A program made the position numbers and the translations under genes. From a virus, in the IMG/VR virus record IMGVR_UViG_3300030406_001933, positions 1-59,352 of that record: DNA of 59,352 nucleotides, one strand, 5' to 3'. Positions 1 through 59,352 of the stretch are shown here, one piece after another. Each line of letters opens with the position of its first letter. The first letter of the stretch is position 1. The notes below the pieces were generated by a model that was not told where the DNA came from, made no database searches, and saw only the letters and a program-made list of their open reading frames with translations.

Positions 1-129
1 ATCATACTGAACAATCCACCAGTAGTTCTTTTTGGATTTGCAGTTGAGCCGTTAGTTTCACCTCTAGTTCCAAAGAAGAAAGCTCTTTCAATGTCACCCA
101 TATGTAGTTTTAGGGCTTTTGTAAGTTGC
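1..129. repeat. Direct terminal overlap (copy 1 of 2; copy 2 at 59224-59352)
   Basis: Bases 1-129 match 59224-59352 except at 78/59301 (G versus A) and 107/59330 (G versus A). Both differences are silent in the capsid gene (a Phe codon and a Leu codon). An overlap inside a gene is best read as an assembly overlap of a circular or circularly permuted genome, not as a physical terminal repeat. Confidence 0.9.
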
Positions 130-704
130 TCTTGTTCTTTGTCGCCAGTTCTTAGGTTTGTGTTCTGTAAAGTTCCACTTACTGAAATCGCAGTCTTAAA
201 GATCTGCGTAAAGTTGTGGTCTACAGTAGCATCAAAACTAACTGCTGTTGGAGATGTGCCACCTTCAATGAAGGACGAGCCTGCGATAATTAGCTCTTGG
301 TCATCTGCGACTGCAGCCGCTGTAGAGTGATATCCTCTTTGAATAGTTACTGTGTTTGCTGAAGTGTTCGCATCCGCAGTAGCAAGAATATTCTCGCCAG
401 TTGCTGGGTTATGCAAAACAGTACCACTGACGATGAAAGCTTCATCAGCTGTGTCATTGTCAAATGTTAAAGTAGTTGCACTATTGTTTAACGCACCATT
501 AACAACGATGGTTCTTGTTGGTAACTCATCTCTGAAATGGTTATATTTAGGGTCGTCTGTAGACTCACTAGAAGTCATAGCCAACAACGCTTGAAGCGGT
601 GCTGTACCATTTGGTTCTAGAAGAGTGAACAACTCCCTATAATTCGTAGGACGAAAGTCTGATGTAAATTGACCTGTCCCACGAAGTCCTTGTATTGCTG
701 CCAT
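1..704 (-). CDS. Major capsid protein, N-terminal part (gene split by contig ends)
   Basis: Reading leftward from ATG at 702-704 the frame is open to base 1 and continues in register at 59223, ending at 58746; joined it encodes about 393 residues. This segment supplies the first 201 residues before the internal Met at 101, plus the 129-base overlap. It forms the icosahedral shell. I assign it from position (after scaffold, before head-tail adaptor) and an N-terminus (GLRGTGQFTSDFRPTNYREL) resembling the SU10-type/DUF5309 capsid family; this is family recall, not a search. A strong AAGGAGGT site precedes the ATG by a few bases. A capsid of another HK97-fold subfamily is the alternative. The frame is intact across the join, which supports circular closure. 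Confidence 0.85.
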   Translation of the reverse strand, partial: MAAIQGLRGTGQFTSDFRPTNYRELFTLLEPNGTAPLQALLAMTSSESTDDPKYNHFRDELPTRTIVVNGALNNSATTLTFDNDTADEAFIVSGTVLHNPATGENILATADANTSANTVTIQRGYHSTAAAVADDQELIIAGSSFIEGGTSPTAVSFDATVDHNFTQIFKTAISVSGTLQNTNLRTGDKEQEQLTKALKLHMGDIERAFFFGTRGETNGSTANPKRTTGGLFSM

Positions 705-808
705 AGTAACCTCCTTATAAGTTTATAGCATTGTTTCGTGTTTCAAATCCGACTTCTTCCCACAAGATAGTGCATTCAGCAGAATTCTGTGTTCCGTTGT
801 CATTTGTA

Positions 809-2020
809 AGCCGTAGCGTACAATTTTAATTTACTAGATAAGTGGTCTGATGATCGTCCTTGTTTAGGCTCTATTTCTTTTTTTCAAGAAATCATCAGCT
901 ACTTTTCCAATAAAATCTGCGTTAGGGTCAGTAGGAGGTGCTTCTCCAACTGCTCCTGGTGTAGCACCCATAGATCCAGTAAAAGCCTGTCTACGCTTTG
1001 CTATACCTGCTAATCGTTCCATTTCTGGAGTATTTAGATTAGCTTTAAAATCTCCGACTACAGTATCAGTTAGTGCAGGGTCTAAAAAATCTTCCATTGT
1101 ATACCCTCTACCATAAGCAAACTGAAAGAATTGATCCTGTAAATCATCAGCTAATTGATATTTAGCTTGTGCTTTATCAAGATTATTAGCTGCTAATTGC
1201 CTCATATTAGTATCACGAGTAGCATTAGCATCCATTACTTGCTTTGTTGCTTGCTGGTTCATACCCTGAGCATTTGCTGATATCTGTTGTAACATTTGTT
1301 TGATTTGTGCATTTTCGTTCTGAAGATTCTGCATCATACTAGCTGCCTCTTTATACTTAGGCGGTAGTGTCATAGCATTATCTTCTTCCCATTGTGCCAT
1401 ATCTTTTTCAATCTCACCTAATGGAATACCCTGTGTATCTGGTGTTGGGTCTTTCTGCCCACCCATTGTAGGGTTTTTCATATAAGCTTGAGATGCAGCA
1501 GCCAAAAACTGGACAATATCGTTTGGATTTGCCTGTACTCCTTCTGCAGCCACTTGAGATTGAATAGCCTTAGCGAAATCTAAAATGGGTTGCATAGGTG
1601 CAACTTCTGTTTGGTGCTTATAATTAAGGTCTTTATAACGATTATAAGTATCCTTAATTTGTTTATCCGATAGAGTTCTTTTGTCACCTTCGCCAAACAT
1701 TACATTAATGAATGACTCTTCTTGTGCCATATCACCTTCTGTCTTAGGAGATACTGCTTCAGCAGCTTGCTCTTGAGCAGTTGGTTTTTCTACTGGATTT
1801 TCTTTTACAGCTTGTTGAGAGTTATCTTTCCCTGCAACATTAGGATCGCCTGCAGCTTCCTGTACTTGCTGTATTCCTTCTGCAACTTGGCGATTAACAT
1901 CTCCCAGCTTTTCTGCTGCAAGATTATCTACCATTTGCTTGTCTTGTTCGTTGATTGGTGTTTGTGCCATAATGTTTATCCTTTCCTAGCCGTAGCGTGG
2001 TTACTTGGAAGCCGTAGCGT
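809..2020. repeat. Three copies of the 11-mer AGCCGTAGCGT around the scaffold gene
   Basis: AGCCGTAGCGT is found at 809-819, 1988-1998 and 2010-2020. The first copy is in the 159-base gap between scaffold stop and capsid start. The second is just upstream of the scaffold start. The third lies in the last codons of the 100-residue gene (encoding DATAS). On the transcribed strand it reads ACGCTACGGCT. The gap 705-863 otherwise shows only the capsid ribosome site. Function unknown; possibly a late regulatory or RNA-processing element. Confidence 0.5.
864..1970 (-). CDS. Putative capsid scaffolding protein
   Basis: This 368-residue protein is rich in Gln, Ala, Asp and Glu and has no hydrophobic core pattern. 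Its middle (about 215-285) is Gln/Asn-rich and helical, and it ends in a short basic tail (LKKRNRA), as scaffolds that bind capsid protein through a C-terminal basic helix often do. It would act as an internal assembly core lost or cleaved before packaging. It is encoded directly upstream of the capsid gene and downstream of the portal region, the canonical scaffold slot. AGGAAAGGA lies before the ATG. Assignment rests on position and composition; I see no catalytic motif that would make it a fused protease. Confidence 0.75.
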   Translation of the reverse strand: MAQTPINEQDKQMVDNLAAEKLGDVNRQVAEGIQQVQEAAGDPNVAGKDNSQQAVKENPVEKPTAQEQAAEAVSPKTEGDMAQEESFINVMFGEGDKRTLSDKQIKDTYNRYKDLNYKHQTEVAPMQPILDFAKAIQSQVAAEGVQANPNDIVQFLAAASQAYMKNPTMGGQKDPTPDTQGIPLGEIEKDMAQWEEDNAMTLPPKYKEAASMMQNLQNENAQIKQMLQQISANAQGMNQQATKQVMDANATRDTNMRQLAANNLDKAQAKYQLADDLQDQFFQFAYGRGYTMEDFLDPALTDTVVGDFKANLNTPEMERLAGIAKRRQAFTGSMGATPGAVGEAPPTDPNADFIGKVADDFLKKRNRA

Positions 2021-2303
2021 CCTGGTTTATTTTATCCTCCGCCTCTAATGTCTGCATCATTAGATCATTTTCTAGTTTCACCTCTAGAACCGAAGGCATT
2101 TCAATCAGCTTCTTAGATGCCCATAAAGCACCTCTTCGCCAATTTAATTCATCTACTGAAGTTTTAGGATCAGAAGATAAATTGTATGCTGCCGTGAGAA
2201 TCTCTTCTTTCATTATTTCTTGAAGAAATTTCCAAGCATCATCTTTTTTCAACCTTTTAATAAGGGCGAGTTTCTCTTTTGTTTCTCTTATTTTGCTAGC
2301 CAT
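2001..2303 (-). CDS. Hypothetical small helical protein upstream of scaffold
   Basis: A 100-residue, mostly helical charged protein (ELNWRRGALWASKKLIEMPS is its most distinctive stretch, about 53-72). It overlaps the preceding gene by 16 bases, so the two are translationally coupled. The set between the fibre gene and the scaffold is co-directional and tight. I do not recognise a family; proteins of this size between portal and scaffold in short-tailed phages are often minor head or assembly factors, which is inference only. Its 3' end contains one of the three AGCCGTAGCGT repeats. Confidence 0.7.
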   Translation of the reverse strand: MASKIRETKEKLALIKRLKKDDAWKFLQEIMKEEILTAAYNLSSDPKTSVDELNWRRGALWASKKLIEMPSVLEVKLENDLMMQTLEAEDKINQDATASK

Positions 2304-2659
2304 TCGTCTGCAGCTTTTTGTATTCCCTCATTATCATTGAATTCTTTAATTAAATCATATCCCCAAGCTTTGTATTGTGCAACCTTTTCATCATCTAAAA
2401 AAGTAGATAGTGGACCAAAAGCAACATAACAAGCTAAAGCTGCTACTTCTTTTAAGTCTTTTACTTCAGTAACAACTATTTCTTCTTCTTGATCTGGAAA
2501 CTTTTTCTTTCCATTAGCATTTACAAAGAAGTAAGAATTGTTCTTCATTGGCAAACCACCTGACCACTCCCAATCAAAGTCAACTTGCCATTTGTAGTTA
2601 TCTTCAAATGACATTTTATAGAGAGTTAATTTTTTATCTTTGTTATTTTCGTAAAACAT
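2288..2659 (-). CDS. Hypothetical 123-residue protein
   Basis: A small acidic protein with an aromatic-rich N-terminal half (DNYKWQVDFDWEWSGG near 20-35) that looks beta-rich and a helical C-terminal half. TAGGAGGTTAAT precedes the ATG. It follows the propeller fibre gene by one base and overlaps the next gene, so it belongs to the late operon. No family recognised. Possible roles are a fibre chaperone (small genes directly after fibre genes often are) or a minor virion protein; neither can be decided from sequence. Confidence 0.7.
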   Translation of the reverse strand: MFYENNKDKKLTLYKMSFEDNYKWQVDFDWEWSGGLPMKNNSYFFVNANGKKKFPDQEEEIVVTEVKDLKEVAALACYVAFGPLSTFLDDEKVAQYKAWGYDLIKEFNDNEGIQKAADEWLAK

Positions 2660-2660
2660 A

Positions 2661-5369
2661 TTAACCTCCTATTAATGTTTTTCTTCTTAGTGTCCAGTGA
2701 GTATTAGTGTCTGATAATCCGTGAGAGTAGGCACCATTGTAACCTTGTCCCCAAATTGTTCCGTCCATCATTAAGCACATATATCCACATTCCCAAGTAC
2801 TTGATTGTCCGTATCCGTGAGAAGAGATATCTCTAACTTTACCTTGATAACCCCAAGGCATTGGAATTGGATTCCAAGAACTATGTACTAATCCAGTACC
2901 GACACCATACAAAGCTTTAGAAGCATAGTTAGCACCACAAGAATATATGGTTCCGTTAACTTTATTCTTCCAATCTTCTTCGTTGTCGTGTGCAATTAAC
3001 CAAGGAGTCATATAGTAGTAAGATGTACTTGTTACTGAAAAACAATCTATAACTTTTGACACCCATTTAACTGAACTATTTTTAACTGGTACATTCTGTG
3101 ATCCAGAAGTTGTTCCAGTTCCAGTAGCTCCGTTGGAGTTCGGACCCCACATATAGAAGTCGCCGTTATCTGTTGTTGCGTAACAAGAGCCTTGAGTAAA
3201 GTGACAAGAGAAAACATCTAAAACTTTTAGTCCAGCAGTAGCAGTATTAAATGTACTTACTAGAGTCATTGATGTTTTGTTACCAGAAGCATTGTTATCT
3301 CCTGCTTGTCCAGTGTTGTTATAACCACCATAGTACAAAGCACCATCTTCGTTAATTAGATGAATACCTCCGCCAGATCCAGCTCCAGATGCGTGCATCT
3401 TAACAATCTTTTTACCTGATCCTGCTTCTAATACATTTGGTGATCCCATTCCTACATTGTTTGTAGTTCCGTTAGCACACTGGTTGCCACCATTATAACC
3501 CCAAGCATATGCTTTGTATCCGTCTGCTGCATCTGTTAATGCGTAACAAGTAGGATATCCTGCATCTATAACTTGAATTGCAGTTACATTTTTACCTGAT
3601 AGACCTGTTATTTCTACTGGTATAGTTTTGTTAGTTGTGTTTGAACTATCTAATTGATTATGTCCATTATATCCCCAACCCCAAACTTTTCCATTTTCGT
3701 CTAGAGCCAACATAGTAACATTGTTATTTCCAGATCCTGGTCCTGCTATATATCTAATTTTACCAGCAGCTCCTGGGAATTGAACTGGAACACATCTGTA
3801 TTCAGATGTTGTATGACCAACACCAAGTTGACCTACATTGTTGTATCCTCCAGCCCAAACCTTACCAGTGTCTGTAAGAAAGTATGTAGAGTCGTATGTT
3901 CTTAATGTTTGTATACAATTACCAAACTGTGTATCTTTATTAAAGTTGTCATAACCTTTGGACTGATCTCTATAGTGTCCTGGCATATTAATAACTTTAT
4001 TTGAGTTACTTGGGTCCATTTGTGAATAGTTAGTAGAACTACCCCAGATTACTGGACTTTTCCAAGAACCATCTGCAAACTCAGCTACACAACCACCACC
4101 TCGGTAAGTACCACCTTGAGGACGGGGATCATTTATAAGAAAGATACCTTTGTTTGCGTGTAAAGGAAAGTTTGTACTATCTGTTACTTCACTAACAAGA
4201 GAAAAATCGTTTCTTGTTTTTCCGTTGTTTTCAGTTCCAGGATATCCTGGTGCATCTGGATCTGCTACTCTACAAGTAACATCGTTTTCTAAACGATAAG
4301 CTCGTCCTGCCATATTACCAACCATACCCCATTTAGGTATGTTGCTATTTCCATCAACAGTAAGAGCAGTGCCGTGTGATCCAAGAGGAAGCCTCGCCTC
4401 TCCAGTGGCAGTAGTAACATCAAATTGTGTATCTCCACCCATACCAGTATGTGTTCCACAATATGGATAGATTGAAATTGCAGTTACATTAGATGGAACC
4501 GCAATAGTTACCACAGCACTGCTTTGTCCTTGTGTACCTGTGTAGGTAATATCGTTAGTACTGTCAGTGGGTGCGAAGTCTAAAAGCTCTGTTCCTGATG
4601 CGTGTGTACCATTTTTTGTAGCAGAAAATCTTAGTGGATGATTCTGTAGAGTAGTATCAGATACATCAAACACATAAGTTTTTCCTGGGTACAATTTCAT
4701 ATTACCATCAAAGTGGTAATTATCATCGTTAGGGAATTTAAATTGGAATCTGTTTGATCCGCCGTATGAAGCTACTTTAACTCCAATATTAAATGTTGTT
4801 CCTGATGGTGCACCTTGTCGGTAAATCATATCACCACCAGTAGTAGTAACCGTTGTTAGTGCAGCTGTGATTGCTTCTACATCTACAACAAACTGAACTT
4901 TGTTTGTTCCACTTGCAACATAATCACCATACACCCAACCAGTTTTTCCTGGAAGTATTTTAGCTTTGTTAGCGTTGTTAGTTTCACCAGAATATTGGAC
5001 GAAAACATTCTTGGTAGTTTCGTTTTTAATGACGACAGTAAATGCTCTATTAGGAACAACCACAGTAAGTTCACTTTGGCTAGGAGTGGAAGCCTGAGTT
5101 AACTTGATAAGTGGTTTTGAAATGTCGTCTACGCCTAGTGTCCATACACCATTCGTTGATGTTGAATAATCAAAAACTTTTGCTGGTTCGTTTGCTTCAT
5201 CAAATAGTTGAAGTAGTGCGTCTGCACCTGTTAATGCTTCTACCGATTTTGCTAGGTAGACCATATCGTTGGCATTAGATCCTGAGATCGTGCCTGTGCT
5301 AGTATTAGCTATAGTTTTTGAACGCGATTTTATAGCTTCTACTAATTCTTTTAATGTGTTCATCGCCAT
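2661..5369 (-). CDS. Tail fibre/receptor-binding protein with cupredoxin-like domain and RCC1-type propeller
   Basis: This 902-residue late protein has three parts. Residues 1-180 are a helical/beta N-terminus, probably the attachment region. Residues about 200-320 form a beta domain with a type-1-copper-like ligand set: His244 (NHPLRFS), then Cys304, His307 and Met310 in CGTHTGM. From about 430 to the end are at least six RCC1-like repeats of the form GGYNNVGQLG, WGYNGHNQL and GYNGGNQC, diagnostic of a seven-bladed beta-propeller. It is probably the distal host-recognition device. AAGGAGTGACATA precedes the ATG. Whether copper is actually bound is unknown; the motif may be only structural. 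Many marine phage fibres carry a similar HPLRFS...C..H..MG domain (family recall). Confidence 0.8.
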   Translation of the reverse strand: MAMNTLKELVEAIKSRSKTIANTSTGTISGSNANDMVYLAKSVEALTGADALLQLFDEANEPAKVFDYSTSTNGVWTLGVDDISKPLIKLTQASTPSQSELTVVVPNRAFTVVIKNETTKNVFVQYSGETNNANKAKILPGKTGWVYGDYVASGTNKVQFVVDVEAITAALTTVTTTGGDMIYRQGAPSGTTFNIGVKVASYGGSNRFQFKFPNDDNYHFDGNMKLYPGKTYVFDVSDTTLQNHPLRFSATKNGTHASGTELLDFAPTDSTNDITYTGTQGQSSAVVTIAVPSNVTAISIYPYCGTHTGMGGDTQFDVTTATGEARLPLGSHGTALTVDGNSNIPKWGMVGNMAGRAYRLENDVTCRVADPDAPGYPGTENNGKTRNDFSLVSEVTDSTNFPLHANKGIFLINDPRPQGGTYRGGGCVAEFADGSWKSPVIWGSSTNYSQMDPSNSNKVINMPGHYRDQSKGYDNFNKDTQFGNCIQTLRTYDSTYFLTDTGKVWAGGYNNVGQLGVGHTTSEYRCVPVQFPGAAGKIRYIAGPGSGNNNVTMLALDENGKVWGWGYNGHNQLDSSNTTNKTIPVEITGLSGKNVTAIQVIDAGYPTCYALTDAADGYKAYAWGYNGGNQCANGTTNNVGMGSPNVLEAGSGKKIVKMHASGAGSGGGIHLINEDGALYYGGYNNTGQAGDNNASGNKTSMTLVSTFNTATAGLKVLDVFSCHFTQGSCYATTDNGDFYMWGPNSNGATGTGTTSGSQNVPVKNSSVKWVSKVIDCFSVTSTSYYYMTPWLIAHDNEEDWKNKVNGTIYSCGANYASKALYGVGTGLVHSSWNPIPMPWGYQGKVRDISSHGYGQSSTWECGYMCLMMDGTIWGQGYNGAYSHGLSDTNTHWTLRRKTLIGG

Positions 5370-5391
5370 ATTATGTCACTCCTTATATATA

Positions 5392-5931
5392 TTATACTAC
5401 ACCTAATTGTAATAAAACTTCGTCCTCTAGTCGTTTTAAACGAGGTGCAGTGTTTGCATTAAAGCTTTGTATTTCTGACAAAACTTGTGCCCCATCAAAT
5501 ACCACATTAAACTTGGTTGTGTCTACCTGTGCACCAGTAGAAGTATGGGCTGTATGACAGACAAAATACTTAGTTCCGTCCTCAACCATATCTAATCTGG
5601 AGTATGCTGTACTAGCTTGGTGTGCTCCTCTTTGCCTGAAAATAGTGGCATTTAGGTCTGACCAACCAGCATTTGCATTGGTATATGTACCAAATCTTGA
5701 TTGTAGTGTGTTGTCAGGGTCATTAGGTTTTAGCCTAAATTGGATCGCCGTAGAGATTACAGCACCTGTAGTATTGTCAAATAGAGTTCCTAATACATTA
5801 GGAAGGGTCTTTACATTACTACCAGTCCCTAATTCACAAGCTTCTAAATATGTATCTAAATTATGAACACCTGTTTTTTCGGACCTAAATTGTATCTGTT
5901 CCGACTTGGGGGTTGTAGGTACTGTTGTCAT
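5392..5931 (-). CDS. Putative carbohydrate-binding virion protein
   Basis: A 179-residue beta-rich protein. Residues about 107-140 (STAYSRLDMVEDGTKYFVC) resemble the small aromatic carbohydrate-binding modules of chitin-binding type 3 folds: Tyr, then x-x-x-D-x-V, then Y-F-V-C. The C-terminus (RLKRLEDEVLLQLGV) is amphipathic and probably oligomerises. It lies between portal-side genes and the propeller fibre, suggesting an adaptor or accessory fibre that binds surface sugars. GAGGAGAACAACATAGA lies before the ATG. Function is inferred from the weak domain resemblance and context. Confidence 0.6.
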   Translation of the reverse strand: MTTVPTTPKSEQIQFRSEKTGVHNLDTYLEACELGTGSNVKTLPNVLGTLFDNTTGAVISTAIQFRLKPNDPDNTLQSRFGTYTNANAGWSDLNATIFRQRGAHQASTAYSRLDMVEDGTKYFVCHTAHTSTGAQVDTTKFNVVFDGAQVLSEIQSFNANTAPRLKRLEDEVLLQLGVV

Positions 5932-6218
5932 TCTATGTTGTTCTCCTCAAGAAAGTTTATTATTTTTGCTCTAGTCAGGGTAAATTTATCATCTTCCTTG
6001 TATCTTGCTTCAAGTTTATCAATTCTCTTTGTATTGTCGTCCACATTCGCTTGATTATTACAAATCATATTTTTAGCATTAGCTTTTGAATATAAATCAA
6101 TTAATTCAAGTTTTATATTATCTCTTAATAAATTAACTTGTTCTTTAATAGCTAGGTCAATGTATTTTTTATCTAATTGACTTAGACCTGTATTTTTTTC
6201 TACTTCTTCTTTTTTCAT
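5928..6218 (-). CDS. Hypothetical coiled-coil protein
   Basis: A 96-residue charged protein, helical over nearly its whole length, with a likely coiled coil in residues 15-75 (VDDNTKRIDKLEARYKEDD is the best heptad stretch). It overlaps the next gene by four bases and follows the portal gene by one base, so it is translated with them. No family is evident. A small structural spacer or assembly chaperone is plausible but not shown. Confidence 0.65.
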   Translation of the reverse strand: MKKEEVEKNTGLSQLDKKYIDLAIKEQVNLLRDNIKLELIDLYSKANAKNMICNNQANVDDNTKRIDKLEARYKEDDKFTLTRAKIINFLEENNIE

Positions 6219-6219
6219 A

Positions 6220-8127
6220 TTAATTACCTTGTTGCGGTTCTAAATTACCTGCATCTATATTTCTTAACAATTCTTCAACAGGCATAGTTTGTTGTTGTTG
6301 CCCTTGTTGTGTAGAATTACCTCTCTGTTTCTCCATCATACTCATTTGTTGCGATGGTGTCATACCCATTTGTTTCTCTGCATCAGTTATTTTAAATTGA
6401 TCTAAATCAGAAACTCCCATAGCTCTAATTGCTTCTTCAACAATTTTACCAGATTTGTATTCCATATTTAAACCAGTTTGGTTTATCATTTGTAGCATAT
6501 TCATCCAGGTTTCTGCATTTCTTGTTGGCTCAATTGGTAATGTTCCATCTATAACTAAGTAATCAACATTACCTTGTAATGACTGAACATCAAAGTCTAC
6601 ATAACCATCTTGTGCCTGTGCACTTAATTCACCTGGCATTGATTCTGCATCCATTCTTAATGAACCTTCAAGGAATAAAGCATCTTGTAAATTTTGTGTC
6701 ATCATTCTTACCATTGGTCTTACGGTTGTAGCTGACATAATTCTAGCTAACACACCTAATCTTTGAGAACCTAATTGTGTAAGTCTTGCAATCTCTGTTG
6801 CAGTTCTAATACCATCTGCTGTTGGTACACCTTGTTGTGCATCAGATGCAGCTGAAACTCTTTGTTTTAAATCTGACATAGCAGCTATGTCATTCCAATG
6901 TCCTTTAGTTACATCTGGAACCGTAGCTATAAAAACACCATCACCTGGTTTAGCACCTGGCATAGTTCTTACTACACCCCAAGGATTCCTATCAATTAGG
7001 TCGGGTATAGAAACTTGTGTTGGGTCTACAAACATTAAATTATTTAATGCTGCTTGAACATTATCAATACGAGAACGCAATAACCAAGTTGATACTTCGT
7101 GTAATGGTAATAATAAATCATATAAAGATTGACTAAATGTTTTATGTGTATCTTGAAACAATCCACCTATTACTACTGGGAACTGCTGACCATAAGGATT
7201 TAACTGACATCTAATTATAGCTTCTTCATCTACTACTGTGATACACATCCATAGTTGCTCTATAGACGGAACACCTACTTCATAACCTTGTAGACGAACC
7301 CACATCTCATCAACAATTCTTGCATTGTCTAATGTAAAGTGATGTCCATTTTCACTACCGATTGGTTCTTCTGGATTTATTGATAATCCTCTACCTTCTT
7401 CTTTAAAAAATTTATGTGCATCCCAAGAAGTTTTTCTACCACCTTTTTTTCGTAGACCTGGATATTTATTTAACTTTGGATACATACCACTTGATACCAA
7501 GGCGTTTGTTGAAACGAAGTCACTAAAAATAATGAACTGCATTCTATCCCATTCACCCCAATTTACTCTTGGGTCTGGGAAACAACGCCTAGGATCAAAA
7601 TTAACAATATGATTGGTATTCTTTTTAGCATCCCAAATAACTTTAGTTGGGGCAAACCCATACCTGATACTGTCAAGTAACATTTGAGCCAGTCTTGCCT
7701 CTCCCGCCGTTCTCCTCATATGTTGGTGCAATAATCTTTCTAAGATTAAAGCTGACCTTCTGGACTTCCTGTTCATACCTTCTAGTTGAAACATAGGATT
7801 ACGCCCAGCTAGTGCTGCCATCATATAAGTTAACACAGTGTCTGCGATGGCTCTGGTGTCGGCAACTACAGCCTTCTCTCTAAACTTAGTAGAGTTTGCA
7901 GGAGTCCAAACATCGTGTGCTCTATCCGCATCACGCCAATGATCGTATCTTCTAGATATCCTTTCAAAGGACATTTTTGAAGCTGCACGAATATAATCAA
8001 TAAGCTTTGCTTCTTGCTCTTCGGTTAAATCATCAGAGATATCTTCATATTGAGATAGCTTCTCCATATGGGGTGCTAAATCTACGATGATATCATTTGG
8101 ATCAGTTGTTTGGTTTCTATAGTTCAT
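6220..8127 (-). CDS. Portal protein
   Basis: A 635-residue protein of the size of P22/T7-like portals. It would form the dodecameric DNA entry pore at one vertex and dock the terminase and head-tail adaptor. Features: helical N-terminus; clip/wing-like middle; long stem-type helices around 370-400 (LHEVSTWLLRSRIDN); the portal-typical TATEIARLTQLGSQRL segment near 470-485; and a Gln/Met-rich C-terminal tail. It is encoded immediately after the large terminase, the classical order. AAGGAACT lies before the ATG. Assignment comes from size, motif and position. Confidence 0.88.
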   Translation of the reverse strand: MNYRNQTTDPNDIIVDLAPHMEKLSQYEDISDDLTEEQEAKLIDYIRAASKMSFERISRRYDHWRDADRAHDVWTPANSTKFREKAVVADTRAIADTVLTYMMAALAGRNPMFQLEGMNRKSRRSALILERLLHQHMRRTAGEARLAQMLLDSIRYGFAPTKVIWDAKKNTNHIVNFDPRRCFPDPRVNWGEWDRMQFIIFSDFVSTNALVSSGMYPKLNKYPGLRKKGGRKTSWDAHKFFKEEGRGLSINPEEPIGSENGHHFTLDNARIVDEMWVRLQGYEVGVPSIEQLWMCITVVDEEAIIRCQLNPYGQQFPVVIGGLFQDTHKTFSQSLYDLLLPLHEVSTWLLRSRIDNVQAALNNLMFVDPTQVSIPDLIDRNPWGVVRTMPGAKPGDGVFIATVPDVTKGHWNDIAAMSDLKQRVSAASDAQQGVPTADGIRTATEIARLTQLGSQRLGVLARIMSATTVRPMVRMMTQNLQDALFLEGSLRMDAESMPGELSAQAQDGYVDFDVQSLQGNVDYLVIDGTLPIEPTRNAETWMNMLQMINQTGLNMEYKSGKIVEEAIRAMGVSDLDQFKITDAEKQMGMTPSQQMSMMEKQRGNSTQQGQQQQTMPVEELLRNIDAGNLEPQQGN

Positions 8128-8162
8128 AGTTCCTTATATCCTACATATATTATTTTATCGTC

Positions 8163-9785
8163 CTATAACTCACCCCAACCAGCAAACCTCTTATCTTTTG
8201 ATTGAGTCAGCTTTTCTTTCCATTCTCTAGGTTGGTACTGAGCATCAAGACTTGCATTTAAAGATGTGGACATTTCTATTGGCACATTAAGTGCATTAGT
8301 ATTAAATCCTGACATTTTACTTAAAACATCTAGACCCAAAGATAGAGCATCTATTTGGTCATCATTTTTACCATTAGGAAAAGATTGTGCTTCTTCCATA
8401 AAATCATCTACCCAATTAGCAGTTTTATTTAAAAAGACTCTACCTCCTTCTATCATAGGTGTAACTGCATTTAATCTAGCAACTTTATCTTGTACTACTT
8501 TGAATGGTAGCACAGATACACCTGATTGATTTTTTAATTCTTGTATTAGTGATTGACCACTAGCTTTATCCTCAATGTAGAAACCTCTTAATCCTTTACC
8601 TCTCCATTTTGTATTAAGTTGTATACAAGCTCTTTTTAGTTCTGGAAAATCCCATTTGTTTCTTATGATGTCTATAATATATAAATCACCATTTCTATCT
8701 GCACCCATAACCATAAGCACAGAAAAATCTGATTGTTCTGTTTTCTTGAAAGCTGTATCTGCAGCTATTATAATTGATTGATACTCTACATCTTTTGGTT
8801 CGTAATATTTCCACCAACCTGACTTAATAAGATTACCACCAACGATGTATGGTGTTTGTTGGTATAATGATGCAAATTCACGGGGATCTAGTTTTTTTCT
8901 TTTATGTAATTCTTCTAATGGGAATCTTTCTTCCCACAAAGCTTCTTCAGCATCTTCTTTATAATATCGTTTCCCAGGAGCGACAGTACTTAACTTACCG
9001 CTTGGTATGTATCTTGGGTCGTCAGGAGGTAGGTCTGTTACTGGTTTTTTTTCTCCAGCAATTATCTTTATAGCAGGAAAGTTTATATGTTCCCATTCTC
9101 CTGCTTTCCAATCTGGTGTTTCCATAAGTCTACCAGCTACATCATCTGGGTGCCATCTTGTTAATATAACTATCTCTATTGGCTTTGTACCATCTGGTTC
9201 TGGTTGCTTACGAGTTGTTAGTGCTGAAATATAATATGACCAAGTTTTATTTCTTTGTGTTATTGAATCTGCTTCTTCTCTAGCTTTTACAGGATCATCA
9301 AGTATTAATAATGTTGATGCACGACCAGTAGTTGATCCACCTATACCTGTTGCAAAGTAAGTGCCATTTAAAGAAGTTCTCCAATCATCTACCGCTCTAC
9401 TTTCTTCCGACATTTTAAAGTCTTGGAATGCTTGCGTAATACGCGGTTCGCGTGCCAGATCGCGTACTTGACGCCCAAATGTCTTTGCCAAATCCTGATT
9501 GTACGAAGTGGATAAGACATTACGATTTGGTTTACGACCGAGGTAATATACTGGGAAATGTACCGTTGCCAAAAAGCTTTTAGCGTGTCTAGGCGGCATC
9601 GTGATAAGAAGTTTTGTTTTTCCGAGGGTTCCTTTTTCAAGTGCATCAAGTTTCTCCATTAGTTCAAATTGAAAATCAGCAAACTCAAGGTCTGGATTCA
9701 TCATCCTTACAAAATCTGTAAAGCTAGACTGAGCTTTCTTTAGCTGTAAAAGTCGTCTAGCAGCCTCTACTTGGCTGATTGTCAT
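8163..9785 (-). CDS. terL: Terminase large subunit
   Basis: A 540-residue packaging motor. The ATPase part shows a Walker-A-like loop at about 63-70 (MPPRHAKS), Walker B at 159-165 (LLILDDP) and an STTGRAS segment before it. The C-terminal RNase-H-fold nuclease has AADTAFKKTEQSDFS near 340 and DDQIDALSLGL near 490, supplying the metal-binding acidic residues. It cuts concatemers and pumps DNA through the portal encoded next. The gene starts with ATG after AGGTAGGGATA. Length and both domains are complete. It lies downstream of the putative small subunit and a cluster of tiny basic proteins. Confidence 0.95.
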   Translation of the reverse strand: MTISQVEAARRLLQLKKAQSSFTDFVRMMNPDLEFADFQFELMEKLDALEKGTLGKTKLLITMPPRHAKSFLATVHFPVYYLGRKPNRNVLSTSYNQDLAKTFGRQVRDLAREPRITQAFQDFKMSEESRAVDDWRTSLNGTYFATGIGGSTTGRASTLLILDDPVKAREEADSITQRNKTWSYYISALTTRKQPEPDGTKPIEIVILTRWHPDDVAGRLMETPDWKAGEWEHINFPAIKIIAGEKKPVTDLPPDDPRYIPSGKLSTVAPGKRYYKEDAEEALWEERFPLEELHKRKKLDPREFASLYQQTPYIVGGNLIKSGWWKYYEPKDVEYQSIIIAADTAFKKTEQSDFSVLMVMGADRNGDLYIIDIIRNKWDFPELKRACIQLNTKWRGKGLRGFYIEDKASGQSLIQELKNQSGVSVLPFKVVQDKVARLNAVTPMIEGGRVFLNKTANWVDDFMEEAQSFPNGKNDDQIDALSLGLDVLSKMSGFNTNALNVPIEMSTSLNASLDAQYQPREWKEKLTQSKDKRFAGWGEL

Positions 9786-9790
9786 TATCC

Positions 9791-10039
9791 CTACCTCTTT
9801 TTCTTTTTTGCAAAAGTTCTTACATTCGTTGGTTTTGGACCCTTATTACCTGCTGCTCTTTTTCTTCTGACTGCGGAAGCTTTTTGTGATGATGACATTG
9901 ATCTAGCTTTAGATAGTGGGACACATTTTGGATACTTACGACCATCACCTTTTTTTCGCCCACAAGGTTGGTATTTACCATTCTTTTTGGGTGCACCTAT
10001 GTCTACCCATTTTTCTTTAACCCATTTTCTTAGACTCAT
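9791..10039 (-). CDS. Small basic Lys/Arg-rich protein (DUF5872-like)
   Basis: An 82-residue, very basic protein with the pattern WVKEKWVDIGAPKKNGKYQP then CGRKKGDGRKYPKCVP. The two Cys and the WVDI...K..G.Y.PCGR block match my memory of a small family in cyanophages and other marine phages (DUF5872). Function is not known; the charge suggests DNA or RNA binding. It ends five bases before the large terminase and overlaps the upstream tiny gene by four bases. Confidence 0.75.
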   Translation of the reverse strand: MSLRKWVKEKWVDIGAPKKNGKYQPCGRKKGDGRKYPKCVPLSKARSMSSSQKASAVRRKRAAGNKGPKPTNVRTFAKKKKR

Positions 10040-10140
10040 TTTGGTTTTGCCTGAGTAGAGGGTTTAGTATCTTTCTTTGAAATTACAGGAACCTTTTTAC
10101 CACCACTACAACCACTAACCATTGGTTTATACTTGGTCAT
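10036..10140 (-). CDS. Tiny basic protein, 34 residues
   Basis: ATG at 10138-10140 is preceded by AAAAAGGAGAAAGAA, a strong ribosome site, and the frame runs 34 codons to a stop overlapping the next ATG. The peptide starts MTKYKPMVSGCSGGKK and is rich in Lys, Gly and Pro with one Cys. The precise ATGA overlaps on both sides make it a real operon member. Function unknown. Confidence 0.6.
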   Translation of the reverse strand: MTKYKPMVSGCSGGKKVPVISKKDTKPSTQAKPK

Positions 10141-10298
10141 TTCTTTCTCCTTTTTGATTTTGTTTTAGATTTCTTTTTACCACCTGGTTTTATTTTACCA
10201 GAACAAACAGCTGATGCGTACATATTAGCATAAGCCGAAGGGTACACCTTAAATTTTCGCTTTGCTGCTGATTTACCTCTTGCACATAGTTTTGCCAT
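10137..10298 (-). CDS. Tiny basic protein, 53 residues
   Basis: ATG at 10296-10298 after TAGGAGTAAAT. The peptide begins MAKLCARGKSAAKRKFKVYP, continues with SAYANMYASAVCSGK, and ends in a Lys/Arg run. This N-terminal block is one I recall as conserved among marine T4-like and podovirus genomes. Two Cys residues are spaced as if for a disulfide or metal. Probably a nucleic-acid-binding or virion DNA-condensing protein, but this is inference. Confidence 0.7.
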   Translation of the reverse strand: MAKLCARGKSAAKRKFKVYPSAYANMYASAVCSGKIKPGGKKKSKTKSKRRKK

Positions 10299-10306
10299 AT
10301 TTACTC

Positions 10307-10561
10307 CTACCAAGCCTTACACGACCAGTAACGAGCTTTGGTCTTAGGTCCAGGATTTGAGCAGTTATGTCTTGCTCTAAAGCTCTTACGGCGTGCAGGT
10401 ATGTTCTTTTTTATTTTCATATTTGGATCCCCGAACCGAACTATCTTAATTTTAGCACCATCAGATACACATACTGCTGATTTTTTCTTACCGCCTGGTG
10501 TACGAAATGGTTTATTTAAACTTTTACCTTTACAAGGACCACTAGCTTTTCTCTTTGCCAC
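10307..10561 (-). CDS. Small basic Cys-containing protein, 84 residues
   Basis: The frame begins with GTG (10559-10561) after AACAGGAGATAGATA, a good ribosome site at normal spacing. The product is highly basic with four Cys residues and a conserved-looking C-terminal half (KKNIPARRKSFRARHNC, then PGPKTKARYWSCKAW) that I recall in many marine phages without known role. Its start overlaps the end of the upstream gene by 20 bases. The conserved Cys and basic residues suggest a small zinc- or nucleic-acid-binding protein. Confidence 0.7.
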   Translation of the reverse strand: MAKRKASGPCKGKSLNKPFRTPGGKKKSAVCVSDGAKIKIVRFGDPNMKIKKNIPARRKSFRARHNCSNPGPKTKARYWSCKAW

Positions 10562-10922
10562 TATCTATCTCCTGTTTAATTACTTCTTTATGTTCTACCA
10601 CAGAATCATCTAGTTCGTCTGCCCTTGCTGCTATTTGTTCAAGTTCTTGTATAGACAACTGGTCTACCTTTTTGTGCTCTACAGAATGTTCGTTAAAACT
10701 GTGGTGTAAATCTGGCATAACTTTGTTCAACATAACGCTGAATAATCTAACTTGTTGGTTAGACCAGTTCTTATCACCCTTTAATACTTCTCTAACTTTA
10801 GGAATATTATTTCTAACTACATCAAGTACAGATCTACGAACTCTATCTACTTCAATAGGAGTTACTGGTGGTAGACTACCTGTTGATTTTACTGGATTTG
10901 GATTCTTTCTTACATTCGGCAT
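10542..10922 (-). CDS. Putative terminase small subunit
   Basis: A 126-residue protein: Pro-rich start, helical DNA-binding-like region at about 24-70 (RVRRSVLDVVRNNIPKVREV then NWSNQQVRLFSVMLNKVMPD), coiled C-terminus and a Lys/Glu tail. Small terminase subunits recognise the packaging site and load the large subunit. Size, helicity and position as first gene of the late operon support this call, but no diagnostic motif is visible. An ordinary late regulator is the alternative. The ribosome site is weak (AGGG at a distance). Confidence 0.5.
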   Translation of the reverse strand: MPNVRKNPNPVKSTGSLPPVTPIEVDRVRRSVLDVVRNNIPKVREVLKGDKNWSNQQVRLFSVMLNKVMPDLHHSFNEHSVEHKKVDQLSIQELEQIAARADELDDSVVEHKEVIKQEIDSGKEKS

Positions 10923-11317
10923 ATCTTATTTTAACCCTAGTTTCAAAAATTGCTACAAAATATATTTATGGTGGGGATGACACACGCGTGACGCAACGGC
11001 GGGTACTACCCCAACCCCCCCATACCGACAAACTGACACAACTTCGTTGCAGAACCCTGCAAAACCCTACGAAAATCTACGATTTTCTACTCCTATCCAA
11101 GGAAATTTCTACGAAATTTCTAGGGTTGTTTTCAAAGCTACGCTTTGGTCGGCTAAATATAGGTCTTACGACCTATATCTCAATCATATCAAGCCTTTAG
11201 GCTTGGTGTCGTACTCGGTTTACTATCCCCTAAAAGGGGAAGGGGTATTATATAGGTCGGAATTTCCAATCGGATTTTCCAAGTTCATAATCACACAAAC
11301 CAAAAAGGAGGCTAACT
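10923..11317. promoter_or_regulatory. Divergent intergenic region with a row of hairpins
   Basis: This 395-base gap separates the late (minus) and early (plus) blocks and must hold both promoters. It contains, in order: palindrome CACGCGTG (10983-10990); TTGCAG/CTGCAA (11047-11062); GAAAAT-CTACG-ATTTTC (11071-11087); GAAATTT-CTACG-AAATTTC (11102-11120); CAAAG-CTACG-CTTTG (11133-11147); ATATAGGTC/GACCTATAT (11157-11178, loop TTAC); CAAGCC/GGCTTG (11190-11205); and TCCCCT/AGGGGA (11226-11240). Three hairpins share the pentanucleotide loop CTACG. Such clustering is typical of replication origins, initiator or terminase recognition sites, or processed leader RNA. Which applies here cannot be told from sequence. 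I see no convincing open frame in it. Confidence 0.75.
11257..11282 (+). repeat. Tandem 13-bp direct repeat upstream of the first early gene
   Basis: TCGGAATTTCCAA (11257-11269) is followed immediately by TCGGATTTTCCAA (11270-11282), differing at one base. It sits about 35 bases before the early ATG, after TATTATATAGG, a possible -10-like stretch. A binding site for an activator or repressor is the simplest reading; an iteron of the adjacent hairpin region is the other. Confidence 0.6.
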
Positions 11318-11686
11318 ATGGACACAACATTAAGTAAAAACGCTTATGGCGAAGCCATTACCAAAGCAACAACGATAGCACAGGCACAACCTGCGTACGA
11401 TATCGTGGTCGGGCGAATGGAGAAAAACCTATCGGGCGACAAGGGGTGGAAGGTTGGTAACAACCTTTCGTTCGTGGAGAAATATGCGAAGCATATCACT
11501 TCACTCGGTGGCGTAGTTCCTACGGAACTGATTGCCAAGGCAAAAGCGTATGTAGACGCGAGGAAGTCGGTTGCGAAACCTTCGGTTTCTGCCGAGTTCA
11601 CATTCTTGCCACCAGCGATTGCTGGAAGCAACATCTCTCGTGAGGAGAAAGCGAAGCTTAACACTTTCTTCAAGGCTCAGAAGTAG
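11318..11686 (+). CDS. Hypothetical early protein, 122 residues
   Basis: First gene of the plus block, with AAAAAGGAGG eight bases before the ATG. The protein is soluble, mixed helical, with a region WKVGNNLSFVEKYAKHITSL near 48-67 and a C-terminal helix ending EEKAKLNTFFKAQK. No family recognised. It is followed directly by a strong terminator, so it is probably expressed alone at a high level from the promoter in the hairpin region. Such first, isolated, highly expressed early genes are often host-takeover proteins; that is inference from position only. Confidence 0.75.
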   Translation: MDTTLSKNAYGEAITKATTIAQAQPAYDIVVGRMEKNLSGDKGWKVGNNLSFVEKYAKHITSLGGVVPTELIAKAKAYVDARKSVAKPSVSAEFTFLPPAIAGSNISREEKAKLNTFFKAQK

Positions 11687-11706
11687 CCACACGCTCGCAA
11701 ACCTAG

Positions 11707-11742
11707 ACCCAGAGTGGACTTGTTCTGCTCTGGGTTTTTTTT
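11707..11742 (+). terminator. Rho-independent terminator
   Basis: ACCCAGAG (11707-11714) pairs with CTCTGGGT (11728-11735) around a 13-base loop and is followed by eight T. It lies 20 bases after the 122-residue gene. Confidence 0.9.
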
Positions 11743-12029
11743 ATGTCTGCATCTTGTGAGTGTAGACAGCAACAACAACAACACAAACACAACAGAATTC
11801 CAGAATTGTGAGCGTAGTTGTAGGGTCAACAATCTACCTGCTACGCAACAATCTTACCATCAGGCATACGCTTCTTAAATGGTAGCTCGCAGATGGTTCG
11901 TAGGCTAATGACAGATGCCTCTGTCAAGAAGGTTGGTGCAACGAGGAGTAGGCACACTGCCGATACTAGCTCTCGGTACACATTAACGAAACTCGTTGTG
12001 CCAATCACTCACCAACAAAGGAGAGGGTT
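11743..12029 (+). ncRNA. Non-coding leader with long stem-loop (11805-11852)
   Basis: The 343 bases between 11687 and 12029 hold no convincing gene. After the terminator a compound stem is visible: ATTGT (11805-11809), GCGTAG (11812-11817) and GTAG (11820-11823) pair with CTAC (11834-11837), CTACGC (11841-11846) and ACAAT (11848-11852), 15 pairs with small bulges. Further ACCAT/ATGGT complements follow near 11855-11900. It may be a structured 5' leader for the next gene or a small phage RNA. The boundaries given are those of the gap, not of a transcript. Confidence 0.45.
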
Positions 12030-12263
12030 ATGTGTCAACCACAAACACGACAAGAGAAAATTGCTGAAGCGAAGCAATACTACACAGAATCCACATTCGC
12101 TTGCTTGAATACTATCAAGCACAAGGATTCTACCAAGGATATGATTGCAGATGCTCGTAAGCGTCTACGAACATATCAGCTATACACAAGGGCAATCAAA
12201 TACTACGAAACAACTGGCTGTTCGTTCAAGGAAGCCAAGGCTTTCATAGGTATTTCAGACTGA
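12030..12263 (+). CDS. Hypothetical early protein, 77 residues
   Basis: AAAGGAGAGGGTT precedes the ATG. The product is helical, with two Cys and many Tyr/Lys residues (ARKRLRTYQLYTRAIKYYET near 40-60) ending in a possible helix-turn-helix-like stretch (CSFKEAKAFIGIS). No family is recognised. It is the first coding gene after the structured leader and may be controlled by it. Confidence 0.65.
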   Translation: MCQPQTRQEKIAEAKQYYTESTFACLNTIKHKDSTKDMIADARKRLRTYQLYTRAIKYYETTGCSFKEAKAFIGISD

Positions 12264-12316
12264 CCTTGTCTATCTGTATCACATATGATACACTAACACT
12301 AAAAAAGGAGGTCTGT

Positions 12317-12631
12317 ATGAAGAAAACAATCTTCACTGACAACAATGGTAAGCCAACGATGTATGTAGACGAATCAGGCGATATGCAAACAATCAAGGTT
12401 ATACCAAACACAACCCAAGTAAAAGACAATACACGCAAAAATGTAATCAGTCCATTTTGGGATTTAGTTCTCGGAATGATTCTGTGTGCTTGTATTGGTG
12501 GTCTATTCGCAGTTGTTATCCTTGAATGGTTAGCAGGCTGTGGAGAGGTTACTTACTTTGCAGACGGAACTTGGAGAACCAACGAATGTCTGTTCCAAAA
12601 CAACAACATTGAAACTGGTACTTGGAAATAA
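12317..12631 (+). CDS. Small membrane protein, 104 residues
   Basis: I chose ATG 12317 because AAAAAAGGAGGTCTGT lies directly before it; an upstream in-frame Met at 12266 lacks such a site. The N-terminal 50 residues are soluble, then a single membrane segment (about LVLGMILCACIGGLFAVVIL) at residues 55-76, then a short tail with two Cys, probably outside the cytoplasm. No known family. The early location suggests a membrane-targeted takeover or exclusion protein, by context only. Confidence 0.7.
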   Translation: MKKTIFTDNNGKPTMYVDESGDMQTIKVIPNTTQVKDNTRKNVISPFWDLVLGMILCACIGGLFAVVILEWLAGCGEVTYFADGTWRTNECLFQNNNIETGTWK

Positions 12632-12654
12632 TAACCCACAACAAAGGAGTAAAT

Positions 12655-12717
12655 ATGGGTATTGTAGAATGGGCTATTGTCCAATTCATTATCACTGGGT
12701 TCGTAATACTATTATGA
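12655..12717 (+). CDS. Tiny membrane peptide, 20 residues
   Basis: ATG at 12655 after ACAAAGGAGTAAAT; 20 codons (MGIVEWAIVQFIITGFVILL) then TGA. The whole peptide after residue 5 is a single hydrophobic helix. The strong ribosome site and spacing to flanking genes support it. Function unknown. Confidence 0.5.
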   Translation: MGIVEWAIVQFIITGFVILL

Positions 12718-12804
12718 TAAGCGATAATGATAAAAAACTATGGGCTTGGTACACACAAGATGTCAAGCCCCTTCACCCTAACAATAACACTAACGGAGAA
12801 ACAT

Positions 12805-13509
12805 ATGACACAACAAGAGTTCAAACCCAAAGCTATGAGCGAATGGGAGAGGATAGACTTGCAAAGGAAGGTAGAGAAACAGAAATCAGTGGAAGGTTTC
12901 AAACAAAAGCTTTCGCTTGTCTGTCAAAACTACTGCATAAATAACATACGAGTGGAGTTCTATGGCTCTGGTGATGATGGGTCTATTGAGAGTTGCGAAG
13001 TTCAATTTGACAAAGGCATCACTACGAAATACTCGGCGAAAGAAACCATTGAGTTTCAAGAGCAAGCCATAAAACATCTAGCAAATCGTGAACACGACAA
13101 GAAAACAATACCACCAACAACAAAGTTTGATTGGAAGAACTTAACTGGTGTTGTTAAAGATTACGATTGGGCTAAAAAACGCAAGCTTACTGACAATGAG
13201 AAAGACCTGCACTACGCTGTCTACAATATCATTGTTGAGAAGTTTATGAATGAAACCTTCAAAATCACAAAGCAGAAAAGTGAGGGAAATACTGGCACAC
13301 CTGTTGAGATAGACAGAGCTGTCAAGGTTTCAGAAGCGATAGATGATTGGTGCTATGACCAATTAGAAATAACAGGATACGATTGGTACAACAATGATGG
13401 TGGTTCAGGTAATTTTGAGTTCAATGACCCAAAAGACCCTGATGCAGAGGTTACTCTTGAACTATCAATCAATCGTATGGAATCAGACGATTACCAATTT
13501 GATTTGTAA
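12805..13509 (+). CDS. DUF6878-like protein
   Basis: 234 residues from ATG 12805, chosen over the in-frame ATG 12727 because the stretch between them encodes the recurring CTAAC leader and CGGAGA precedes 12805. Near residue 50 is VEFYGSGDDGSIESCEV, and the C-terminus is YDWYNNDGGSGNFEF followed by LELSINRM. This arrangement (GSGDSG.IE early, W.NNDG..G.F.F late) matches my memory of DUF6878, a family of unknown function. A helical insert separates the two halves. It is followed by a DUF6915-like gene and the AAA+/VWA pair, hinting at one functional group. Confidence 0.65.
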   Translation: MTQQEFKPKAMSEWERIDLQRKVEKQKSVEGFKQKLSLVCQNYCINNIRVEFYGSGDDGSIESCEVQFDKGITTKYSAKETIEFQEQAIKHLANREHDKKTIPPTTKFDWKNLTGVVKDYDWAKKRKLTDNEKDLHYAVYNIIVEKFMNETFKITKQKSEGNTGTPVEIDRAVKVSEAIDDWCYDQLEITGYDWYNNDGGSGNFEFNDPKDPDAEVTLELSINRMESDDYQFDL

Positions 13510-13520
13510 AGGAGGTATAT

Positions 13521-13904
13521 ATGGCAAATTGTTATCATCATAGCTTATCATCTGTTAAGAAATGGGGTGGTAAGCCAGAGGATTATCAAGCGATCCACGA
13601 TTGGTTTGATGAATCCAAGAAGATTATGGCAGACTTTAGACACAGAGCATTACGACACCACGCAGAGGGTTGCTTTGCTTGTGAGAAAGAGTTTGGTGTA
13701 GCAATCAAGAACTCTGACGGCAGAATGGTGCCAGTCCGATTGATAGCTGAAAGGCATATCATTGAGGATTTAGGCTATATTCCTTCAATGTCAGACTGGT
13801 TTTCACAGATAAAACCTGCAAAATGGATGATGCGTGGGGGCTATCTCAAAACCAAAGACTTGATAGACGACAATAATATTATTAAACTGGGTGTACGCAT
13901 ATGA
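13521..13904 (+). CDS. DUF6915-like protein
   Basis: 127 residues beginning MANCYHHSLSSVKKWGGKPE and containing WFDESKK, FRHRALRHHAEG, SDGRMVPVRLIAERHI and EDLGYIPSMSDW. This ordered set matches the compact DUF6915 family as I recall it, found in phages and alphaproteobacterial accessory regions, with no known activity. The conserved His, Arg and Glu residues (RHRALRHHAEG at about 40-50) look like a metal or catalytic site. AAAGGAGGTATAT precedes the ATG. It overlaps the next gene by four bases. Confidence 0.75.
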   Translation: MANCYHHSLSSVKKWGGKPEDYQAIHDWFDESKKIMADFRHRALRHHAEGCFACEKEFGVAIKNSDGRMVPVRLIAERHIIEDLGYIPSMSDWFSQIKPAKWMMRGGYLKTKDLIDDNNIIKLGVRI

Positions 13905-14269
13905 GTGATAAAAGCGTCTACCAGATTAACCTAGAATTTCTCGCCAAGAGATTGGAGGGAGATGCAGACGAGGTAGTGAGTTTCTTTGAGGAACTCTTTG
14001 ACCTCTACTTTGGAGCCAATGCGTTCCACAAGCTGATGGTTCAGCACAACATAGAAGCTCTACGAAAAAGAATATGGGATAGGCACAAGGAGTGGCGTCA
14101 ACAACCACTTCATACCTATTTCAATGAGAGAGAACATTCTATGCGTGATGTTCAATCATTCTGCAATCGCAAGATGAATAGTTTAACTGCTTCCGAGGAT
14201 ACGAAAAAGGTATGCAAGGAGATAGTTGACATCATAACTACGAGGGCAGGAAAAAAACCACAACTATAA
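13901..14269 (+). CDS. Hypothetical protein, 122 residues
   Basis: Overlaps the DUF6915-like gene (ATGA). The product is helical and charged, with aromatic-rich FFEELFDLYFGANAFHKLM near 28-46 and a basic WDRHKEWRQQP. Last small gene before the AAA+ ATPase, 24 bases upstream of it. No family recognised; co-translation with its neighbour suggests a partner protein. Confidence 0.65.
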   Translation: MSDKSVYQINLEFLAKRLEGDADEVVSFFEELFDLYFGANAFHKLMVQHNIEALRKRIWDRHKEWRQQPLHTYFNEREHSMRDVQSFCNRKMNSLTASEDTKKVCKEIVDIITTRAGKKPQL

Positions 14270-14293
14270 CACTAACTATAAAAGGAGGTCTGT

Positions 14294-16438
14294 ATGCCAA
14301 CAGACAATGATACTATTATCAGTACGCTATTTCCTAGTGCATCTGATAATACAAACATTCCTTGTAAGGTGTTTATTGATGACCTTATTGTTAAGTACAA
14401 AGACGATAGGGTTGCAGTAAAAACACTTACACGAGTGTTCTTCAACCAGTGTGTTGAAACATTTGGAATCCCACCAAGTGTACTTCGTTTGACACCCAAG
14501 GGTGCAAGCGAATCTATATCGCTATCCAAAGCGATAGACAAGATGAACAAGGGATTATTATGTTCATTGATACTACAAACTAGCAATCATCTAGAAAAGT
14601 CTGACCCAACACAAGCATTACAGCAAGTGATACTTGAGTTGCAAGACAACATAGACGACTGCAGTAGCAACGAAGAAGATGAGAAAGGTAAGAAGTTATT
14701 TGCTTACGGAGTACCATTTAACACTAAAGAACTAGATGTAAGAAACAACACCCACGACACAAGTCAGCTCGGAAGTAAATCATTCCCTGCAGTTGCACTT
14801 GCGAAGAAGCTAGAAGTATTCTTCAACGAGTATGCTTCAACATCTAAAACCACAACCACAACCAAGAAGGAAAAGACAATGACATTTGATGTTAACAAAG
14901 CCAACGATAAAGTTGTTGCTATGGCTATGGCTATGGCAAAGCACGACATTGAAGATGGTCTTGACACTATTGAGAAGTGTGTTCAGAAGAGGTTAGACAA
15001 AGCTTTGCAAGAGTATGGCAACAAGCACACCCTGACTTCTGAGGAACGCGTTTCTCTCAAAGCTAGTGTAGACCTAACAATGCCAACCTATACTGAAGAA
15101 GATATTGATAGGATATTCGCAGAGAATCAAGATGATGCGAGAGAATATCTACCTTCTGATGTAGAACCCAAAGACGACAAGTCCAATGAACCAAGCAAGC
15201 AACCAGTCAAGCCTGTCAAGATAGACAAGCCAGAACTCAAGCCTGCTGTTGAGTCAATGCTATCACAGATGACATCTGGTGTAGTTACTGACATTGAGGA
15301 GTTGTTGCAAACCAAATCACAGCTCGCAGAGTTGCAATCAAGTTCAGAAAACTTGAAGAAAGAGTTGTCTACATTACGATCTCGTTCGTTCGCTGCCCAG
15401 GCAGCTTCAACAGGTGAGGCTAAGGTAGACGGCAAGAAGCTGAAGTATGAAGTGGTGATGCGTAAAGCATCTGACATCTTCAGAAACCCTAGGTCTGGTC
15501 GTAAGATTACACAGCTAGACTTTGAGATACCTACCTTGATATGGAAAGATGATGAGGGCAAGGTTGTCAGACACCCTATGTGTCCAGACACCAATGTCAA
15601 TTATCAGTTCAGAGCATCACACCTTATCAAGTTCTTGACTGCGTATCTGCTTGGTAAGAATGTTTGGCTACACGGACATACTGGTACTGGTAAGACTACT
15701 TTGCCAGAGCAAGTTGCTTCGTTGATTGGTCTACCATTGTTCCCATTGAACTTGGATTCACAGCTGGAGAGAGCAGACTTGACTGGTCAGACCAATCTGA
15801 TTGAGCAGAATGGTACAACCATTACCAAGTTTGTTGAGGGTATCTTACCAACATCAATGGTATTGCCTTGCTTCCTTGTGCTTGATGAGATTGATGCAGG
15901 TAAGCCTGACATTCTCTTTGCTATACAGAGAGCAACAGAAGGTAAAGGTCTACTGCTTACAGAAGATGGTGGTAGATTGGTTAAGCCACACCCATTGTTC
16001 AGATTTGTAGCTACTGCAAACTCTCGTGGTCAAGGTGATGAACACGGCGTCTATGCAGGGGTCAGACCTATGAATGGTGCGTTGCTTAACAGATTCGGTA
16101 CTTTCATTGAGATAGACTATATGACACCTGAAGAGGAGTCAGCACTTCTTGAAAGAGAGTACAAGCTACCGAAAGATATTACGAAGAACTTGGTAGAGTT
16201 TGCCAAGCTATGTCGTAAGGCTTTCAAGTCTGGAGAAACATCTGTTCCAGTATCGCCAAGAGATACAACAGCAGTTGCTGAGTTCTACACTCACTACTCT
16301 GCTGTATTAACAACCAAGACGCAAGCTATTGAGTATGCCATTGACAATGCAATCCTATCTCGTTGTCCGATAGACAACAGACAGAGAGTTGTTGAGTTGG
16401 CTTCTCGTTGCTTTGCTGATTGTAAATTCACAAACTAG
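14294..16438 (+). CDS. CobS-like (MoxR-type) AAA+ ATPase with long N-terminal extension
   Basis: 714 residues. The C-terminal half is an AAA+ module: Walker A GHTGTGKTT at about 460-468; a region with ADLTGQTNLIEQNG; Walker B FLVLDEIDAGKPD near 530-540; sensor RFVATANSRGQGD near 570; and arginine-finger segment GALLNRFGTF near 600. This matches the CobS/MoxR branch, which acts with VWA partners as a chelatase or conformational remodelling machine. The first about 400 residues are low-complexity, acidic and coiled, unlike bacterial CobS (about 330 residues). Starts at ATG 14294 after AAAAGGAGGTCTGT. An in-frame ATG at 14879 after AAGAAGGAAAAGACA could give a shorter form. The VWA partner lies two genes downstream. 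Confidence 0.85.
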   Translation: MPTDNDTIISTLFPSASDNTNIPCKVFIDDLIVKYKDDRVAVKTLTRVFFNQCVETFGIPPSVLRLTPKGASESISLSKAIDKMNKGLLCSLILQTSNHLEKSDPTQALQQVILELQDNIDDCSSNEEDEKGKKLFAYGVPFNTKELDVRNNTHDTSQLGSKSFPAVALAKKLEVFFNEYASTSKTTTTTKKEKTMTFDVNKANDKVVAMAMAMAKHDIEDGLDTIEKCVQKRLDKALQEYGNKHTLTSEERVSLKASVDLTMPTYTEEDIDRIFAENQDDAREYLPSDVEPKDDKSNEPSKQPVKPVKIDKPELKPAVESMLSQMTSGVVTDIEELLQTKSQLAELQSSSENLKKELSTLRSRSFAAQAASTGEAKVDGKKLKYEVVMRKASDIFRNPRSGRKITQLDFEIPTLIWKDDEGKVVRHPMCPDTNVNYQFRASHLIKFLTAYLLGKNVWLHGHTGTGKTTLPEQVASLIGLPLFPLNLDSQLERADLTGQTNLIEQNGTTITKFVEGILPTSMVLPCFLVLDEIDAGKPDILFAIQRATEGKGLLLTEDGGRLVKPHPLFRFVATANSRGQGDEHGVYAGVRPMNGALLNRFGTFIEIDYMTPEEESALLEREYKLPKDITKNLVEFAKLCRKAFKSGETSVPVSPRDTTAVAEFYTHYSAVLTTKTQAIEYAIDNAILSRCPIDNRQRVVELASRCFADCKFTN

Positions 16439-16450
16439 AAAGGAGTGTCT

Positions 16451-16768
16451 ATGAAAGTTGTTGATTTACAAGCCCGTACCCCTGCGACAGGGGACAGGGA
16501 TAGGACAACATATATCATCAAGTCAGAAGAGGACTTCAGAGAGTTCATCAAGAAGTACGAGAAAGATGTGATGTGCGATTTGAAGTCTGTATCTGACTGG
16601 CAAGTTGTAGACAAAGAAGATGACTACAATGATATGTGGCAAGAAGAAGATGATAAGCTATACCCATCTGGGTACAAGCTTATGATTAACGAGTACGAAA
16701 ACAAACCCAATGTTATATCTTATCTCAAAGACAAGATAATCAACATTGAAACATTTTACTTATCGTAA
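16451..16768 (+). CDS. Hypothetical acidic protein between the AAA+ and VWA genes
   Basis: 105 residues from ATG 16451 (AAAGGAG six bases upstream). Strongly acidic with aromatics (DDYNDMWQEEDDKLYPSG near 65-82), a soluble alpha/beta look, no family recognised. Its placement between the ATPase and VWA genes, with strong ribosome sites on each, makes it a candidate adaptor, inhibitor or substrate of that pair. Confidence 0.7.
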   Translation: MKVVDLQARTPATGDRDRTTYIIKSEEDFREFIKKYEKDVMCDLKSVSDWQVVDKEDDYNDMWQEEDDKLYPSGYKLMINEYENKPNVISYLKDKIINIETFYLS

Positions 16769-16780
16769 AGGAGGAAGCTT

Positions 16781-18718
16781 ATGAGTAATGATGTCTTTTA
16801 CTTACCACCTGATGACCCTGATTTAGATAGGGAATACATCACTGGTGAGGAGTTCCAACGAGGGACTAAAACTGCTGTGCGTACACTATCGTCTGACTTT
16901 GATACAGATGTTGTGTTTGCAGGCGAGCAAGCCAAGACTGATGGCAAACAAGTTGTGCTACCATTGACTGATGCAGACAAGATGATGACGCATAGACAAG
17001 TTGAAGTTGGTCGTGGCTATGCCAATCACGAAACTCTACACAAGTTGTTGACTGACTTTGATAGTGGTCAAGCTTGGTTGAGAAAGCAACACGAAGAAGG
17101 TAAGCACTATACTGCATCAATGGGACAAGCTATTGAAGATGTCCGTATTGAGAATGGTGGTGTCAAACTATACTCTGGTATTGGTAAGTCAGTTGACAAG
17201 ACTGCCGAGCAAGTCTGTAAGGAGTTCAAGAAGATTGCAGACAAGCAACCAGAGATATGCAAAGACCCTTGGAAAGTGTTGCCTGTTGCTGTGACTTGGG
17301 CAGGCAGAATCAAGATAGGTTATCCTAGTGCTACTATCAAACAAGCACTAGCCAATCTATCGCCAGAGATACAAGACAGAGCAAACAAAATTGCAGATGC
17401 TGTGTTGTCTATACCACACGGAGTCAAAGGGGTTGGTCAAGTCAACCAATCGGAGGCTCACGAGGGTAGTAGACAAGGTATGCAATTTGCCGAGCGTGTT
17501 GTTCAAGAACTTGCCAAAGATGTTCCACCACCACCACCCGAAGAACAAGAGAAAGAAGTTGAGGGTAATAGTGGTTCGGGCAGTGGCAAGGACAATGATG
17601 AAGCACACAATGGAGAAGCAGAACAAAACAAATCTCAGACACGAGGTCACGGAGCTTCTTCAAGTGAGTTGGAAACAACATTGATTCAGACAGAGCCACA
17701 CGCATTTGATCCTAACCTAGACCAAGTGACCAAGCATTTCTCAAGAGAACACGAGAAACACAAAGGTCATAGTGTGCAGAAGGGTTCGTTCACATACGAT
17801 GGTGACAAGATTGAAGAGCCTAGACAAGCACTGAGAGAAGCTGAACACTATCGCGTGCAGTATGACAAAATCAAGAAGAATCTTGGTAGCAGACTAGCGA
17901 CTATGAAAAGAAAGCTAGAGAAAGCACTGATTACCAAGCTTGATATTGAGTATGAATCATCTAGGTCTGGTCGGTTGCACCTACGAGGTAGAGCACCACA
18001 GATTATGATGGGTATGGATAATGTTCGTAGACGAAGAACAGAAGGTAATGAGATAGATACTGCTGTGTCTATTCTTGTTGACTGCTCTGGTTCAATGTCT
18101 GGTTCACCTATGGCACTTGCAGGTCAGTCTGCTATTGCTTTGGGTGAGTGTCTACAATCAGGTCGTATACCATTTGAGATTGTTGGACACACTACATTCC
18201 ATTGGAGAAAGGAAATGAGAGAGTTGTTGTGGGAAGCACACGACAAGGGATTTAGATACGAACGAGAGTGTGGTGTCTATATGCCAGTGTTCAAACCATT
18301 CAACAAGGAACTCAACAAATGCAAACATCTAATGGGGTTCATACCTACAGCCGCTGACAATTCCAATGCAGATGCAGACGCAATCTTGATGTGTGCTGAT
18401 AGACTTATGCAACGAACAGAATCTAACAAGATTATGATGGTACTTGCAGATGGCTATCCTGCTTGGCACGGCTCACGAGGTGGTCGTAGTCAGAATGAAA
18501 TCACAAGAGATGCTGTTGATAAGGTAGACAAAATGGGTATCAAGTCAGTTGGTATTGGTATTGATTGCGATTCAGTCAAGCAGTTCTTTCCGAGATGGGT
18601 TGTTGTCAATGATGTAGACGACCTTGCTAAGAACACACTAGACCAAGTTGCCAAGATGATACTCGGTGACAGATTCCATATTGATAACAGCGACCTTATC
18701 AAAGCCAAGGCTAGTTAG
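16781..18718 (+). CDS. CobT-like VWA-domain protein with HExxH motif
   Basis: 645 residues. The C-terminal VWA domain has a complete metal-ion-dependent adhesion site: DCSGSMSGS near 434-442, a GHTTF Thr near 475 and LADGYP near 565. The N-terminal part has HETLH at 83-87 followed by EDVRIE at 119-124, the arrangement seen in the CobT-like family (HE..H then ED.RIE) and reminiscent of a zincin. A Pro/Glu/Ser-rich linker (about 245-310) joins them. It would be the partner of the CobS-like ATPase, as in AAA+/VWA chaperone pairs. AAAGGAGGAAGCTT precedes the ATG. Cobalt chelation is unlikely to be its role, since no CobN or corrin gene is present. Confidence 0.85.
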   Translation: MSNDVFYLPPDDPDLDREYITGEEFQRGTKTAVRTLSSDFDTDVVFAGEQAKTDGKQVVLPLTDADKMMTHRQVEVGRGYANHETLHKLLTDFDSGQAWLRKQHEEGKHYTASMGQAIEDVRIENGGVKLYSGIGKSVDKTAEQVCKEFKKIADKQPEICKDPWKVLPVAVTWAGRIKIGYPSATIKQALANLSPEIQDRANKIADAVLSIPHGVKGVGQVNQSEAHEGSRQGMQFAERVVQELAKDVPPPPPEEQEKEVEGNSGSGSGKDNDEAHNGEAEQNKSQTRGHGASSSELETTLIQTEPHAFDPNLDQVTKHFSREHEKHKGHSVQKGSFTYDGDKIEEPRQALREAEHYRVQYDKIKKNLGSRLATMKRKLEKALITKLDIEYESSRSGRLHLRGRAPQIMMGMDNVRRRRTEGNEIDTAVSILVDCSGSMSGSPMALAGQSAIALGECLQSGRIPFEIVGHTTFHWRKEMRELLWEAHDKGFRYERECGVYMPVFKPFNKELNKCKHLMGFIPTAADNSNADADAILMCADRLMQRTESNKIMMVLADGYPAWHGSRGGRSQNEITRDAVDKVDKMGIKSVGIGIDCDSVKQFFPRWVVVNDVDDLAKNTLDQVAKMILGDRFHIDNSDLIKAKAS

Positions 18719-18719
18719 T

Positions 18720-18893
18720 ATGGCTCGTAAATGGAAACCCAAAAGAAGATATACTATTCCCTCGTGGTGGTTTGCGTTAGCACCACATTCTTCTTACGAT
18801 TTTTGGATTAAGATTGCCAAGCATTGTGAGAGGAAAGGGATTAGGAAAAATAACCTTAACGCAGTCAAAGATGTAATAAAGGAGTACAAATGA
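18720..18893 (+). CDS. Hypothetical basic aromatic protein, 57 residues
   Basis: ATG 18720 lies one base after the VWA stop, so translation is coupled. The product is basic and aromatic (MARKWKPKRRYTIPSWWFAL at the start) and overlaps the next gene by four bases. No family recognised. Confidence 0.55.
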   Translation: MARKWKPKRRYTIPSWWFALAPHSSYDFWIKIAKHCERKGIRKNNLNAVKDVIKEYK

Positions 18894-19153
18894 AACATCT
18901 AAAACAACCGATTATACAAGCACTGGAAGATGCTATATTGCGTAAAGCTAATTCAGACCCAGAGTTTGTATGTAGTGTAGTAACCAATACTAACTGGGAT
19001 TTATCGGATTCTATCGCAGACAAGTCAAATATCATAGATGGCGTGCGTGCTATAGAATATCCTTGTAATCCCCACTATTGTATTGTCCGACTTGTCAGAC
19101 AGAATGAATCTGTTATACTGAGAGCAGACAATGTAATAGGTTTTTACGATTAA
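18890..19153 (+). CDS. Hypothetical protein, 87 residues
   Basis: AAAGGAGTACAA precedes the ATG, which overlaps the previous stop. Mixed alpha/beta product with three Cys; the middle (EYPCNPHYCIVRLVRQNESV near 56-75) looks like two beta strands. Function unknown; part of the run of small genes following the VWA gene. Confidence 0.65.
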   Translation: MKHLKQPIIQALEDAILRKANSDPEFVCSVVTNTNWDLSDSIADKSNIIDGVRAIEYPCNPHYCIVRLVRQNESVILRADNVIGFYD

Positions 19154-19176
19154 CCCTAACCATAAGGAGTACTATT

Positions 19177-19647
19177 ATGACTAAGAAATATGAAGATGAG
19201 ATAGCGAGTTCAGAACTAGAGAAACTCGGTGTCACACAACCCAAGCCTAAGAGGACATATCCTGCAGACCAAGTAGGTAATGACTTTGATTGGATAGATG
19301 ACGATATAGATAGTGTCTTTGCAGAACAAGATAACCAAGCAACATTGTTCCCAGATGCTATCCCAGAACATCTTGATACAAGAAAGACCAAGATTGTTGA
19401 TGATGACAAGGGTGTTATTGATAGAGAGTCTATCACATACACAACTGAAGAATACAACGACTTGTGTAATAACATATTCAAAGATGTTTGTGACTTGCTA
19501 GAAACAAGACAGATTATCTTTGGGACTGGCAAGGCTAGTCAACGATTGAAAAAGATACTGAAGGCTTACATACGAACTCAATGTGTATATTTAGACAATG
19601 GCTTTGAAGATACTAACACTGAGTACAAGAAGATTAGAGTAGAGTAA
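19177..19647 (+). CDS. Hypothetical acidic protein, 156 residues
   Basis: ATAAGGAGTACTATT precedes the ATG. The N-terminal half is disordered and acidic (DFDWIDDDIDSVFAEQD near 36-52), the C-terminal half helical with Cys residues. It overlaps the next gene by one base (TAATG). No family recognised. Acidic, partly disordered early phage proteins are often DNA mimics or scaffolds, but no specific evidence supports this here. Confidence 0.65.
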   Translation: MTKKYEDEIASSELEKLGVTQPKPKRTYPADQVGNDFDWIDDDIDSVFAEQDNQATLFPDAIPEHLDTRKTKIVDDDKGVIDRESITYTTEEYNDLCNNIFKDVCDLLETRQIIFGTGKASQRLKKILKAYIRTQCVYLDNGFEDTNTEYKKIRVE

Positions 19648-20000
19648 TGCCTAAGAAATTGAGTCCTGCTGACGAACGCTATCTAGCTTGGAAGAAAGAG
19701 AAAGACAGCAAAGTCAGTAGGTCTACAATATCCGATGATGACAGCTCACAGTCTGGCAAGGCGAGCGAAACAATAAATGTAGACAAAGGTCAAGCTTTTA
19801 TTTTGATTAAGTCTGCTAAAGATATGCAAATCGCTATTTGCCCAGAGAATGAGAAGCAATTGAAAGAGGTAGAATTAATTGCTATCGGACTTTATATGTG
19901 CCTATCCAAAAAGAAATGGACAGACGCACTCATAAAGAGAACTCATCAATTTCTATCTGAAAAACTTAACCCTAACGATAACGATAAAGGAGGTCTGTAA
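19647..20000 (+). CDS. Hypothetical protein, 117 residues
   Basis: Starts at the ATG overlapping the previous stop. Charged N-terminus, a Ser-rich linker (about 26-45), then a compact alpha/beta region. The last codons encode LNPNDNDKGGL because the recurring leader CCTAACGATAACGAT followed by AAAGGAGGTCTGT, which serves the next gene, lies within its 3' end. Function unknown. Confidence 0.65.
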   Translation: MPKKLSPADERYLAWKKEKDSKVSRSTISDDDSSQSGKASETINVDKGQAFILIKSAKDMQIAICPENEKQLKEVELIAIGLYMCLSKKKWTDALIKRTHQFLSEKLNPNDNDKGGL

Positions 20001-20500
20001 TGGCTGATGTAAGTAAAGTAATCGCAAAATTACTTGGTGGTGTAGATGAAAAAACCATTGAGAAGGTTGCGTATGTGGTTGTTCAAGCAGTTAGCAAACT
20101 GAAAGAAGAACCATATGTAATGATACCAAAGAAAGACATTGGTAATGGCAAGGTCAAGTCTTTGGGTAAGAAACCTAGAAGGTGGGGCAAAGTGATAGAC
20201 TCTATTGACTACACTGCTAAACCAACTGGGTATGCACTGAAAGGTAATTGGGCGAATGTCTACGATTTGACCAAGCACCCACAGGATACGGTCGTGATGA
20301 TAAATATTCCATACATAGGTTTATTACTTGGTAAGGTTGTTTATCATTCAACACATACTGGTAAGTATGCCAATGGTAATCAGTATGAAGTAAAACATTT
20401 TGTAGCCGATCAACAATTTGATGATGGTCAGTATGCAAATGTAATTACTAGATGTAGACAACTTGGTGTTCCACAGGAAGCGAAGGTGTCTAATGGATAG
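20000..20500 (+). CDS. Hypothetical protein, 166 residues
   Basis: TAATG overlap with the previous gene and AAAGGAGGTCTGT directly upstream indicate strong, coupled translation. N-terminal helices (1-50), a basic segment (GKKPRRWGKVIDS near 55-67), then a beta-rich C-terminal half with many Tyr and Gly residues. No family recognised. The strong ribosome site suggests abundant product. Confidence 0.65.
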   Translation: MADVSKVIAKLLGGVDEKTIEKVAYVVVQAVSKLKEEPYVMIPKKDIGNGKVKSLGKKPRRWGKVIDSIDYTAKPTGYALKGNWANVYDLTKHPQDTVVMINIPYIGLLLGKVVYHSTHTGKYANGNQYEVKHFVADQQFDDGQYANVITRCRQLGVPQEAKVSNG

Positions 20501-20675
20501 ACAAATAACAATACTCATCAAAGACACTGACGGCAAGTTCAAATCCTTTCCTAAGATACCAGATGAATTGCTAGACAAGATAAAGCAATTCGTTCAAGAG
20601 GAAATTGACAATAACAATCACAATGAAACTGAAGAAAAGGAAGATGAAAATGTTGAAAGTAAAAGCGAGGGGTAA
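20493..20675 (+). CDS. Hypothetical acidic small protein, 60 residues
   Basis: ATG 20493 overlaps the preceding stop. The product has a short beta/alpha start (MDRQITILIKDTDGKFKSFP) and an acidic, Asn/Glu-rich disordered tail that overlaps the integrase start in another frame by about 26 bases. It may couple translation of the integrase. No family recognised. Confidence 0.5.
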   Translation: MDRQITILIKDTDGKFKSFPKIPDELLDKIKQFVQEEIDNNNHNETEEKEDENVESKSEG

Positions 20676-21624
20676 GACCTTATATATAAGTGGTACTTTT
20701 ATGGGTCAAAGAGTAAGGCAATCAACTGGCTTACCAATCCATAATAAGAAGAAGGCAGACCTAATGCGATTAGGTATTGAGAAAGATATATTTGATTATC
20801 AAATGGGTCTATCTCACAAGTTCGTAAATGAAAACAGAAAATGGCAAGAGGCTGTAGAGTTATATAGCAAACACAAGGTAGACTTGTCTGATGTGACTAA
20901 GCTTGTTGTAAGTTATCTTTCACCACTGGATAGCTACAAATTTGTCAGGATTAGACCTGACCTCATAGACGACTTGTTATCTGCCAAAGTAAGTGGGAGT
21001 TCATTGAATCGGTATAGAAATGTAGCTAATGCTATAATCAACTATGCCAACAAGGTGTGGGGTACTGATGTTGATAGAGTTCCTAACCCTAAAGTAGACG
21101 ATTCAAGGGACGAACACCTAGTCAAGCACGAAGTTAAGAACCTTCTAAGTGTTGCAAAATTACAACATATGTACCACTACGAGTTCAGAAGCCTTATTTT
21201 CTGCGGTCTACGACTAGGAGAGCTGTTGCAATTAGACCACAGCAACTACGATCGTACATCAAATACCTTGTTTATACATAGGCATACCAAGAATACTAAG
21301 ACTAATTCAAGGTCTATTCCTATCGCTGACAAGGAACTACAAGATTTCTTTGGCTCAAAAGCCAAGGGGATAATGTTTGATAAGGTGCTTTCAAAGAAAT
21401 TGAATAGCATTTTACGAGCATTGTTAAGAGGTATAGGTGTTTCGCGTAATGTAAGAGTACACGATTTACGACATACATTCGCATACCTACTTGCTCAGAG
21501 TGGAGCCGATTTAGGTGACATTCAATTACTAATGGGTCACAAAGATATATCACAGACAATGAGATATAGAGGGTGGATTCGTAGTAGAGCAGAGAAACAC
21601 ATAAGTAAAACACTAACCATATAA
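20650..21624 (+). CDS. int: Tyrosine recombinase (integrase)
   Basis: 324 residues from ATG 20650, chosen because AAAAGGA lies eight bases upstream. The SAM-like core-binding domain spans about 60-150. The catalytic domain carries Arg188 (CGLRLGELLQL), His271 and Arg274 (HDLRHTFAYL), His297 (MGHKD) and nucleophile Tyr306 (QTMRY), a complete set. It would integrate phage DNA at a chromosomal attachment site. No tRNA-like attP core is evident next to it. It lies at the end of the early block, followed by two HTH proteins. Either the phage is temperate or the enzyme resolves replication multimers; integration is the likelier role. Confidence 0.92.
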   Translation: MLKVKARGKTLYISGTFMGQRVRQSTGLPIHNKKKADLMRLGIEKDIFDYQMGLSHKFVNENRKWQEAVELYSKHKVDLSDVTKLVVSYLSPLDSYKFVRIRPDLIDDLLSAKVSGSSLNRYRNVANAIINYANKVWGTDVDRVPNPKVDDSRDEHLVKHEVKNLLSVAKLQHMYHYEFRSLIFCGLRLGELLQLDHSNYDRTSNTLFIHRHTKNTKTNSRSIPIADKELQDFFGSKAKGIMFDKVLSKKLNSILRALLRGIGVSRNVRVHDLRHTFAYLLAQSGADLGDIQLLMGHKDISQTMRYRGWIRSRAEKHISKTLTI

Positions 21625-21643
21625 CTATAAAGGAGTAATAACT

Positions 21644-22102
21644 ATGACTATTAAACAAACTTGGTTAAGCAAGGGTCAAATCGCGTTGGATAACGCAAGG
21701 AAGAAAGGCTTTAATGTTAAAGAACTTCCTAAACCACTCAAAGATGAGATAATTGAATTCCACGAGGCAGGCATATCAGTAAAAGATATTGCCGAGCATT
21801 TCAATCTAATGGAATTTGCAGTCAATCATTGTTTGGGTATCAAGCAGAATAGTGGGCTTCAGTCTACCAATAAAATAAAACCTTCCCCAAAACAGGTGCA
21901 GCAGCGTAGCAGCATCAAATCAGAGGTTAAGGTAGACGAGGAATACCATAGTCTAAATGTAAGTAGAAAAAGCTATGATTATGTGAGTTCACTAGCAACT
22001 ATACTTGGAACGACAAGACGAGAGATTGTTGATAGAATGACTACTTATCTTCAGAAAGAGAATAACAAAGATTTCTTGAAGAAGAGCATTAAAGATGAGT
22101 AG
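21644..22102 (+). CDS. Putative DNA-binding protein (HTH-like)
   Basis: 152 residues, with CTATAAAGGAGTAATAACT before the ATG. A helix-turn-helix-like stretch at about 38-60 (FHEAGISVKDIAEHFNLMEF), a basic Gln/Ser linker, and a C-terminal part (YHSLNVSRKSYDYVSSLA then TRREIVDRMTTYL) that resembles a ribbon-helix-helix. It overlaps the next gene by eight bases and follows integrase by 19, so it may act as excisionase or regulator of integration. Exact class uncertain. Confidence 0.55.
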   Translation: MTIKQTWLSKGQIALDNARKKGFNVKELPKPLKDEIIEFHEAGISVKDIAEHFNLMEFAVNHCLGIKQNSGLQSTNKIKPSPKQVQQRSSIKSEVKVDEEYHSLNVSRKSYDYVSSLATILGTTRREIVDRMTTYLQKENNKDFLKKSIKDE

Positions 22103-22313
22103 GGCGAGGCTAGTAAATAAACTCTTTGATGAAGTACATAAAAGAGGAGATACGATAACTCGCGTCTGCAAAAAGGCAGGACTCTCTGAGTCAACCGTAC
22201 GCTCTTGGCGTAGACACGAACCTTTGCTTGGCAACTTTATTGCATTGGTAGAGGCTAGTGGTGGGAAAATAGAACTTCACTACGATAACAAAAACAATAA
22301 GGAGAAACTATGA
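22095..22313 (+). CDS. Small HTH DNA-binding protein
   Basis: 72 residues. Residues 18-42 (DTITRVCKKAGLSESTVRSW) fit a helix-turn-helix as in Cro or transposase heads. The remainder ends in a beta strand (GGKIELHYDN). Overlaps both neighbours by a few bases, so it is co-translated. Candidate excisionase or phage repressor; direction not decidable. Confidence 0.6.
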   Translation: MSRARLVNKLFDEVHKRGDTITRVCKKAGLSESTVRSWRRHEPLLGNFIALVEASGGKIELHYDNKNNKEKL

Positions 22314-22864
22314 ACATCTTTTATATAGATACAGACCCAGTCAAATCAGCAAACTTTCATTGTGACGCACACTTACGCAAGATGATAATTGAGTATGCAC
22401 AGATAATGTGTGTTGCACATTGGAACTCAACTGATGAATCGGATCTTGAACGAGCTGTAAGAAATAATTTGTATAGACCAGTACATCAGAAACACCCCAG
22501 TACAATTTGGGTCGGTCATCACCCTATGGCTTATTCATATACATTCAGTATGTGGGACGAACTACATAAGATATATATAAATAGGTATGGAAAACAACAC
22601 GCAAGTTTTAGATTGAGGGAAACAATAGTCAACCTGCCCCAGCCCCTGATTGAGAAACTTAAAAATTGTGTAGACAACCCTTGGTATTCCCCACCCCCTA
22701 TGTGCTTTGGTAAAGATTACGAACATATCAAAGTGGGTGTTGACCCAACTTCACACGAAGCTGTGGTAAATGCTTACCGAGAATATTATAGACAAGGCAA
22801 GTCACGATTTGCTTCTTGGGGTGGAGATAGGAGTTTACCGAGGTGGTGGTTACAGGTGGCTTAA
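22310..22864 (+). CDS. Pyrimidine-dimer DNA glycosylase-like protein
   Basis: 184 residues beginning MNIFYIDTDPVKSANFHCDA and continuing HLRKMIIEYAQIM, HPSTIWVGHHPMAYSY, WDELHKIYINRYGKQHAS and AYREYYRQGKSRFASW. This ordered pattern corresponds to the Pyr_excise-type family common in marine phages, distantly related to T4 endonuclease V. It would repair UV dimers, useful in sunlit water. AAGGAGAAACT precedes the ATG, which overlaps the previous stop. Activity on dimers in this subfamily is assumed from annotation, not shown by the sequence. Confidence 0.7.
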   Translation: MNIFYIDTDPVKSANFHCDAHLRKMIIEYAQIMCVAHWNSTDESDLERAVRNNLYRPVHQKHPSTIWVGHHPMAYSYTFSMWDELHKIYINRYGKQHASFRLRETIVNLPQPLIEKLKNCVDNPWYSPPPMCFGKDYEHIKVGVDPTSHEAVVNAYREYYRQGKSRFASWGGDRSLPRWWLQVA

Positions 22865-22869
22865 ACATC

Positions 22870-22893
22870 TTGGTCAAAGGTATCGTAGACCAA
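22870..22893 (+). terminator. Hairpin after the glycosylase-like gene
   Basis: TTGGTC (22870-22875) pairs with GACCAA (22888-22893), followed by an A-rich stretch instead of T. It may be a weak terminator or processing site. The 118 bases to the next gene are otherwise featureless. Confidence 0.35.
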
Positions 22894-22982
22894 AATGATA
22901 AAAAAATAATAAAGAGTAAAAGGTCAACTGCCACACTTCAGAACGCAAGATTTTTTGAGAACAAATATAAAAGGAGTAATAA

Positions 22983-23048
22983 ATGGAAATAACATTAGCT
23001 TATATAATTTTTGGATTAATAGTTTTTTTTTGGAGTAATAAATTATGA
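22983..23048 (+). CDS. Tiny membrane peptide, 21 residues
   Basis: ATG 22983 after AAAAGGAGTAATAA; MEITLAYIIFGLIVFFWSNK then Leu and TGA. Nearly all of it is one membrane helix. It overlaps the next gene by four bases (ATGA), good evidence for genuine translation. Confidence 0.55.
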   Translation: MEITLAYIIFGLIVFFWSNKL

Positions 23049-23272
23049 ACACTTTATATATAGTACTTTTATTAAATGGTGCTTTATTATACCACCCATT
23101 AGAATATAAATATGGAATGAACTGCTTAGAAACTTTTGAACATTGGCGAAAACATTACACTACTTTCACTTGGGAACGCCTTCCTGGAGAGAAAAATACT
23201 CAAGGATATTATGTAGACGAAGGAAAATTAAAGGATTCTAAAGTAATTGCTGTCTACTGCCCCACCAAATAA
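23045..23272 (+). CDS. Small secreted or membrane-anchored protein
   Basis: 75 residues with an uncharged hydrophobic N-terminus (NTLYIVLLLNGALLYHP) that could be a signal peptide or anchor, then a soluble region with two Cys (C28 and C72, possible disulfide). Last gene of this plus block. It is similar in style, not in sequence, to the small secreted-like proteins at 25816-26076 and 34745-34972. Function unknown. Confidence 0.6.
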   Translation: MNTLYIVLLLNGALLYHPLEYKYGMNCLETFEHWRKHYTTFTWERLPGEKNTQGYYVDEGKLKDSKVIAVYCPTK

Positions 23273-23387
23273 CCCCCCAAACCCAGATGGAGAAAAAATT
23301 TTTCACCCTGAACCACGGGCTTGTTTTCAAAATTTTGGCGAAAATTTTTCACGGCAATACTCAGAACTTACGGCAATATTGCCCGCA
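23273..23387. terminator. Convergent junction with palindromes
   Basis: Between convergent gene ends are two near-palindromes, GAAAAAATTTTTC (23292-23304) and GAAAATTTTTC (23340-23350), and a perfect 12-bp palindrome GGCAATATTGCC (23372-23383). The A/T-rich elements could stop transcription from both sides. The GC-bounded palindrome lies beside a second copy of CGGCAATA, at 23352-23359. Confidence 0.5.
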
Positions 23388-23654
23388 CTAGATCCGTGTC
23401 ATCTTTTTTATAACTGATTTAGGGTAGACATTACGATCACCGAAACCAATGTCGCCATCGTTTTGATAAGAGGCAAAGCTATAAATGTATTTGTTAGTTC
23501 TTTTAAACACATAGGCTTCAGTATGTATGGTGGCGACACGCATATTATTAAAGGCGTTCTCATCACTGATAGAAGAATCGCCAACGATATCTTCCCATAT
23601 GATTAAATATTTATAATACTTTTTCTCGCCGATTGTTATTGGTTTGCTAGGCAT
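23388..23654 (-). CDS. Hypothetical protein, 88 residues
   Basis: I use the ATG at 23654, which overlaps the upstream stop; a GTG at 23684 would add ten residues and is possible. Product is beta-rich with many aromatic residues (KKYYKYLIIWEDIVGD near 13-28). No family recognised. Last gene of the minus block. Confidence 0.55.
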   Translation of the reverse strand: MPSKPITIGEKKYYKYLIIWEDIVGDSSISDENAFNNMRVATIHTEAYVFKRTNKYIYSFASYQNDGDIGFGDRNVYPKSVIKKMTRI

Positions 23655-23874
23655 CAAAGTCTTTTTTAAGACAATCCTCTCCACCTGCCATCAACATCAT
23701 ACCTGTTTCAATAGCTTCTTCAGGTGATAGTTGTAGACCTTGCCATAACAATTTGCCGTTTATTTTAGCAGGAAAATTAATTAGTACAGACGAAGGTGCA
23801 ACCTCAATAGAGGGCATAGGTACAGCGTCTGGGTGTACCATTAGTGCGAGTGTTTTAATATCTTCTTTATCCAT
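23647..23874 (-). CDS. Hypothetical protein, 75 residues
   Basis: Small acidic protein with Met/Pro-rich middle (PDAVPMPSIEVAPSSVL near 15-31) and a C-terminal helix. Overlaps both neighbours. No family recognised; a nuclease-associated accessory gene is one possibility given the adjacent HNH gene. Confidence 0.55.
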   Translation of the reverse strand: MDKEDIKTLALMVHPDAVPMPSIEVAPSSVLINFPAKINGKLLWQGLQLSPEEAIETGMMLMAGGEDCLKKDFDA

Positions 23875-24317
23875 ACCTTAAATTGTTTATCAGTAAGCGA
23901 GTGTTTCATAATGTTTACCCTCTTACATACTAGCTGAATATTACCAGAAATGTATCCCTTTGTCGTATCCTTTCTGTCAATACTGATATTATTGGGGTTT
24001 CTATCAAACATTTTTAATATGTTAGATGATAGGTGTGTAAGTTTTACTCCCGATAACGCACACCTACCATCTTGTTTATAGTATAAATTTAATATGTAAT
24101 TGTAGTCTATAGTTACGGGAATCCTTTGTTTTAATCTTTTAGATCTTAGCTGTGTGAATAATCTTTTAATGAAAGCTTCAGGTGTTTTGGTGTATCCAAT
24201 CTTACGCCTTCTGCCAATACAAGTATTGCAAATTGAACGGCGATATGGCTTACGCTTGCCACCCCTTTTATTATAGTCTACATAAAAGGAAGTGACGGGC
24301 TTCGTTAGCCCGCACAC
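23841..24317 (-). CDS. HNH endonuclease with N-terminal zinc knuckle
   Basis: At least 158 residues. HNH core at about 80-135: DGRCALSG, SIDRKDTTKGYISGNIQLVC and NIMKHSL, with Cys pairs for structural zinc. Upstream of the GTG at 24317 the same frame encodes KVCRVC, completing a CxxC...CNTC zinc ribbon, and stays open to a stop at 24356. The only start-like codon there is ATT at 24344 after AGGTAGGT, so either a rare ATT start is used or the gene has lost its start. It overlaps the next gene by 34 bases. Probably a free-standing homing-type or DNA-processing nuclease. Confidence 0.75.
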   Translation of the reverse strand: MCGLTKPVTSFYVDYNKRGGKRKPYRRSICNTCIGRRRKIGYTKTPEAFIKRLFTQLRSKRLKQRIPVTIDYNYILNLYYKQDGRCALSGVKLTHLSSNILKMFDRNPNNISIDRKDTTKGYISGNIQLVCKRVNIMKHSLTDKQFKVWIKKILKHSH

Positions 24318-24361
24318 TCGGCAAACTTTTGACGCTGTGGAAATCGCACTTACCTACCTGT

Positions 24362-24517
24362 TTAGGTTTTTTTAAGACTCTTTCTACGAGCAGACTTCAT
24401 ACGAGCCTTGCTGTAGACCGTGCCTTTTTTAGCCTTCATCGCTGCTGCAGAAGTTTTCTTAGCTTGTCCTTTCTGCTTCATAGACTTAGACTTTTTATAT
24501 GTTGATCGCATCGGCAT
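24362..24517 (-). CDS. Tiny very basic protein, 51 residues
   Basis: ATG at 24515-24517 after GAGGAAGGAGAAAACCT. The peptide (start MPMRSTYKKSKSMKQKGQAK) is about one third Lys/Arg with no acidic residue visible, suggesting nucleic-acid binding. Its end runs into AAAAAAACCTAAACAGG, a weak terminator-like stretch before the HNH gene. Confidence 0.6.
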   Translation of the reverse strand: MPMRSTYKKSKSMKQKGQAKKTSAAAMKAKKGTVYSKARMKSARRKSLKKT

Positions 24518-24540
24518 AGGTTTTCTCCTTCCTCTGGTGG

Positions 24541-24648
24541 TTAATATTTTTTTGACTTCATTTTTTTGCCAGTCTTTTTAGCATAAGCTTTCGCTTTTGC
24601 CTTGCCTTTTTTAGTGTAAGCAAACTTTTTATTACCAACTTTCGGCAT
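24541..24648 (-). CDS. Tiny basic protein, 35 residues
   Basis: ATG at 24646-24648 after AAAGGACTACACAT. Peptide MPKVGNKKFAYTKKGKAKAK, continuing AYAKKTGKKMKSKKY, resembles a small basic protein I have seen in many marine phages. Function unknown; probable DNA or RNA binder. Confidence 0.6.
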   Translation of the reverse strand: MPKVGNKKFAYTKKGKAKAKAYAKKTGKKMKSKKY

Positions 24649-24663
24649 ATGTGTAGTCCTTTC

Positions 24664-24915
24664 TTAATCTGACACTTTTATTTTAATTAAAACCGTGTCT
24701 ATCTTCTCTTCTATCTTATCAAATCTACGACCCAAGTCGTCCATTGATAACCTTAAATCTTTCTTAGAAGCATATTCTCTAGCCATCTCAGTCTTTGCTT
24801 CGTACACGGTTCGTTCTATCTCATCTATTTTCACAGACACCCCCCTTATCCACCATACTAAAGATCCACCAGCCACGGTGAGTATGGCATTCCATATCAT
24901 TGTCATTTCTGGCAT
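24664..24915 (-). CDS. Small membrane protein with coiled coil
   Basis: 83 residues: one N-terminal membrane helix (MIWNAILTVAGGSLVWWI at about 6-23) followed by a charged coiled coil (24-80) with heptads in LGRRFDKIEEKIDTVLIKI. The layout fits an inner-membrane spanin-like or holin-accessory protein, also seen at 34399-34761. It overlaps the upstream gene by one base. No enzymatic motif. Confidence 0.6.
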   Translation of the reverse strand: MPEMTMIWNAILTVAGGSLVWWIRGVSVKIDEIERTVYEAKTEMAREYASKKDLRLSMDDLGRRFDKIEEKIDTVLIKIKVSD

Positions 24916-25649
24916 TAATCATACCCTCCATCTTTATTGAGTTCTCCTTTAAATGCGACACCATCTTGATGTTGCCCATCTTTTTTCATCGTGTATTGAT
25001 TAGCGTAATCAGAATTAAATTCTTTATTCATCACATAAGTTTTGCCAGTCTGATGATTCATTGGGTGTGTTTGATTTGATTTAACTCCATCGTGACCAGG
25101 GTCTGTCCAGTATTTGACTTGTGGGTGATTTGGATCTCCGTTCTCCCATTCTTCTATCTTCATCCAGTGTGGGTAGACATAGGATTTAGTTGCCGATTGA
25201 TTATAAGGCTGAGGTAAAGACGCACTATTCCAAGAGTAAGAAGGTATTTCATCTAACCCGTCTGAGATACCACTATTATCTGGTAGGTCTACAGAAACGG
25301 TATAGTATGATGACGCAACATCTAACCTTACAATACCAGTTATATCTTTGCCCCAAGAGTTATACCAGAACTCTATGTTCTGCATACCACTAGACCAGAC
25401 AAGAAATTTTACACAGATAGCTGTGTTATTTGAAGAGGGTGTAATTTTTTGTGTGAAGAAGTTACCACCTGGTCTAGGTATATTATTATTAACTCTATAT
25501 TCAGGAGTTGGAAATGCCGAAGCACCTGAATGTGACCAAGTGTTTACATTACTACCAGTGGTAGGTTTATACATTATAATAAATCGTTGTAATAGTTTAA
25601 CGCCTTCGTTAACTCCTACGATTCTTTGTGGTGCATCTTTGTATTCCAT
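24915..25649 (-). CDS. Hypothetical protein, 244 residues
   Basis: Beta-rich, aromatic and Asn/Ser-rich, with a middle (FLVWSSGMQNIEFWYNSW near 83-100, then VRLDVASSYYTVSVDLP) like a jelly-roll or carbohydrate-binding fold, and a C-terminal part with many His and Gly residues (YWTDPGHDGVKSNQTHPMNH near 181-200). It looks like a virion decoration or tail-accessory protein although it is encoded in the early/middle block. I do not recognise a family. Confidence 0.6.
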   Translation of the reverse strand: MEYKDAPQRIVGVNEGVKLLQRFIIMYKPTTGSNVNTWSHSGASAFPTPEYRVNNNIPRPGGNFFTQKITPSSNNTAICVKFLVWSSGMQNIEFWYNSWGKDITGIVRLDVASSYYTVSVDLPDNSGISDGLDEIPSYSWNSASLPQPYNQSATKSYVYPHWMKIEEWENGDPNHPQVKYWTDPGHDGVKSNQTHPMNHQTGKTYVMNKEFNSDYANQYTMKKDGQHQDGVAFKGELNKDGGYD

Positions 25650-25816
25650 TATGTTACCTTTATTTTAACTTCAACTTTCGTTGGGTTTTGATTGATTGGA
25701 ATTACTGATGGACCCCTGTCTTTCTTAGACGATAGACTAGGAATAATTTTTACTTTAGAGCTTCTACTTCCTTTTGGAACTAGCAAACTAGGACATTTAG
25801 TTATACCTCTGTGCAT
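25649..25816 (-). CDS. Hypothetical basic protein, 55 residues
   Basis: ATG at 25814-25816 after GAAGGAGTTAAAACATA; starts MHRGITKCPSLLVPKGSRSS and ends in alternating charged and aliphatic residues (VEVKIKVT). The TAATG overlap with the upstream gene and the stop overlapping the next start support translation. Function unknown. Confidence 0.5.
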   Translation of the reverse strand: MHRGITKCPSLLVPKGSRSSKVKIIPSLSSKKDRGPSVIPINQNPTKVEVKIKVT

Positions 25817-26076
25817 TATGTTTTAACTCCTTCTATAACTTTTTTAGGAAAGACAACGCGTGGGACTACACCATCTGGGAATTGTTGACACTCTGTTTTA
25901 AAACTAAAAGGCATCGTGCTGGAATGAAATATCCCGTCTATCACATCTGCACTCCAACCTTCTAAAAATTTTTCGCATTGTGTTTGTTTCTCAAATCGTT
26001 CATCTTGATGGTATAAGCTTACGCATTCTCCGTTTATCCAACAAACGAATATAAGAGGAACAAATAAACTACCCAT
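25816..26076 (-). CDS. Small secreted Cys-containing protein
   Basis: 86 residues with a hydrophobic signal-like N-terminus (MGSLFVPLIFVCWINGECV) and further Cys residues at about 33 and 63, so disulfides in the periplasm are plausible. AAAGGATAGACAA precedes the ATG. No family recognised. A role in superinfection exclusion or lysis is possible from the export signal only. Confidence 0.6.
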   Translation of the reverse strand: MGSLFVPLIFVCWINGECVSLYHQDERFEKQTQCEKFLEGWSADVIDGIFHSSTMPFSFKTECQQFPDGVVPRVVFPKKVIEGVKT

Positions 26077-26119
26077 TTGTCTATCCTTTCATACACAAAT
26101 AATGTCAGAAATGTGCTAC

Positions 26120-26518
26120 TCAGTCGTCCTTTATTTTATGACCTTTTTGAATTAGGTATGCTTTGTATAACTTAACCCAATCTTCAGCACGCATTACAAC
26201 TAAACTTTCTTTTGTTTCCATTCTGTTTCGTCTACTAAATACGGCAGGCATCTCGGGTGCTCGCTGGGCAGCCTTACCTTTCTCTGCTTGTTCTATAGAC
26301 GCGTAAGGTGAAAACTTTTCTGTACGCTTTGCCTCTACCCATATATCTGGTGTGCCTGTTATGTCTGCGGACCCACCCCCCTGAAAAGACCGACCTCCTC
26401 CAGACAGCGGTGCTCTTAAAATCTTTTGGAACTCTTCGTCATAAAGTATCTCGTCTAAATACTTTGCAACCTCGCGTTCATACTTATCACCTTTAGCTTT
26501 AGGTCTTAGAAGTCCCAT
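26120..26518 (-). CDS. PD-(D/E)XK nuclease, Holliday-junction-resolvase-like
   Basis: 132 residues with GDKYEREVAKYL (10-21), RAPLSGGGRS (35-44), GGGSADITGTPDIWVEAKRT (47-66) and MPAVFSRRNRM then SLVVMRAEDW. Glu14, Asp58 and Glu62-x-Lys64 form the expected nuclease core; the whole follows a phage family usually annotated as resolvase. It would cut branched recombination or replication intermediates before packaging, matching the recombination genes across the divergent promoter. Overlaps the upstream HTH gene by 13 bases. Confidence 0.8.
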   Translation of the reverse strand: MGLLRPKAKGDKYEREVAKYLDEILYDEEFQKILRAPLSGGGRSFQGGGSADITGTPDIWVEAKRTEKFSPYASIEQAEKGKAAQRAPEMPAVFSRRNRMETKESLVVMRAEDWVKLYKAYLIQKGHKIKDD

Positions 26519-26826
26519 ATACTCTCACTTTCTTTGCTGAATTTTTCTTTACATTTCGTACATATATACTGCCATTTTGGGCGAGGCTTAGTACACTTGC
26601 ATTTCATACAAGGTCGTTCCCACATCTTCATATGTTTATCTGATGACAACGCAACTACATATTTCGCACCATCAAATTCTGCCAAGCCTTCTCTATGTAA
26701 TATTCTTTTAACGGTATCTACGCATATGCCAAGATGCCGTGCCATTTCAGTGTAAGGTTTATTTTGTTTGAGAGCCTTAGCCAGATATTCAAGATCACTT
26801 TTTGTGACCTTAACTGGCTTGCCCAT
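26506..26826 (-). CDS. HTH plus zinc-ribbon protein
   Basis: 106 residues: N-terminal helix-turn-helix at about 22-48 (KPYTEMARHLGICVDTVKRI) and a C-terminal zinc ribbon with CMKC and CTKC pairs (about 73-92). AAGGAGGGTATAT precedes the ATG. Probably a transcription or DNA-transaction regulator. It sits after a terminator and begins a new transcript with the resolvase. Confidence 0.7.
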   Translation of the reverse strand: MGKPVKVTKSDLEYLAKALKQNKPYTEMARHLGICVDTVKRILHREGLAEFDGAKYVVALSSDKHMKMWERPCMKCKCTKPRPKWQYICTKCKEKFSKESESIWDF

Positions 26827-26900
26827 ATACCCTCCTTTCTTGCAGTATACAAACTTTTATCGTTATACCTTAAAGTTATTGATTTTCCTAACAAAAATGA

Positions 26901-26916
26901 GGGAGCGACAGCTCCC
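26901..26916 (-). terminator. Rho-independent terminator after primase transcript
   Basis: GGGAGC (26901-26906), loop GACA, GCTCCC (26911-26916). On the minus strand it is followed by TCATTTTTG. It lies between the primase and HTH genes. Confidence 0.75.
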
Positions 26917-26970
26917 GATTTGGGTTGTCCTTGAAAAAAAGTTTGACGACTAGCTTGACAGGATGGTACA

Positions 26971-27050
26971 CCTATTAGACTAATACACTTACAGCATCTT
27001 TTGGACTTCGTCCAAAGATGTTTTGTTAGTAGTTCTAATAGTCTATTAGG
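26971..27050. repeat. Nested inverted repeats downstream of primase
   Basis: CCTATTAGACTAATA (26971-26985) is complementary at 13 of 15 positions to TAATAGTCTATTAGG (27036-27050). Inside lies a second hairpin, CATC...GGAC-TTC-GTCC...GATG (26995-27020). The outer right arm covers the primase stop codon. Could be a processing site, terminator complex or replication element. Confidence 0.6.
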
Positions 27051-29067
27051 TTTCTTCATTATCAATACCCAACCACCTCTTAATTTCATAAGCAGGAACC
27101 TTAATCTCTCTACTTATTTGTGTAGGATTTTTACCGTCAGTTAATGATAATTTTAATGCTTGTTGTTTTTTAGATTTAGTTGACACTATATACTTCTTTC
27201 CATCAATCAGACTTTCACACCAACCAACATAATGTGTTTGATGCAGTTCTGTCTGCTGCCTGATCTTTCCAAAAGATATTTGTGTAACCATAGACAACCT
27301 AGAATCAGCCTTCATTTGAGCTTTCAAATAATTATATGGAGAAAACTCTCTGCCATCTAATGTCCAGATTGTTAGATCGCTATCTACCAAACCAGCTTTA
27401 GCTTTAGCTTCAGCTTTGTTTTCGTAGACTTGGGTGACGAATACCTGGGTATCAACATCAGTTAACTGAGCCGTAGACCCAGCTTCTCTACCCATTCCTC
27501 CTTCACCAGGTTTGTTACGATGATGAACAAGAATTACAGACACACCCATATTTCTTATCTGTTTTGCAACATAGTTAACCTTACCCCATTCTTTAGGACT
27601 TGCTTCTTCTAAACCACGAAAGGCATTACGAATTGTATCTATAACAATTATGTCAGGCTCTACAACTTTGAGCCAATTACCTAGTAGTTTGAAATCCTTT
27701 TCTTCAAGTAAGTTTATTTCTCCACCATCTTCAGGGTTAATTAAAGTCGGCGACCATAAAGCATAGTGCTCGTTAGTATCACCGAATGTTTTGTTGAACT
27801 CTTGCATACGCCTAAGTGCAGTTCTTCTTGGATTGTCGTAATCCATATAGAAGATTTTAGCAGGTCTACCCATTTCATATGGACCAAAACTTTCATTACC
27901 TGCTGACAAAGCTGTAAGCATAGCCGATAGAAAATAAGATTTTCCGTGACCATTGAATCCAACAACTTGAGTAATAGTAGCCTCGGGTACTAAGGGATTG
28001 CACCAATAAGGCTCGTCCACCATCTCTTTAAGGAGCCTTTCCACAGCGTTTATATAAATAGGGACAAGTCTTGACGAGGCTACATTCTTTGTGTCATCTA
28101 CCTTCTTTTCAGAGTCTATGCGATCACCAGATTCGTCATAGTCCTCTGGATAGTTTCGTCTATCTAATTGATAGGCAGATTCCATTTTAGTCCTAAGCCA
28201 TCTCTCTGTTTCTTCATTAGAGTATGACTCAGAGTCAAAGAATTTTTCGTGATAGTTTAAAACAGATTGATATAAGTCCTCTTTAATGACTCCTCTTCTT
28301 ACCATCTGTCCACAATATCTTATCATCCAATCATCAGTCGCATCTCCAATACGAAGTTTACGACCCAAAATGGACACTCTATTTTCTGTCTGATCCCAGA
28401 TAGACATAGAGTCTGCGATTGAAGCAACCTTCACATCGCTTAAATCTAATTTATCAAAAGAAAAATTTTCTTCTGATTTAATATCAGTTGGAGTACCTTT
28501 CCATACAAACTCGTCTATATCTTCAAAGTCAAAACCTTCAGCAAGATTCCATTTGTATTGATGTGTAATAGTTTTTTCTTTTAACTTTATGGAAGGAGGC
28601 ATAACTACATAGCCTCCATCTCCACGCAAGTCTAAACCTTTTATGTCTACCCAATCACGAGCAACTCCACCAACTTTGTTAGCGAACTTCTTTCCGTGTA
28701 ATGGATGTTTCCAATAATAGTGATAGCCTCTTGTTGTCTTGACGGCGATAGGAGATACTAGATTATGTTTCTTTGCATAAGCTACTGCATCTTCATTATC
28801 ACAATCTAAAACTATAAGACCACTTATAGCACCAGTAACCAGTGCTAAATTAAATACTTCTACACGCCTGCCAGATGAAGTAGGTGCTCCTTCTAAGAAC
28901 CACTCCTCTACTTCTTCTTGTGTAGTAGGTGTTGTTTGATATTTCTTCCAATCGTTTAGAGGTATCTTTCCTGATATGGAAAGTGGTATTATAGTCCAAC
29001 CTCTATCTATTGCATTACAAGCTTCATCATATAATAAAGCTTTAAACTTTTCTTTTTCGTTTGCCAT
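27046..29067 (-). CDS. Primase-polymerase fused to RepA-type helicase
   Basis: 673 residues from ATG 29067 (GAGGATGACACTA upstream); an upstream in-frame start overlaps the regulator gene more. PrimPol domain at 12-160: LIVLDCD with Asp88 and Asp90, His116 in TTRGYHYYWK, and LDLRGDGGYVVMPPS. RecA-like helicase domain at about 345-600: Walker A GFNGHGKS (370-377), Walker B DIIVIDT (472-478) and VHHRNKPGEGG. A C-terminal HTH-like segment (ISREIKVPAYEIKRWLG) may bind origin DNA. It would prime and unwind phage DNA; no DNA polymerase is encoded here, so the host replicase is presumably used. Confidence 0.88.
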   Translation of the reverse strand: MANEKEKFKALLYDEACNAIDRGWTIIPLSISGKIPLNDWKKYQTTPTTQEEVEEWFLEGAPTSSGRRVEVFNLALVTGAISGLIVLDCDNEDAVAYAKKHNLVSPIAVKTTRGYHYYWKHPLHGKKFANKVGGVARDWVDIKGLDLRGDGGYVVMPPSIKLKEKTITHQYKWNLAEGFDFEDIDEFVWKGTPTDIKSEENFSFDKLDLSDVKVASIADSMSIWDQTENRVSILGRKLRIGDATDDWMIRYCGQMVRRGVIKEDLYQSVLNYHEKFFDSESYSNEETERWLRTKMESAYQLDRRNYPEDYDESGDRIDSEKKVDDTKNVASSRLVPIYINAVERLLKEMVDEPYWCNPLVPEATITQVVGFNGHGKSYFLSAMLTALSAGNESFGPYEMGRPAKIFYMDYDNPRRTALRRMQEFNKTFGDTNEHYALWSPTLINPEDGGEINLLEEKDFKLLGNWLKVVEPDIIVIDTIRNAFRGLEEASPKEWGKVNYVAKQIRNMGVSVILVHHRNKPGEGGMGREAGSTAQLTDVDTQVFVTQVYENKAEAKAKAGLVDSDLTIWTLDGREFSPYNYLKAQMKADSRLSMVTQISFGKIRQQTELHQTHYVGWCESLIDGKKYIVSTKSKKQQALKLSLTDGKNPTQISREIKVPAYEIKRWLGIDNEET

Positions 29068-29257
29068 TAGTGTCATCCTCAAAGTAATCGTCAATACATA
29101 TGTCTGGGTTAACCTCTTTGATTTTCTCAAAGTGCCAACTGGTCATATATCTTGTGTTAATCATTCTATATGGAGCCGTACGAGGTTTACGAAGAACCTC
29201 GGCGATCTTACGAACTCCTCCTGCATCTTCTATAAATTTCTTTGCATTAAACTTCAT
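29042..29257 (-). CDS. Cro-like repressor
   Basis: 71 residues from ATG 29257, chosen for TAGGAGTAGAG before it; a further upstream Met lacks a site. Residues 6-40 (FIEDAGGVRKIAEVLRKPRT then YRMINTRYMTSWHFEKI) resemble a small Cro/CI helix-turn-helix. First gene of the minus block and adjacent to operator-like repeats, so it probably represses one or both divergent promoters. Overlaps the primase start by 26 bases. Confidence 0.7.
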   Translation of the reverse strand: MKFNAKKFIEDAGGVRKIAEVLRKPRTAPYRMINTRYMTSWHFEKIKEVNPDICIDDYFEDDTNGKRKRKV

Positions 29258-29419
29258 CTCTACTCCTGTTAGTATTATGGTAGATTTCATATTGTCATAC
29301 ATATAAGACAAAAACAATATGTATAATATATGCTACAATACTTTATCGGTTATACTCCTTGTATTATATATGATACTGGTGTAGTGTAAGATTACTATTA
29401 ACATAAAAGGATGGTTATT
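29258..29419. promoter_or_regulatory. Divergent promoter/operator region
   Basis: Between the Cro-like gene and the plus block. CATATTGT (29288-29295) and ACAATATG (29314-29321) form an inverted repeat; overlapping it, ATACATAT (29297-29304) and ATATGTAT (29317-29324) form another. A TATGATACT -10-like element with upstream TTATAC lies near 29350-29375 for the plus block. Operator and promoter assignments are by eye. Confidence 0.55.
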
Positions 29420-29821
29420 ATGAGCGATTGGGAACAATTTGAATCCGATACCGAGAATGCTCCTATATCTCAAAAGATTGAGGAGTTGAAAGAAAGAAAG
29501 AGGAAGCAAGAAGATAATGCCAAAGCTATTGAAAAGTTAGAAGCAGATCTAGTTGCAGAATTTCCAGAGGAGTTCGGAGAGCAAACAAGAGTTTATGGTA
29601 AAGATGTCGTTACTATAAATAGACAAGAACGATTCCATTGGGATCAAGACATACTTGAAGAGTTATTCAAGAGTGGGAAACTTCCTGCACATATAAAGAA
29701 AAGACTCACCGTTGAAAAGAGAACCTTCCAAAAACTAACTGAAGCAGAACAAAAGGAACTACAGCCTGCGTTAACTCGTAAGCCTGGTCCTATTTCTGTC
29801 AAACTAACAAGGAGTAGCTAA
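29420..29821 (+). CDS. Hypothetical protein upstream of Sak4-like recombinase
   Basis: 133 residues from ATG 29420 (AAAAGGATGGTTATT before it). Long charged coiled coil at about 18-55, then a compact region (RQERFHWDQDILEELFKSGK near 76-95). It overlaps the recombinase start by one base. The position as first gene of the recombination operon, and a layout like phage recombination mediators, suggest a partner of the Sak4-like protein, by inference. Confidence 0.65.
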   Translation: MSDWEQFESDTENAPISQKIEELKERKRKQEDNAKAIEKLEADLVAEFPEEFGEQTRVYGKDVVTINRQERFHWDQDILEELFKSGKLPAHIKKRLTVEKRTFQKLTEAEQKELQPALTRKPGPISVKLTRSS

Positions 29822-30624
29822 TGTTTGAACCATTAAATACAGCAGGCGATGATACAGCTAAAAGAAAGGTTCTTTTATATGGTCATCACGGGTGGGGTAA
29901 AACCACTCAATTAAAATATTTCCAAGAACATTTTGGTAAAGGGTTTATATTTTCTGGAGAGAGTGGACTATCGTCTATTCGTTCAGCAGGTATTGACTAC
30001 CTACCTTTTTCATCTTGGGATGATCCATCAGACCCTAAGAAAGGAAAGTATTCTTTTAAGGATATTTTCAAATGGACAAAGTCAGAGGACTTTAAAAAGA
30101 AAGGGTACTCTTGGATAGGTATAGATAGTTTAACAGAACTATCTGATCTTTCTTATCAACACGCTGAGAAAGAAGAAAAGATAAGAGCAGAGAAACTTGG
30201 TAAGAAAAACCCAGATGGTTTTGCCGTGTGGGGTAATCACGCTTCTCAACTTATTGGTGCTTGTAAAGCCATAAGGGATATGAATATGCACTGCATAGTC
30301 ACTGCTCTTGCAAAAGAATCTACAGACGACAATGGTAATGTGGACTACTGGTGTATGATTGCAGGTAAAGCAACTATGCAACAACTACCAGGAATCTTTG
30401 ATTGTGTTTTCTGTGGTGTAAGGGTCACTCAAGAGATTGAGGGCAGGCAACAAGTTCTTCGTTATGTTATCACTGATGAAGTAAGAGGTTGGCACGGCAA
30501 GGTGCGTGATGAAAAGCGTAGACTTAAAGCAGTAGAAAAAACTGGTAATATCGTGGAACTTCTGAAGCGTCTAGATATGGACGATGACGAGTACAATAAA
30601 CTTAAAACTAAGGAGAAAAAATAA
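29821..30624 (+). CDS. Sak4-like RecA-fold recombinase/ATPase
   Basis: 267 residues. Walker A GHHGWGKTT (21-29), Walker B YSWIGIDSL (96-103), conserved GFAVWGNHASQLIG (about 144-157) and a LRYVITDEVRGWHGK segment. This is the AAA_24/Sak4 type: a minimal RecA-like core used by phages for single-strand annealing, usually next to an SSB. It would drive replication-coupled recombination. It overlaps the SSB-like gene by one base. A basic C-terminal tail could bind DNA. Confidence 0.82.
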   Translation: MFEPLNTAGDDTAKRKVLLYGHHGWGKTTQLKYFQEHFGKGFIFSGESGLSSIRSAGIDYLPFSSWDDPSDPKKGKYSFKDIFKWTKSEDFKKKGYSWIGIDSLTELSDLSYQHAEKEEKIRAEKLGKKNPDGFAVWGNHASQLIGACKAIRDMNMHCIVTALAKESTDDNGNVDYWCMIAGKATMQQLPGIFDCVFCGVRVTQEIEGRQQVLRYVITDEVRGWHGKVRDEKRRLKAVEKTGNIVELLKRLDMDDDEYNKLKTKEKK

Positions 30625-31127
30625 TGGCGTTTAATTTTAGAGAACTGAATTTGAGTGGAGTTGATATATCTTCAGCACCTCAAATCCTACAACCAGGCAG
30701 ATATGTAGTAACAATTACAGATGCCTTTATTAAACAAACAAGGAATGGTGGTTCAGCAGTAGAACTATCTTTAACAGATGTTAAAGGTCAAGGAACTCTA
30801 CGAGCTTGGATCAATGTAAATGTACCTTCAAGTCAGACAGCTACAAGGATTGGAAGAGAGCAATTAAAAGCTTTACTTATACACGGGGGTCATCCAACTC
30901 CAGACAATCCATCTGACATAGCTTCTCTTAAAGGTTTGAAAGTTGGTGCTTCTGTCCAGAAGGATACTTACACTATGGACGGAGAAGAAAGGACTGGTTC
31001 TAAATTAAAAGGATTTTTTGATCCTTCTGAAATAGATCCAGATACACCAAAGAAGTCCTCCCCAGGGACTGGTATGACTGAATCTGTAGACAAAGATGAT
31101 TCTGCAGACGAAGCTATACCATTCTAA
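30624..31127 (+). CDS. Single-strand DNA-binding-like protein
   Basis: 167 residues, OB-fold-like beta pattern (YVVTITDAFIKQTRNGGSAV near 28-47; LRAWINVNVP). The disordered Asp/Ser-rich C-terminus ends in DSADEAIPF, the acidic tail plus Pro-Phe typical of SSBs. DUF669-like phage SSBs have the same layout. It coats single strands for the Sak4-like recombinase. A terminator follows immediately. Confidence 0.8.
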   Translation: MAFNFRELNLSGVDISSAPQILQPGRYVVTITDAFIKQTRNGGSAVELSLTDVKGQGTLRAWINVNVPSSQTATRIGREQLKALLIHGGHPTPDNPSDIASLKGLKVGASVQKDTYTMDGEERTGSKLKGFFDPSEIDPDTPKKSSPGTGMTESVDKDDSADEAIPF

Positions 31128-31134
31128 CTTTGCT

Positions 31135-31173
31135 AGCAGGGTAGACATTTTTGTCTGCTCTGCTATTTTTTTC
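31135..31173 (+). terminator. Rho-independent terminator after SSB
   Basis: AGCAGG GTAGAC (31135-31146), loop ATTTTT, GTCTGC T CTGCT (31153-31164), then ATTTTTTTC. The stem includes the GTAGAC word. Confidence 0.9.
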
Positions 31174-31188
31174 TTAAAGGAACAAAGT

Positions 31189-31995
31189 ATGAACCTCGCG
31201 GATCTAATTAATCAAGCGTATGAGAAAGAAGAAAAGGATAACCCACAAAAGGCTAGGTCTTATATAGGTGCTAGTATTGTAGGTAATCCTTGCGAGGCTC
31301 TTATTGCCTTTTCTCTTCGTGGCTTTCCAGATAGTTCAATAGGTTATAGACTTAAAAGAATTTTCCGTGATGGTCATAGAATAGAAGATGATGTCATCAG
31401 AGATATTAAAAAGACAGGCGTAGCAGTTATGGAAAAAGATCCATTTACTGGTAAGCAGTGGGCATTTGATGGATTTGGTGGACACGCAGTTGGTCACGCT
31501 GACGGAATGCTTGGACCTATAGACCAAGACTCTAAACTTTTAGAGATTAAAAGTATGAACGATAACAAGTTCAAAGAGTTTTCTACTAAAGGTGTTAAGT
31601 ATAGTCATAGACACTACTATTCTCAGGTTCAATTTATGTTAGGTTTAGGAAAATTAAACGAATGTGTATTTATATCTTACAATAAAAACAACTCTGAATA
31701 TCACTCCGAGCTTATCCGATACGATGAGTTTTACTATAACGATCTTTGTGCCAAAGTTGAGAGGGTTCTCAATGGAGAAGCAAGGAAAATATCAAACGAC
31801 CCTACAGATTGGAGATGTAGGGGATGTTTTAAGAGGGATGTATGTTGGGAAGAAAAAGAAGTAAAACAAACAATGAAAACTTGCAAGAACTACCAGCCGA
31901 AACTAGCGGGGGGATGGACTTGCAATCTTGGTTGTCAGGAAGAGTGCCAGAAATGGGAGAGATTTCAGCCTCTGCCAAAGACTTCCAATATCTAG
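31189..31995 (+). CDS. Cas4/RecB-like PD-(D/E)XK exonuclease
   Basis: 268 residues from ATG 31189 (AAAGGAACAAAGT before it). Nuclease residues: His63, Asp105 (GHADGML), Glu119-x-Lys121 (LEIKSM) and YSQVQFML near 144. A Cys35 in NPCEAL together with C210-x2-C213-x5-C219 matches the iron-sulfur pattern of Cas4/AddB nucleases. A further four Cys (232-253) extend the C-terminus. It would resect ends for the Sak4-like annealing system. The 3' end overlaps the next gene by 43 bases. Confidence 0.85.
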   Translation: MNLADLINQAYEKEEKDNPQKARSYIGASIVGNPCEALIAFSLRGFPDSSIGYRLKRIFRDGHRIEDDVIRDIKKTGVAVMEKDPFTGKQWAFDGFGGHAVGHADGMLGPIDQDSKLLEIKSMNDNKFKEFSTKGVKYSHRHYYSQVQFMLGLGKLNECVFISYNKNNSEYHSELIRYDEFYYNDLCAKVERVLNGEARKISNDPTDWRCRGCFKRDVCWEEKEVKQTMKTCKNYQPKLAGGWTCNLGCQEECQKWERFQPLPKTSNI

Positions 31996-32360
31996 CCTGT
32001 CCGTATTCGTTAAACAATACGGCAGATAGTGAAGAGATGAAGAACAGGTATGAACAAGTGACTAGGTGTACTTATAAGCTGTTGAAAACTGGATTAAATA
32101 TTTATAGTCCTATCACATATCATCACGCAATACAGAGAGTATGTGGTATAATAAAAGCACCAACAAGGTTTTGGCTTGAGTTGGATTTTGGTATACTTAA
32201 ACACGCGAAAGGAATGTTTGTTTTAATGTTAGATGGATGGCAAAATAGCATCGGTGTAACTCGGGAGATAGAGTTCTGTAGACATCATAACATACCTATA
32301 TCTTTCATACATCCTGATGCTTATATTTTAACAGGAAAAGAAGATGACCAAAAACATTGA
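31953..32360 (+). CDS. DUF1937 family protein (deoxyribosyltransferase-like fold)
   Basis: 135 residues from ATG 31953 (AGGAAGAGTGCCAGAA upstream), chosen because the family begins just before YLACPYS. Conserved blocks YLACPYSLNN, NIYSPITYHHAI, FWLELD, MLDGWQNSIGVTREIEFC and IPISFIHP follow the nucleoside 2-deoxyribosyltransferase-like DUF1937. It may trim or exchange nucleotide bases, or act on host nucleotides. Nearby nucleotide kinase supports a role in the dNTP pool. Confidence 0.78.
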   Translation: MGEISASAKDFQYLACPYSLNNTADSEEMKNRYEQVTRCTYKLLKTGLNIYSPITYHHAIQRVCGIIKAPTRFWLELDFGILKHAKGMFVLMLDGWQNSIGVTREIEFCRHHNIPISFIHPDAYILTGKEDDQKH

Positions 32361-32547
32361 AGTTGACATTGTCAAATTAGAGCACGAGATTTCTAGCGTC
32401 AAAGAAAGAATACGAGATGTTGAATGGAAGATTGAAAACAATCAACCTGTAGACCCTGATGCTAGAACAAAAGCTCAAGACAAACTTAGACATTTAACTA
32501 GAGAACTTACAGAATTAAGAGTTCAGAAGGTACTTAATGCGTCCTAA
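32344..32547 (+). CDS. Coiled-coil protein, 67 residues
   Basis: One long amphipathic helix with a break at NNQPVDPDAR (37-46), giving an antiparallel coiled-coil hairpin. Overlaps both neighbours by 17 and 11 bases. No family recognised; probably a small adaptor. Confidence 0.6.
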   Translation: MTKNIEVDIVKLEHEISSVKERIRDVEWKIENNQPVDPDARTKAQDKLRHLTRELTELRVQKVLNAS

Positions 32548-33061
32548 GATAGTAGGTATTACAGGTTATATTGGTAGTGGTAAAACACTATTGGCAGACG
32601 CATTGTGTTCCAAACATAACTTCACAAAACTAAAGATGGCATATCCAATTAAAAAGATGTTGTCATCTGTTGGTCTATCATACTCGCATCTTGAAGGTGC
32701 TAATAAAGAAATTGAAGCAGAATTATTATGTGGCAAGACACCTAGATTTGCTATGCAAACACTTGGCACAGAATGGGGAAGAAAGATTATTGGTGACAAT
32801 ATATGGGTAAACCTATGGTCTACCAAAGCAAAAGAACTAACATCTATGAACCAGGGAGTCGTTGCTGATGATGTTAGATTTGAAAACGAAGTAAAGATTA
32901 TAAAAGATATGGGTGGTATTATAGTTAGAATGACTAGACCATCTTCAGTCAAGACATCTCACGAATCAGAGAGTCAAGACTTTGACGCAGACTTAGTTAT
33001 AGAGAACAATGGGACTACAGAAAAGGTAATAAACTTTATACCTAAGATATTACAATTGTGA
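32537..33061 (+). CDS. Deoxynucleoside monophosphate kinase
   Basis: 174 residues with P-loop GYIGSGKT (10-17), KMAYPIKKM near 33, QTLGTEWGRKIIGDNIWVN (75-93), a VVADDVRFENEVKII segment (108-122) and an IIVRMTRP strand. This is the phage dNMP kinase pattern (T4 gene 1-like fold). It phosphorylates dNMPs released from host DNA for dNTP synthesis. Complete length. Confidence 0.85.
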   Translation: MRPKIVGITGYIGSGKTLLADALCSKHNFTKLKMAYPIKKMLSSVGLSYSHLEGANKEIEAELLCGKTPRFAMQTLGTEWGRKIIGDNIWVNLWSTKAKELTSMNQGVVADDVRFENEVKIIKDMGGIIVRMTRPSSVKTSHESESQDFDADLVIENNGTTEKVINFIPKILQL

Positions 33062-33082
33062 TATAATAACAAAGGAGGCTAT

Positions 33083-33520
33083 ATGCTATCACTACTAGGA
33101 TCATTACTTGGATTTGGTACTTCCTTTCTCCCAAAACTACTTGGGTTCTTTGAAGAAAAGAGAGATCAAGCTCACGAACTCAAGTTAATGGATAAACAAT
33201 TAGAACAACAAATCAAACTTGGAGAGCAGAAATTACAATTTATGAATGTTGAAGCTGACATTCGTGAAACAGAAGCTCTACAAAAAAGCCAAACAAAGAT
33301 GACGGTCAAGTCATCACAATGGGTTATTAACCTATCTTCTAGTGTTAGACCTATAATGACATACCTTTTGTTTTTAGAATTTATGATTCTAACATTTATG
33401 TTAGCGTTCAATTCTATAGACTTAGAAATGTATAATAGAATTTGGTCTAATGAGATACAAGCAGTGTGGGCTGCAGTTGTTTCTTTCTGGTTTGGTCAAA
33501 GAAGTTTCAATAGAAAATGA
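33083..33520 (+). CDS. Holin (GTA-holin-like)
   Basis: 145 residues: hydrophobic Gly-rich N-terminus (LLGSLLGFGTSFLPKLLGFF, 3-23), a charged helical middle (25-75), then two C-terminal membrane helices (about 89-107 and 123-138) and a basic tail. This matches the GTA_holin_3TM type. AAAGGAGGCTAT precedes the ATG. The lysozyme gene overlaps its end by four bases, the usual holin-endolysin pair. Confidence 0.8.
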   Translation: MLSLLGSLLGFGTSFLPKLLGFFEEKRDQAHELKLMDKQLEQQIKLGEQKLQFMNVEADIRETEALQKSQTKMTVKSSQWVINLSSSVRPIMTYLLFLEFMILTFMLAFNSIDLEMYNRIWSNEIQAVWAAVVSFWFGQRSFNRK

Positions 33521-33966
33521 AGATCAACGCAGAAGGTTTAAATATAATAAAACACTTTGAGGGTTTTTCTCCTACCGTATACCTATGTCCAGCTAATCGT
33601 TGGACTATAGGTTATGGCTCTACTTGGGATAAACAAAGAAAGCCAGTGACCAAATCCCACCCACCTATCACAGAAGAAGATGGAGAATACCTACTAAGGC
33701 AAGAACTAGACCATTGTTATTACGCTATAGACAAGCTAGTTACTGCAGAAATTACAGAAAATATGCACTCTGCCCTATGTTCTTTTATATTCAATGTTGG
33801 TAGTGGTAATTTCCAAAGCTCTACAATGCGTATGAAATTAAATCGTGGCAACTACGAGGGTGCGTCTGCTGAGTTTCCTAAGTGGAGAAGAGCAGGTGGC
33901 AAGATCCTACAAGGTTTAGTCCGTAGAAGGACGATGGAAAGAGAGCTTTTTGATATAGATATATAA
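33517..33966 (+). CDS. T4-type lysozyme (GH24 endolysin)
   Basis: 149 residues. Glu15 (HFEGF) is the catalytic acid; aligned to T4 Glu11-Asp20-Thr26 the triad here is Glu15-Cys24-Thr30 (VYLCPANRWTIGYG), with Cys replacing Asp, as in many phage CPA.-type lysozymes. ALCSFIFNVG, RGNYEGASAEFPKW and LVRRRTMERELF follow the family order. It degrades peptidoglycan; no signal peptide, so it needs the adjacent holin. Confidence 0.9.
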   Translation: MKINAEGLNIIKHFEGFSPTVYLCPANRWTIGYGSTWDKQRKPVTKSHPPITEEDGEYLLRQELDHCYYAIDKLVTAEITENMHSALCSFIFNVGSGNFQSSTMRMKLNRGNYEGASAEFPKWRRAGGKILQGLVRRRTMERELFDIDI

Positions 33967-33984
33967 AACAAGGAGATTTTATAT

Positions 33985-34275
33985 ATGATGAATCCACAAG
34001 CTTTTAACCCTAATCCTACATCTGCGGAAGTAGATCCACAGATGACACAAAAAATAAGTGAAATCTTTAAAAGGTATATGAGTGGCAAGAATAATCCTGC
34101 TTATATGATACCACCTGAAGCTATGAATTTAGAGATAGCTCAAGCATTGGCTATGAAAAATAGAATGGTTCCACCTACACAATTGCAACATCAGAAAAGC
34201 TTAGAAGATACTGGTAAGACTTTGGCTAAAGTTATACAAGGTCTACAAATGCGTGTTATGGGGGAGCGTGGCTAA
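33985..34275 (+). CDS. Hypothetical protein, 96 residues
   Basis: AAGGAGATTTTATAT precedes the ATG. Asn/Pro/Met-rich N-terminus, then helices (QMTQKISEIFKRYMSG near 19-34; LEIAQALAMKNRM). No family recognised. It follows the lysis pair and overlaps the next tiny basic gene by eight bases. Confidence 0.6.
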   Translation: MMNPQAFNPNPTSAEVDPQMTQKISEIFKRYMSGKNNPAYMIPPEAMNLEIAQALAMKNRMVPPTQLQHQKSLEDTGKTLAKVIQGLQMRVMGERG

Positions 34276-34402
34276 GAAGCACAAGTTTGGAGTAAATACT
34301 TTTGAACCTAAATCTAAAAAAAAAATAGGTAGACATAAAAAAAATATGAACAAAAGCGAAAAGCGAAACTATAAGCGTTACCGTGGACAAGGAGGCAGAT
34401 GA
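34268..34402 (+). CDS. Tiny basic protein, 44 residues
   Basis: GTG start at 34268 after ATGGGGGAGC. Begins MAKKHKFGVNTFEPKSKKKI and ends NKSEKRNYKRYRGQGGR. This basic block (GRHKK..NKSEKR.YKRYRGQG) is one I recall as conserved across marine phages, role unknown. Stop overlaps the next ATG. Confidence 0.65.
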   Translation: MAKKHKFGVNTFEPKSKKKIGRHKKNMNKSEKRNYKRYRGQGGR

Positions 34403-34761
34403 AAGTAAGCGATAGTACCTCAGTATCTATGCCAATTAAAAATATGATAGGGATAATAGTTGGGGTTAGTATGGGAATATTCGCTTACACTGAGATAACA
34501 GCTAGACTTACATCTTTAGAAACAAGTCGTGAGCTGATGAATGCAGATCTGCTAAAAGCATCAGAACAAACTACCGTAGACAAAGAACAATTTATCTTGA
34601 TTGAGGATCTTTATAAGACTACAGATCAACACACAGAATTGTTAAATAAAAACATTCACAATCAAGTTATGTTACAACATTTAGAAAAACAATTAGAGAA
34701 AGCTTCTGCTGATATAGAAGAACTTAAAGACAAAGTGAGGGCAAATGGAAATAGTCATTAG
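34399..34761 (+). CDS. Membrane-anchored coiled-coil protein (spanin-like layout)
   Basis: 120 residues: short N-terminus, one membrane helix (NMIGIIVGVSMGIFAYTEI at 15-33), then a long coiled coil (35-112). The layout is that of an inner-membrane spanin (Rz-like), and the gene follows holin and lysozyme. GGAGGCAG precedes the ATG. No lipoprotein partner is certain, so the lysis role is inferred. Confidence 0.6.
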   Translation: MKVSDSTSVSMPIKNMIGIIVGVSMGIFAYTEITARLTSLETSRELMNADLLKASEQTTVDKEQFILIEDLYKTTDQHTELLNKNIHNQVMLQHLEKQLEKASADIEELKDKVRANGNSH

Positions 34762-34972
34762 TTTATTAATGTTTTTAGGGCAACCTAATCACGATGTATT
34801 AAAAGAACATCTTTATGTTCAAGATCAAAAGATGGCAACCTGTTTAAAAATGAAAAGGCTTGCTGAAAGAACTAGCTCTGCTCGTTATCAATGTGCAAAA
34901 GTAAAAGCTGTTGTTGTCGTAGACGAGTATTCAGGTGAAAAGAAAATAACTTCTATAGCTAGTATGGATTAA
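34745..34972 (+). CDS. Small secreted protein, 75 residues
   Basis: Overlaps the spanin-like gene by 17 bases, as outer spanin genes often do. N-terminal signal-like segment (MEIVISLLMFLGQP), then a helical region with two Cys (33 and 49) and a beta hairpin. No lipobox is visible, so it is not a classical outer-spanin lipoprotein. Possible spanin partner. Confidence 0.5.
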   Translation: MEIVISLLMFLGQPNHDVLKEHLYVQDQKMATCLKMKRLAERTSSARYQCAKVKAVVVVDEYSGEKKITSIASMD

Positions 34973-35064
34973 TGACAGCTGAACTAGGATTATTAATGTT
35001 CTTTTATAATATGGGTGCTTTACTTATAGGTGCTATTATAGTTTATTACTTTATCAATTCTTAA
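34972..35064 (+). CDS. Tiny membrane peptide, 30 residues
   Basis: Starts at TAATG overlap; MTAELGLLMFFYNMGALLIG then AIIVYYFINS. Single membrane helix. Ends 11 bases inside the convergent minus gene. Could be an antiholin or accessory membrane peptide. Confidence 0.45.
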   Translation: MTAELGLLMFFYNMGALLIGAIIVYYFINS

Positions 35065-35509
35065 AAAATACATACATACCAAATAACAATCCAACTGCAC
35101 CAACAAGTATACCAAGTATAGTCCAGAACAATTGCATATTCTCCTCGTATTGTATTCTTTTCTGATGTGCTATCTTTTTGGCTTCTTCTTTAGCTGCGTG
35201 TATTCTGTCTGCTCTTTCTTTTAGTATACCTGCCCAAGTTCCGTGACCGAATCTTAGGTCTATCAATTGACCCATTTCATTTAATCTCTCCCTGGCGAGC
35301 TTTGCGTTTATTGTTTCTTCTGCTACAGAGTGAACAGAAAACATACTTCTTTTGTTTCTTTTTCTATTGATTTGGCTTTCGCCTTCAAACATATCGTCTA
35401 TGTGTTTAGCTAATTTAGATACATCATTGGCGTTCTGCACAAGTTTTTTAATTTGTTCAGCTGCTTTATTGACTAAGGTAATTCCTGTTATGATTTCTGC
35501 AAATACCAA
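35054..35509 (-). CDS. C-terminally anchored membrane protein, late block end
   Basis: 151 residues beginning at TTG 35509, nine bases after the giant gene stop. Basic helical body (RKRNKRS near 49; KEEAKKIAHQKRIQYEENMQ near 107-126) and a C-terminal membrane helix (LFWTILGILVGAVGLLFGMY). Last gene of the late transcript. Possibly a virion or lysis-associated membrane protein. Confidence 0.65.
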   Translation of the reverse strand: MVFAEIITGITLVNKAAEQIKKLVQNANDVSKLAKHIDDMFEGESQINRKRNKRSMFSVHSVAEETINAKLARERLNEMGQLIDLRFGHGTWAGILKERADRIHAAKEEAKKIAHQKRIQYEENMQLFWTILGILVGAVGLLFGMYVFFKN

Positions 35510-35518
35510 TTCTCATCT

Positions 35519-38500
35519 CTATTTAAATTTTGCAAACAACTTATCAAAGTCGCTAGCCTTCATAGCATCAAATACATTTCCGCCTTCAGATTGTGATCTA
35601 CGACCAGTTTGTTCTCCTGCTAGTAAGTCAGTACCACCTTCTGTGAATACTTTATTACCACCAGCTACTGGTATTCTTCTTAATAGAGTTCTTATGAATG
35701 CTCTTTCTGATGAGTTACTACCATCTCCTTCTACTCCTGGTATTGATTCTCTAGCTAATTCTATACCACCACCAACATTAGCTGCTGCATCAAACAATAC
35801 ACCAGTTGATGGACCACCAATCGCAGACATCATTCTAGCCGCACCATAGTATCTATTGTCTGCTTGTGCTGCTGTGTTAAAGAATAATTCTGCTAGTAGA
35901 CCTAGACCACCTAAAGCAACTATACCCTCTAAGTAGTGACCAAGGAATTTATCTGCATCTTTACCTAAGTTTTGTTGTAGCCATCTATCTGCATCTTCAC
36001 CTTCAACACCAGTGAATACTTTAAATGTTTCACCCACTGCTGTTTTACTGAATTTTCTTTCTCTTAGTGCTGCTTCTCGTCCATCTTCTCCACCTCTTTG
36101 TAGAGTGTAATCTTTTATAGTATTAGCCATCATACCAAAACCACCACCGACAGTTAATAAAGCTATCATTGGTTTAAAGTTTTTGTATTTCCAAGCTTCG
36201 TCTACTACACCACCTTCACCAAAAACCATACGCATCATCATTAATGGGAATGATTTAAGTTGGAATACCATTGAACCAATAGGATGTTGTGCCCAAAGAG
36301 GTACATCATTTGGATCTGGAGTAAAGATTGTTTCGTTTACAAACCTCATTGTAGCGTATCTAAAGTTATCATCTTTGGCTACGGTTTTCATATCAGCCAT
36401 TCTTCTAGAACCAGGCATAGCGTATGCCTCTAGACCATATCTTTTTAATAACCTTAAGGATTTTCTATATGCTGCACTATCTATTTGACCTTTTGCTATA
36501 AGCTTTTGTGCCATATCAGCTTCAGCTTTAAATGTATTGTAACCGACTACAGCAGACACCTCTCTCATAAAGTTTGTCCAACTCTGTAGACCAGTGCCAT
36601 AGAAGAAAGCGTGCTGGAATTGTTGAGATCCATCACCAGCCATATGGGTCATTCTATCGTGTATTAGGTTTTCAACACCTACACCTATGTCTTTAGCTGC
36701 TTGTCTATACTCTGGGCTACCCAAAGTTACATCTTTCCAAGCTTTCATCCAGCCCTTGAAATTACCAGTTCTAATTAAAGGTAATGCCATATCAGGTATA
36801 GATGTTAATGTTGTCCAACCAAGTAGAGATACAGAGTTAAACGCTCTCATCTTTTTACTTACATTGTTTAACATTCTACTATCAGACATTGGTCGTCTTT
36901 CTAGTACATCATTAATACTTCTTATAAATCCTTCAGATCCTTCTGACATACCTCCAGGGAAATCTTTTAGACCATTAACAACTGCGTCTATTCTTATTTT
37001 TAAGTTAGCCATTTGACCTGGGTTTAAGCTACCAGTGTCTGTAAGAGCAAGTAACCTTCGTCTAGCTGCATCTACTCTTGCGTGAACTGTATTTGTGTTA
37101 GTGTTAATTAAGCTTGCTTGTATATCTCTAAGTATTTCTTTTAGATGAGCACGCTCTATTTGATTAGGCGTAGGTATAACTATGTGTGATACTTCAAGTA
37201 CATCATCACCTGTAGACCTAGGCATAGTTATAAGTTTGTTTTCACTTAGTATATCAGCAGCACCTTCCACACCTAACTTAGCAGTTACCGTGTATGCGTT
37301 TAGTCCGTGACCACCAGCACCAAAGTTTTTAGCCATAAGTTTCTTTCTAGTAGTCTTGTCAAAGTATTTAGTAATAATACCTTCAAGATCATCTACTAGA
37401 TAATCTGCAAACTCAGGATAAGTATCTTTGTTTAGTGTAATAAATCTTTGGTAGAACGGATCACTTGTAATACCTGAAGTTCTAGCGTCTACATCAACAT
37501 CAATTCTACCATCTGTGTCTATGATTCTATTCATCATATTAGATGCAATTTCAGCTATCTCTCTAGGATCTACATTTTTACCTTCCATTCTTTTTTCACG
37601 AGTAATAAATCTTTGTAGAGATTCTACAAAAGCTTTAGGATTTTCTCTTACAATATCTGCATTCCATATCTGTGGTACATAATATTTAGTTCCATTACGA
37701 AGAGTAACATCACCAACTGGTATACCAAGATTGTGTAGATCATTTAGTTCAGTTTTAAATAGACCTACTAAATGATTTGCTATTTGTTTTTCTGCATCAT
37801 TAAGATTGCTTATGTCCCCAGCTCTCATAGCTCTTATGATTCTTTTGTGAGATGCAGGAGGAGCAACAGCTTTTTCAGGAACTGCTCTACCTAATAAAGG
37901 TATTGCTTGAAAGAATGGTGCTGTTTTATTTATGTATCTCTTAACTGGATTACCATAGTCTGGTAATTTCTGTAACATCTGCATAACTGGCTGTATTCTT
38001 TTAGCCAAGTCTGCTGCGTGCATCTGATATATACCTGGTCCATCTTTAGGTTTAATTAAATTACCTAACCAAGCTGCACCTATTTTTCTTAGATGTGCAG
38101 AGTTTTCACTGATAAAGTTTGTAGAATAATTCTTTTCAATTACCTCAACATCATCAATGTCTATAGCTTCTTTTCTTAGAGTTTTCTTAACAAACCCTTG
38201 TAAAGCATCTGGCATACCTAGTTTTTGTGCCTTTGATCCTATGTTTACATAGTCAGAATCTTCTAGTTTCTTATTAAGTTCAACGACATCTTGTAGTAAC
38301 TGACCATTTAATGATTGGTGTTTGTCATTCATATTGGAAGCAAACTCAGGATTTACTACACTATCTTCAACATCTGCATCAACGGTTCTTAAAGATTTAT
38401 TATTGTGTATTACTATTGCGTCTACAACATCATTAGTTACTGGGTGTGGTTCAGTAATTAAGAATCCATCATAACCAAGCTGGTTAAATGCTCTAGTAAT

Positions 38501-41500
38501 TAAAGTCTTGGCTTCTGCTTCAGAACGACCAGATGTTGTTAATGTATCTACAAGGTTTTGATAGAAATCAGATCCATCTAATTCACCTTGTAATCTAAAT
38601 TCATTTAACATCCTTGTCATTTCCTGATCTTTGAAAAGACCAGTAGTTTGTAGTTCTTTCATAAAGAACCCAATATCGTTTGGCTCTCCACTTCCTACTG
38701 AATATGTAGCGTTATCACTAAAATCAAACATATTGTCTGCACGAACAAACATAGGAACAACTTTAGGATTTCTTCTTACTTTGGTAAATTGACCTAATCT
38801 TTCAAACAGCTCTTCGTTTTTAAGCATAAGTCTTTCGTAGACCTGTGCATCTTGCAACATAGTATATGCAGGATCACCATCAACAGGCTCAACAATACCT
38901 GCTTCCATTTCATCCATACGATTAAGAGTTGTTTTTCTTATATCTCTACCAGCATAAGCTCTAGATATATCATTAAGCTTATAGTTGTTTTCCATTATGT
39001 CATTAATGATTTCATCTGTAATAGCAATTACATCTGGATCATCAGAATCAACCATAGCTTTCAAAGAGTTCTTGTGAGTAAACCTTGCATATGTTTCTGA
39101 TGCTGTAGGATCTTTTGCTAAGTAGACACCTGGTCCATATAATGAATCAGCATTAGATGGTTTTGGTCCACGAGCACCTTTGTATTTATTAAAGGCATCA
39201 CCATTTGGTGTTCCGTGATAGAACACATAATCTAATAGATTGTCTGTAGACCTAGCGTTTAAGAACTCACGATGTGATAAATCAGCAGCATCACTAAAAC
39301 TAGATATAGTTTCAGAAGCATATTTTTTAGCTAGATGTAGAGTACCACTATTACCAGTTTGGTCTACGGATCTTTTGATTGGGTGTACTGAAGCTGCATC
39401 ATAGTGCATATCTCCAAAGTAAGTTAGGTATCTATATCTTTGTCTTAATTTTTTATTACCTATCATCTTATTAAGAAGATAAGCTGAATGTTCAGTTACA
39501 GAATCAAGACTATCTTCTAATAAAGCAGACCCTGATAGGTTATTGTATAGTTCTCTCTTTGTAGTTTTTTGAGATAAGATGTCATTAAATCCATCAATGA
39601 ACCATTTAACTGCAGCACCTTTAGGATTTGGAACATTAAAACTTTCAGATATTTTAACTGCACGAGCTTCACCAAGTTCAAGTGCTTCTTGATAAGCATT
39701 GTTAATATTAATCTTACCTTCTTCATCAATAGCAGAGTGGTACATTAAGTAACCAACCTCGTCTATGACGGTATATTCTCTACCAACAGGTTTACGAGAG
39801 GCTATTGTATTAGGATATTCAATCTTACTCTTACCGCTTTTTAAATTTTGTGCAATTTTTCTAGCAGTTCTTCTAACTATATTTAATACTTCTCCATTGT
39901 TAGCGTGTTCAAATGTACCATAGTTAGCACCAAAGTAACTTTCTGGGAATAAACCACCAACATCATCCATAGTTAGGAAGTTGTTAGAAGCATTCTTATC
40001 AAATTGAGTTTTACCTAGAATATTTAATAGTCTGTATGTAAATGTTCTAGCGTTGTTCTCAACAAGAGGATCTCTGTGTGTAACCTTTCTTAAAAATTCT
40101 TTTATGTAGACGGGAGTTCTTGCAGGAATCCCGTTCTCTCCACTAACACCTTTAGATTGTTCTACCTCTTTCATCACCATTCTTTTGACTGGTGCTTTTC
40201 TAGGCATTAGATTTAGACCATCAGGCTGACCTCGTAGGACATACATAGCGTAGTCCATTCTAGCTTGATAACCTTGGTTATATCCTTCTTGAAGTAACTG
40301 AACAAAATCTCCAGGTGTGGTTGCAACACGACCATTAGATAATCTTGTTATATTAGGATCTGCTTCTATTGATCTTTGTATTACAGAAAACTCTGGAACT
40401 TCTGGATCAGATAAAAGTTTCTGAACCAGTTCAGCAGTTAGGTCTTTAGTTCTAGCAGTTTGTTTCTTACTTACTTTAGTTTCATCAGCTATTTCTCTAA
40501 TAGACATCTCTTTAGGAGATTGTTTAAGAGTTGAAGATTGACCTTGTTTGCCAAGAGTTTTCTTCATAATAGAGTCAGCTTGTTTTTCTAAATCCTCTAT
40601 TTGTTTAATTCGTCCTGTTAATTGTCTATTAACATTATCTCTTTTTCTCTTAGCGTTAAGAGATCTAAACCTTTTAGTTGATTTATTTTTAGCACCTTTA
40701 ACATATACTTGTTCATCTCTACCAACAGAAGTAGTGATATCAAAGCCATCCATCTCACCAAAGATGTTATGTAACTGCCTTCTTAATCTTTTTTCTGCAT
40801 TCTCAATGTTAGCTAGTACATCAAAAGCTAAAGCTCTTGTTACTGCAAGTTGGTCTATATTGTCAGGAGTTTGATTAGCAGCAGCATTTTCCATAACCAA
40901 TGCAGTCAATGACTTGTTACCACCACCTTGAATATCAGTGGTACCTAACTGCATAGACATAATATCTTCTGCGTCTACATTGTAGTTACCATCATCTGCA
41001 GCCTGTTCTTTTATAAGCCTTTGTATCTCTCTAGCGTTGGCTACATCAATAGCTCCCCGTTCTCCTTTACCAGCAGTAGCTTCTAATGCACCAAGATATT
41101 GACCAGGTGTTGCTTGTGAATATTTACCAGCTTTTTTATCAGCATCAATAAATCTTGGGTCACGCATTTTCTTAGCGTGATTTATAATTTTCCAATACGC
41201 ATCAGTAATCTTTGTAAATGTATGGTAATCAGATTGGTTTCTGTGTCTTGGTACAGAACCATCAATATCTACCAACTCGCCTTCTTCAAAGAATCTTTTT
41301 CTATTGTGTTTACCTTTTCTACTTCTTGTAGGATTGCCAAACCTTTTAGTTACTTTATCTCTACCCCTAGCATTTCTTAAGAAAGAGTTAAGTACGGTAG
41401 CAGCACTAGGTCTATCAGTTTCAAGACCTCTACCACCTAAAGCAGATAAAAGTTCTTCGTGACTTCCATCTAAGGCTTTGTCAATTTTACTTCGTACTTC

Positions 41501-44500
41501 ATCTAAATCCATTAACACAGATAACCTGTACTTGGTTTTTTGATCTGCGTTAGCAAACTTACTTAATAGATTTGCATACCTATTTACAGGATCTCTATCT
41601 GGAAATATTCTTTGGAATAAAGGTATAAGATCTGGGTCTATAGCAGATAGATGTGTAGCTGGAGTAGCCTCATCACCACCAACTCCAAACCACCTTCTTA
41701 TAGTTTCATTTACAGTTCTACCTATTCTTTTCCACATAGACATTACTTCATCGTATGTGCCAGCTTTATTTTTAGCTATGGCATATTGGACGAATTGTTG
41801 TGCAAAGAACTCTGAAGGAGAACTTAATTCATTACCTATGTGTGGATCACCAGGTAGTCTTGCTTTTAGAGCACCAAGATCTACACCATCATCAGTTACA
41901 TATTTACCTATAGTATTCCAAAATTGTTTCTTATGACTGGCGTCTAAAATATTGTTGTAAGCCCAATGTCCGAGTTCGTGCAAGACTGTGATTGAAGGTG
42001 GTAAACCATTAGCGTTTATATTATTTAGATCTAAACCAATAATATTTTGCATACTGCCATCATTTGGTCCTGAACCAGGTCCGAAGTATGCACCTCTCAT
42101 TTGCTCACCTTTAACTATTGCAAAGTTTGGTGAAGCTGCATCAAGTTCAGTTCCTGCCATTCTAGACATAACCATTAAGACAGCATTTATATCTCCTTGG
42201 TTTACATTTGCTGTAGACATAATAGTAGCAAACTTTTGCCAAGATGTTTCTCTGCTACGATTAGGTAGTTTAATACCTCTTGGTATATGTCTTTCAACAA
42301 TACCATTAAGTAAATCTAATTGTCTTATTACAGCTTGAACATCACCTTTTGATTTTAACTTAGACCAAGGTGTTTGTTCTAATATCTCAATACTTGTTAA
42401 TACATCTCCGACAGTTTTATGTCTTGATTTAAACTCTGCATCATTAGGTATTAACTTATCTTCTAGTTTTACATTAGACGCTCTCTGTAAACCAACTGCC
42501 CCTGGCTCCATACTAATATCGCCTTTGGTATTAGTTATTTGTTTTTGTTTAGGGGTTTTGTCTACAACTCTAAATGCTTGACCAATGTCGGTCATAGGCT
42601 CAAAAGATTCTAGTTTTGCCAATGCACCATCTGCGTTAGCATCAACCGTACCTATAATATAATTTTCTTTTGATTGTTTTTTAAGAACATCAAATACAGA
42701 TGAGCCATCAAGTTGTTTTTGACTAGGAGTTCTTATTGTATTTGCATACTCTCCAGTTTCTAAATAGATACTTAATGCTCTACCCTTTGGTACTTTAGGT
42801 AAGTATTGACTTAAAAATGTATTAAGTCTTGGGTCAGCATTTTGTTCTACTTCTGTAGGCTTGACAGTATCGTCTACTGGATTTGATTGTGGTTCTTCAG
42901 CAGCGTTCTCGTATGTATTAGTTTTAGTATGGTCTTTTCTACGGAAATTCTTAGTAGACCCAGTGTCAGTTAAGTTTGATGTAGCAAGCTTTCCAGACTT
43001 ACCTGCTTGTAATACTTGTATTTCAAACATTTCTGGAAGAGATCTTTTAGCAAAATCAGAACTTGCGAATCTATGCACTGTATCTAATTCATTAGAATGT
43101 ACTTCGTAGACATCACCCCTCTTCATTATTCTTCCTATTCTCTTACCTAAGAAGAAAATGTTTTGGGCGTCTGCAATACCATCTATGTTTTTTATTTTAA
43201 AATGATTGTTTACATCAACTTCATATCCTTTGAAGTCAATAACATCTGGCTTATTTCTACCTACTGGTTTTGTATCAGGAGATTCTTTACCTAACTGAAT
43301 CATTCTATTAACAATAGAACTTACACCTAAGTCATAATCTTCTTTAGATATTTGACCAGATGTCAATTCAGAAACGAGTTCATTTAACTCTTCCTTCATC
43401 TTTAATTGAATTGCTTCAGCATTTACATCTTGGTCTACAATCTCTTGTGCTATCTCCTCGTCTACTTCGTCAAGAGGTTTACCTGTGTATTCTTCAATCT
43501 TTTGTTTAGCTATAGCTTTATCTTCAGCAACACCTTCCATATGTGCTTTTTTGATATTAGCCAAAGCTTTTCTGTTAAGTGTTTTAGCTCTAGGATCTCC
43601 ACCTAAATCTTTGATCTGAGCCTTAATTCTTTTCTTGTCGTTTAATAAACCTTTTATCTGCAATTTAACCAAAGGTGATTCTGCTTGGTTTCTTAATTCA
43701 GATAGTGATTTATTTATAGCCCTTAGATCTCTTTGTGCTAAAGCTATATTATAATTCTTACCACTTTTATAAACTAGATTTTCATTACCCGCTTTTTCTT
43801 TTGGAGTAGAATGGGTAAATCTTTTTCTTAAATCTTTAAGAGCTTGTCTTACTTGTTTATATGTAGCAGTGGTATCAGTTACATTGTCTGCAGGTATGTC
43901 GCTTTTACTTTGATATACCTTACCTGTTACTGCATCACCAATTCCTGCAGTTCCTTCTGGTGCTTCTATTCTTTCGTAGGTTAGGTTACTAATCTTTTCA
44001 TACTTACCATCAACTAATTCCTTACCAGACTTTTGTACTTTGTTATGTATGTCTGTGTCAGATACAAGTTTGTATACCCAAGACTTTGTTCCGTCTGAGT
44101 TTCCAGGAAATTCTTTAAACCCTTCTGGTGTAGAAGTTACATCTTTTACATCAATTGTAAGAAGTTCATTTGCTCTACCTCTTGGTGGAACAAAAGTAAT
44201 ATTTGCAACTTTTAATATGTCCCTTGACATTTGATACAGCTCGTTAGCTGTTATATAAGCATCTCCACCTTTATCTAAACTTCTTATAGAAGATTCTATT
44301 TGTGTTAATGCTTTGTCTATAACAACAACTTTATCTGCTTCAAAACCATAGGTAGCATTTTCAACTCTTTTACCATCTACCTTAGATGTTTTTCTTTTTG
44401 TTTTTAAACCTGTGTTAGCATCAATGTATGCAAACTTTTCAAAGTCAGCTTCTTCACGACCAGTTTCACTTCTACTATCTAACTTAGCATCAAGTAGAGC

Positions 44501-47482
44501 TTCTTCAGCAGCAGCTGTTCCAGTGTAGACCTGACCTTTTTTCTTGTATTGTTCTAGTAATGGTCCATCAGTTAAACCATATCTGTTAGCTTTTCTTAAT
44601 AGATTTTGTATTCTACCATTTCTATCTTTACCTAAAGATACAGATGTAGACGCTGTAATATCAATATCACCACCAGCACCTTTCTCTGCCTTGACATCAA
44701 AAACTTTGTCACCAAGTAATCGTCTGTTTCTAACTTTGTCTATTTGTAATTGTACTATTTTCTTAATGAACTCATCATTGTAGCTTCTACCTGGTTGAGC
44801 ATTAGATAGACCCTCAATAAATAATGCAGCAGTTTTTTGTATTGCTGCTTTTTCTAAGTCAGTAAAATCAGAAACATCTAAGCCAGATAAGATTTTATTA
44901 ACATCTGGTTTAATAGTGCTTTTTCTTGCTGTAGGTTTTTCACTAAATAAAAGTTTAGTTATTGGACCTATGCCTTCAGGGTTATGTCTTGCAATTGTTT
45001 CAAGCACCTGTTCAATAGGTGCATTAGGCATATCCGCTACCGTTGATTCAAATAAGGCAGCAGCATTAGTTTCGTCATTGATTACTTTTTCGTAAGCATC
45101 AATTATTAATTTTCTAGAATCATCAGATATAGTTGGGTCGTTGTTAACGATACCCATAAAGGCATCTCTATTATATATACCCCTTAAAGCAAATGTGTCT
45201 GCTGGATCTGATAACGACTTGGCAATAGCATTAACACCTTCAGTACCAATATAGTCGTCTATCATATTTTGTAGAGCTATAAGTCTAGCCTGTTTTCTAG
45301 AGTACTTTTGGTTGTCTACTAAATCTTTTACCTCTCGTCTGAAAGATGCAGCTGCAGCTTTTATATCTGCAGGGTCAAATATTTCTTCAATAAACTTAAT
45401 AGAGCCTTTGTCTGTATCAATTATATCAGGTTTATTAGGATTAAACTTAGGATCAGATTCTAATAGGTCATTAATCTGGTCCATTCTTTGACCAATAGTT
45501 ACTGGCTCTGGTTTTAAATCTGGTTTAGGAGCATCTGGTGCACCTTCATCAGGTGTTGATACTGCTTCTTCTGCTTCTGCAGTACGACCTTCTTGCCTTG
45601 CTTTTGCCTCAGTTAGTTCTTGTTCCCTAACTTTAGCTTGCTCAGAAGAAAGAGCTTCATCTGCCTCAACAGTTTTATTGTTATTAAGAGTTTCTAATTT
45701 TGCATTAGCATCTTTAATTTGATCAGTTACATCTTTTAAATCTTGTTCATATGTTTCTGCTTTCTTAGCGTGTTTTTCACTTAGCTCTTTACCAGCTTTT
45801 GCTTGTTGGTTACGATATGTTTGTTGTCTTTGTAAAAGTTTCTTTCTTTTCTCAAGGTCTGATAAAGTAGATTGTATTTCTTCAGCAGTTTCAGTTTTGA
45901 CTTCTACTTCTTTTACATCATCACCTTCTACTTTTGGTTCAGTTTCTAATATATCTTGTTCAGCTTTTGTTTTTGGTGTTGCTTCTTCTGGTTTACCAAT
46001 AACAAGATTGTCCTCAGCATCTATCCTAGCTTGAATATCATTTAACTGAAGAAGCTTATCAATCAGTCCCTGTTCATTACCGTCTTTGTAATCTCTTAGG
46101 AATGCACCAACTAATTTTCTTTTTTGTAATGAAGCTGCTTCATTCTCTTTAATCTTAGTTTGAGTTTGTTGTATTTCAGCAGGATCTTTTTTACTAGGTA
46201 GTTCATCTCTTAATTTCTGTGTTTGAATATCTAGTGCGTCTGCTTCTTCAATAGCATTTCTAGTTACATATATATTGTCTAATACCTTACGAAGTTTTTT
46301 TGCTTCGTTTATTACTTGAGGGCTTACATCAGGAAACTCTGCTGCAGAGAAAACTTCATCATCAGTTCTTCCACCTTTGTTACCTGACATAAGATTATCA
46401 AACTTAGTTCTGTCAGAAGCTTCAAACTCATCAAGCAAGCCTTTATAAATTCTTTCTAATTGTGGTCGTACATTTTGGTCAATTAAATTTTGTATAACTG
46501 TTTTGTTTTCTGGAGTTGGATTCGTTTCAAAATTTTCTACAGCTTCAGTAAAGTTTGCTTCTTCTTGTGCTTTCAAAGCATTTTGAACTTCTTTATCTTT
46601 TTCTACAAAACTTTGTTTAAAATCATATTTACCATCTGCAGTTCTAGTTAGGTTCCTTCTGAATAAGGCTCCACCTGCAGCACCAAATAATCCACCCAAT
46701 GCTCCGCCAGCGACACCCCCTACACCAGCTGCAAACGCACCTTCTTTAAAACTATACTCATCTCTTTCACCAATACCTATATCTCTAAATTGTTCAGCAG
46801 CGTTATATCCAGCTTCAATACCACCACCTAGTACAGCCTCAACTTTTGCACCTGACTTACCACCTTCTTTGATTGCACCTACTAATAAATTTTTACCTGT
46901 TTGTTTTGCTGCGATTGCACCACCTTTGGCAGCCATTCCACCAACACCCATACCAATTAAGTTTACTGGGTCAAATACAGCTTTTCCTACATTGGCAGCT
47001 AATCCAGCAGCACCTGTTCCACCATCTTCATAAAAATTTGGTAGAGCATCGTAGACACGCTGTAATCTTGATAGCCTTGCTTTTTGAGCATCGGTTGCAC
47101 TTCCGCCTGTTGTGTACCAAGCTTCTTTAGCCATACTGGTAAAGTTCATAGATTTCCAACCACGGTCACTATAAAACTCTTCAATGGCTTCTTGAGGACT
47201 AGAGAATGTTATACCATCTCTGTCTTGAAAGAAATCATATACATCTTGAATAAATTCTGGATTTTGTAAAAGCCTTAGTGCATCTGTTTTTGACAGATCA
47301 CCTTTTGCATATTTTAAAGCACCCGTGTCTGGTCCAGTTGGATCTAGTGATAGCTCTCCATAGCCTCTAGATTTGATAAGACCTGTAAGATTTTTGTTTG
47401 CTACTTCAGGTGCATCACTACCAAATCCTAGATCATCACGAACTTCGGTTGGGTTATTTTCATTTAATATTTCATCTGACAT
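35519..47482 (-). CDS. Giant internal virion/ejection protein with metallopeptidase and ADP-ribosyltransferase-like domains
   Basis: 3987 residues, one fifth of the genome. Visible parts: Gly/Ala hydrophobic stretches at about 155-195 and 250-280; coiled coils about 295-650; ITVLHELGHWAYNN near 1830, a zincin HExxH motif; YHGTPNGDAFNKYKG near 2753 with GPGVYLAKDP near 2782 and FLITEPHPV...VIHNNKSL near 3010, the ADP-ribosyltransferase-like pattern of polyvalent proteins; and hydrophobic C-terminal segments near 3770 and 3860. Position (last large late gene after two smaller internal proteins) matches T7 gp16-like ejection proteins. It is likely injected with the DNA to breach the wall and modify host targets. 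Confidence 0.85.
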   Translation of the reverse strand: MSDEILNENNPTEVRDDLGFGSDAPEVANKNLTGLIKSRGYGELSLDPTGPDTGALKYAKGDLSKTDALRLLQNPEFIQDVYDFFQDRDGITFSSPQEAIEEFYSDRGWKSMNFTSMAKEAWYTTGGSATDAQKARLSRLQRVYDALPNFYEDGGTGAAGLAANVGKAVFDPVNLIGMGVGGMAAKGGAIAAKQTGKNLLVGAIKEGGKSGAKVEAVLGGGIEAGYNAAEQFRDIGIGERDEYSFKEGAFAAGVGGVAGGALGGLFGAAGGALFRRNLTRTADGKYDFKQSFVEKDKEVQNALKAQEEANFTEAVENFETNPTPENKTVIQNLIDQNVRPQLERIYKGLLDEFEASDRTKFDNLMSGNKGGRTDDEVFSAAEFPDVSPQVINEAKKLRKVLDNIYVTRNAIEEADALDIQTQKLRDELPSKKDPAEIQQTQTKIKENEAASLQKRKLVGAFLRDYKDGNEQGLIDKLLQLNDIQARIDAEDNLVIGKPEEATPKTKAEQDILETEPKVEGDDVKEVEVKTETAEEIQSTLSDLEKRKKLLQRQQTYRNQQAKAGKELSEKHAKKAETYEQDLKDVTDQIKDANAKLETLNNNKTVEADEALSSEQAKVREQELTEAKARQEGRTAEAEEAVSTPDEGAPDAPKPDLKPEPVTIGQRMDQINDLLESDPKFNPNKPDIIDTDKGSIKFIEEIFDPADIKAAAASFRREVKDLVDNQKYSRKQARLIALQNMIDDYIGTEGVNAIAKSLSDPADTFALRGIYNRDAFMGIVNNDPTISDDSRKLIIDAYEKVINDETNAAALFESTVADMPNAPIEQVLETIARHNPEGIGPITKLLFSEKPTARKSTIKPDVNKILSGLDVSDFTDLEKAAIQKTAALFIEGLSNAQPGRSYNDEFIKKIVQLQIDKVRNRRLLGDKVFDVKAEKGAGGDIDITASTSVSLGKDRNGRIQNLLRKANRYGLTDGPLLEQYKKKGQVYTGTAAAEEALLDAKLDSRSETGREEADFEKFAYIDANTGLKTKRKTSKVDGKRVENATYGFEADKVVVIDKALTQIESSIRSLDKGGDAYITANELYQMSRDILKVANITFVPPRGRANELLTIDVKDVTSTPEGFKEFPGNSDGTKSWVYKLVSDTDIHNKVQKSGKELVDGKYEKISNLTYERIEAPEGTAGIGDAVTGKVYQSKSDIPADNVTDTTATYKQVRQALKDLRKRFTHSTPKEKAGNENLVYKSGKNYNIALAQRDLRAINKSLSELRNQAESPLVKLQIKGLLNDKKRIKAQIKDLGGDPRAKTLNRKALANIKKAHMEGVAEDKAIAKQKIEEYTGKPLDEVDEEIAQEIVDQDVNAEAIQLKMKEELNELVSELTSGQISKEDYDLGVSSIVNRMIQLGKESPDTKPVGRNKPDVIDFKGYEVDVNNHFKIKNIDGIADAQNIFFLGKRIGRIMKRGDVYEVHSNELDTVHRFASSDFAKRSLPEMFEIQVLQAGKSGKLATSNLTDTGSTKNFRRKDHTKTNTYENAAEEPQSNPVDDTVKPTEVEQNADPRLNTFLSQYLPKVPKGRALSIYLETGEYANTIRTPSQKQLDGSSVFDVLKKQSKENYIIGTVDANADGALAKLESFEPMTDIGQAFRVVDKTPKQKQITNTKGDISMEPGAVGLQRASNVKLEDKLIPNDAEFKSRHKTVGDVLTSIEILEQTPWSKLKSKGDVQAVIRQLDLLNGIVERHIPRGIKLPNRSRETSWQKFATIMSTANVNQGDINAVLMVMSRMAGTELDAASPNFAIVKGEQMRGAYFGPGSGPNDGSMQNIIGLDLNNINANGLPPSITVLHELGHWAYNNILDASHKKQFWNTIGKYVTDDGVDLGALKARLPGDPHIGNELSSPSEFFAQQFVQYAIAKNKAGTYDEVMSMWKRIGRTVNETIRRWFGVGGDEATPATHLSAIDPDLIPLFQRIFPDRDPVNRYANLLSKFANADQKTKYRLSVLMDLDEVRSKIDKALDGSHEELLSALGGRGLETDRPSAATVLNSFLRNARGRDKVTKRFGNPTRSRKGKHNRKRFFEEGELVDIDGSVPRHRNQSDYHTFTKITDAYWKIINHAKKMRDPRFIDADKKAGKYSQATPGQYLGALEATAGKGERGAIDVANAREIQRLIKEQAADDGNYNVDAEDIMSMQLGTTDIQGGGNKSLTALVMENAAANQTPDNIDQLAVTRALAFDVLANIENAEKRLRRQLHNIFGEMDGFDITTSVGRDEQVYVKGAKNKSTKRFRSLNAKRKRDNVNRQLTGRIKQIEDLEKQADSIMKKTLGKQGQSSTLKQSPKEMSIREIADETKVSKKQTARTKDLTAELVQKLLSDPEVPEFSVIQRSIEADPNITRLSNGRVATTPGDFVQLLQEGYNQGYQARMDYAMYVLRGQPDGLNLMPRKAPVKRMVMKEVEQSKGVSGENGIPARTPVYIKEFLRKVTHRDPLVENNARTFTYRLLNILGKTQFDKNASNNFLTMDDVGGLFPESYFGANYGTFEHANNGEVLNIVRRTARKIAQNLKSGKSKIEYPNTIASRKPVGREYTVIDEVGYLMYHSAIDEEGKININNAYQEALELGEARAVKISESFNVPNPKGAAVKWFIDGFNDILSQKTTKRELYNNLSGSALLEDSLDSVTEHSAYLLNKMIGNKKLRQRYRYLTYFGDMHYDAASVHPIKRSVDQTGNSGTLHLAKKYASETISSFSDAADLSHREFLNARSTDNLLDYVFYHGTPNGDAFNKYKGARGPKPSNADSLYGPGVYLAKDPTASETYARFTHKNSLKAMVDSDDPDVIAITDEIINDIMENNYKLNDISRAYAGRDIRKTTLNRMDEMEAGIVEPVDGDPAYTMLQDAQVYERLMLKNEELFERLGQFTKVRRNPKVVPMFVRADNMFDFSDNATYSVGSGEPNDIGFFMKELQTTGLFKDQEMTRMLNEFRLQGELDGSDFYQNLVDTLTTSGRSEAEAKTLITRAFNQLGYDGFLITEPHPVTNDVVDAIVIHNNKSLRTVDADVEDSVVNPEFASNMNDKHQSLNGQLLQDVVELNKKLEDSDYVNIGSKAQKLGMPDALQGFVKKTLRKEAIDIDDVEVIEKNYSTNFISENSAHLRKIGAAWLGNLIKPKDGPGIYQMHAADLAKRIQPVMQMLQKLPDYGNPVKRYINKTAPFFQAIPLLGRAVPEKAVAPPASHKRIIRAMRAGDISNLNDAEKQIANHLVGLFKTELNDLHNLGIPVGDVTLRNGTKYYVPQIWNADIVRENPKAFVESLQRFITREKRMEGKNVDPREIAEIASNMMNRIIDTDGRIDVDVDARTSGITSDPFYQRFITLNKDTYPEFADYLVDDLEGIITKYFDKTTRKKLMAKNFGAGGHGLNAYTVTAKLGVEGAADILSENKLITMPRSTGDDVLEVSHIVIPTPNQIERAHLKEILRDIQASLINTNTNTVHARVDAARRRLLALTDTGSLNPGQMANLKIRIDAVVNGLKDFPGGMSEGSEGFIRSINDVLERRPMSDSRMLNNVSKKMRAFNSVSLLGWTTLTSIPDMALPLIRTGNFKGWMKAWKDVTLGSPEYRQAAKDIGVGVENLIHDRMTHMAGDGSQQFQHAFFYGTGLQSWTNFMREVSAVVGYNTFKAEADMAQKLIAKGQIDSAAYRKSLRLLKRYGLEAYAMPGSRRMADMKTVAKDDNFRYATMRFVNETIFTPDPNDVPLWAQHPIGSMVFQLKSFPLMMMRMVFGEGGVVDEAWKYKNFKPMIALLTVGGGFGMMANTIKDYTLQRGGEDGREAALRERKFSKTAVGETFKVFTGVEGEDADRWLQQNLGKDADKFLGHYLEGIVALGGLGLLAELFFNTAAQADNRYYGAARMMSAIGGPSTGVLFDAAANVGGGIELARESIPGVEGDGSNSSERAFIRTLLRRIPVAGGNKVFTEGGTDLLAGEQTGRRSQSEGGNVFDAMKASDFDKLFAKFK

Positions 47483-47542
47483 AATTTCGGTACTCCAGTT
47501 TCCGATTTATTTATATTATTCTATAACGAGTAGTTCGTCATC

Positions 47543-50152
47543 CTACTTAGCCATAAGCAATTCCTTAATACCTGTTCTATCATCGTTTGCGAATGCCATA
47601 CCCGCGTTTAGATATTGTTTTATAAATAGTTCTAGTTGAACTTTTGTAGCCTGAGAGTTAATAACTTTTTGTTTATTGTTTAATACGAAAGCATCTGGTT
47701 CGTGCATTTTTCTTATAAACTCTCTTATATTACTAGCACCACCAAAGCCACCCATTGTTAGCCCGTTGTTTGAAGCTACGGTTGCCATATTATATCCTGG
47801 GCTTACACCTTTGTCGTGTATGTTGTAGTTATAAAGTATTCCGTTAGCCATAGCATTTATTATTTCATTTTGTTTAGTTTTTGGTATTTCATTAAATGTT
47901 TCAAATTGTCCTAAATTATGAGTTTTGTAAGTCATTTTGAATATATCAAAGAAAGGTGTATTACCTAAGTTTGGTCCTGTAGTTCCACTACTAAACAACT
48001 TAGCAACTCCGTTTTCAGTATAGATATTATTAATTACAATTTGATCAGATTTTTTATCAGTCAATAAGAAAGAAGTGTTTCCTTGACCAGCAGGTGACAT
48101 ATCTCCTATTGTAGTTTTATAAGTATACGCTTTATTACCGTGAACAGAATTGAGGTGTTGAGCTTGAGCTTTTATATCTCCTTTGAAACTTAGGTTGTTA
48201 ACAGAAGCAACATTATCGCTGTTGAATATAGCATTGTTTTCACCAGTAGGTACAATATCATTTATTTCTTTGAGTCCTTTTTCGCTAGTCAACTGGTCTA
48301 TCTTACCTAGTAAGTATTCTCTGTACTCTTTTACATTTGTAACTTTTACATCACCAAAAGTATGTTCTATCGCCAAGCCTGTATTGTTTGAATCATCAAA
48401 AGCTCCTAGGTTATATCCAGTTAAATCTCTTGATATATCTTTTTTAATCATCAATAACTTATCTTTATATTCATTTATAAGCCTTGCTACATTAGGATCA
48501 TTCCAAATAACTTGCGTTTCACCATTAGCAAATTTAATTTCTGTTTTAGCTGACTTAGGTAATTTAGTTATTAGTTCTGTAATTCGTGATTCCAGTTTTT
48601 CAATCTCTTTATTATATTCAATTCCATATGCTTTTATAGAAGTTCCAGGTGGCACTCCATCTGTAAACAAATTAGTGTATTGTTGTTTTGCAGTAGCTCT
48701 TGCATCTGAATAATTTTGAAGATTAAGTTTACTTGCAATCTCTTCTGCTAATACCAACGCATCTTCTGGTCTTTCATTTACTCTATCTTTTACAGCATCA
48801 AGTTCTGCGTGTAGATTATTCATAACCTCTAAAGGAAGATAATATTTAGATTGTAGTGCACCTATTATGTTTTTTGTTGGACCATTTAAGTATGGATTAT
48901 CCTTTTCTTCACCGAAAGCAGTAAAGAACATCATAATGTTTTCTTTTGATTTATCTTGAGTTATGTTTGCTTCTCCATATGCAGTAGCGGCTGCTTGCCC
49001 TTTTGCTTTATTATATTCATAGTTTTGTTGATAGTTTAGATTTAGCCAAGCATTATAGTTGTTGTATCCAATGATATCTCCTAATTTTTTATTTAAAACT
49101 AATTGACCTTTATAATCACCTTCACCTTCAACAAATAAAGTCTTTTCATCAAAGCCTAATTTTCTTGCTGCTTCTCTATACGCTTGCTCCCACAAAGTAC
49201 GAGTAAGCTTCATATTTCCATTTTTATTAGCTTCGTGGAACTTTTTCCAAGTGTCTGTTTCTTTCATAGCATCGTGGAAAGTTGTAGCAACCTTGCCATT
49301 GTATACTGATTTTTGATTTGTAAAGTGAGCTTCTATTCTTGTTTTAGTATCTTTAACAAGCTCTGGAGTTATTGATCTTAGGTCTATACCAGAAGCCAAC
49401 AATATGTTCTCTACAAACTTGTCTTTACCTTTTTCATCTCTTTGAACATAATTTATATATTGCTCTGTACTTACTCCCTTAAGGAATAGTTCGCCTAATG
49501 TTTTTGAAACTCCTGCAGAAACTTTATTTGCATTTGAAGTTTTTAATTTAGCTTTTAAACCTTCAACCAACCATTTAGGTTGACCAGAAAAATTCATATC
49601 TATTTGTTGTTCTGTTTGATTAGTAGAGGCAAAGTTTTCCTCATTAAAAATATTATCTATTTCTTCTTTTCTTTTTCTTTGTTGTGCTTTATTCCATTTA
49701 CTCCTATCATCCCAACCCATATCAGAAAACATCTTGGTATTAGTTTCTCTATTAGGACCTAGAAAGCCTTTTTCACTTATCATACTTTCTTTCCATTCCT
49801 CAAATGTACCATTAACACTTACGGAATCATCAAAAGCTTTGTTTCTAGTTTCTATCTGTTCTATGTTTTTTGTAGCTTGTGCTAATTGATCATCAAATAC
49901 ACCTTGGTTGTGAGCCTTGTGCATTGACTCTATCATCTGGTCACTAGCTAAAGATTGACTATAAAGAAAGTTACCACCAGTTATTTCGTGCCTTTGTTTT
50001 TCTAAATCAGTAATAGATAACGGACGCCCAGCTTTTCTTTCTTGATCCATAAAAGCTTGAAAAGCATCTCTATTCTTTTTTCGTTTGTCTATATTCCTTT
50101 GCTCTGCATCTCGCAGATTTTGTGATAGACCGAATCCAAAACTAAGTGCCAT
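47543..50152 (-). CDS. Putative internal virion protein (T7 gp15-like position)
   Basis: 869 residues, soluble, helical and Lys/Asn/Gln-rich, with no signal or membrane segment. Starts MALSFGFGLSQNLRDAEQRN. GGAGGTTTAATT precedes the ATG. It lies between a 300-residue protein and the giant protein, the gp14-gp15-gp16 order of short-tailed phages whose products form the DNA ejection channel. No family motif recognised; call is from size and order. Confidence 0.65.
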   Translation of the reverse strand: MALSFGFGLSQNLRDAEQRNIDKRKKNRDAFQAFMDQERKAGRPLSITDLEKQRHEITGGNFLYSQSLASDQMIESMHKAHNQGVFDDQLAQATKNIEQIETRNKAFDDSVSVNGTFEEWKESMISEKGFLGPNRETNTKMFSDMGWDDRSKWNKAQQRKRKEEIDNIFNEENFASTNQTEQQIDMNFSGQPKWLVEGLKAKLKTSNANKVSAGVSKTLGELFLKGVSTEQYINYVQRDEKGKDKFVENILLASGIDLRSITPELVKDTKTRIEAHFTNQKSVYNGKVATTFHDAMKETDTWKKFHEANKNGNMKLTRTLWEQAYREAARKLGFDEKTLFVEGEGDYKGQLVLNKKLGDIIGYNNYNAWLNLNYQQNYEYNKAKGQAAATAYGEANITQDKSKENIMMFFTAFGEEKDNPYLNGPTKNIIGALQSKYYLPLEVMNNLHAELDAVKDRVNERPEDALVLAEEIASKLNLQNYSDARATAKQQYTNLFTDGVPPGTSIKAYGIEYNKEIEKLESRITELITKLPKSAKTEIKFANGETQVIWNDPNVARLINEYKDKLLMIKKDISRDLTGYNLGAFDDSNNTGLAIEHTFGDVKVTNVKEYREYLLGKIDQLTSEKGLKEINDIVPTGENNAIFNSDNVASVNNLSFKGDIKAQAQHLNSVHGNKAYTYKTTIGDMSPAGQGNTSFLLTDKKSDQIVINNIYTENGVAKLFSSGTTGPNLGNTPFFDIFKMTYKTHNLGQFETFNEIPKTKQNEIINAMANGILYNYNIHDKGVSPGYNMATVASNNGLTMGGFGGASNIREFIRKMHEPDAFVLNNKQKVINSQATKVQLELFIKQYLNAGMAFANDDRTGIKELLMAK

Positions 50153-50154
50153 AA

Positions 50155-51057
50155 TTAAACCTCCGCACCAATTAGATTACCCGCAGAATCATAATACAAA
50201 GGTTGTCCTAAATAATTGGTTTGTGGTTGATTGTTTATAGTTCCACTACCCACGATAGTACTATCTGGGTTTTTGTTAGTATTAAAGTTACCAGTAATTC
50301 CTTTTGCAAGATCATCTAAACTATTAGAAAATGATTTATTACTTGCTGTTGCAGACTTCATAGCCGTATCAAACATATTACTCAATCCTGTTTGGCTTCC
50401 GCCATAGTTGGTTTGTGCTGTGCTATATAATCCTTTTTCCATATTAAATTGTGCCTCATAAGGATCTGTAAATTGTTTTGTAAATGCTGCTCTAGATGCT
50501 TGGTCTAGATTCATTCTTTCACTAGCAAATTTAAGTGCGTTTACTTTTGCTTGTATATCAGCTTTCTGTAGTTCAGGTGCATACTTGGCAATTACATCAG
50601 CTTGAACCTTAGCATCTAATGTATCAGAATCAGCACCACCTAACCTTGCTAGGTTATTTGCTTTTGCTTTACTTGCAGTAAGTTCTGCTAGTTTGAATAT
50701 GTCAGTCCTATAAGCATTGGATAAATCAAACATATCACGCATAATATCTTCTTTGCTTGGTGTGTATGGTACACCTAGATATTCATTAACTTGTTTAATT
50801 GATTCGGCTAAATTAGATGATTGAACTAAAAGCCTATCTCTTAATGCTCTTTGTTCTGCATCTCTTCGTAAAGCAAGATTTTGTTTGAATTGTAAGTCTT
50901 GACCTTGTTGTCTATAGATAGCTTCAAGCTGTGCACGATCTTGTGACTGAGCTAAGTAATCACTACTCGCATCAAAACCACTGCCTAAAATATTAGCAGT
51001 CAATGGGTCCATACCCATCTTGGTTCCTATTGCACTAAATACACTTCCAAAGCTCAT
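50155..51057 (-). CDS. Putative internal virion protein (T7 gp14-like position)
   Basis: 300 residues. Gly-rich start (MSFGSVFSAIGTKMGMDPLT), then long Ala/Gln helices with LAQSQDRAQLEAIYRQQGQD and repeated RDAEQRALRDRL, typical of small ejection proteins that insert in the outer membrane. Followed by two bases and then the 869-residue gene. AGGAGGGATAACAG precedes the ATG. Confidence 0.65.
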   Translation of the reverse strand: MSFGSVFSAIGTKMGMDPLTANILGSGFDASSDYLAQSQDRAQLEAIYRQQGQDLQFKQNLALRRDAEQRALRDRLLVQSSNLAESIKQVNEYLGVPYTPSKEDIMRDMFDLSNAYRTDIFKLAELTASKAKANNLARLGGADSDTLDAKVQADVIAKYAPELQKADIQAKVNALKFASERMNLDQASRAAFTKQFTDPYEAQFNMEKGLYSTAQTNYGGSQTGLSNMFDTAMKSATASNKSFSNSLDDLAKGITGNFNTNKNPDSTIVGSGTINNQPQTNYLGQPLYYDSAGNLIGAEV

Positions 51058-51069
51058 CTGTTATCCCTC

Positions 51070-51810
51070 CTAAGCAATAATAATTCCGTTCCCAAATCCA
51101 GTTCTCCTGTTCACCAAGTTAGAAGATATTGGACCTCGTGCCACAAACGGTGCGTTCGGGTCATTCGGAACGAAAGAGATAACCTGTTCTTTCCTCTCTG
51201 TTGTTGGAACAATATAGTTCACATCTGGTGCCACACTTTCTGTTGGAGAAACTGGTGGTACATTAGGATCTGCTTGTAAATCTGGATTACCTGTTGGTGT
51301 TGGTAATGTACCTTGTTCTGGAGTATATGTTGGTCCAAGCGTTGTTGCTAGTTGACCTTCTCCAGATAATAAAGCTCGTCTACCAAAACTTGTTTCACCT
51401 GTTCCAACTTCACCACCAAATGTTTCTTCACCTGTCATCTGTGTTGGTACTTGACCTGACTCTGGTAATGTTCCTTCACCTGTTGCGAGAGAGTCCCTTC
51501 TCTCCATAGACGGATCTGTCCCTGGTGCCGTAACATTAGTTCCTACAAATGATCTATAGACAGGTCTTTCTGGTTTCTTACCACCAGGATATAAAAGATC
51601 CCCAGACTTGCCCATAGCTGAATATTTTTTTGCTTCTTCTGGATTTGCAATAATTGCTTGTAGACGAGTTCCTGCAGTTAATGGGTTAAGACCCATAGTC
51701 TTGCCATATTCTGATTCATTTACTACTTGTTTGTTTCCTAGCAAGTCAGTGTATTCAACTTGGTTTATTACCTGTTGACCACCGCCGCCGCCTCCGCCGC
51801 CGCCGCACAT
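51070..51810 (-). CDS. MCGGGG-type late protein A
   Basis: 246 residues starting Met-Cys followed by nine Gly, then largely disordered, Pro/Thr/Gly-rich sequence with DLLGNKQVVNESEYGK near 18-33, and ending RRTGFGNGIIIA. It shares the Cys-Gly start and the R-x-GFG-x-G end with the next gene. Small virion-associated linker or tail-tip protein, by context. AGGGCAAATAAT precedes the ATG. Confidence 0.65.
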   Translation of the reverse strand: MCGGGGGGGGGQQVINQVEYTDLLGNKQVVNESEYGKTMGLNPLTAGTRLQAIIANPEEAKKYSAMGKSGDLLYPGGKKPERPVYRSFVGTNVTAPGTDPSMERRDSLATGEGTLPESGQVPTQMTGEETFGGEVGTGETSFGRRALLSGEGQLATTLGPTYTPEQGTLPTPTGNPDLQADPNVPPVSPTESVAPDVNYIVPTTERKEQVISFVPNDPNAPFVARGPISSNLVNRRTGFGNGIIIA

Positions 51811-51842
51811 ATTATTTGCCCTCCATAATTAATTTGTTCATA

Positions 51843-52631
51843 TTAAAACCTTGTGTAAACTCCTTTACCGAAACCTTGTCGTCTTTTTTTGTCGTCACGA
51901 TCGTCAAAGCCTCCGAAGTTAATGTCATTTTTTGTAGTTCCTATTATGTTATTTGTACCTATTGTACCTATATCTTTAGATTTTGTAGTCCCTGTGTTAG
52001 TGTTTGTAGGCTTATCATCAAAAAATTGTCCTACAAATTGTTGAGAGAACCTTGGGCTTTCTTGCATAGCTTTTGCCATACCCACTTCCCTAGCTCTAGA
52101 TGCACCATATGCTAAATCTGCAGTTAGGGCAGCTTTACCTAATACATTCTGCATAGCTGTCGCACCCGCTTTGGAACCACCTATAGGACCAGTGAGTAAA
52201 TTTAGTGCTGTTTCTTGTGGAGAAGTACCAAATTTATTACCTGGAGATAGAAAATCTATAACACCTCTGGCTACATCTACACCCATACCAAGCACTGGAT
52301 TAGCCATATAAGTAGCAGCTCTAAAGCCTTGTTCTACTACAGCTTTACCTAATTTATTATTATCTGGTCTAGGAGTTGTACTACCATTACGGAATGTTTC
52401 ATCACGATCATCAGGTGCATAGTTTAGGTTAGTAGTCCCTTGAACTATATTTGTTCCAGGATAGTTTTTAGGAGCTGATGTAGGATTACCAATTGGGTCA
52501 AGTGTTTCTTGTCTAATATCCCCAGGTTTATAACCTGTCATAGGATTATCATTTGGCTTGAAGTTGGCTACAGGAGCTACAACTTTTTCTATGTTATCAT
52601 CTTTGCTGCCTGATCCGCCACCGCCACACAT
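51843..52631 (-). CDS. MCGGGG-type late protein B
   Basis: 262 residues starting MCGGGGSGSKDDN, with a disordered Pro/Asn-rich N-terminal 100 residues, a Gly/Ala segment (about 105-185) that could associate with membrane, and the ending KKRRQGFGKGVYTRF. It is the counterpart of the adjacent protein. AAAAAGGAATAGTATA precedes the ATG. Probably a virion or ejection component. Confidence 0.65.
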   Translation of the reverse strand: MCGGGGSGSKDDNIEKVVAPVANFKPNDNPMTGYKPGDIRQETLDPIGNPTSAPKNYPGTNIVQGTTNLNYAPDDRDETFRNGSTTPRPDNNKLGKAVVEQGFRAATYMANPVLGMGVDVARGVIDFLSPGNKFGTSPQETALNLLTGPIGGSKAGATAMQNVLGKAALTADLAYGASRAREVGMAKAMQESPRFSQQFVGQFFDDKPTNTNTGTTKSKDIGTIGTNNIIGTTKNDINFGGFDDRDDKKRRQGFGKGVYTRF

Positions 52632-53077
52632 TATACTATTCCTTTTTTATAAATCGCTCCTTGTTTTGTATATCCCATTCTGGTCATTACTTTATCATAT
52701 TGCTCGTTAGGAGCACCAGCATATGTCACAGAGTAATTCACTTCTTTGCACCCTTTTTCTTTCGCCCACTTTTCAAAGTCTTTGAGTAACTTGAAACCTG
52801 CCAATTGACTACTTTGATCAGTAAAGAGTAACTCTTCTTGAGCCAAGATATCACTACCCCATAGATAGTTTGTAATGTATCCAAGAAGGTATGCCATAGG
52901 CTTATCGCCTTTGTAATATACTCTGAAGTACTTATTTGGATTTCCACAAAACCTGCTTGCATATTCTCGTACAATGTTTTCATCGTAGTGAGTATCTTTG
53001 TATATACTCGTTCCGTGCATTTCTTTAGCAAGTGGTAGTAGTGTTTCAATATCTTCATATGTGCCTTCCTTTATCAT
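52631..53077 (-). CDS. GNAT acetyltransferase
   Basis: 148 residues with the GNAT order: N-terminal MIKEGTYEDIETLLPLAKEM, central strands FRVYYKGDKPMAYLLGYI, the motif-A-like QLAGFKLLKDFEKWAKEKGC and a C-terminal Tyr/Met strand (MTRMGYTKQGAIYKKG). Substrate unknown. It is embedded in the tail/ejection genes, overlapping the neighbour by one base, so it acts late, perhaps on a virion protein, or it could modify a host target. Confidence 0.75.
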   Translation of the reverse strand: MIKEGTYEDIETLLPLAKEMHGTSIYKDTHYDENIVREYASRFCGNPNKYFRVYYKGDKPMAYLLGYITNYLWGSDILAQEELLFTDQSSQLAGFKLLKDFEKWAKEKGCKEVNYSVTYAGAPNEQYDKVMTRMGYTKQGAIYKKGIV

Positions 53078-53078
53078 A

Positions 53079-54302
53079 TTAGTAATACGCTATTCCAAAG
53101 CCACCACGACCGCCGAGAGAAAACCCTCTGTCTGCTTTGTAAACTGCATTACCAAATGTTCCAAACCTTTCTTCTCTAGGTTCTCCACTTCTATCAGTGA
53201 ACCTACGAAGATAATCTATACCAGCTAATTCTTGTGGTCTAGTTAGATTACCATATATGTTTTTACCAGATGCCATAGCTGGTCCTAAATTACTTCCTAA
53301 ATATTGTGCTGCACCTTGTGCACCTAATCCTAAATTAAGTGTAGACCCAGGTAATTGTATTCTTGGTACATTCATACCAGATGTATTTTCAAAATAACTT
53401 GGAATCTTAGGTGGATCCATAACCGTTCCTAACATAGTTCCTAAGCTACCACCCAAAGAACTACCAGCTACTGCACCTAAGTTAGCACCTGCTATTGTTG
53501 AACCAACCATAGGTATTTTGTTTACAAGGTTTGCTGCGTTAACTGCAAAACCGCTAGTGTTACCTGCAGCTGTTTGAAGTAATGATTGGTTTGTTATGTT
53601 AGCAACTGGGTTCACATTTGTAGGGATAGTAAATCCACCCTTCGCAGCTGTACCAACTGAACTCAAATCAACTACATTACCTCCACTAACAACCTGCATA
53701 TCTCCAGGGAAAACAGAACCTGCTGGAACATCTTTTGGTATAGTCGTTGTTCCCATAAGTTTACCACCAATATAAGAACCTGCTGCAGTTCCTGCTGCAT
53801 TCATCAATGCTTGTCCCCAAGTTCCTCCAGCACCTTTCGTGGCTAGACCAGATCCAACCGCTGCACCTATCGTAGACGCAGTACCAGCAGATATTGAAGC
53901 AGGTAATAAGTATGGTGCAGCCATAGCCGCAGCTGCTGTTACAGCAATTCTACCTATTGGGCTTTTTACAATTTTTTTGAATACTCTTGATATACCTCTA
54001 AAGATTTTACCAAAGAAAAAGTGTTGAGGACTATTAGGATTCATTGGGTCGTAATTACCCATCTCTGATCCTGCAAACATAGCCATTGGATTACCACCTT
54101 CTTTGATGGTCTTTAACATTAGCTGTGCAAGTAATGCCTGTCCTTCTTTATCTTGAAATATTTTAGGATGTACTACAAACTCGCCTGGTTCTAGCTTTGC
54201 ATCAATAGTATCTTTACTAGCCATCTGATCAAACTCTTGTTTTGCAACAAAGTCTTTTTGATCAAATCCTCCAAAGTTATCTACATAATCTTTAAATGCC
54301 AT
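53079..54302 (-). CDS. Late virion protein with hydrophobic Gly/Ala core
   Basis: 407 residues. N-terminus charged (LEPGEFVVHPKIFQDKEGQA near 37-56), then a basic amphipathic stretch (FRGISRVFKKIVKSPIGRIA) and Ala/Gly-rich segments 118-175 and 270-300 that could cross membrane, and an end RGGFGIAYY recalling the GFG ends of its neighbours. Possible ejection or tail-tip component. GGTGATATT precedes the ATG. Confidence 0.6.
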   Translation of the reverse strand: MAFKDYVDNFGGFDQKDFVAKQEFDQMASKDTIDAKLEPGEFVVHPKIFQDKEGQALLAQLMLKTIKEGGNPMAMFAGSEMGNYDPMNPNSPQHFFFGKIFRGISRVFKKIVKSPIGRIAVTAAAAMAAPYLLPASISAGTASTIGAAVGSGLATKGAGGTWGQALMNAAGTAAGSYIGGKLMGTTTIPKDVPAGSVFPGDMQVVSGGNVVDLSSVGTAAKGGFTIPTNVNPVANITNQSLLQTAAGNTSGFAVNAANLVNKIPMVGSTIAGANLGAVAGSSLGGSLGTMLGTVMDPPKIPSYFENTSGMNVPRIQLPGSTLNLGLGAQGAAQYLGSNLGPAMASGKNIYGNLTRPQELAGIDYLRRFTDRSGEPREERFGTFGNAVYKADRGFSLGGRGGFGIAYY

Positions 54303-54311
54303 AATATCACC

Positions 54312-56150
54312 TTATACAGATAGTGTAGCTGCTGCTATACCAACCTCCAAACTATTTGCTCCAGAAGTATTTGTTACTACTAACTCTAATCGTCTACCTG
54401 TTGTTGTTCCATCAATCTCAATTGTTGTCGGCATATTGACAGAAGCTCTGGTAGTAGAGGAAGAGAATGTACTTCCAATTGTTGAACCGTCTACAGATAA
54501 TTGAATAGTACAAGTACCTGCTGCGAGCTTATGGGTGATACCATCTAATCTTAATTTCTGTTTCCATATATTAGAAACAAAGTATGTTTTGTTAGTTACG
54601 GTTACAGAAGCATCTTCCCATACATTAAAAAATGAAATAGTAGATGTAGCAAAGATATCAGGTAATTGGTTAGTAGGTATCTTCGCACTACTATCTAGTG
54701 AAGCAACACCATTAACTGCACCTCTATCTGTTTTCGGTAACACTGAAGATAAGTCTAGCGTACCATATTCTAATGCCGTACCAGTTCCATTAACACGAAC
54801 ATATTGTGACGCGTTGGAAGCTAAGAAAGTAGGCAGTGAGCTTTCTGGTGATGTTTCTAACCACTGAGTACCAGTGTAAAACTTTAAGATATTAGGAACT
54901 TGTGATGTATCTAACCATAGATCTCCTGTTACAGCACCTGATGGTGTTGATATACCAGAAGTAATGTTTGCTTTGTTAGCAAGACTTGTAGATAACTGAT
55001 TTACTTTGTTCTGTGGTATCTCGTTGTTTTGTATATTTAGTTTATTGTAATTAATAAATCCTTGTTCGTTTGTATATTCATCTTCAAACATCAAACCAGC
55101 AATTGTTTTTTGTGCTTGGTTTTCAACCGTAATAACTACAACCCTATCGTTCTGAGCTAATGAACTTGTAAATGTTATTGTTGCTGTTTGTGGTGAGTTA
55201 ATATAGTCAGCACCACCACCTGGTTCCTGTAAGATACCATTTTTCCATACCAACAAAGTTTCGTCACTAGAGTGAACGAATGCTACAGAGTTAGTAGATG
55301 TACTAACTAATGTATCTTGTCTACGGAAGTTAGTTACTGATTGAGAACGCACGCTGTAGATTGTGTATTTATCTGCTAACGCAGTTCCTGTTGCAGTTGA
55401 TATCGTAATAGTATTTGCAGCAGTGTTTGTTGTGTATTCAGCTGCAGATCCAGTTGTGGCTAGACCAAGTAAAACTCCGTTTTTATAAATTACTATGTCC
55501 TCTGTGTTCTGATCAAATGTGTATGGAATCACATTGGCACTACTAGCAATAGGAGCAAGAGTAGAAGTAGCAGTAGCTTGAGTACCATTGGCAGGTGGAG
55601 TAATGGTTACTGAAGGTGCTACGGTGTATCCACCTCCTTGTGCAGTTGAAGCTATGTTAACTGCAGTTACAACTCCAGCAGTAAGAACAGCAGTGGCAGT
55701 TGGTGCTGATCCGTTGATAGAGTCTTGAGGTGTAGTAAAAGAAACGGTAGGGACAGAAGTGTATCCAGACCCACCACTCGTTACGGTGACTGTCTGTACT
55801 CCTGTTGTAATTAATTTATCTTGTCTATTGAAAAAGAAAGGACCTTCAACGGTTCCAACATTCGCTCCAGATGGACCTCGTAATGAAGAAATTGTAATTA
55901 GATCTTGCCAACCATCATCTGCTCCAGGATATGTACCAACCCTATATTGTAGACCATTAACTGTGTCTACTCTCATTTCAATAGGACCTTGGAATGTTCC
56001 TGATTCGTTAAACAGAACCGATAATAGTTCAGCGATTGTTTTATCACCAAACTCTGCTGTGTTTAGATATCTGATGATGTTCTCAAAATCAGTATGTATA
56101 TTACCTGATGATACATAGTTTTGAGGATGTTGTTGTCTAAGTCTTGCCAT
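54312..56150 (-). CDS. Tail fibre protein
   Basis: 612 residues. The N-terminal block (RQQHPQNYVSSGNIHTDFEN at about 5-24, then FNESGTFQGPIEMR) is a conserved virion-attachment segment that I recall in marine podoviruses. The middle has Gly/Thr beta repeats (SGGSGYTSVPTVSF, GGGYTVAPSVTI) and the C-terminus is beta-rich (GLEVG-type ending). It would bind the host envelope. Follows nozzle gene by three bases; GGGATAAATT precedes the ATG. Confidence 0.75.
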   Translation of the reverse strand: MARLRQQHPQNYVSSGNIHTDFENIIRYLNTAEFGDKTIAELLSVLFNESGTFQGPIEMRVDTVNGLQYRVGTYPGADDGWQDLITISSLRGPSGANVGTVEGPFFFNRQDKLITTGVQTVTVTSGGSGYTSVPTVSFTTPQDSINGSAPTATAVLTAGVVTAVNIASTAQGGGYTVAPSVTITPPANGTQATATSTLAPIASSANVIPYTFDQNTEDIVIYKNGVLLGLATTGSAAEYTTNTAANTITISTATGTALADKYTIYSVRSQSVTNFRRQDTLVSTSTNSVAFVHSSDETLLVWKNGILQEPGGGADYINSPQTATITFTSSLAQNDRVVVITVENQAQKTIAGLMFEDEYTNEQGFINYNKLNIQNNEIPQNKVNQLSTSLANKANITSGISTPSGAVTGDLWLDTSQVPNILKFYTGTQWLETSPESSLPTFLASNASQYVRVNGTGTALEYGTLDLSSVLPKTDRGAVNGVASLDSSAKIPTNQLPDIFATSTISFFNVWEDASVTVTNKTYFVSNIWKQKLRLDGITHKLAAGTCTIQLSVDGSTIGSTFSSSTTRASVNMPTTIEIDGTTTGRRLELVVTNTSGANSLEVGIAAATLSV

Positions 56151-56153
56151 AAT

Positions 56154-57647
56154 TTATCCCTGCCTTACTGTAACGGCAAAGCCTATAACTTTTAATAGTC
56201 CTTTACCTTTTGTTTTTAATCTAAATTGAACACCTCTATAACGATGTTCAAATTTCCTTTCATATTGTCTACTTAACGGCACATCTGGGAATTTGTCGTC
56301 CGCTCCGTCCTCTTCTATAAGAAAAACCATAGAACTCAAATACCTACCTCGCTCATCAAAAGCTTCTACCGTTATCTCTCCTTTACCAGTTGCTTGTAAT
56401 ATAAAAGAATAGCTTTCTTTTACATCATTTATAGCACCTTGCCAAAGTATAGGAGTTAGTACCGTCATCTCTGGACTGAAGTCTGTTATATCTTCAATCC
56501 TAGCTCTTTCCCAAATACCACCAGGAGTACCAAAAACTGTTGTTCCTCCTAGCTGTCTACCATTCATAGCATTTAAGAATGTACCTGTTGACCATTTACT
56601 TTCACCACCAGACATAGGGTTTAGAGTCAATGTTAATCTAGTACAAAGAAGATCAGATATAGGGAAGAATATATGATATTGACCTTCATCTTGGTCAAAC
56701 ATAGCACTAATGTTTTCAGGATTAGCAACTTGCTTAACTAAAGCTCTATAAGTTAAGTCAATTTTATTTGACATTGGTATAGAGAATATAGTTACGCCGT
56801 TTGTATCTGATCTTCTTAACGAGTGTACCCCATCTCTAGAACAGAACATAAGGTCTGAACCAGCTGGTACAATTGTATTATGACTTAAAGTTCCTACTTT
56901 AACATTGGCTTTATCATCTATTTGCCATTGTGTGAAATCTGGGTGCAGTGCATATACAACAACTTGGTCGTTTGTAAATACTGCTAATCTGTTATTTTCA
57001 AAAACACCTAAACCTTTTATTTCATCTGCAGTACCAATGATGTTAGCAACATCTATATCTGCAGCTTTAGTTACTGCTGTTGCTGCTGGATCTTCATCAT
57101 CTGGAAAAACATTGAATTCATCAACACGACTTATATCTATTGTTGTTCTTTTATCTGGTGCTCCTGCTATTGCTAACCTTCTTTGAATAGCAACTCCAAA
57201 TGCTGGTCTTGGATCTGAACTGGCTTCAATCTTTCTAAATTTTAAACCATCATATCTATACATATTGTTATCTCTATTAAAGAAGATAACATTGTTATTG
57301 AATAGTGTAGATGTTGTTATGTTGTTTTTAGGATATACTTCTTCTGCTATATGGTCTTGATCTGATTTTAAAGATATACCACCACCATCTTTCTGTGCCC
57401 ATACAAGTCTGTTACGACCATAAAAGTTTAAATGTTTGATTAATCTATCCCCAGATGTCCTTTGACTAGCACCTGCATCCCTAACAATAGATCCCCTCCA
57501 ATCAGCAAAACCATTATCTATGGTTATCAAATGCTGTTTTTGACCTGTATCTAAAGCGGCTTTATCTCGGGACGCATCAACACCTTGAAAATCTTCATAA
57601 GGATAAACCTTTACCTTTACACCAGATGGTGCATAAGCTGTTGACAT
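56154..57647 (-). CDS. Tail nozzle / tail tubular protein B-like
   Basis: 497 residues, beta-rich throughout, with a propeller-like repeated pattern (RLVWAQKDGGGISL, NVIFFNRDNNMYRYDGLKF, NNRLAVFTNDQVVVY, DLMFCSRDGVHSLRR) and a C-terminal RYRGVQFRLKTKGKG. T7 gp12 and P22 gp10 nozzles are similar in size and follow an adaptor gene, as here. It would form the tail tip below the adaptor. Confidence 0.75.
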   Translation of the reverse strand: MSTAYAPSGVKVKVYPYEDFQGVDASRDKAALDTGQKQHLITIDNGFADWRGSIVRDAGASQRTSGDRLIKHLNFYGRNRLVWAQKDGGGISLKSDQDHIAEEVYPKNNITTSTLFNNNVIFFNRDNNMYRYDGLKFRKIEASSDPRPAFGVAIQRRLAIAGAPDKRTTIDISRVDEFNVFPDDEDPAATAVTKAADIDVANIIGTADEIKGLGVFENNRLAVFTNDQVVVYALHPDFTQWQIDDKANVKVGTLSHNTIVPAGSDLMFCSRDGVHSLRRSDTNGVTIFSIPMSNKIDLTYRALVKQVANPENISAMFDQDEGQYHIFFPISDLLCTRLTLTLNPMSGGESKWSTGTFLNAMNGRQLGGTTVFGTPGGIWERARIEDITDFSPEMTVLTPILWQGAINDVKESYSFILQATGKGEITVEAFDERGRYLSSMVFLIEEDGADDKFPDVPLSRQYERKFEHRYRGVQFRLKTKGKGLLKVIGFAVTVRQG

Positions 57648-58361
57648 CTACTTTCTCCCAGCATCGTATGCTCTATTACTACATAGATTATCAGAACCTC
57701 TGTCGTGTGGGCTGATTTCTATCTTAGAATTACCATACTTTCTATTATATAAAACTCTGTTCATAGTCCTAAAGTACATAGGACCATATGCTTCTACCTT
57801 GTTTGATTGTTGTTGAACTGCATAGTTGTAAAGTAATCCTGCAACCATAATTTGATCTGGTACATTCCTATGTTCTGTAGGATGTGTATAGTAATCTACC
57901 TCTAAATTATCAAAGTAAGGATGTGATCTTAGATCTTCTAATACTAAATTAGCGAATTCAATAAACATCATAATGACTTCGCCGTCTACAGTTCCAGGGT
58001 GCATATCTCCATATCTACGCAAAGCTTGCATAGCTAATGTTTGTAATGAAGAATATGGTTCACCTAGATGTGGATTAGATGCTGAATATCTATTCCTATC
58101 GTTTACATTTTCATCTAAGTATTTAAGTTGTGCGTTGGTTGCTAATCTATCTTTTTCTTTATTAATGTTTGTTCTTAGATCAACACCACCTGGTCTTACA
58201 TTACCATTTTCATCTCTATTAGTTGGTTCTTCCGTTGGTTTAGGAAGGTCTACATAGTCTGATTTGGAAACATTCTGGTTACTGCTAGTAGTACCAGCTG
58301 TGTTTGTAGACGATGTAGAACTATACCCCGAAGATGAAGAACCTGAGCTGTAAGAAGCCAT
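57648..58361 (-). CDS. Head-tail adaptor / tail tubular protein A-like
   Basis: 237 residues. Ser/Thr/Gly-rich disordered N-terminus (about 1-60), then helices with LQTLAMQALRRYGDMHPG near 107-124 and FIEFANLVLEDLRSHPYFDN near 134-153, a layout like T7 gp11 adaptors. It lies between capsid and nozzle genes. It would attach the nozzle to the portal. Assignment by position and fold pattern. Confidence 0.7.
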   Translation of the reverse strand: MASYSSGSSSSGYSSTSSTNTAGTTSSNQNVSKSDYVDLPKPTEEPTNRDENGNVRPGGVDLRTNINKEKDRLATNAQLKYLDENVNDRNRYSASNPHLGEPYSSLQTLAMQALRRYGDMHPGTVDGEVIMMFIEFANLVLEDLRSHPYFDNLEVDYYTHPTEHRNVPDQIMVAGLLYNYAVQQQSNKVEAYGPMYFRTMNRVLYNRKYGNSKIEISPHDRGSDNLCSNRAYDAGRK

Positions 58362-58660
58362 TACTCATCTCCCTTGATAATCCTTCTGTGCTTGAAGAAT
58401 ATGTGTTGTTCAAACCTATCTGCTTTGTCTGCAGGTATTCTCCATACGAGATGTGATCTATCTTTATTCCACAATCCCTTATATTTCTCACCTGCCACAT
58501 TCATATCCCAACTAACCTTTTCTGGATTAGCACTTACATAGTAAGCCCATTGTGAACCCACTTTCTTTTGAGTTACAATTGGATCTTTGACTGCTTCTTT
58601 AGCTACTTTATCTTTAGCTTTTTGTGCAGACTTAAACCTTTTTACATCTTTTTCTGTCAT
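58361..58660 (-). CDS. Hypothetical small late protein
   Basis: 99 residues, basic N-terminus (VKRFKSAQKAKDKVAKEAVK) and a compact C-terminal half with Trp residues (GLWNKDRSHLVWRIPADKAD). First gene after the capsid terminator. No family recognised; possible head completion or decoration protein by position. Confidence 0.65.
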   Translation of the reverse strand: MTEKDVKRFKSAQKAKDKVAKEAVKDPIVTQKKVGSQWAYYVSANPEKVSWDMNVAGEKYKGLWNKDRSHLVWRIPADKADRFEQHIFFKHRRIIKGDE

Positions 58661-58676
58661 ATATCCTATCTCCTAA

Positions 58677-58713
58677 ATAAAAAGGGCTAGAGTTATCACT
58701 AACCCCAGCCCTT
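58677..58713 (-). terminator. Rho-independent terminator after capsid gene
   Basis: On the minus strand AAGGGCT..GTTA-GTGA-TAAC..AGCCCTT (58682-58713) is followed by TTTATTT. It is 30 bases beyond the capsid stop and would raise capsid expression relative to tail genes. Confidence 0.9.
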
Positions 58714-58745
58714 AGTTTACCTTTATATAAGAATTAGTCGTCCTA

Positions 58746-59352
58746 TTACGATAGAGCAGACCAGTTCTTAATTCTGTGGTGTACTTTAGAGTGGGTCATT
58801 TCTAATCCACACTCTGACATATACATATGTTTAACACCATCAAAATCGTTATTTTGGATATCTCTTACGAGTTGAGTATCTCTACCCGCCATATAACGAT
58901 AGTTCAAGTGATTCATATCTAAGATAAGCATCTCTTGCGATAGTGCACTAACCTGACGGAACATAGGGTGCATATATACAAGAAGATCACCAGCAAATGT
59001 AGTGTATCTTGTAAATGCTACGCCATATGCGTTGTCAATCTGCACAGGTTGCCATCTGTTTTTACCTAGTTCCATCATATTAGTGATACAACGAGGACCC
59101 GCAAAGGCTACCTTTTCGTTTGATCCAAAAGCAAAGATGTCCTCAATTAAGAATTTATCAAACTCTTTCTCAGTCATCTTGTTAGAAGAAGTTGTAGCAG
59201 ATGCACAATCAATTACATTTGTAATCATACTGAACAATCCACCAGTAGTTCTTTTTGGATTTGCAGTTGAGCCGTTAGTTTCACCTCTAGTTCCAAAGAA
59301 AAAAGCTCTTTCAATGTCACCCATATGTAATTTTAGGGCTTTTGTAAGTTGC
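58746..59352 (-). CDS. Major capsid protein, C-terminal part (gene split by contig ends)
   Basis: Continuation of the capsid gene from 1-704. The 192 residues after the Met at 59322-59324 include RAFFFGTRGETNG, TEKEFDKFLIEDIFAFGSNE, VYMHPMFRQV, and end HRIKNWSALS, in the style of SU10-type capsids. The part beyond 59223 duplicates 1-129. Apparent ATG at 59324 is an internal Met, not a start. Confidence 0.85.
   Translation of the reverse strand, partial: QLTKALKLHMGDIERAFFFGTRGETNGSTANPKRTTGGLFSMITNVIDCASATTSSNKMTEKEFDKFLIEDIFAFGSNEKVAFAGPRCITNMMELGKNRWQPVQIDNAYGVAFTRYTTFAGDLLVYMHPMFRQVSALSQEMLILDMNHLNYRYMAGRDTQLVRDIQNNDFDGVKHMYMSECGLEMTHSKVHHRIKNWSALS

Follow-up and report, generated by a model that had tools for sequence, protein, structure and literature searches.

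Selection on hairpin structure at the divergent early/late junction of a CRP-810-type phage genome, a possible structure-coded control region

The window analysed here is an IMG/VR virus record at its full length of 59,352 bp. Its two ends (1-129 and 59224-59352) overlap, matching at 127 of 129 positions, and the overlap falls within a single left-going gene that presumably encodes the capsid protein; given this overlap, the genome is complete or nearly so, opened at an arbitrary point and with slight strain variation. The founder of a marine phage family (PMC11288001), Roseobacter phage CRP-810, has a TerL with 58% identity to the one encoded here, and the window is a CRP-810-type phage genome. 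Genes run leftwards on the left of the site (a small-terminase candidate, TerL and portal) and rightwards on its right (a short gene ending in a terminator of its own, CobS, CobT and an integrase at 20.6 kb), so that the 'early/late divide' placed here by a preliminary description of the sequence is correct as gene orientation. The GC-skew switch that it proposed as a check does occur at 11 kb, yet skew tracks gene orientation throughout the genome and was dropped as an origin signal. The attP of CRP-810 lies at tRNA-Thr, not at the junction (PMC11288001).

The first late gene (10542-10922, minus strand) has a homologue adjoining TerL in 81 records, with the order conserved. Profile searches gave no support for a small terminase, and the predicted structure, all-helical and of low confidence (pLDDT 61), was too weak for a fold search; small terminase is a candidate label given by position. 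The first early gene (11318-11686, plus strand), by position the counterpart of CRP-810 gp01, has the Shine-Dalgarno sequence AAGGAGG (11305-11311, plus strand) before it and an intrinsic terminator at its 3' side (11705-11745, plus strand); gp01 likewise carries a terminator after it. Within the first early gene, 11345-11630 contains several more short hairpins, perfect and with C-GNA-G loops, such as atatgcGAAgcatat.

Between these two genes lies a dense row of hairpins. Counting as perfect those with a stem of at least 6 and a loop of 3-5, the window has seven in 300 bp, between 11047 and 11240, against 0.22 expected from 3000 dinucleotide-preserving shuffles, in which the maximum was three. 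This is the top 300-bp window, a count of seven is reached nowhere else in the genome, and these numbers rule out chance or a composition artefact. The first hairpin, H1, is ttgcag-AACC-ctgcaa (11047-11062). H2 (gaaaatc-TAC-gattttc, 11071-11087; C-GTA-G on the minus strand), H3 (gaaatttc-TAC-gaaatttc, 11102-11120) and H4 (caaagc-TAC-gctttg, 11133-11147) are three consecutive unrelated stems that share C-TAC-G, as the preliminary description had noticed, and H5 (atataggtc-TTAC-gacctatat, 11157-11178) adds C-TTAC-G. H5 stands immediately before a conserved site, E5, which H6 (caagcc-TTTA-ggcttg, 11190-11205) overlaps; the seventh hairpin (11226-11240, loop AAA) is part of an element described below as E7. 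A long-range AACCCTA/TAGGGTT pair (11063-11127) closes a higher-order stem around the two CTACG hairpins H2 and H3, and DNA folding gives a z of about -5.9 on either strand. Intrinsic terminators do not account for the row, since the regions from 52 relatives gave six plus-strand matches and none in the window zone.

The hairpin row as a whole, as first described, is thus confirmed. Eight hairpins had been listed, of which the dense row is real but seven perfect ones are counted; weaker extra inverted repeats are CACGCGTG at 10983 and CAACTTCGTTG at 11039, the latter overlapping the hairpin at 11047. The 13-bp tandem repeat said to follow them is present (TCGGAATTTCCAA/TCGGATTTTCCAA, 11257-11282, 12 of 13 identical) but is the same thing as a hairpin, E8. 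Repeats bearing CTACG on the other strand had also been reported elsewhere: AGCCGTAGCGT is present three times, as exact copies at 809, 1988 and 2010 (0.24 copies expected allowing up to one mismatch), but nothing ties it to the hairpins. These copies flank late genes and are unexplained.

Relatives were collected by terminase searches, which yielded 81 records with a homologue of the small-terminase candidate and, from these, 52 non-redundant upstream regions. A conserved order runs through them: E1, E3 with TGACACA copies, a variable zone, E5, E6, E7 and the leader. E1 (GTTTCAAAAATTGCTACAAAAT, 10940-10961; family form GTTTTCAAAATTTGGTGCGAAA) was found by k-mer enrichment, the 10-mer TGGTGCGAAA occurring in 19 of 52 relatives against at most three in shuffles. 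E3 (CGGCGGG...CCCCCCC, 10997-11021) takes the form of an R'-R-loop-Y hairpin in several relatives and is flanked on both sides by TGACACA (10978 and 11034). E5 (CAATCATATCAAGCCTTTAG, 11181-11200, plus strand; family consensus CAATCATWTCAAN4TTR) is an IHF-like site, with WATCAANNNNTTR at 11187-11199. Placement in each relative used only CAATCAT, and the bases after it were then scored against the IHF consensus WATCAANNNNTTR; 27 of 47 had at most one mismatch, where 0.07 were expected. A putative IHF site, as a consensus match, thus adjoins the terminase genes in the manner of lambda. E6 (GTCGTAC, 11208-11214, plus strand; GTCGTCC in the family) lies 27 bp from E5 in some of the family and 37/38 bp in the rest, a difference of one helical turn, which fits a pair of proteins bound to the same side of the helix. 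These two spacings led us to reject E6 and E5 as divergent -35 and -10 boxes of a general promoter, and a sigma-70 promoter scan of the junction stayed at chance level, with no promoter definable.

Hairpins are conserved across the family as structures. The 52 relatives hold 106 against 15.3 expected, a 7-fold excess, although the relatives fall into phylogenetic groups, so that counts are not fully independent and the p-values given below are optimistic. In different subgroups the hairpins peak at about -165, -135, -90, -15 and +35 relative to E5, with unrelated stems; the -15 bin holds 17 hairpins against 2.3 expected, and many relatives have a hairpin of different sequence at the position of H5. 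Unrelated stems at fixed positions amount to wholesale compensatory change. The preliminary description had named absent conservation in relatives, and stems changing without compensation, as grounds for giving up its claim of selection; the outcome is the reverse, because hairpins are conserved in relatives and pairing is kept despite full turnover of the stems. The family-wide excess and the fixed positions bear the claim out as well, and the comparison, made at the level of sequence, shows selection on structure and also on the order and phase of the sites.

The character of the pairing in the zone from -170 to 0 of E5 argues for DNA. Internal G-T and A-C mismatches are absent from its stems, where 13 mismatches of other kinds occur, and the sense strand folds better in 25 of 49 regions, the antisense in 24. 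Helices that act as RNA usually gather G-U pairs, and do so on the strand that is transcribed. The missing G-T pairs and the lack of strand bias therefore point to pairing at the level of DNA, and the first part of the junction, 11.03-11.21 kb, looks DNA-like, not RNA-like. The loops were also compared. Triloops with d(GNA) on one strand make up 20 of 36 in the region against 26 of 220 elsewhere, and C-GNA-G triloops 13 of 36 in the family's region hairpins against 15 of 220 elsewhere (p 9e-6; 10 of 33, p 3e-4, with the window left out). Loops of the d(C-GNA-G) type form unusually stable DNA mini-hairpins, and the window's CTACG is C-GTA-G read on the minus strand. The idea of a loop kept by selection holds in this altered form: identical CTACG is found in close relatives only, whereas the C-GNA-G class is enriched family-wide.

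The window and one relative, L003, are 98.7% identical in the zone, 87% in the late genes and about 52% at the start of the first early gene, a difference that speaks for the control-region reading given below, although the zone may have been exchanged recently between these two phages. In L010 and L011, where the first early cassette lies between TerL and a relocated small-terminase candidate, E3 adjoins E7 and the hairpin zone is absent; it is not indispensable. Two annotations deserve mention. CRP810_gp63 (L012 149-394; OR671924.1 57299-57544) covers the hairpin region, which is conserved and non-coding, so this gene call is probably spurious. L186 (PANV01000044.1), a phage segment with 97% identity, lies inside a MAG labelled Candidatus Neomarinimicrobiota, a placement that may be a binning artefact.

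The second part of the junction, 11.22-11.32 kb, is the leader of the first early gene, comprising E7, E8 and the ribosome site. E7 (11226-11245, plus strand) reads TCCCC-TAAAA-GGGGA-AGGGG: a Y arm, an A-rich loop, an R arm and a mirror R'. Its arms vary freely in relatives (CCTCCC/GGGAGG, TTCCTC/GAGGAA, CTCTC/GAGAG, ATACCCC/GGGGTAT), with Y and R perfectly paired always, and R' mirrors R, as in GGAGGGG-tt-GGGGAGG (L052), GAGGAA-AAGGAG (L014), GGAGGAA-t-AAGGAGG (L047) and GGGGGAT-TAGGGGG (L051). The mean mirror score is 5.16, against 2.92 +- 0.37 (maximum 4.0) when tails were swapped between sites. R' as a direct repeat or an alternative pairing partner was rejected: the mirror fits better than the direct repeat by 15:3, and the discriminating R' are not complementary to Y. 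The window copy, of 5 triads, cannot separate mirror from direct repeat, and the mirror evidence comes from the relatives. Mirror symmetry is of no use in duplex pairing and is required by a fold-back purine triplex, in which R' lies on Y:R by reverse-Hoogsteen pairing. The discriminating relatives have the order of ITxF class II, with Y, R and mirror R' on one strand, and the window copy is compatible with it. The published ITxF search rule asks for a stem of 6-15 nt and loops of 1-6 nt (PMC4666352); the window E7 falls outside it, with 5 triads and a loop of 0 or 4 triads and a loop of 2, as against several relatives within its size range (7 triads in L052 and L047, 6 in L015). E7 is present only in short forms in CRP-810 itself and in some other members of the family. 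By its architecture, E7 is predicted to be triplex-capable.

E7 lies mostly 60-100 nt upstream of a start codon, on the sense strand, and in relatives it also precedes other early genes, several of them CobS-sized ORFs. The exact pattern has 52 matches in the virus collection, about half in the CRP-810-type family; in those with a start codon identified, the codon follows at 84-93 nt. Copies elsewhere occur without E5 and E6, and E7 is therefore independent of the array. Outside the family, a related Y-R-R' element, CCCCCTAAAGGGGGGAAGGGGGATAGG, occurs in L132, L143, L155, L160 and L161, with no family markers on these contigs. E8 (GGAA-TT-TCC-AATC-GGA-TT-TTCC, 11259-11280, plus strand) comes after E7 and is an irregular hairpin of RNA type. 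Its stems in the family contain six G-T pairs against 0.2 expected and the sense strand folds better in 25 of 35, and E8 is therefore an RNA element; in the alignment L003 has lost the tandem repeat and kept the E8 pairing. No Rfam covariance model scored above its gathering threshold for the region.

Several functions could be served by such a junction. The preliminary description had offered a leader RNA cut at each loop, here taken as one whose successive hairpins are each cut or bound at the loop. The region does lie 5' of the first early gene and its E7-E8 part resembles a transcribed leader, but in the CTACG hairpins, and in those at equivalent positions, G-U pairs are missing from both strands and folding energy favours neither, their loops are of the DNA-stable class and Rfam offers no match, so that cutting at each loop is very unlikely. 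Highly improbable, too, is the idea that the hairpins are N4-type early promoters for a virion-carried RNA polymerase. Short hairpins with C-GNA-G triloops do recall the early promoters of N4, whose loop of this kind, with a sheared G-A pair, is extruded by supercoiling (PMC4496689); such a hairpin with a GNA-type triloop on one strand can be read here (C-GTA-G, minus strand), and a giant protein of the ejected type is encoded. However, this 3987-aa protein (35519-47482) corresponds to the CRP-810 internal virion proteins gp36, gp35 and gp34 joined in one frame, other long family records having open frames of about 2400-4100 aa. It gave no profile, PDB or motif match to an RNA polymerase and lacks the motif set, which leaves a virion polymerase without support, judged by sequence only and with a remote fold possible; nor are the flanks and the spacing after the hairpins conserved as promoter elements would be. 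Single-strand initiation sites of the RSF1010 ssiA/ssiB or G4 type, primed by PrimPol-AAA_25 or another primase, are a less remote reading, though still a fairly unlikely one. A PrimPol and an AAA_25 protein are encoded, the hairpins are DNA-level, the junction is divergent, and in RSF1010 RepA exposes short stem-loops that RepB' then recognises (PMC4234260, PMC4434180). Against this, no iterons are kept family-wide, GC skew follows gene orientation only, and a large stem-loop (26971-27050; apical hairpin with a one-base bulge) sits directly 3' of the PrimPol gene and is kept with different sequences in L091, L093, L100, L123, L127 and L128. A stem-loop in that place is the proposed origin in pRN1 and phage BIP-1 (PMC4234260), which makes 26971-27050 a candidate origin of this type; 16 kb separate the 11-kb array from that place, and the earlier suggestion of a PrimPol origin there is weakened.

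With terminase genes next door and an IHF-like site present, packaging is a serious rival, although we consider it unlikely that E1-E6 form a cos/pac region with an IHF-bent complex as in lambda cosB and that the genome ends here. The junction adjoins the small-terminase candidate and TerL in conserved order, its IHF-like site has a parallel in cosB, where IHF site I1 lies between R3 and R2 (PMC4856287), and early genes on the right with terminase on the left fit a podophage linear map. In the 550 bp upstream of the small-terminase candidate, metagenome contigs end at about five times the frequency seen over the kilobases that follow, with 16 ends in these 550 bp (among them those of L002, L005, L016, L017, L027, L046, L049, L055, L064 and L072). 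Yet these ends scatter over about 500 bp, for which reason a precise cos was rejected, and most contigs, like the window itself, read through the junction. L010 and L011, moreover, keep E3-E7 while the small-terminase candidate, identified by position alone, has moved away.

We tentatively prefer to see the junction as a nucleoprotein control region, coded by structure, that governs divergent early and late transcription, a reading that is quite possible though short of probable, and we infer that it works as a nucleoprotein switch. Weighing against it are the promoter scan at chance level, the E7 copies that occur apart from E5 and E6, and L010 and L011, which do without the zone. Once the phage DNA had been circularised and negatively supercoiled, IHF or a phage protein would bend it at E5, and the short hairpins with C-GNA-G-type loops would extrude, or be captured while the region is single-stranded. 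The resulting nucleoprotein structure would switch two divergent promoters. Rightward transcripts would carry the E7-E8 leader, and during transcription the G-rich non-template strand of E7 might fold back into a triplex. The full scheme of shape-coded control, in which a sequence-free hairpin array and an IHF-type bend form the switch and a covarying triplex is added in early-gene leaders, is more doubtful. If true, the E7 triplex would to our knowledge be the first natural one with three-way covariation support.

Non-B DNA has usually been inferred from one sequence, whereas divergent phages here give an evolutionary test, passed by the hairpin array and equally by the mirror symmetry that a triplex needs; DNA shape, not only sequence, appears to be under selection. 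Whether natural selection acts on intrastrand triplexes or small extruded hairpins is an old question that is now testable with short constructs. In the literature on the CRP-810-type family, as far as searched, no control, origin or packaging site has been mapped, and the junction supplies candidates for all three in a globally distributed marine phage family.

Known systems resemble parts of this junction. PIT/TM_ECO elements, of ITxF class II, run Y-loop-R-loop-R', R' mirroring R, and E7 shares with them this mirror order, a short A-rich loop and an intergenic place (PMC4666352). TM_ECO has one consensus and no strand bias, and a phage association was not found (PMC4666352); E7, in contrast, is shorter (5-8 triads), free in sequence while its symmetry is kept, always on the sense strand and at a set distance before start codons within a phage family. 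With pRN1 and BIP-1 the window has in common a PrimPol-helicase replicon with a stem-loop conserved in structure and free in sequence, but theirs lies 3' of PrimPol and its counterpart here is 26971-27050, not the site at 11 kb. RSF1010 ssiA/ssiB likewise offer short hairpins as possible primase entry sites, one per strand, whereas here they are clustered in an array with no common primer-start motif shown. N4 too has DNA hairpins of 5-9 bp whose triloops are of the C-GNA-G type and which stand where the early genes begin; the array here has 5-7 hairpins, its flanks are not conserved and no virion RNA polymerase is recognisable. Lambda cosB, finally, also places an IHF-like site beside terminase genes, phased with a second site; it differs from the present junction, which has no demonstrated TerS-box repeat, no unique genome end seen and a row of hairpins of unrelated sequence.
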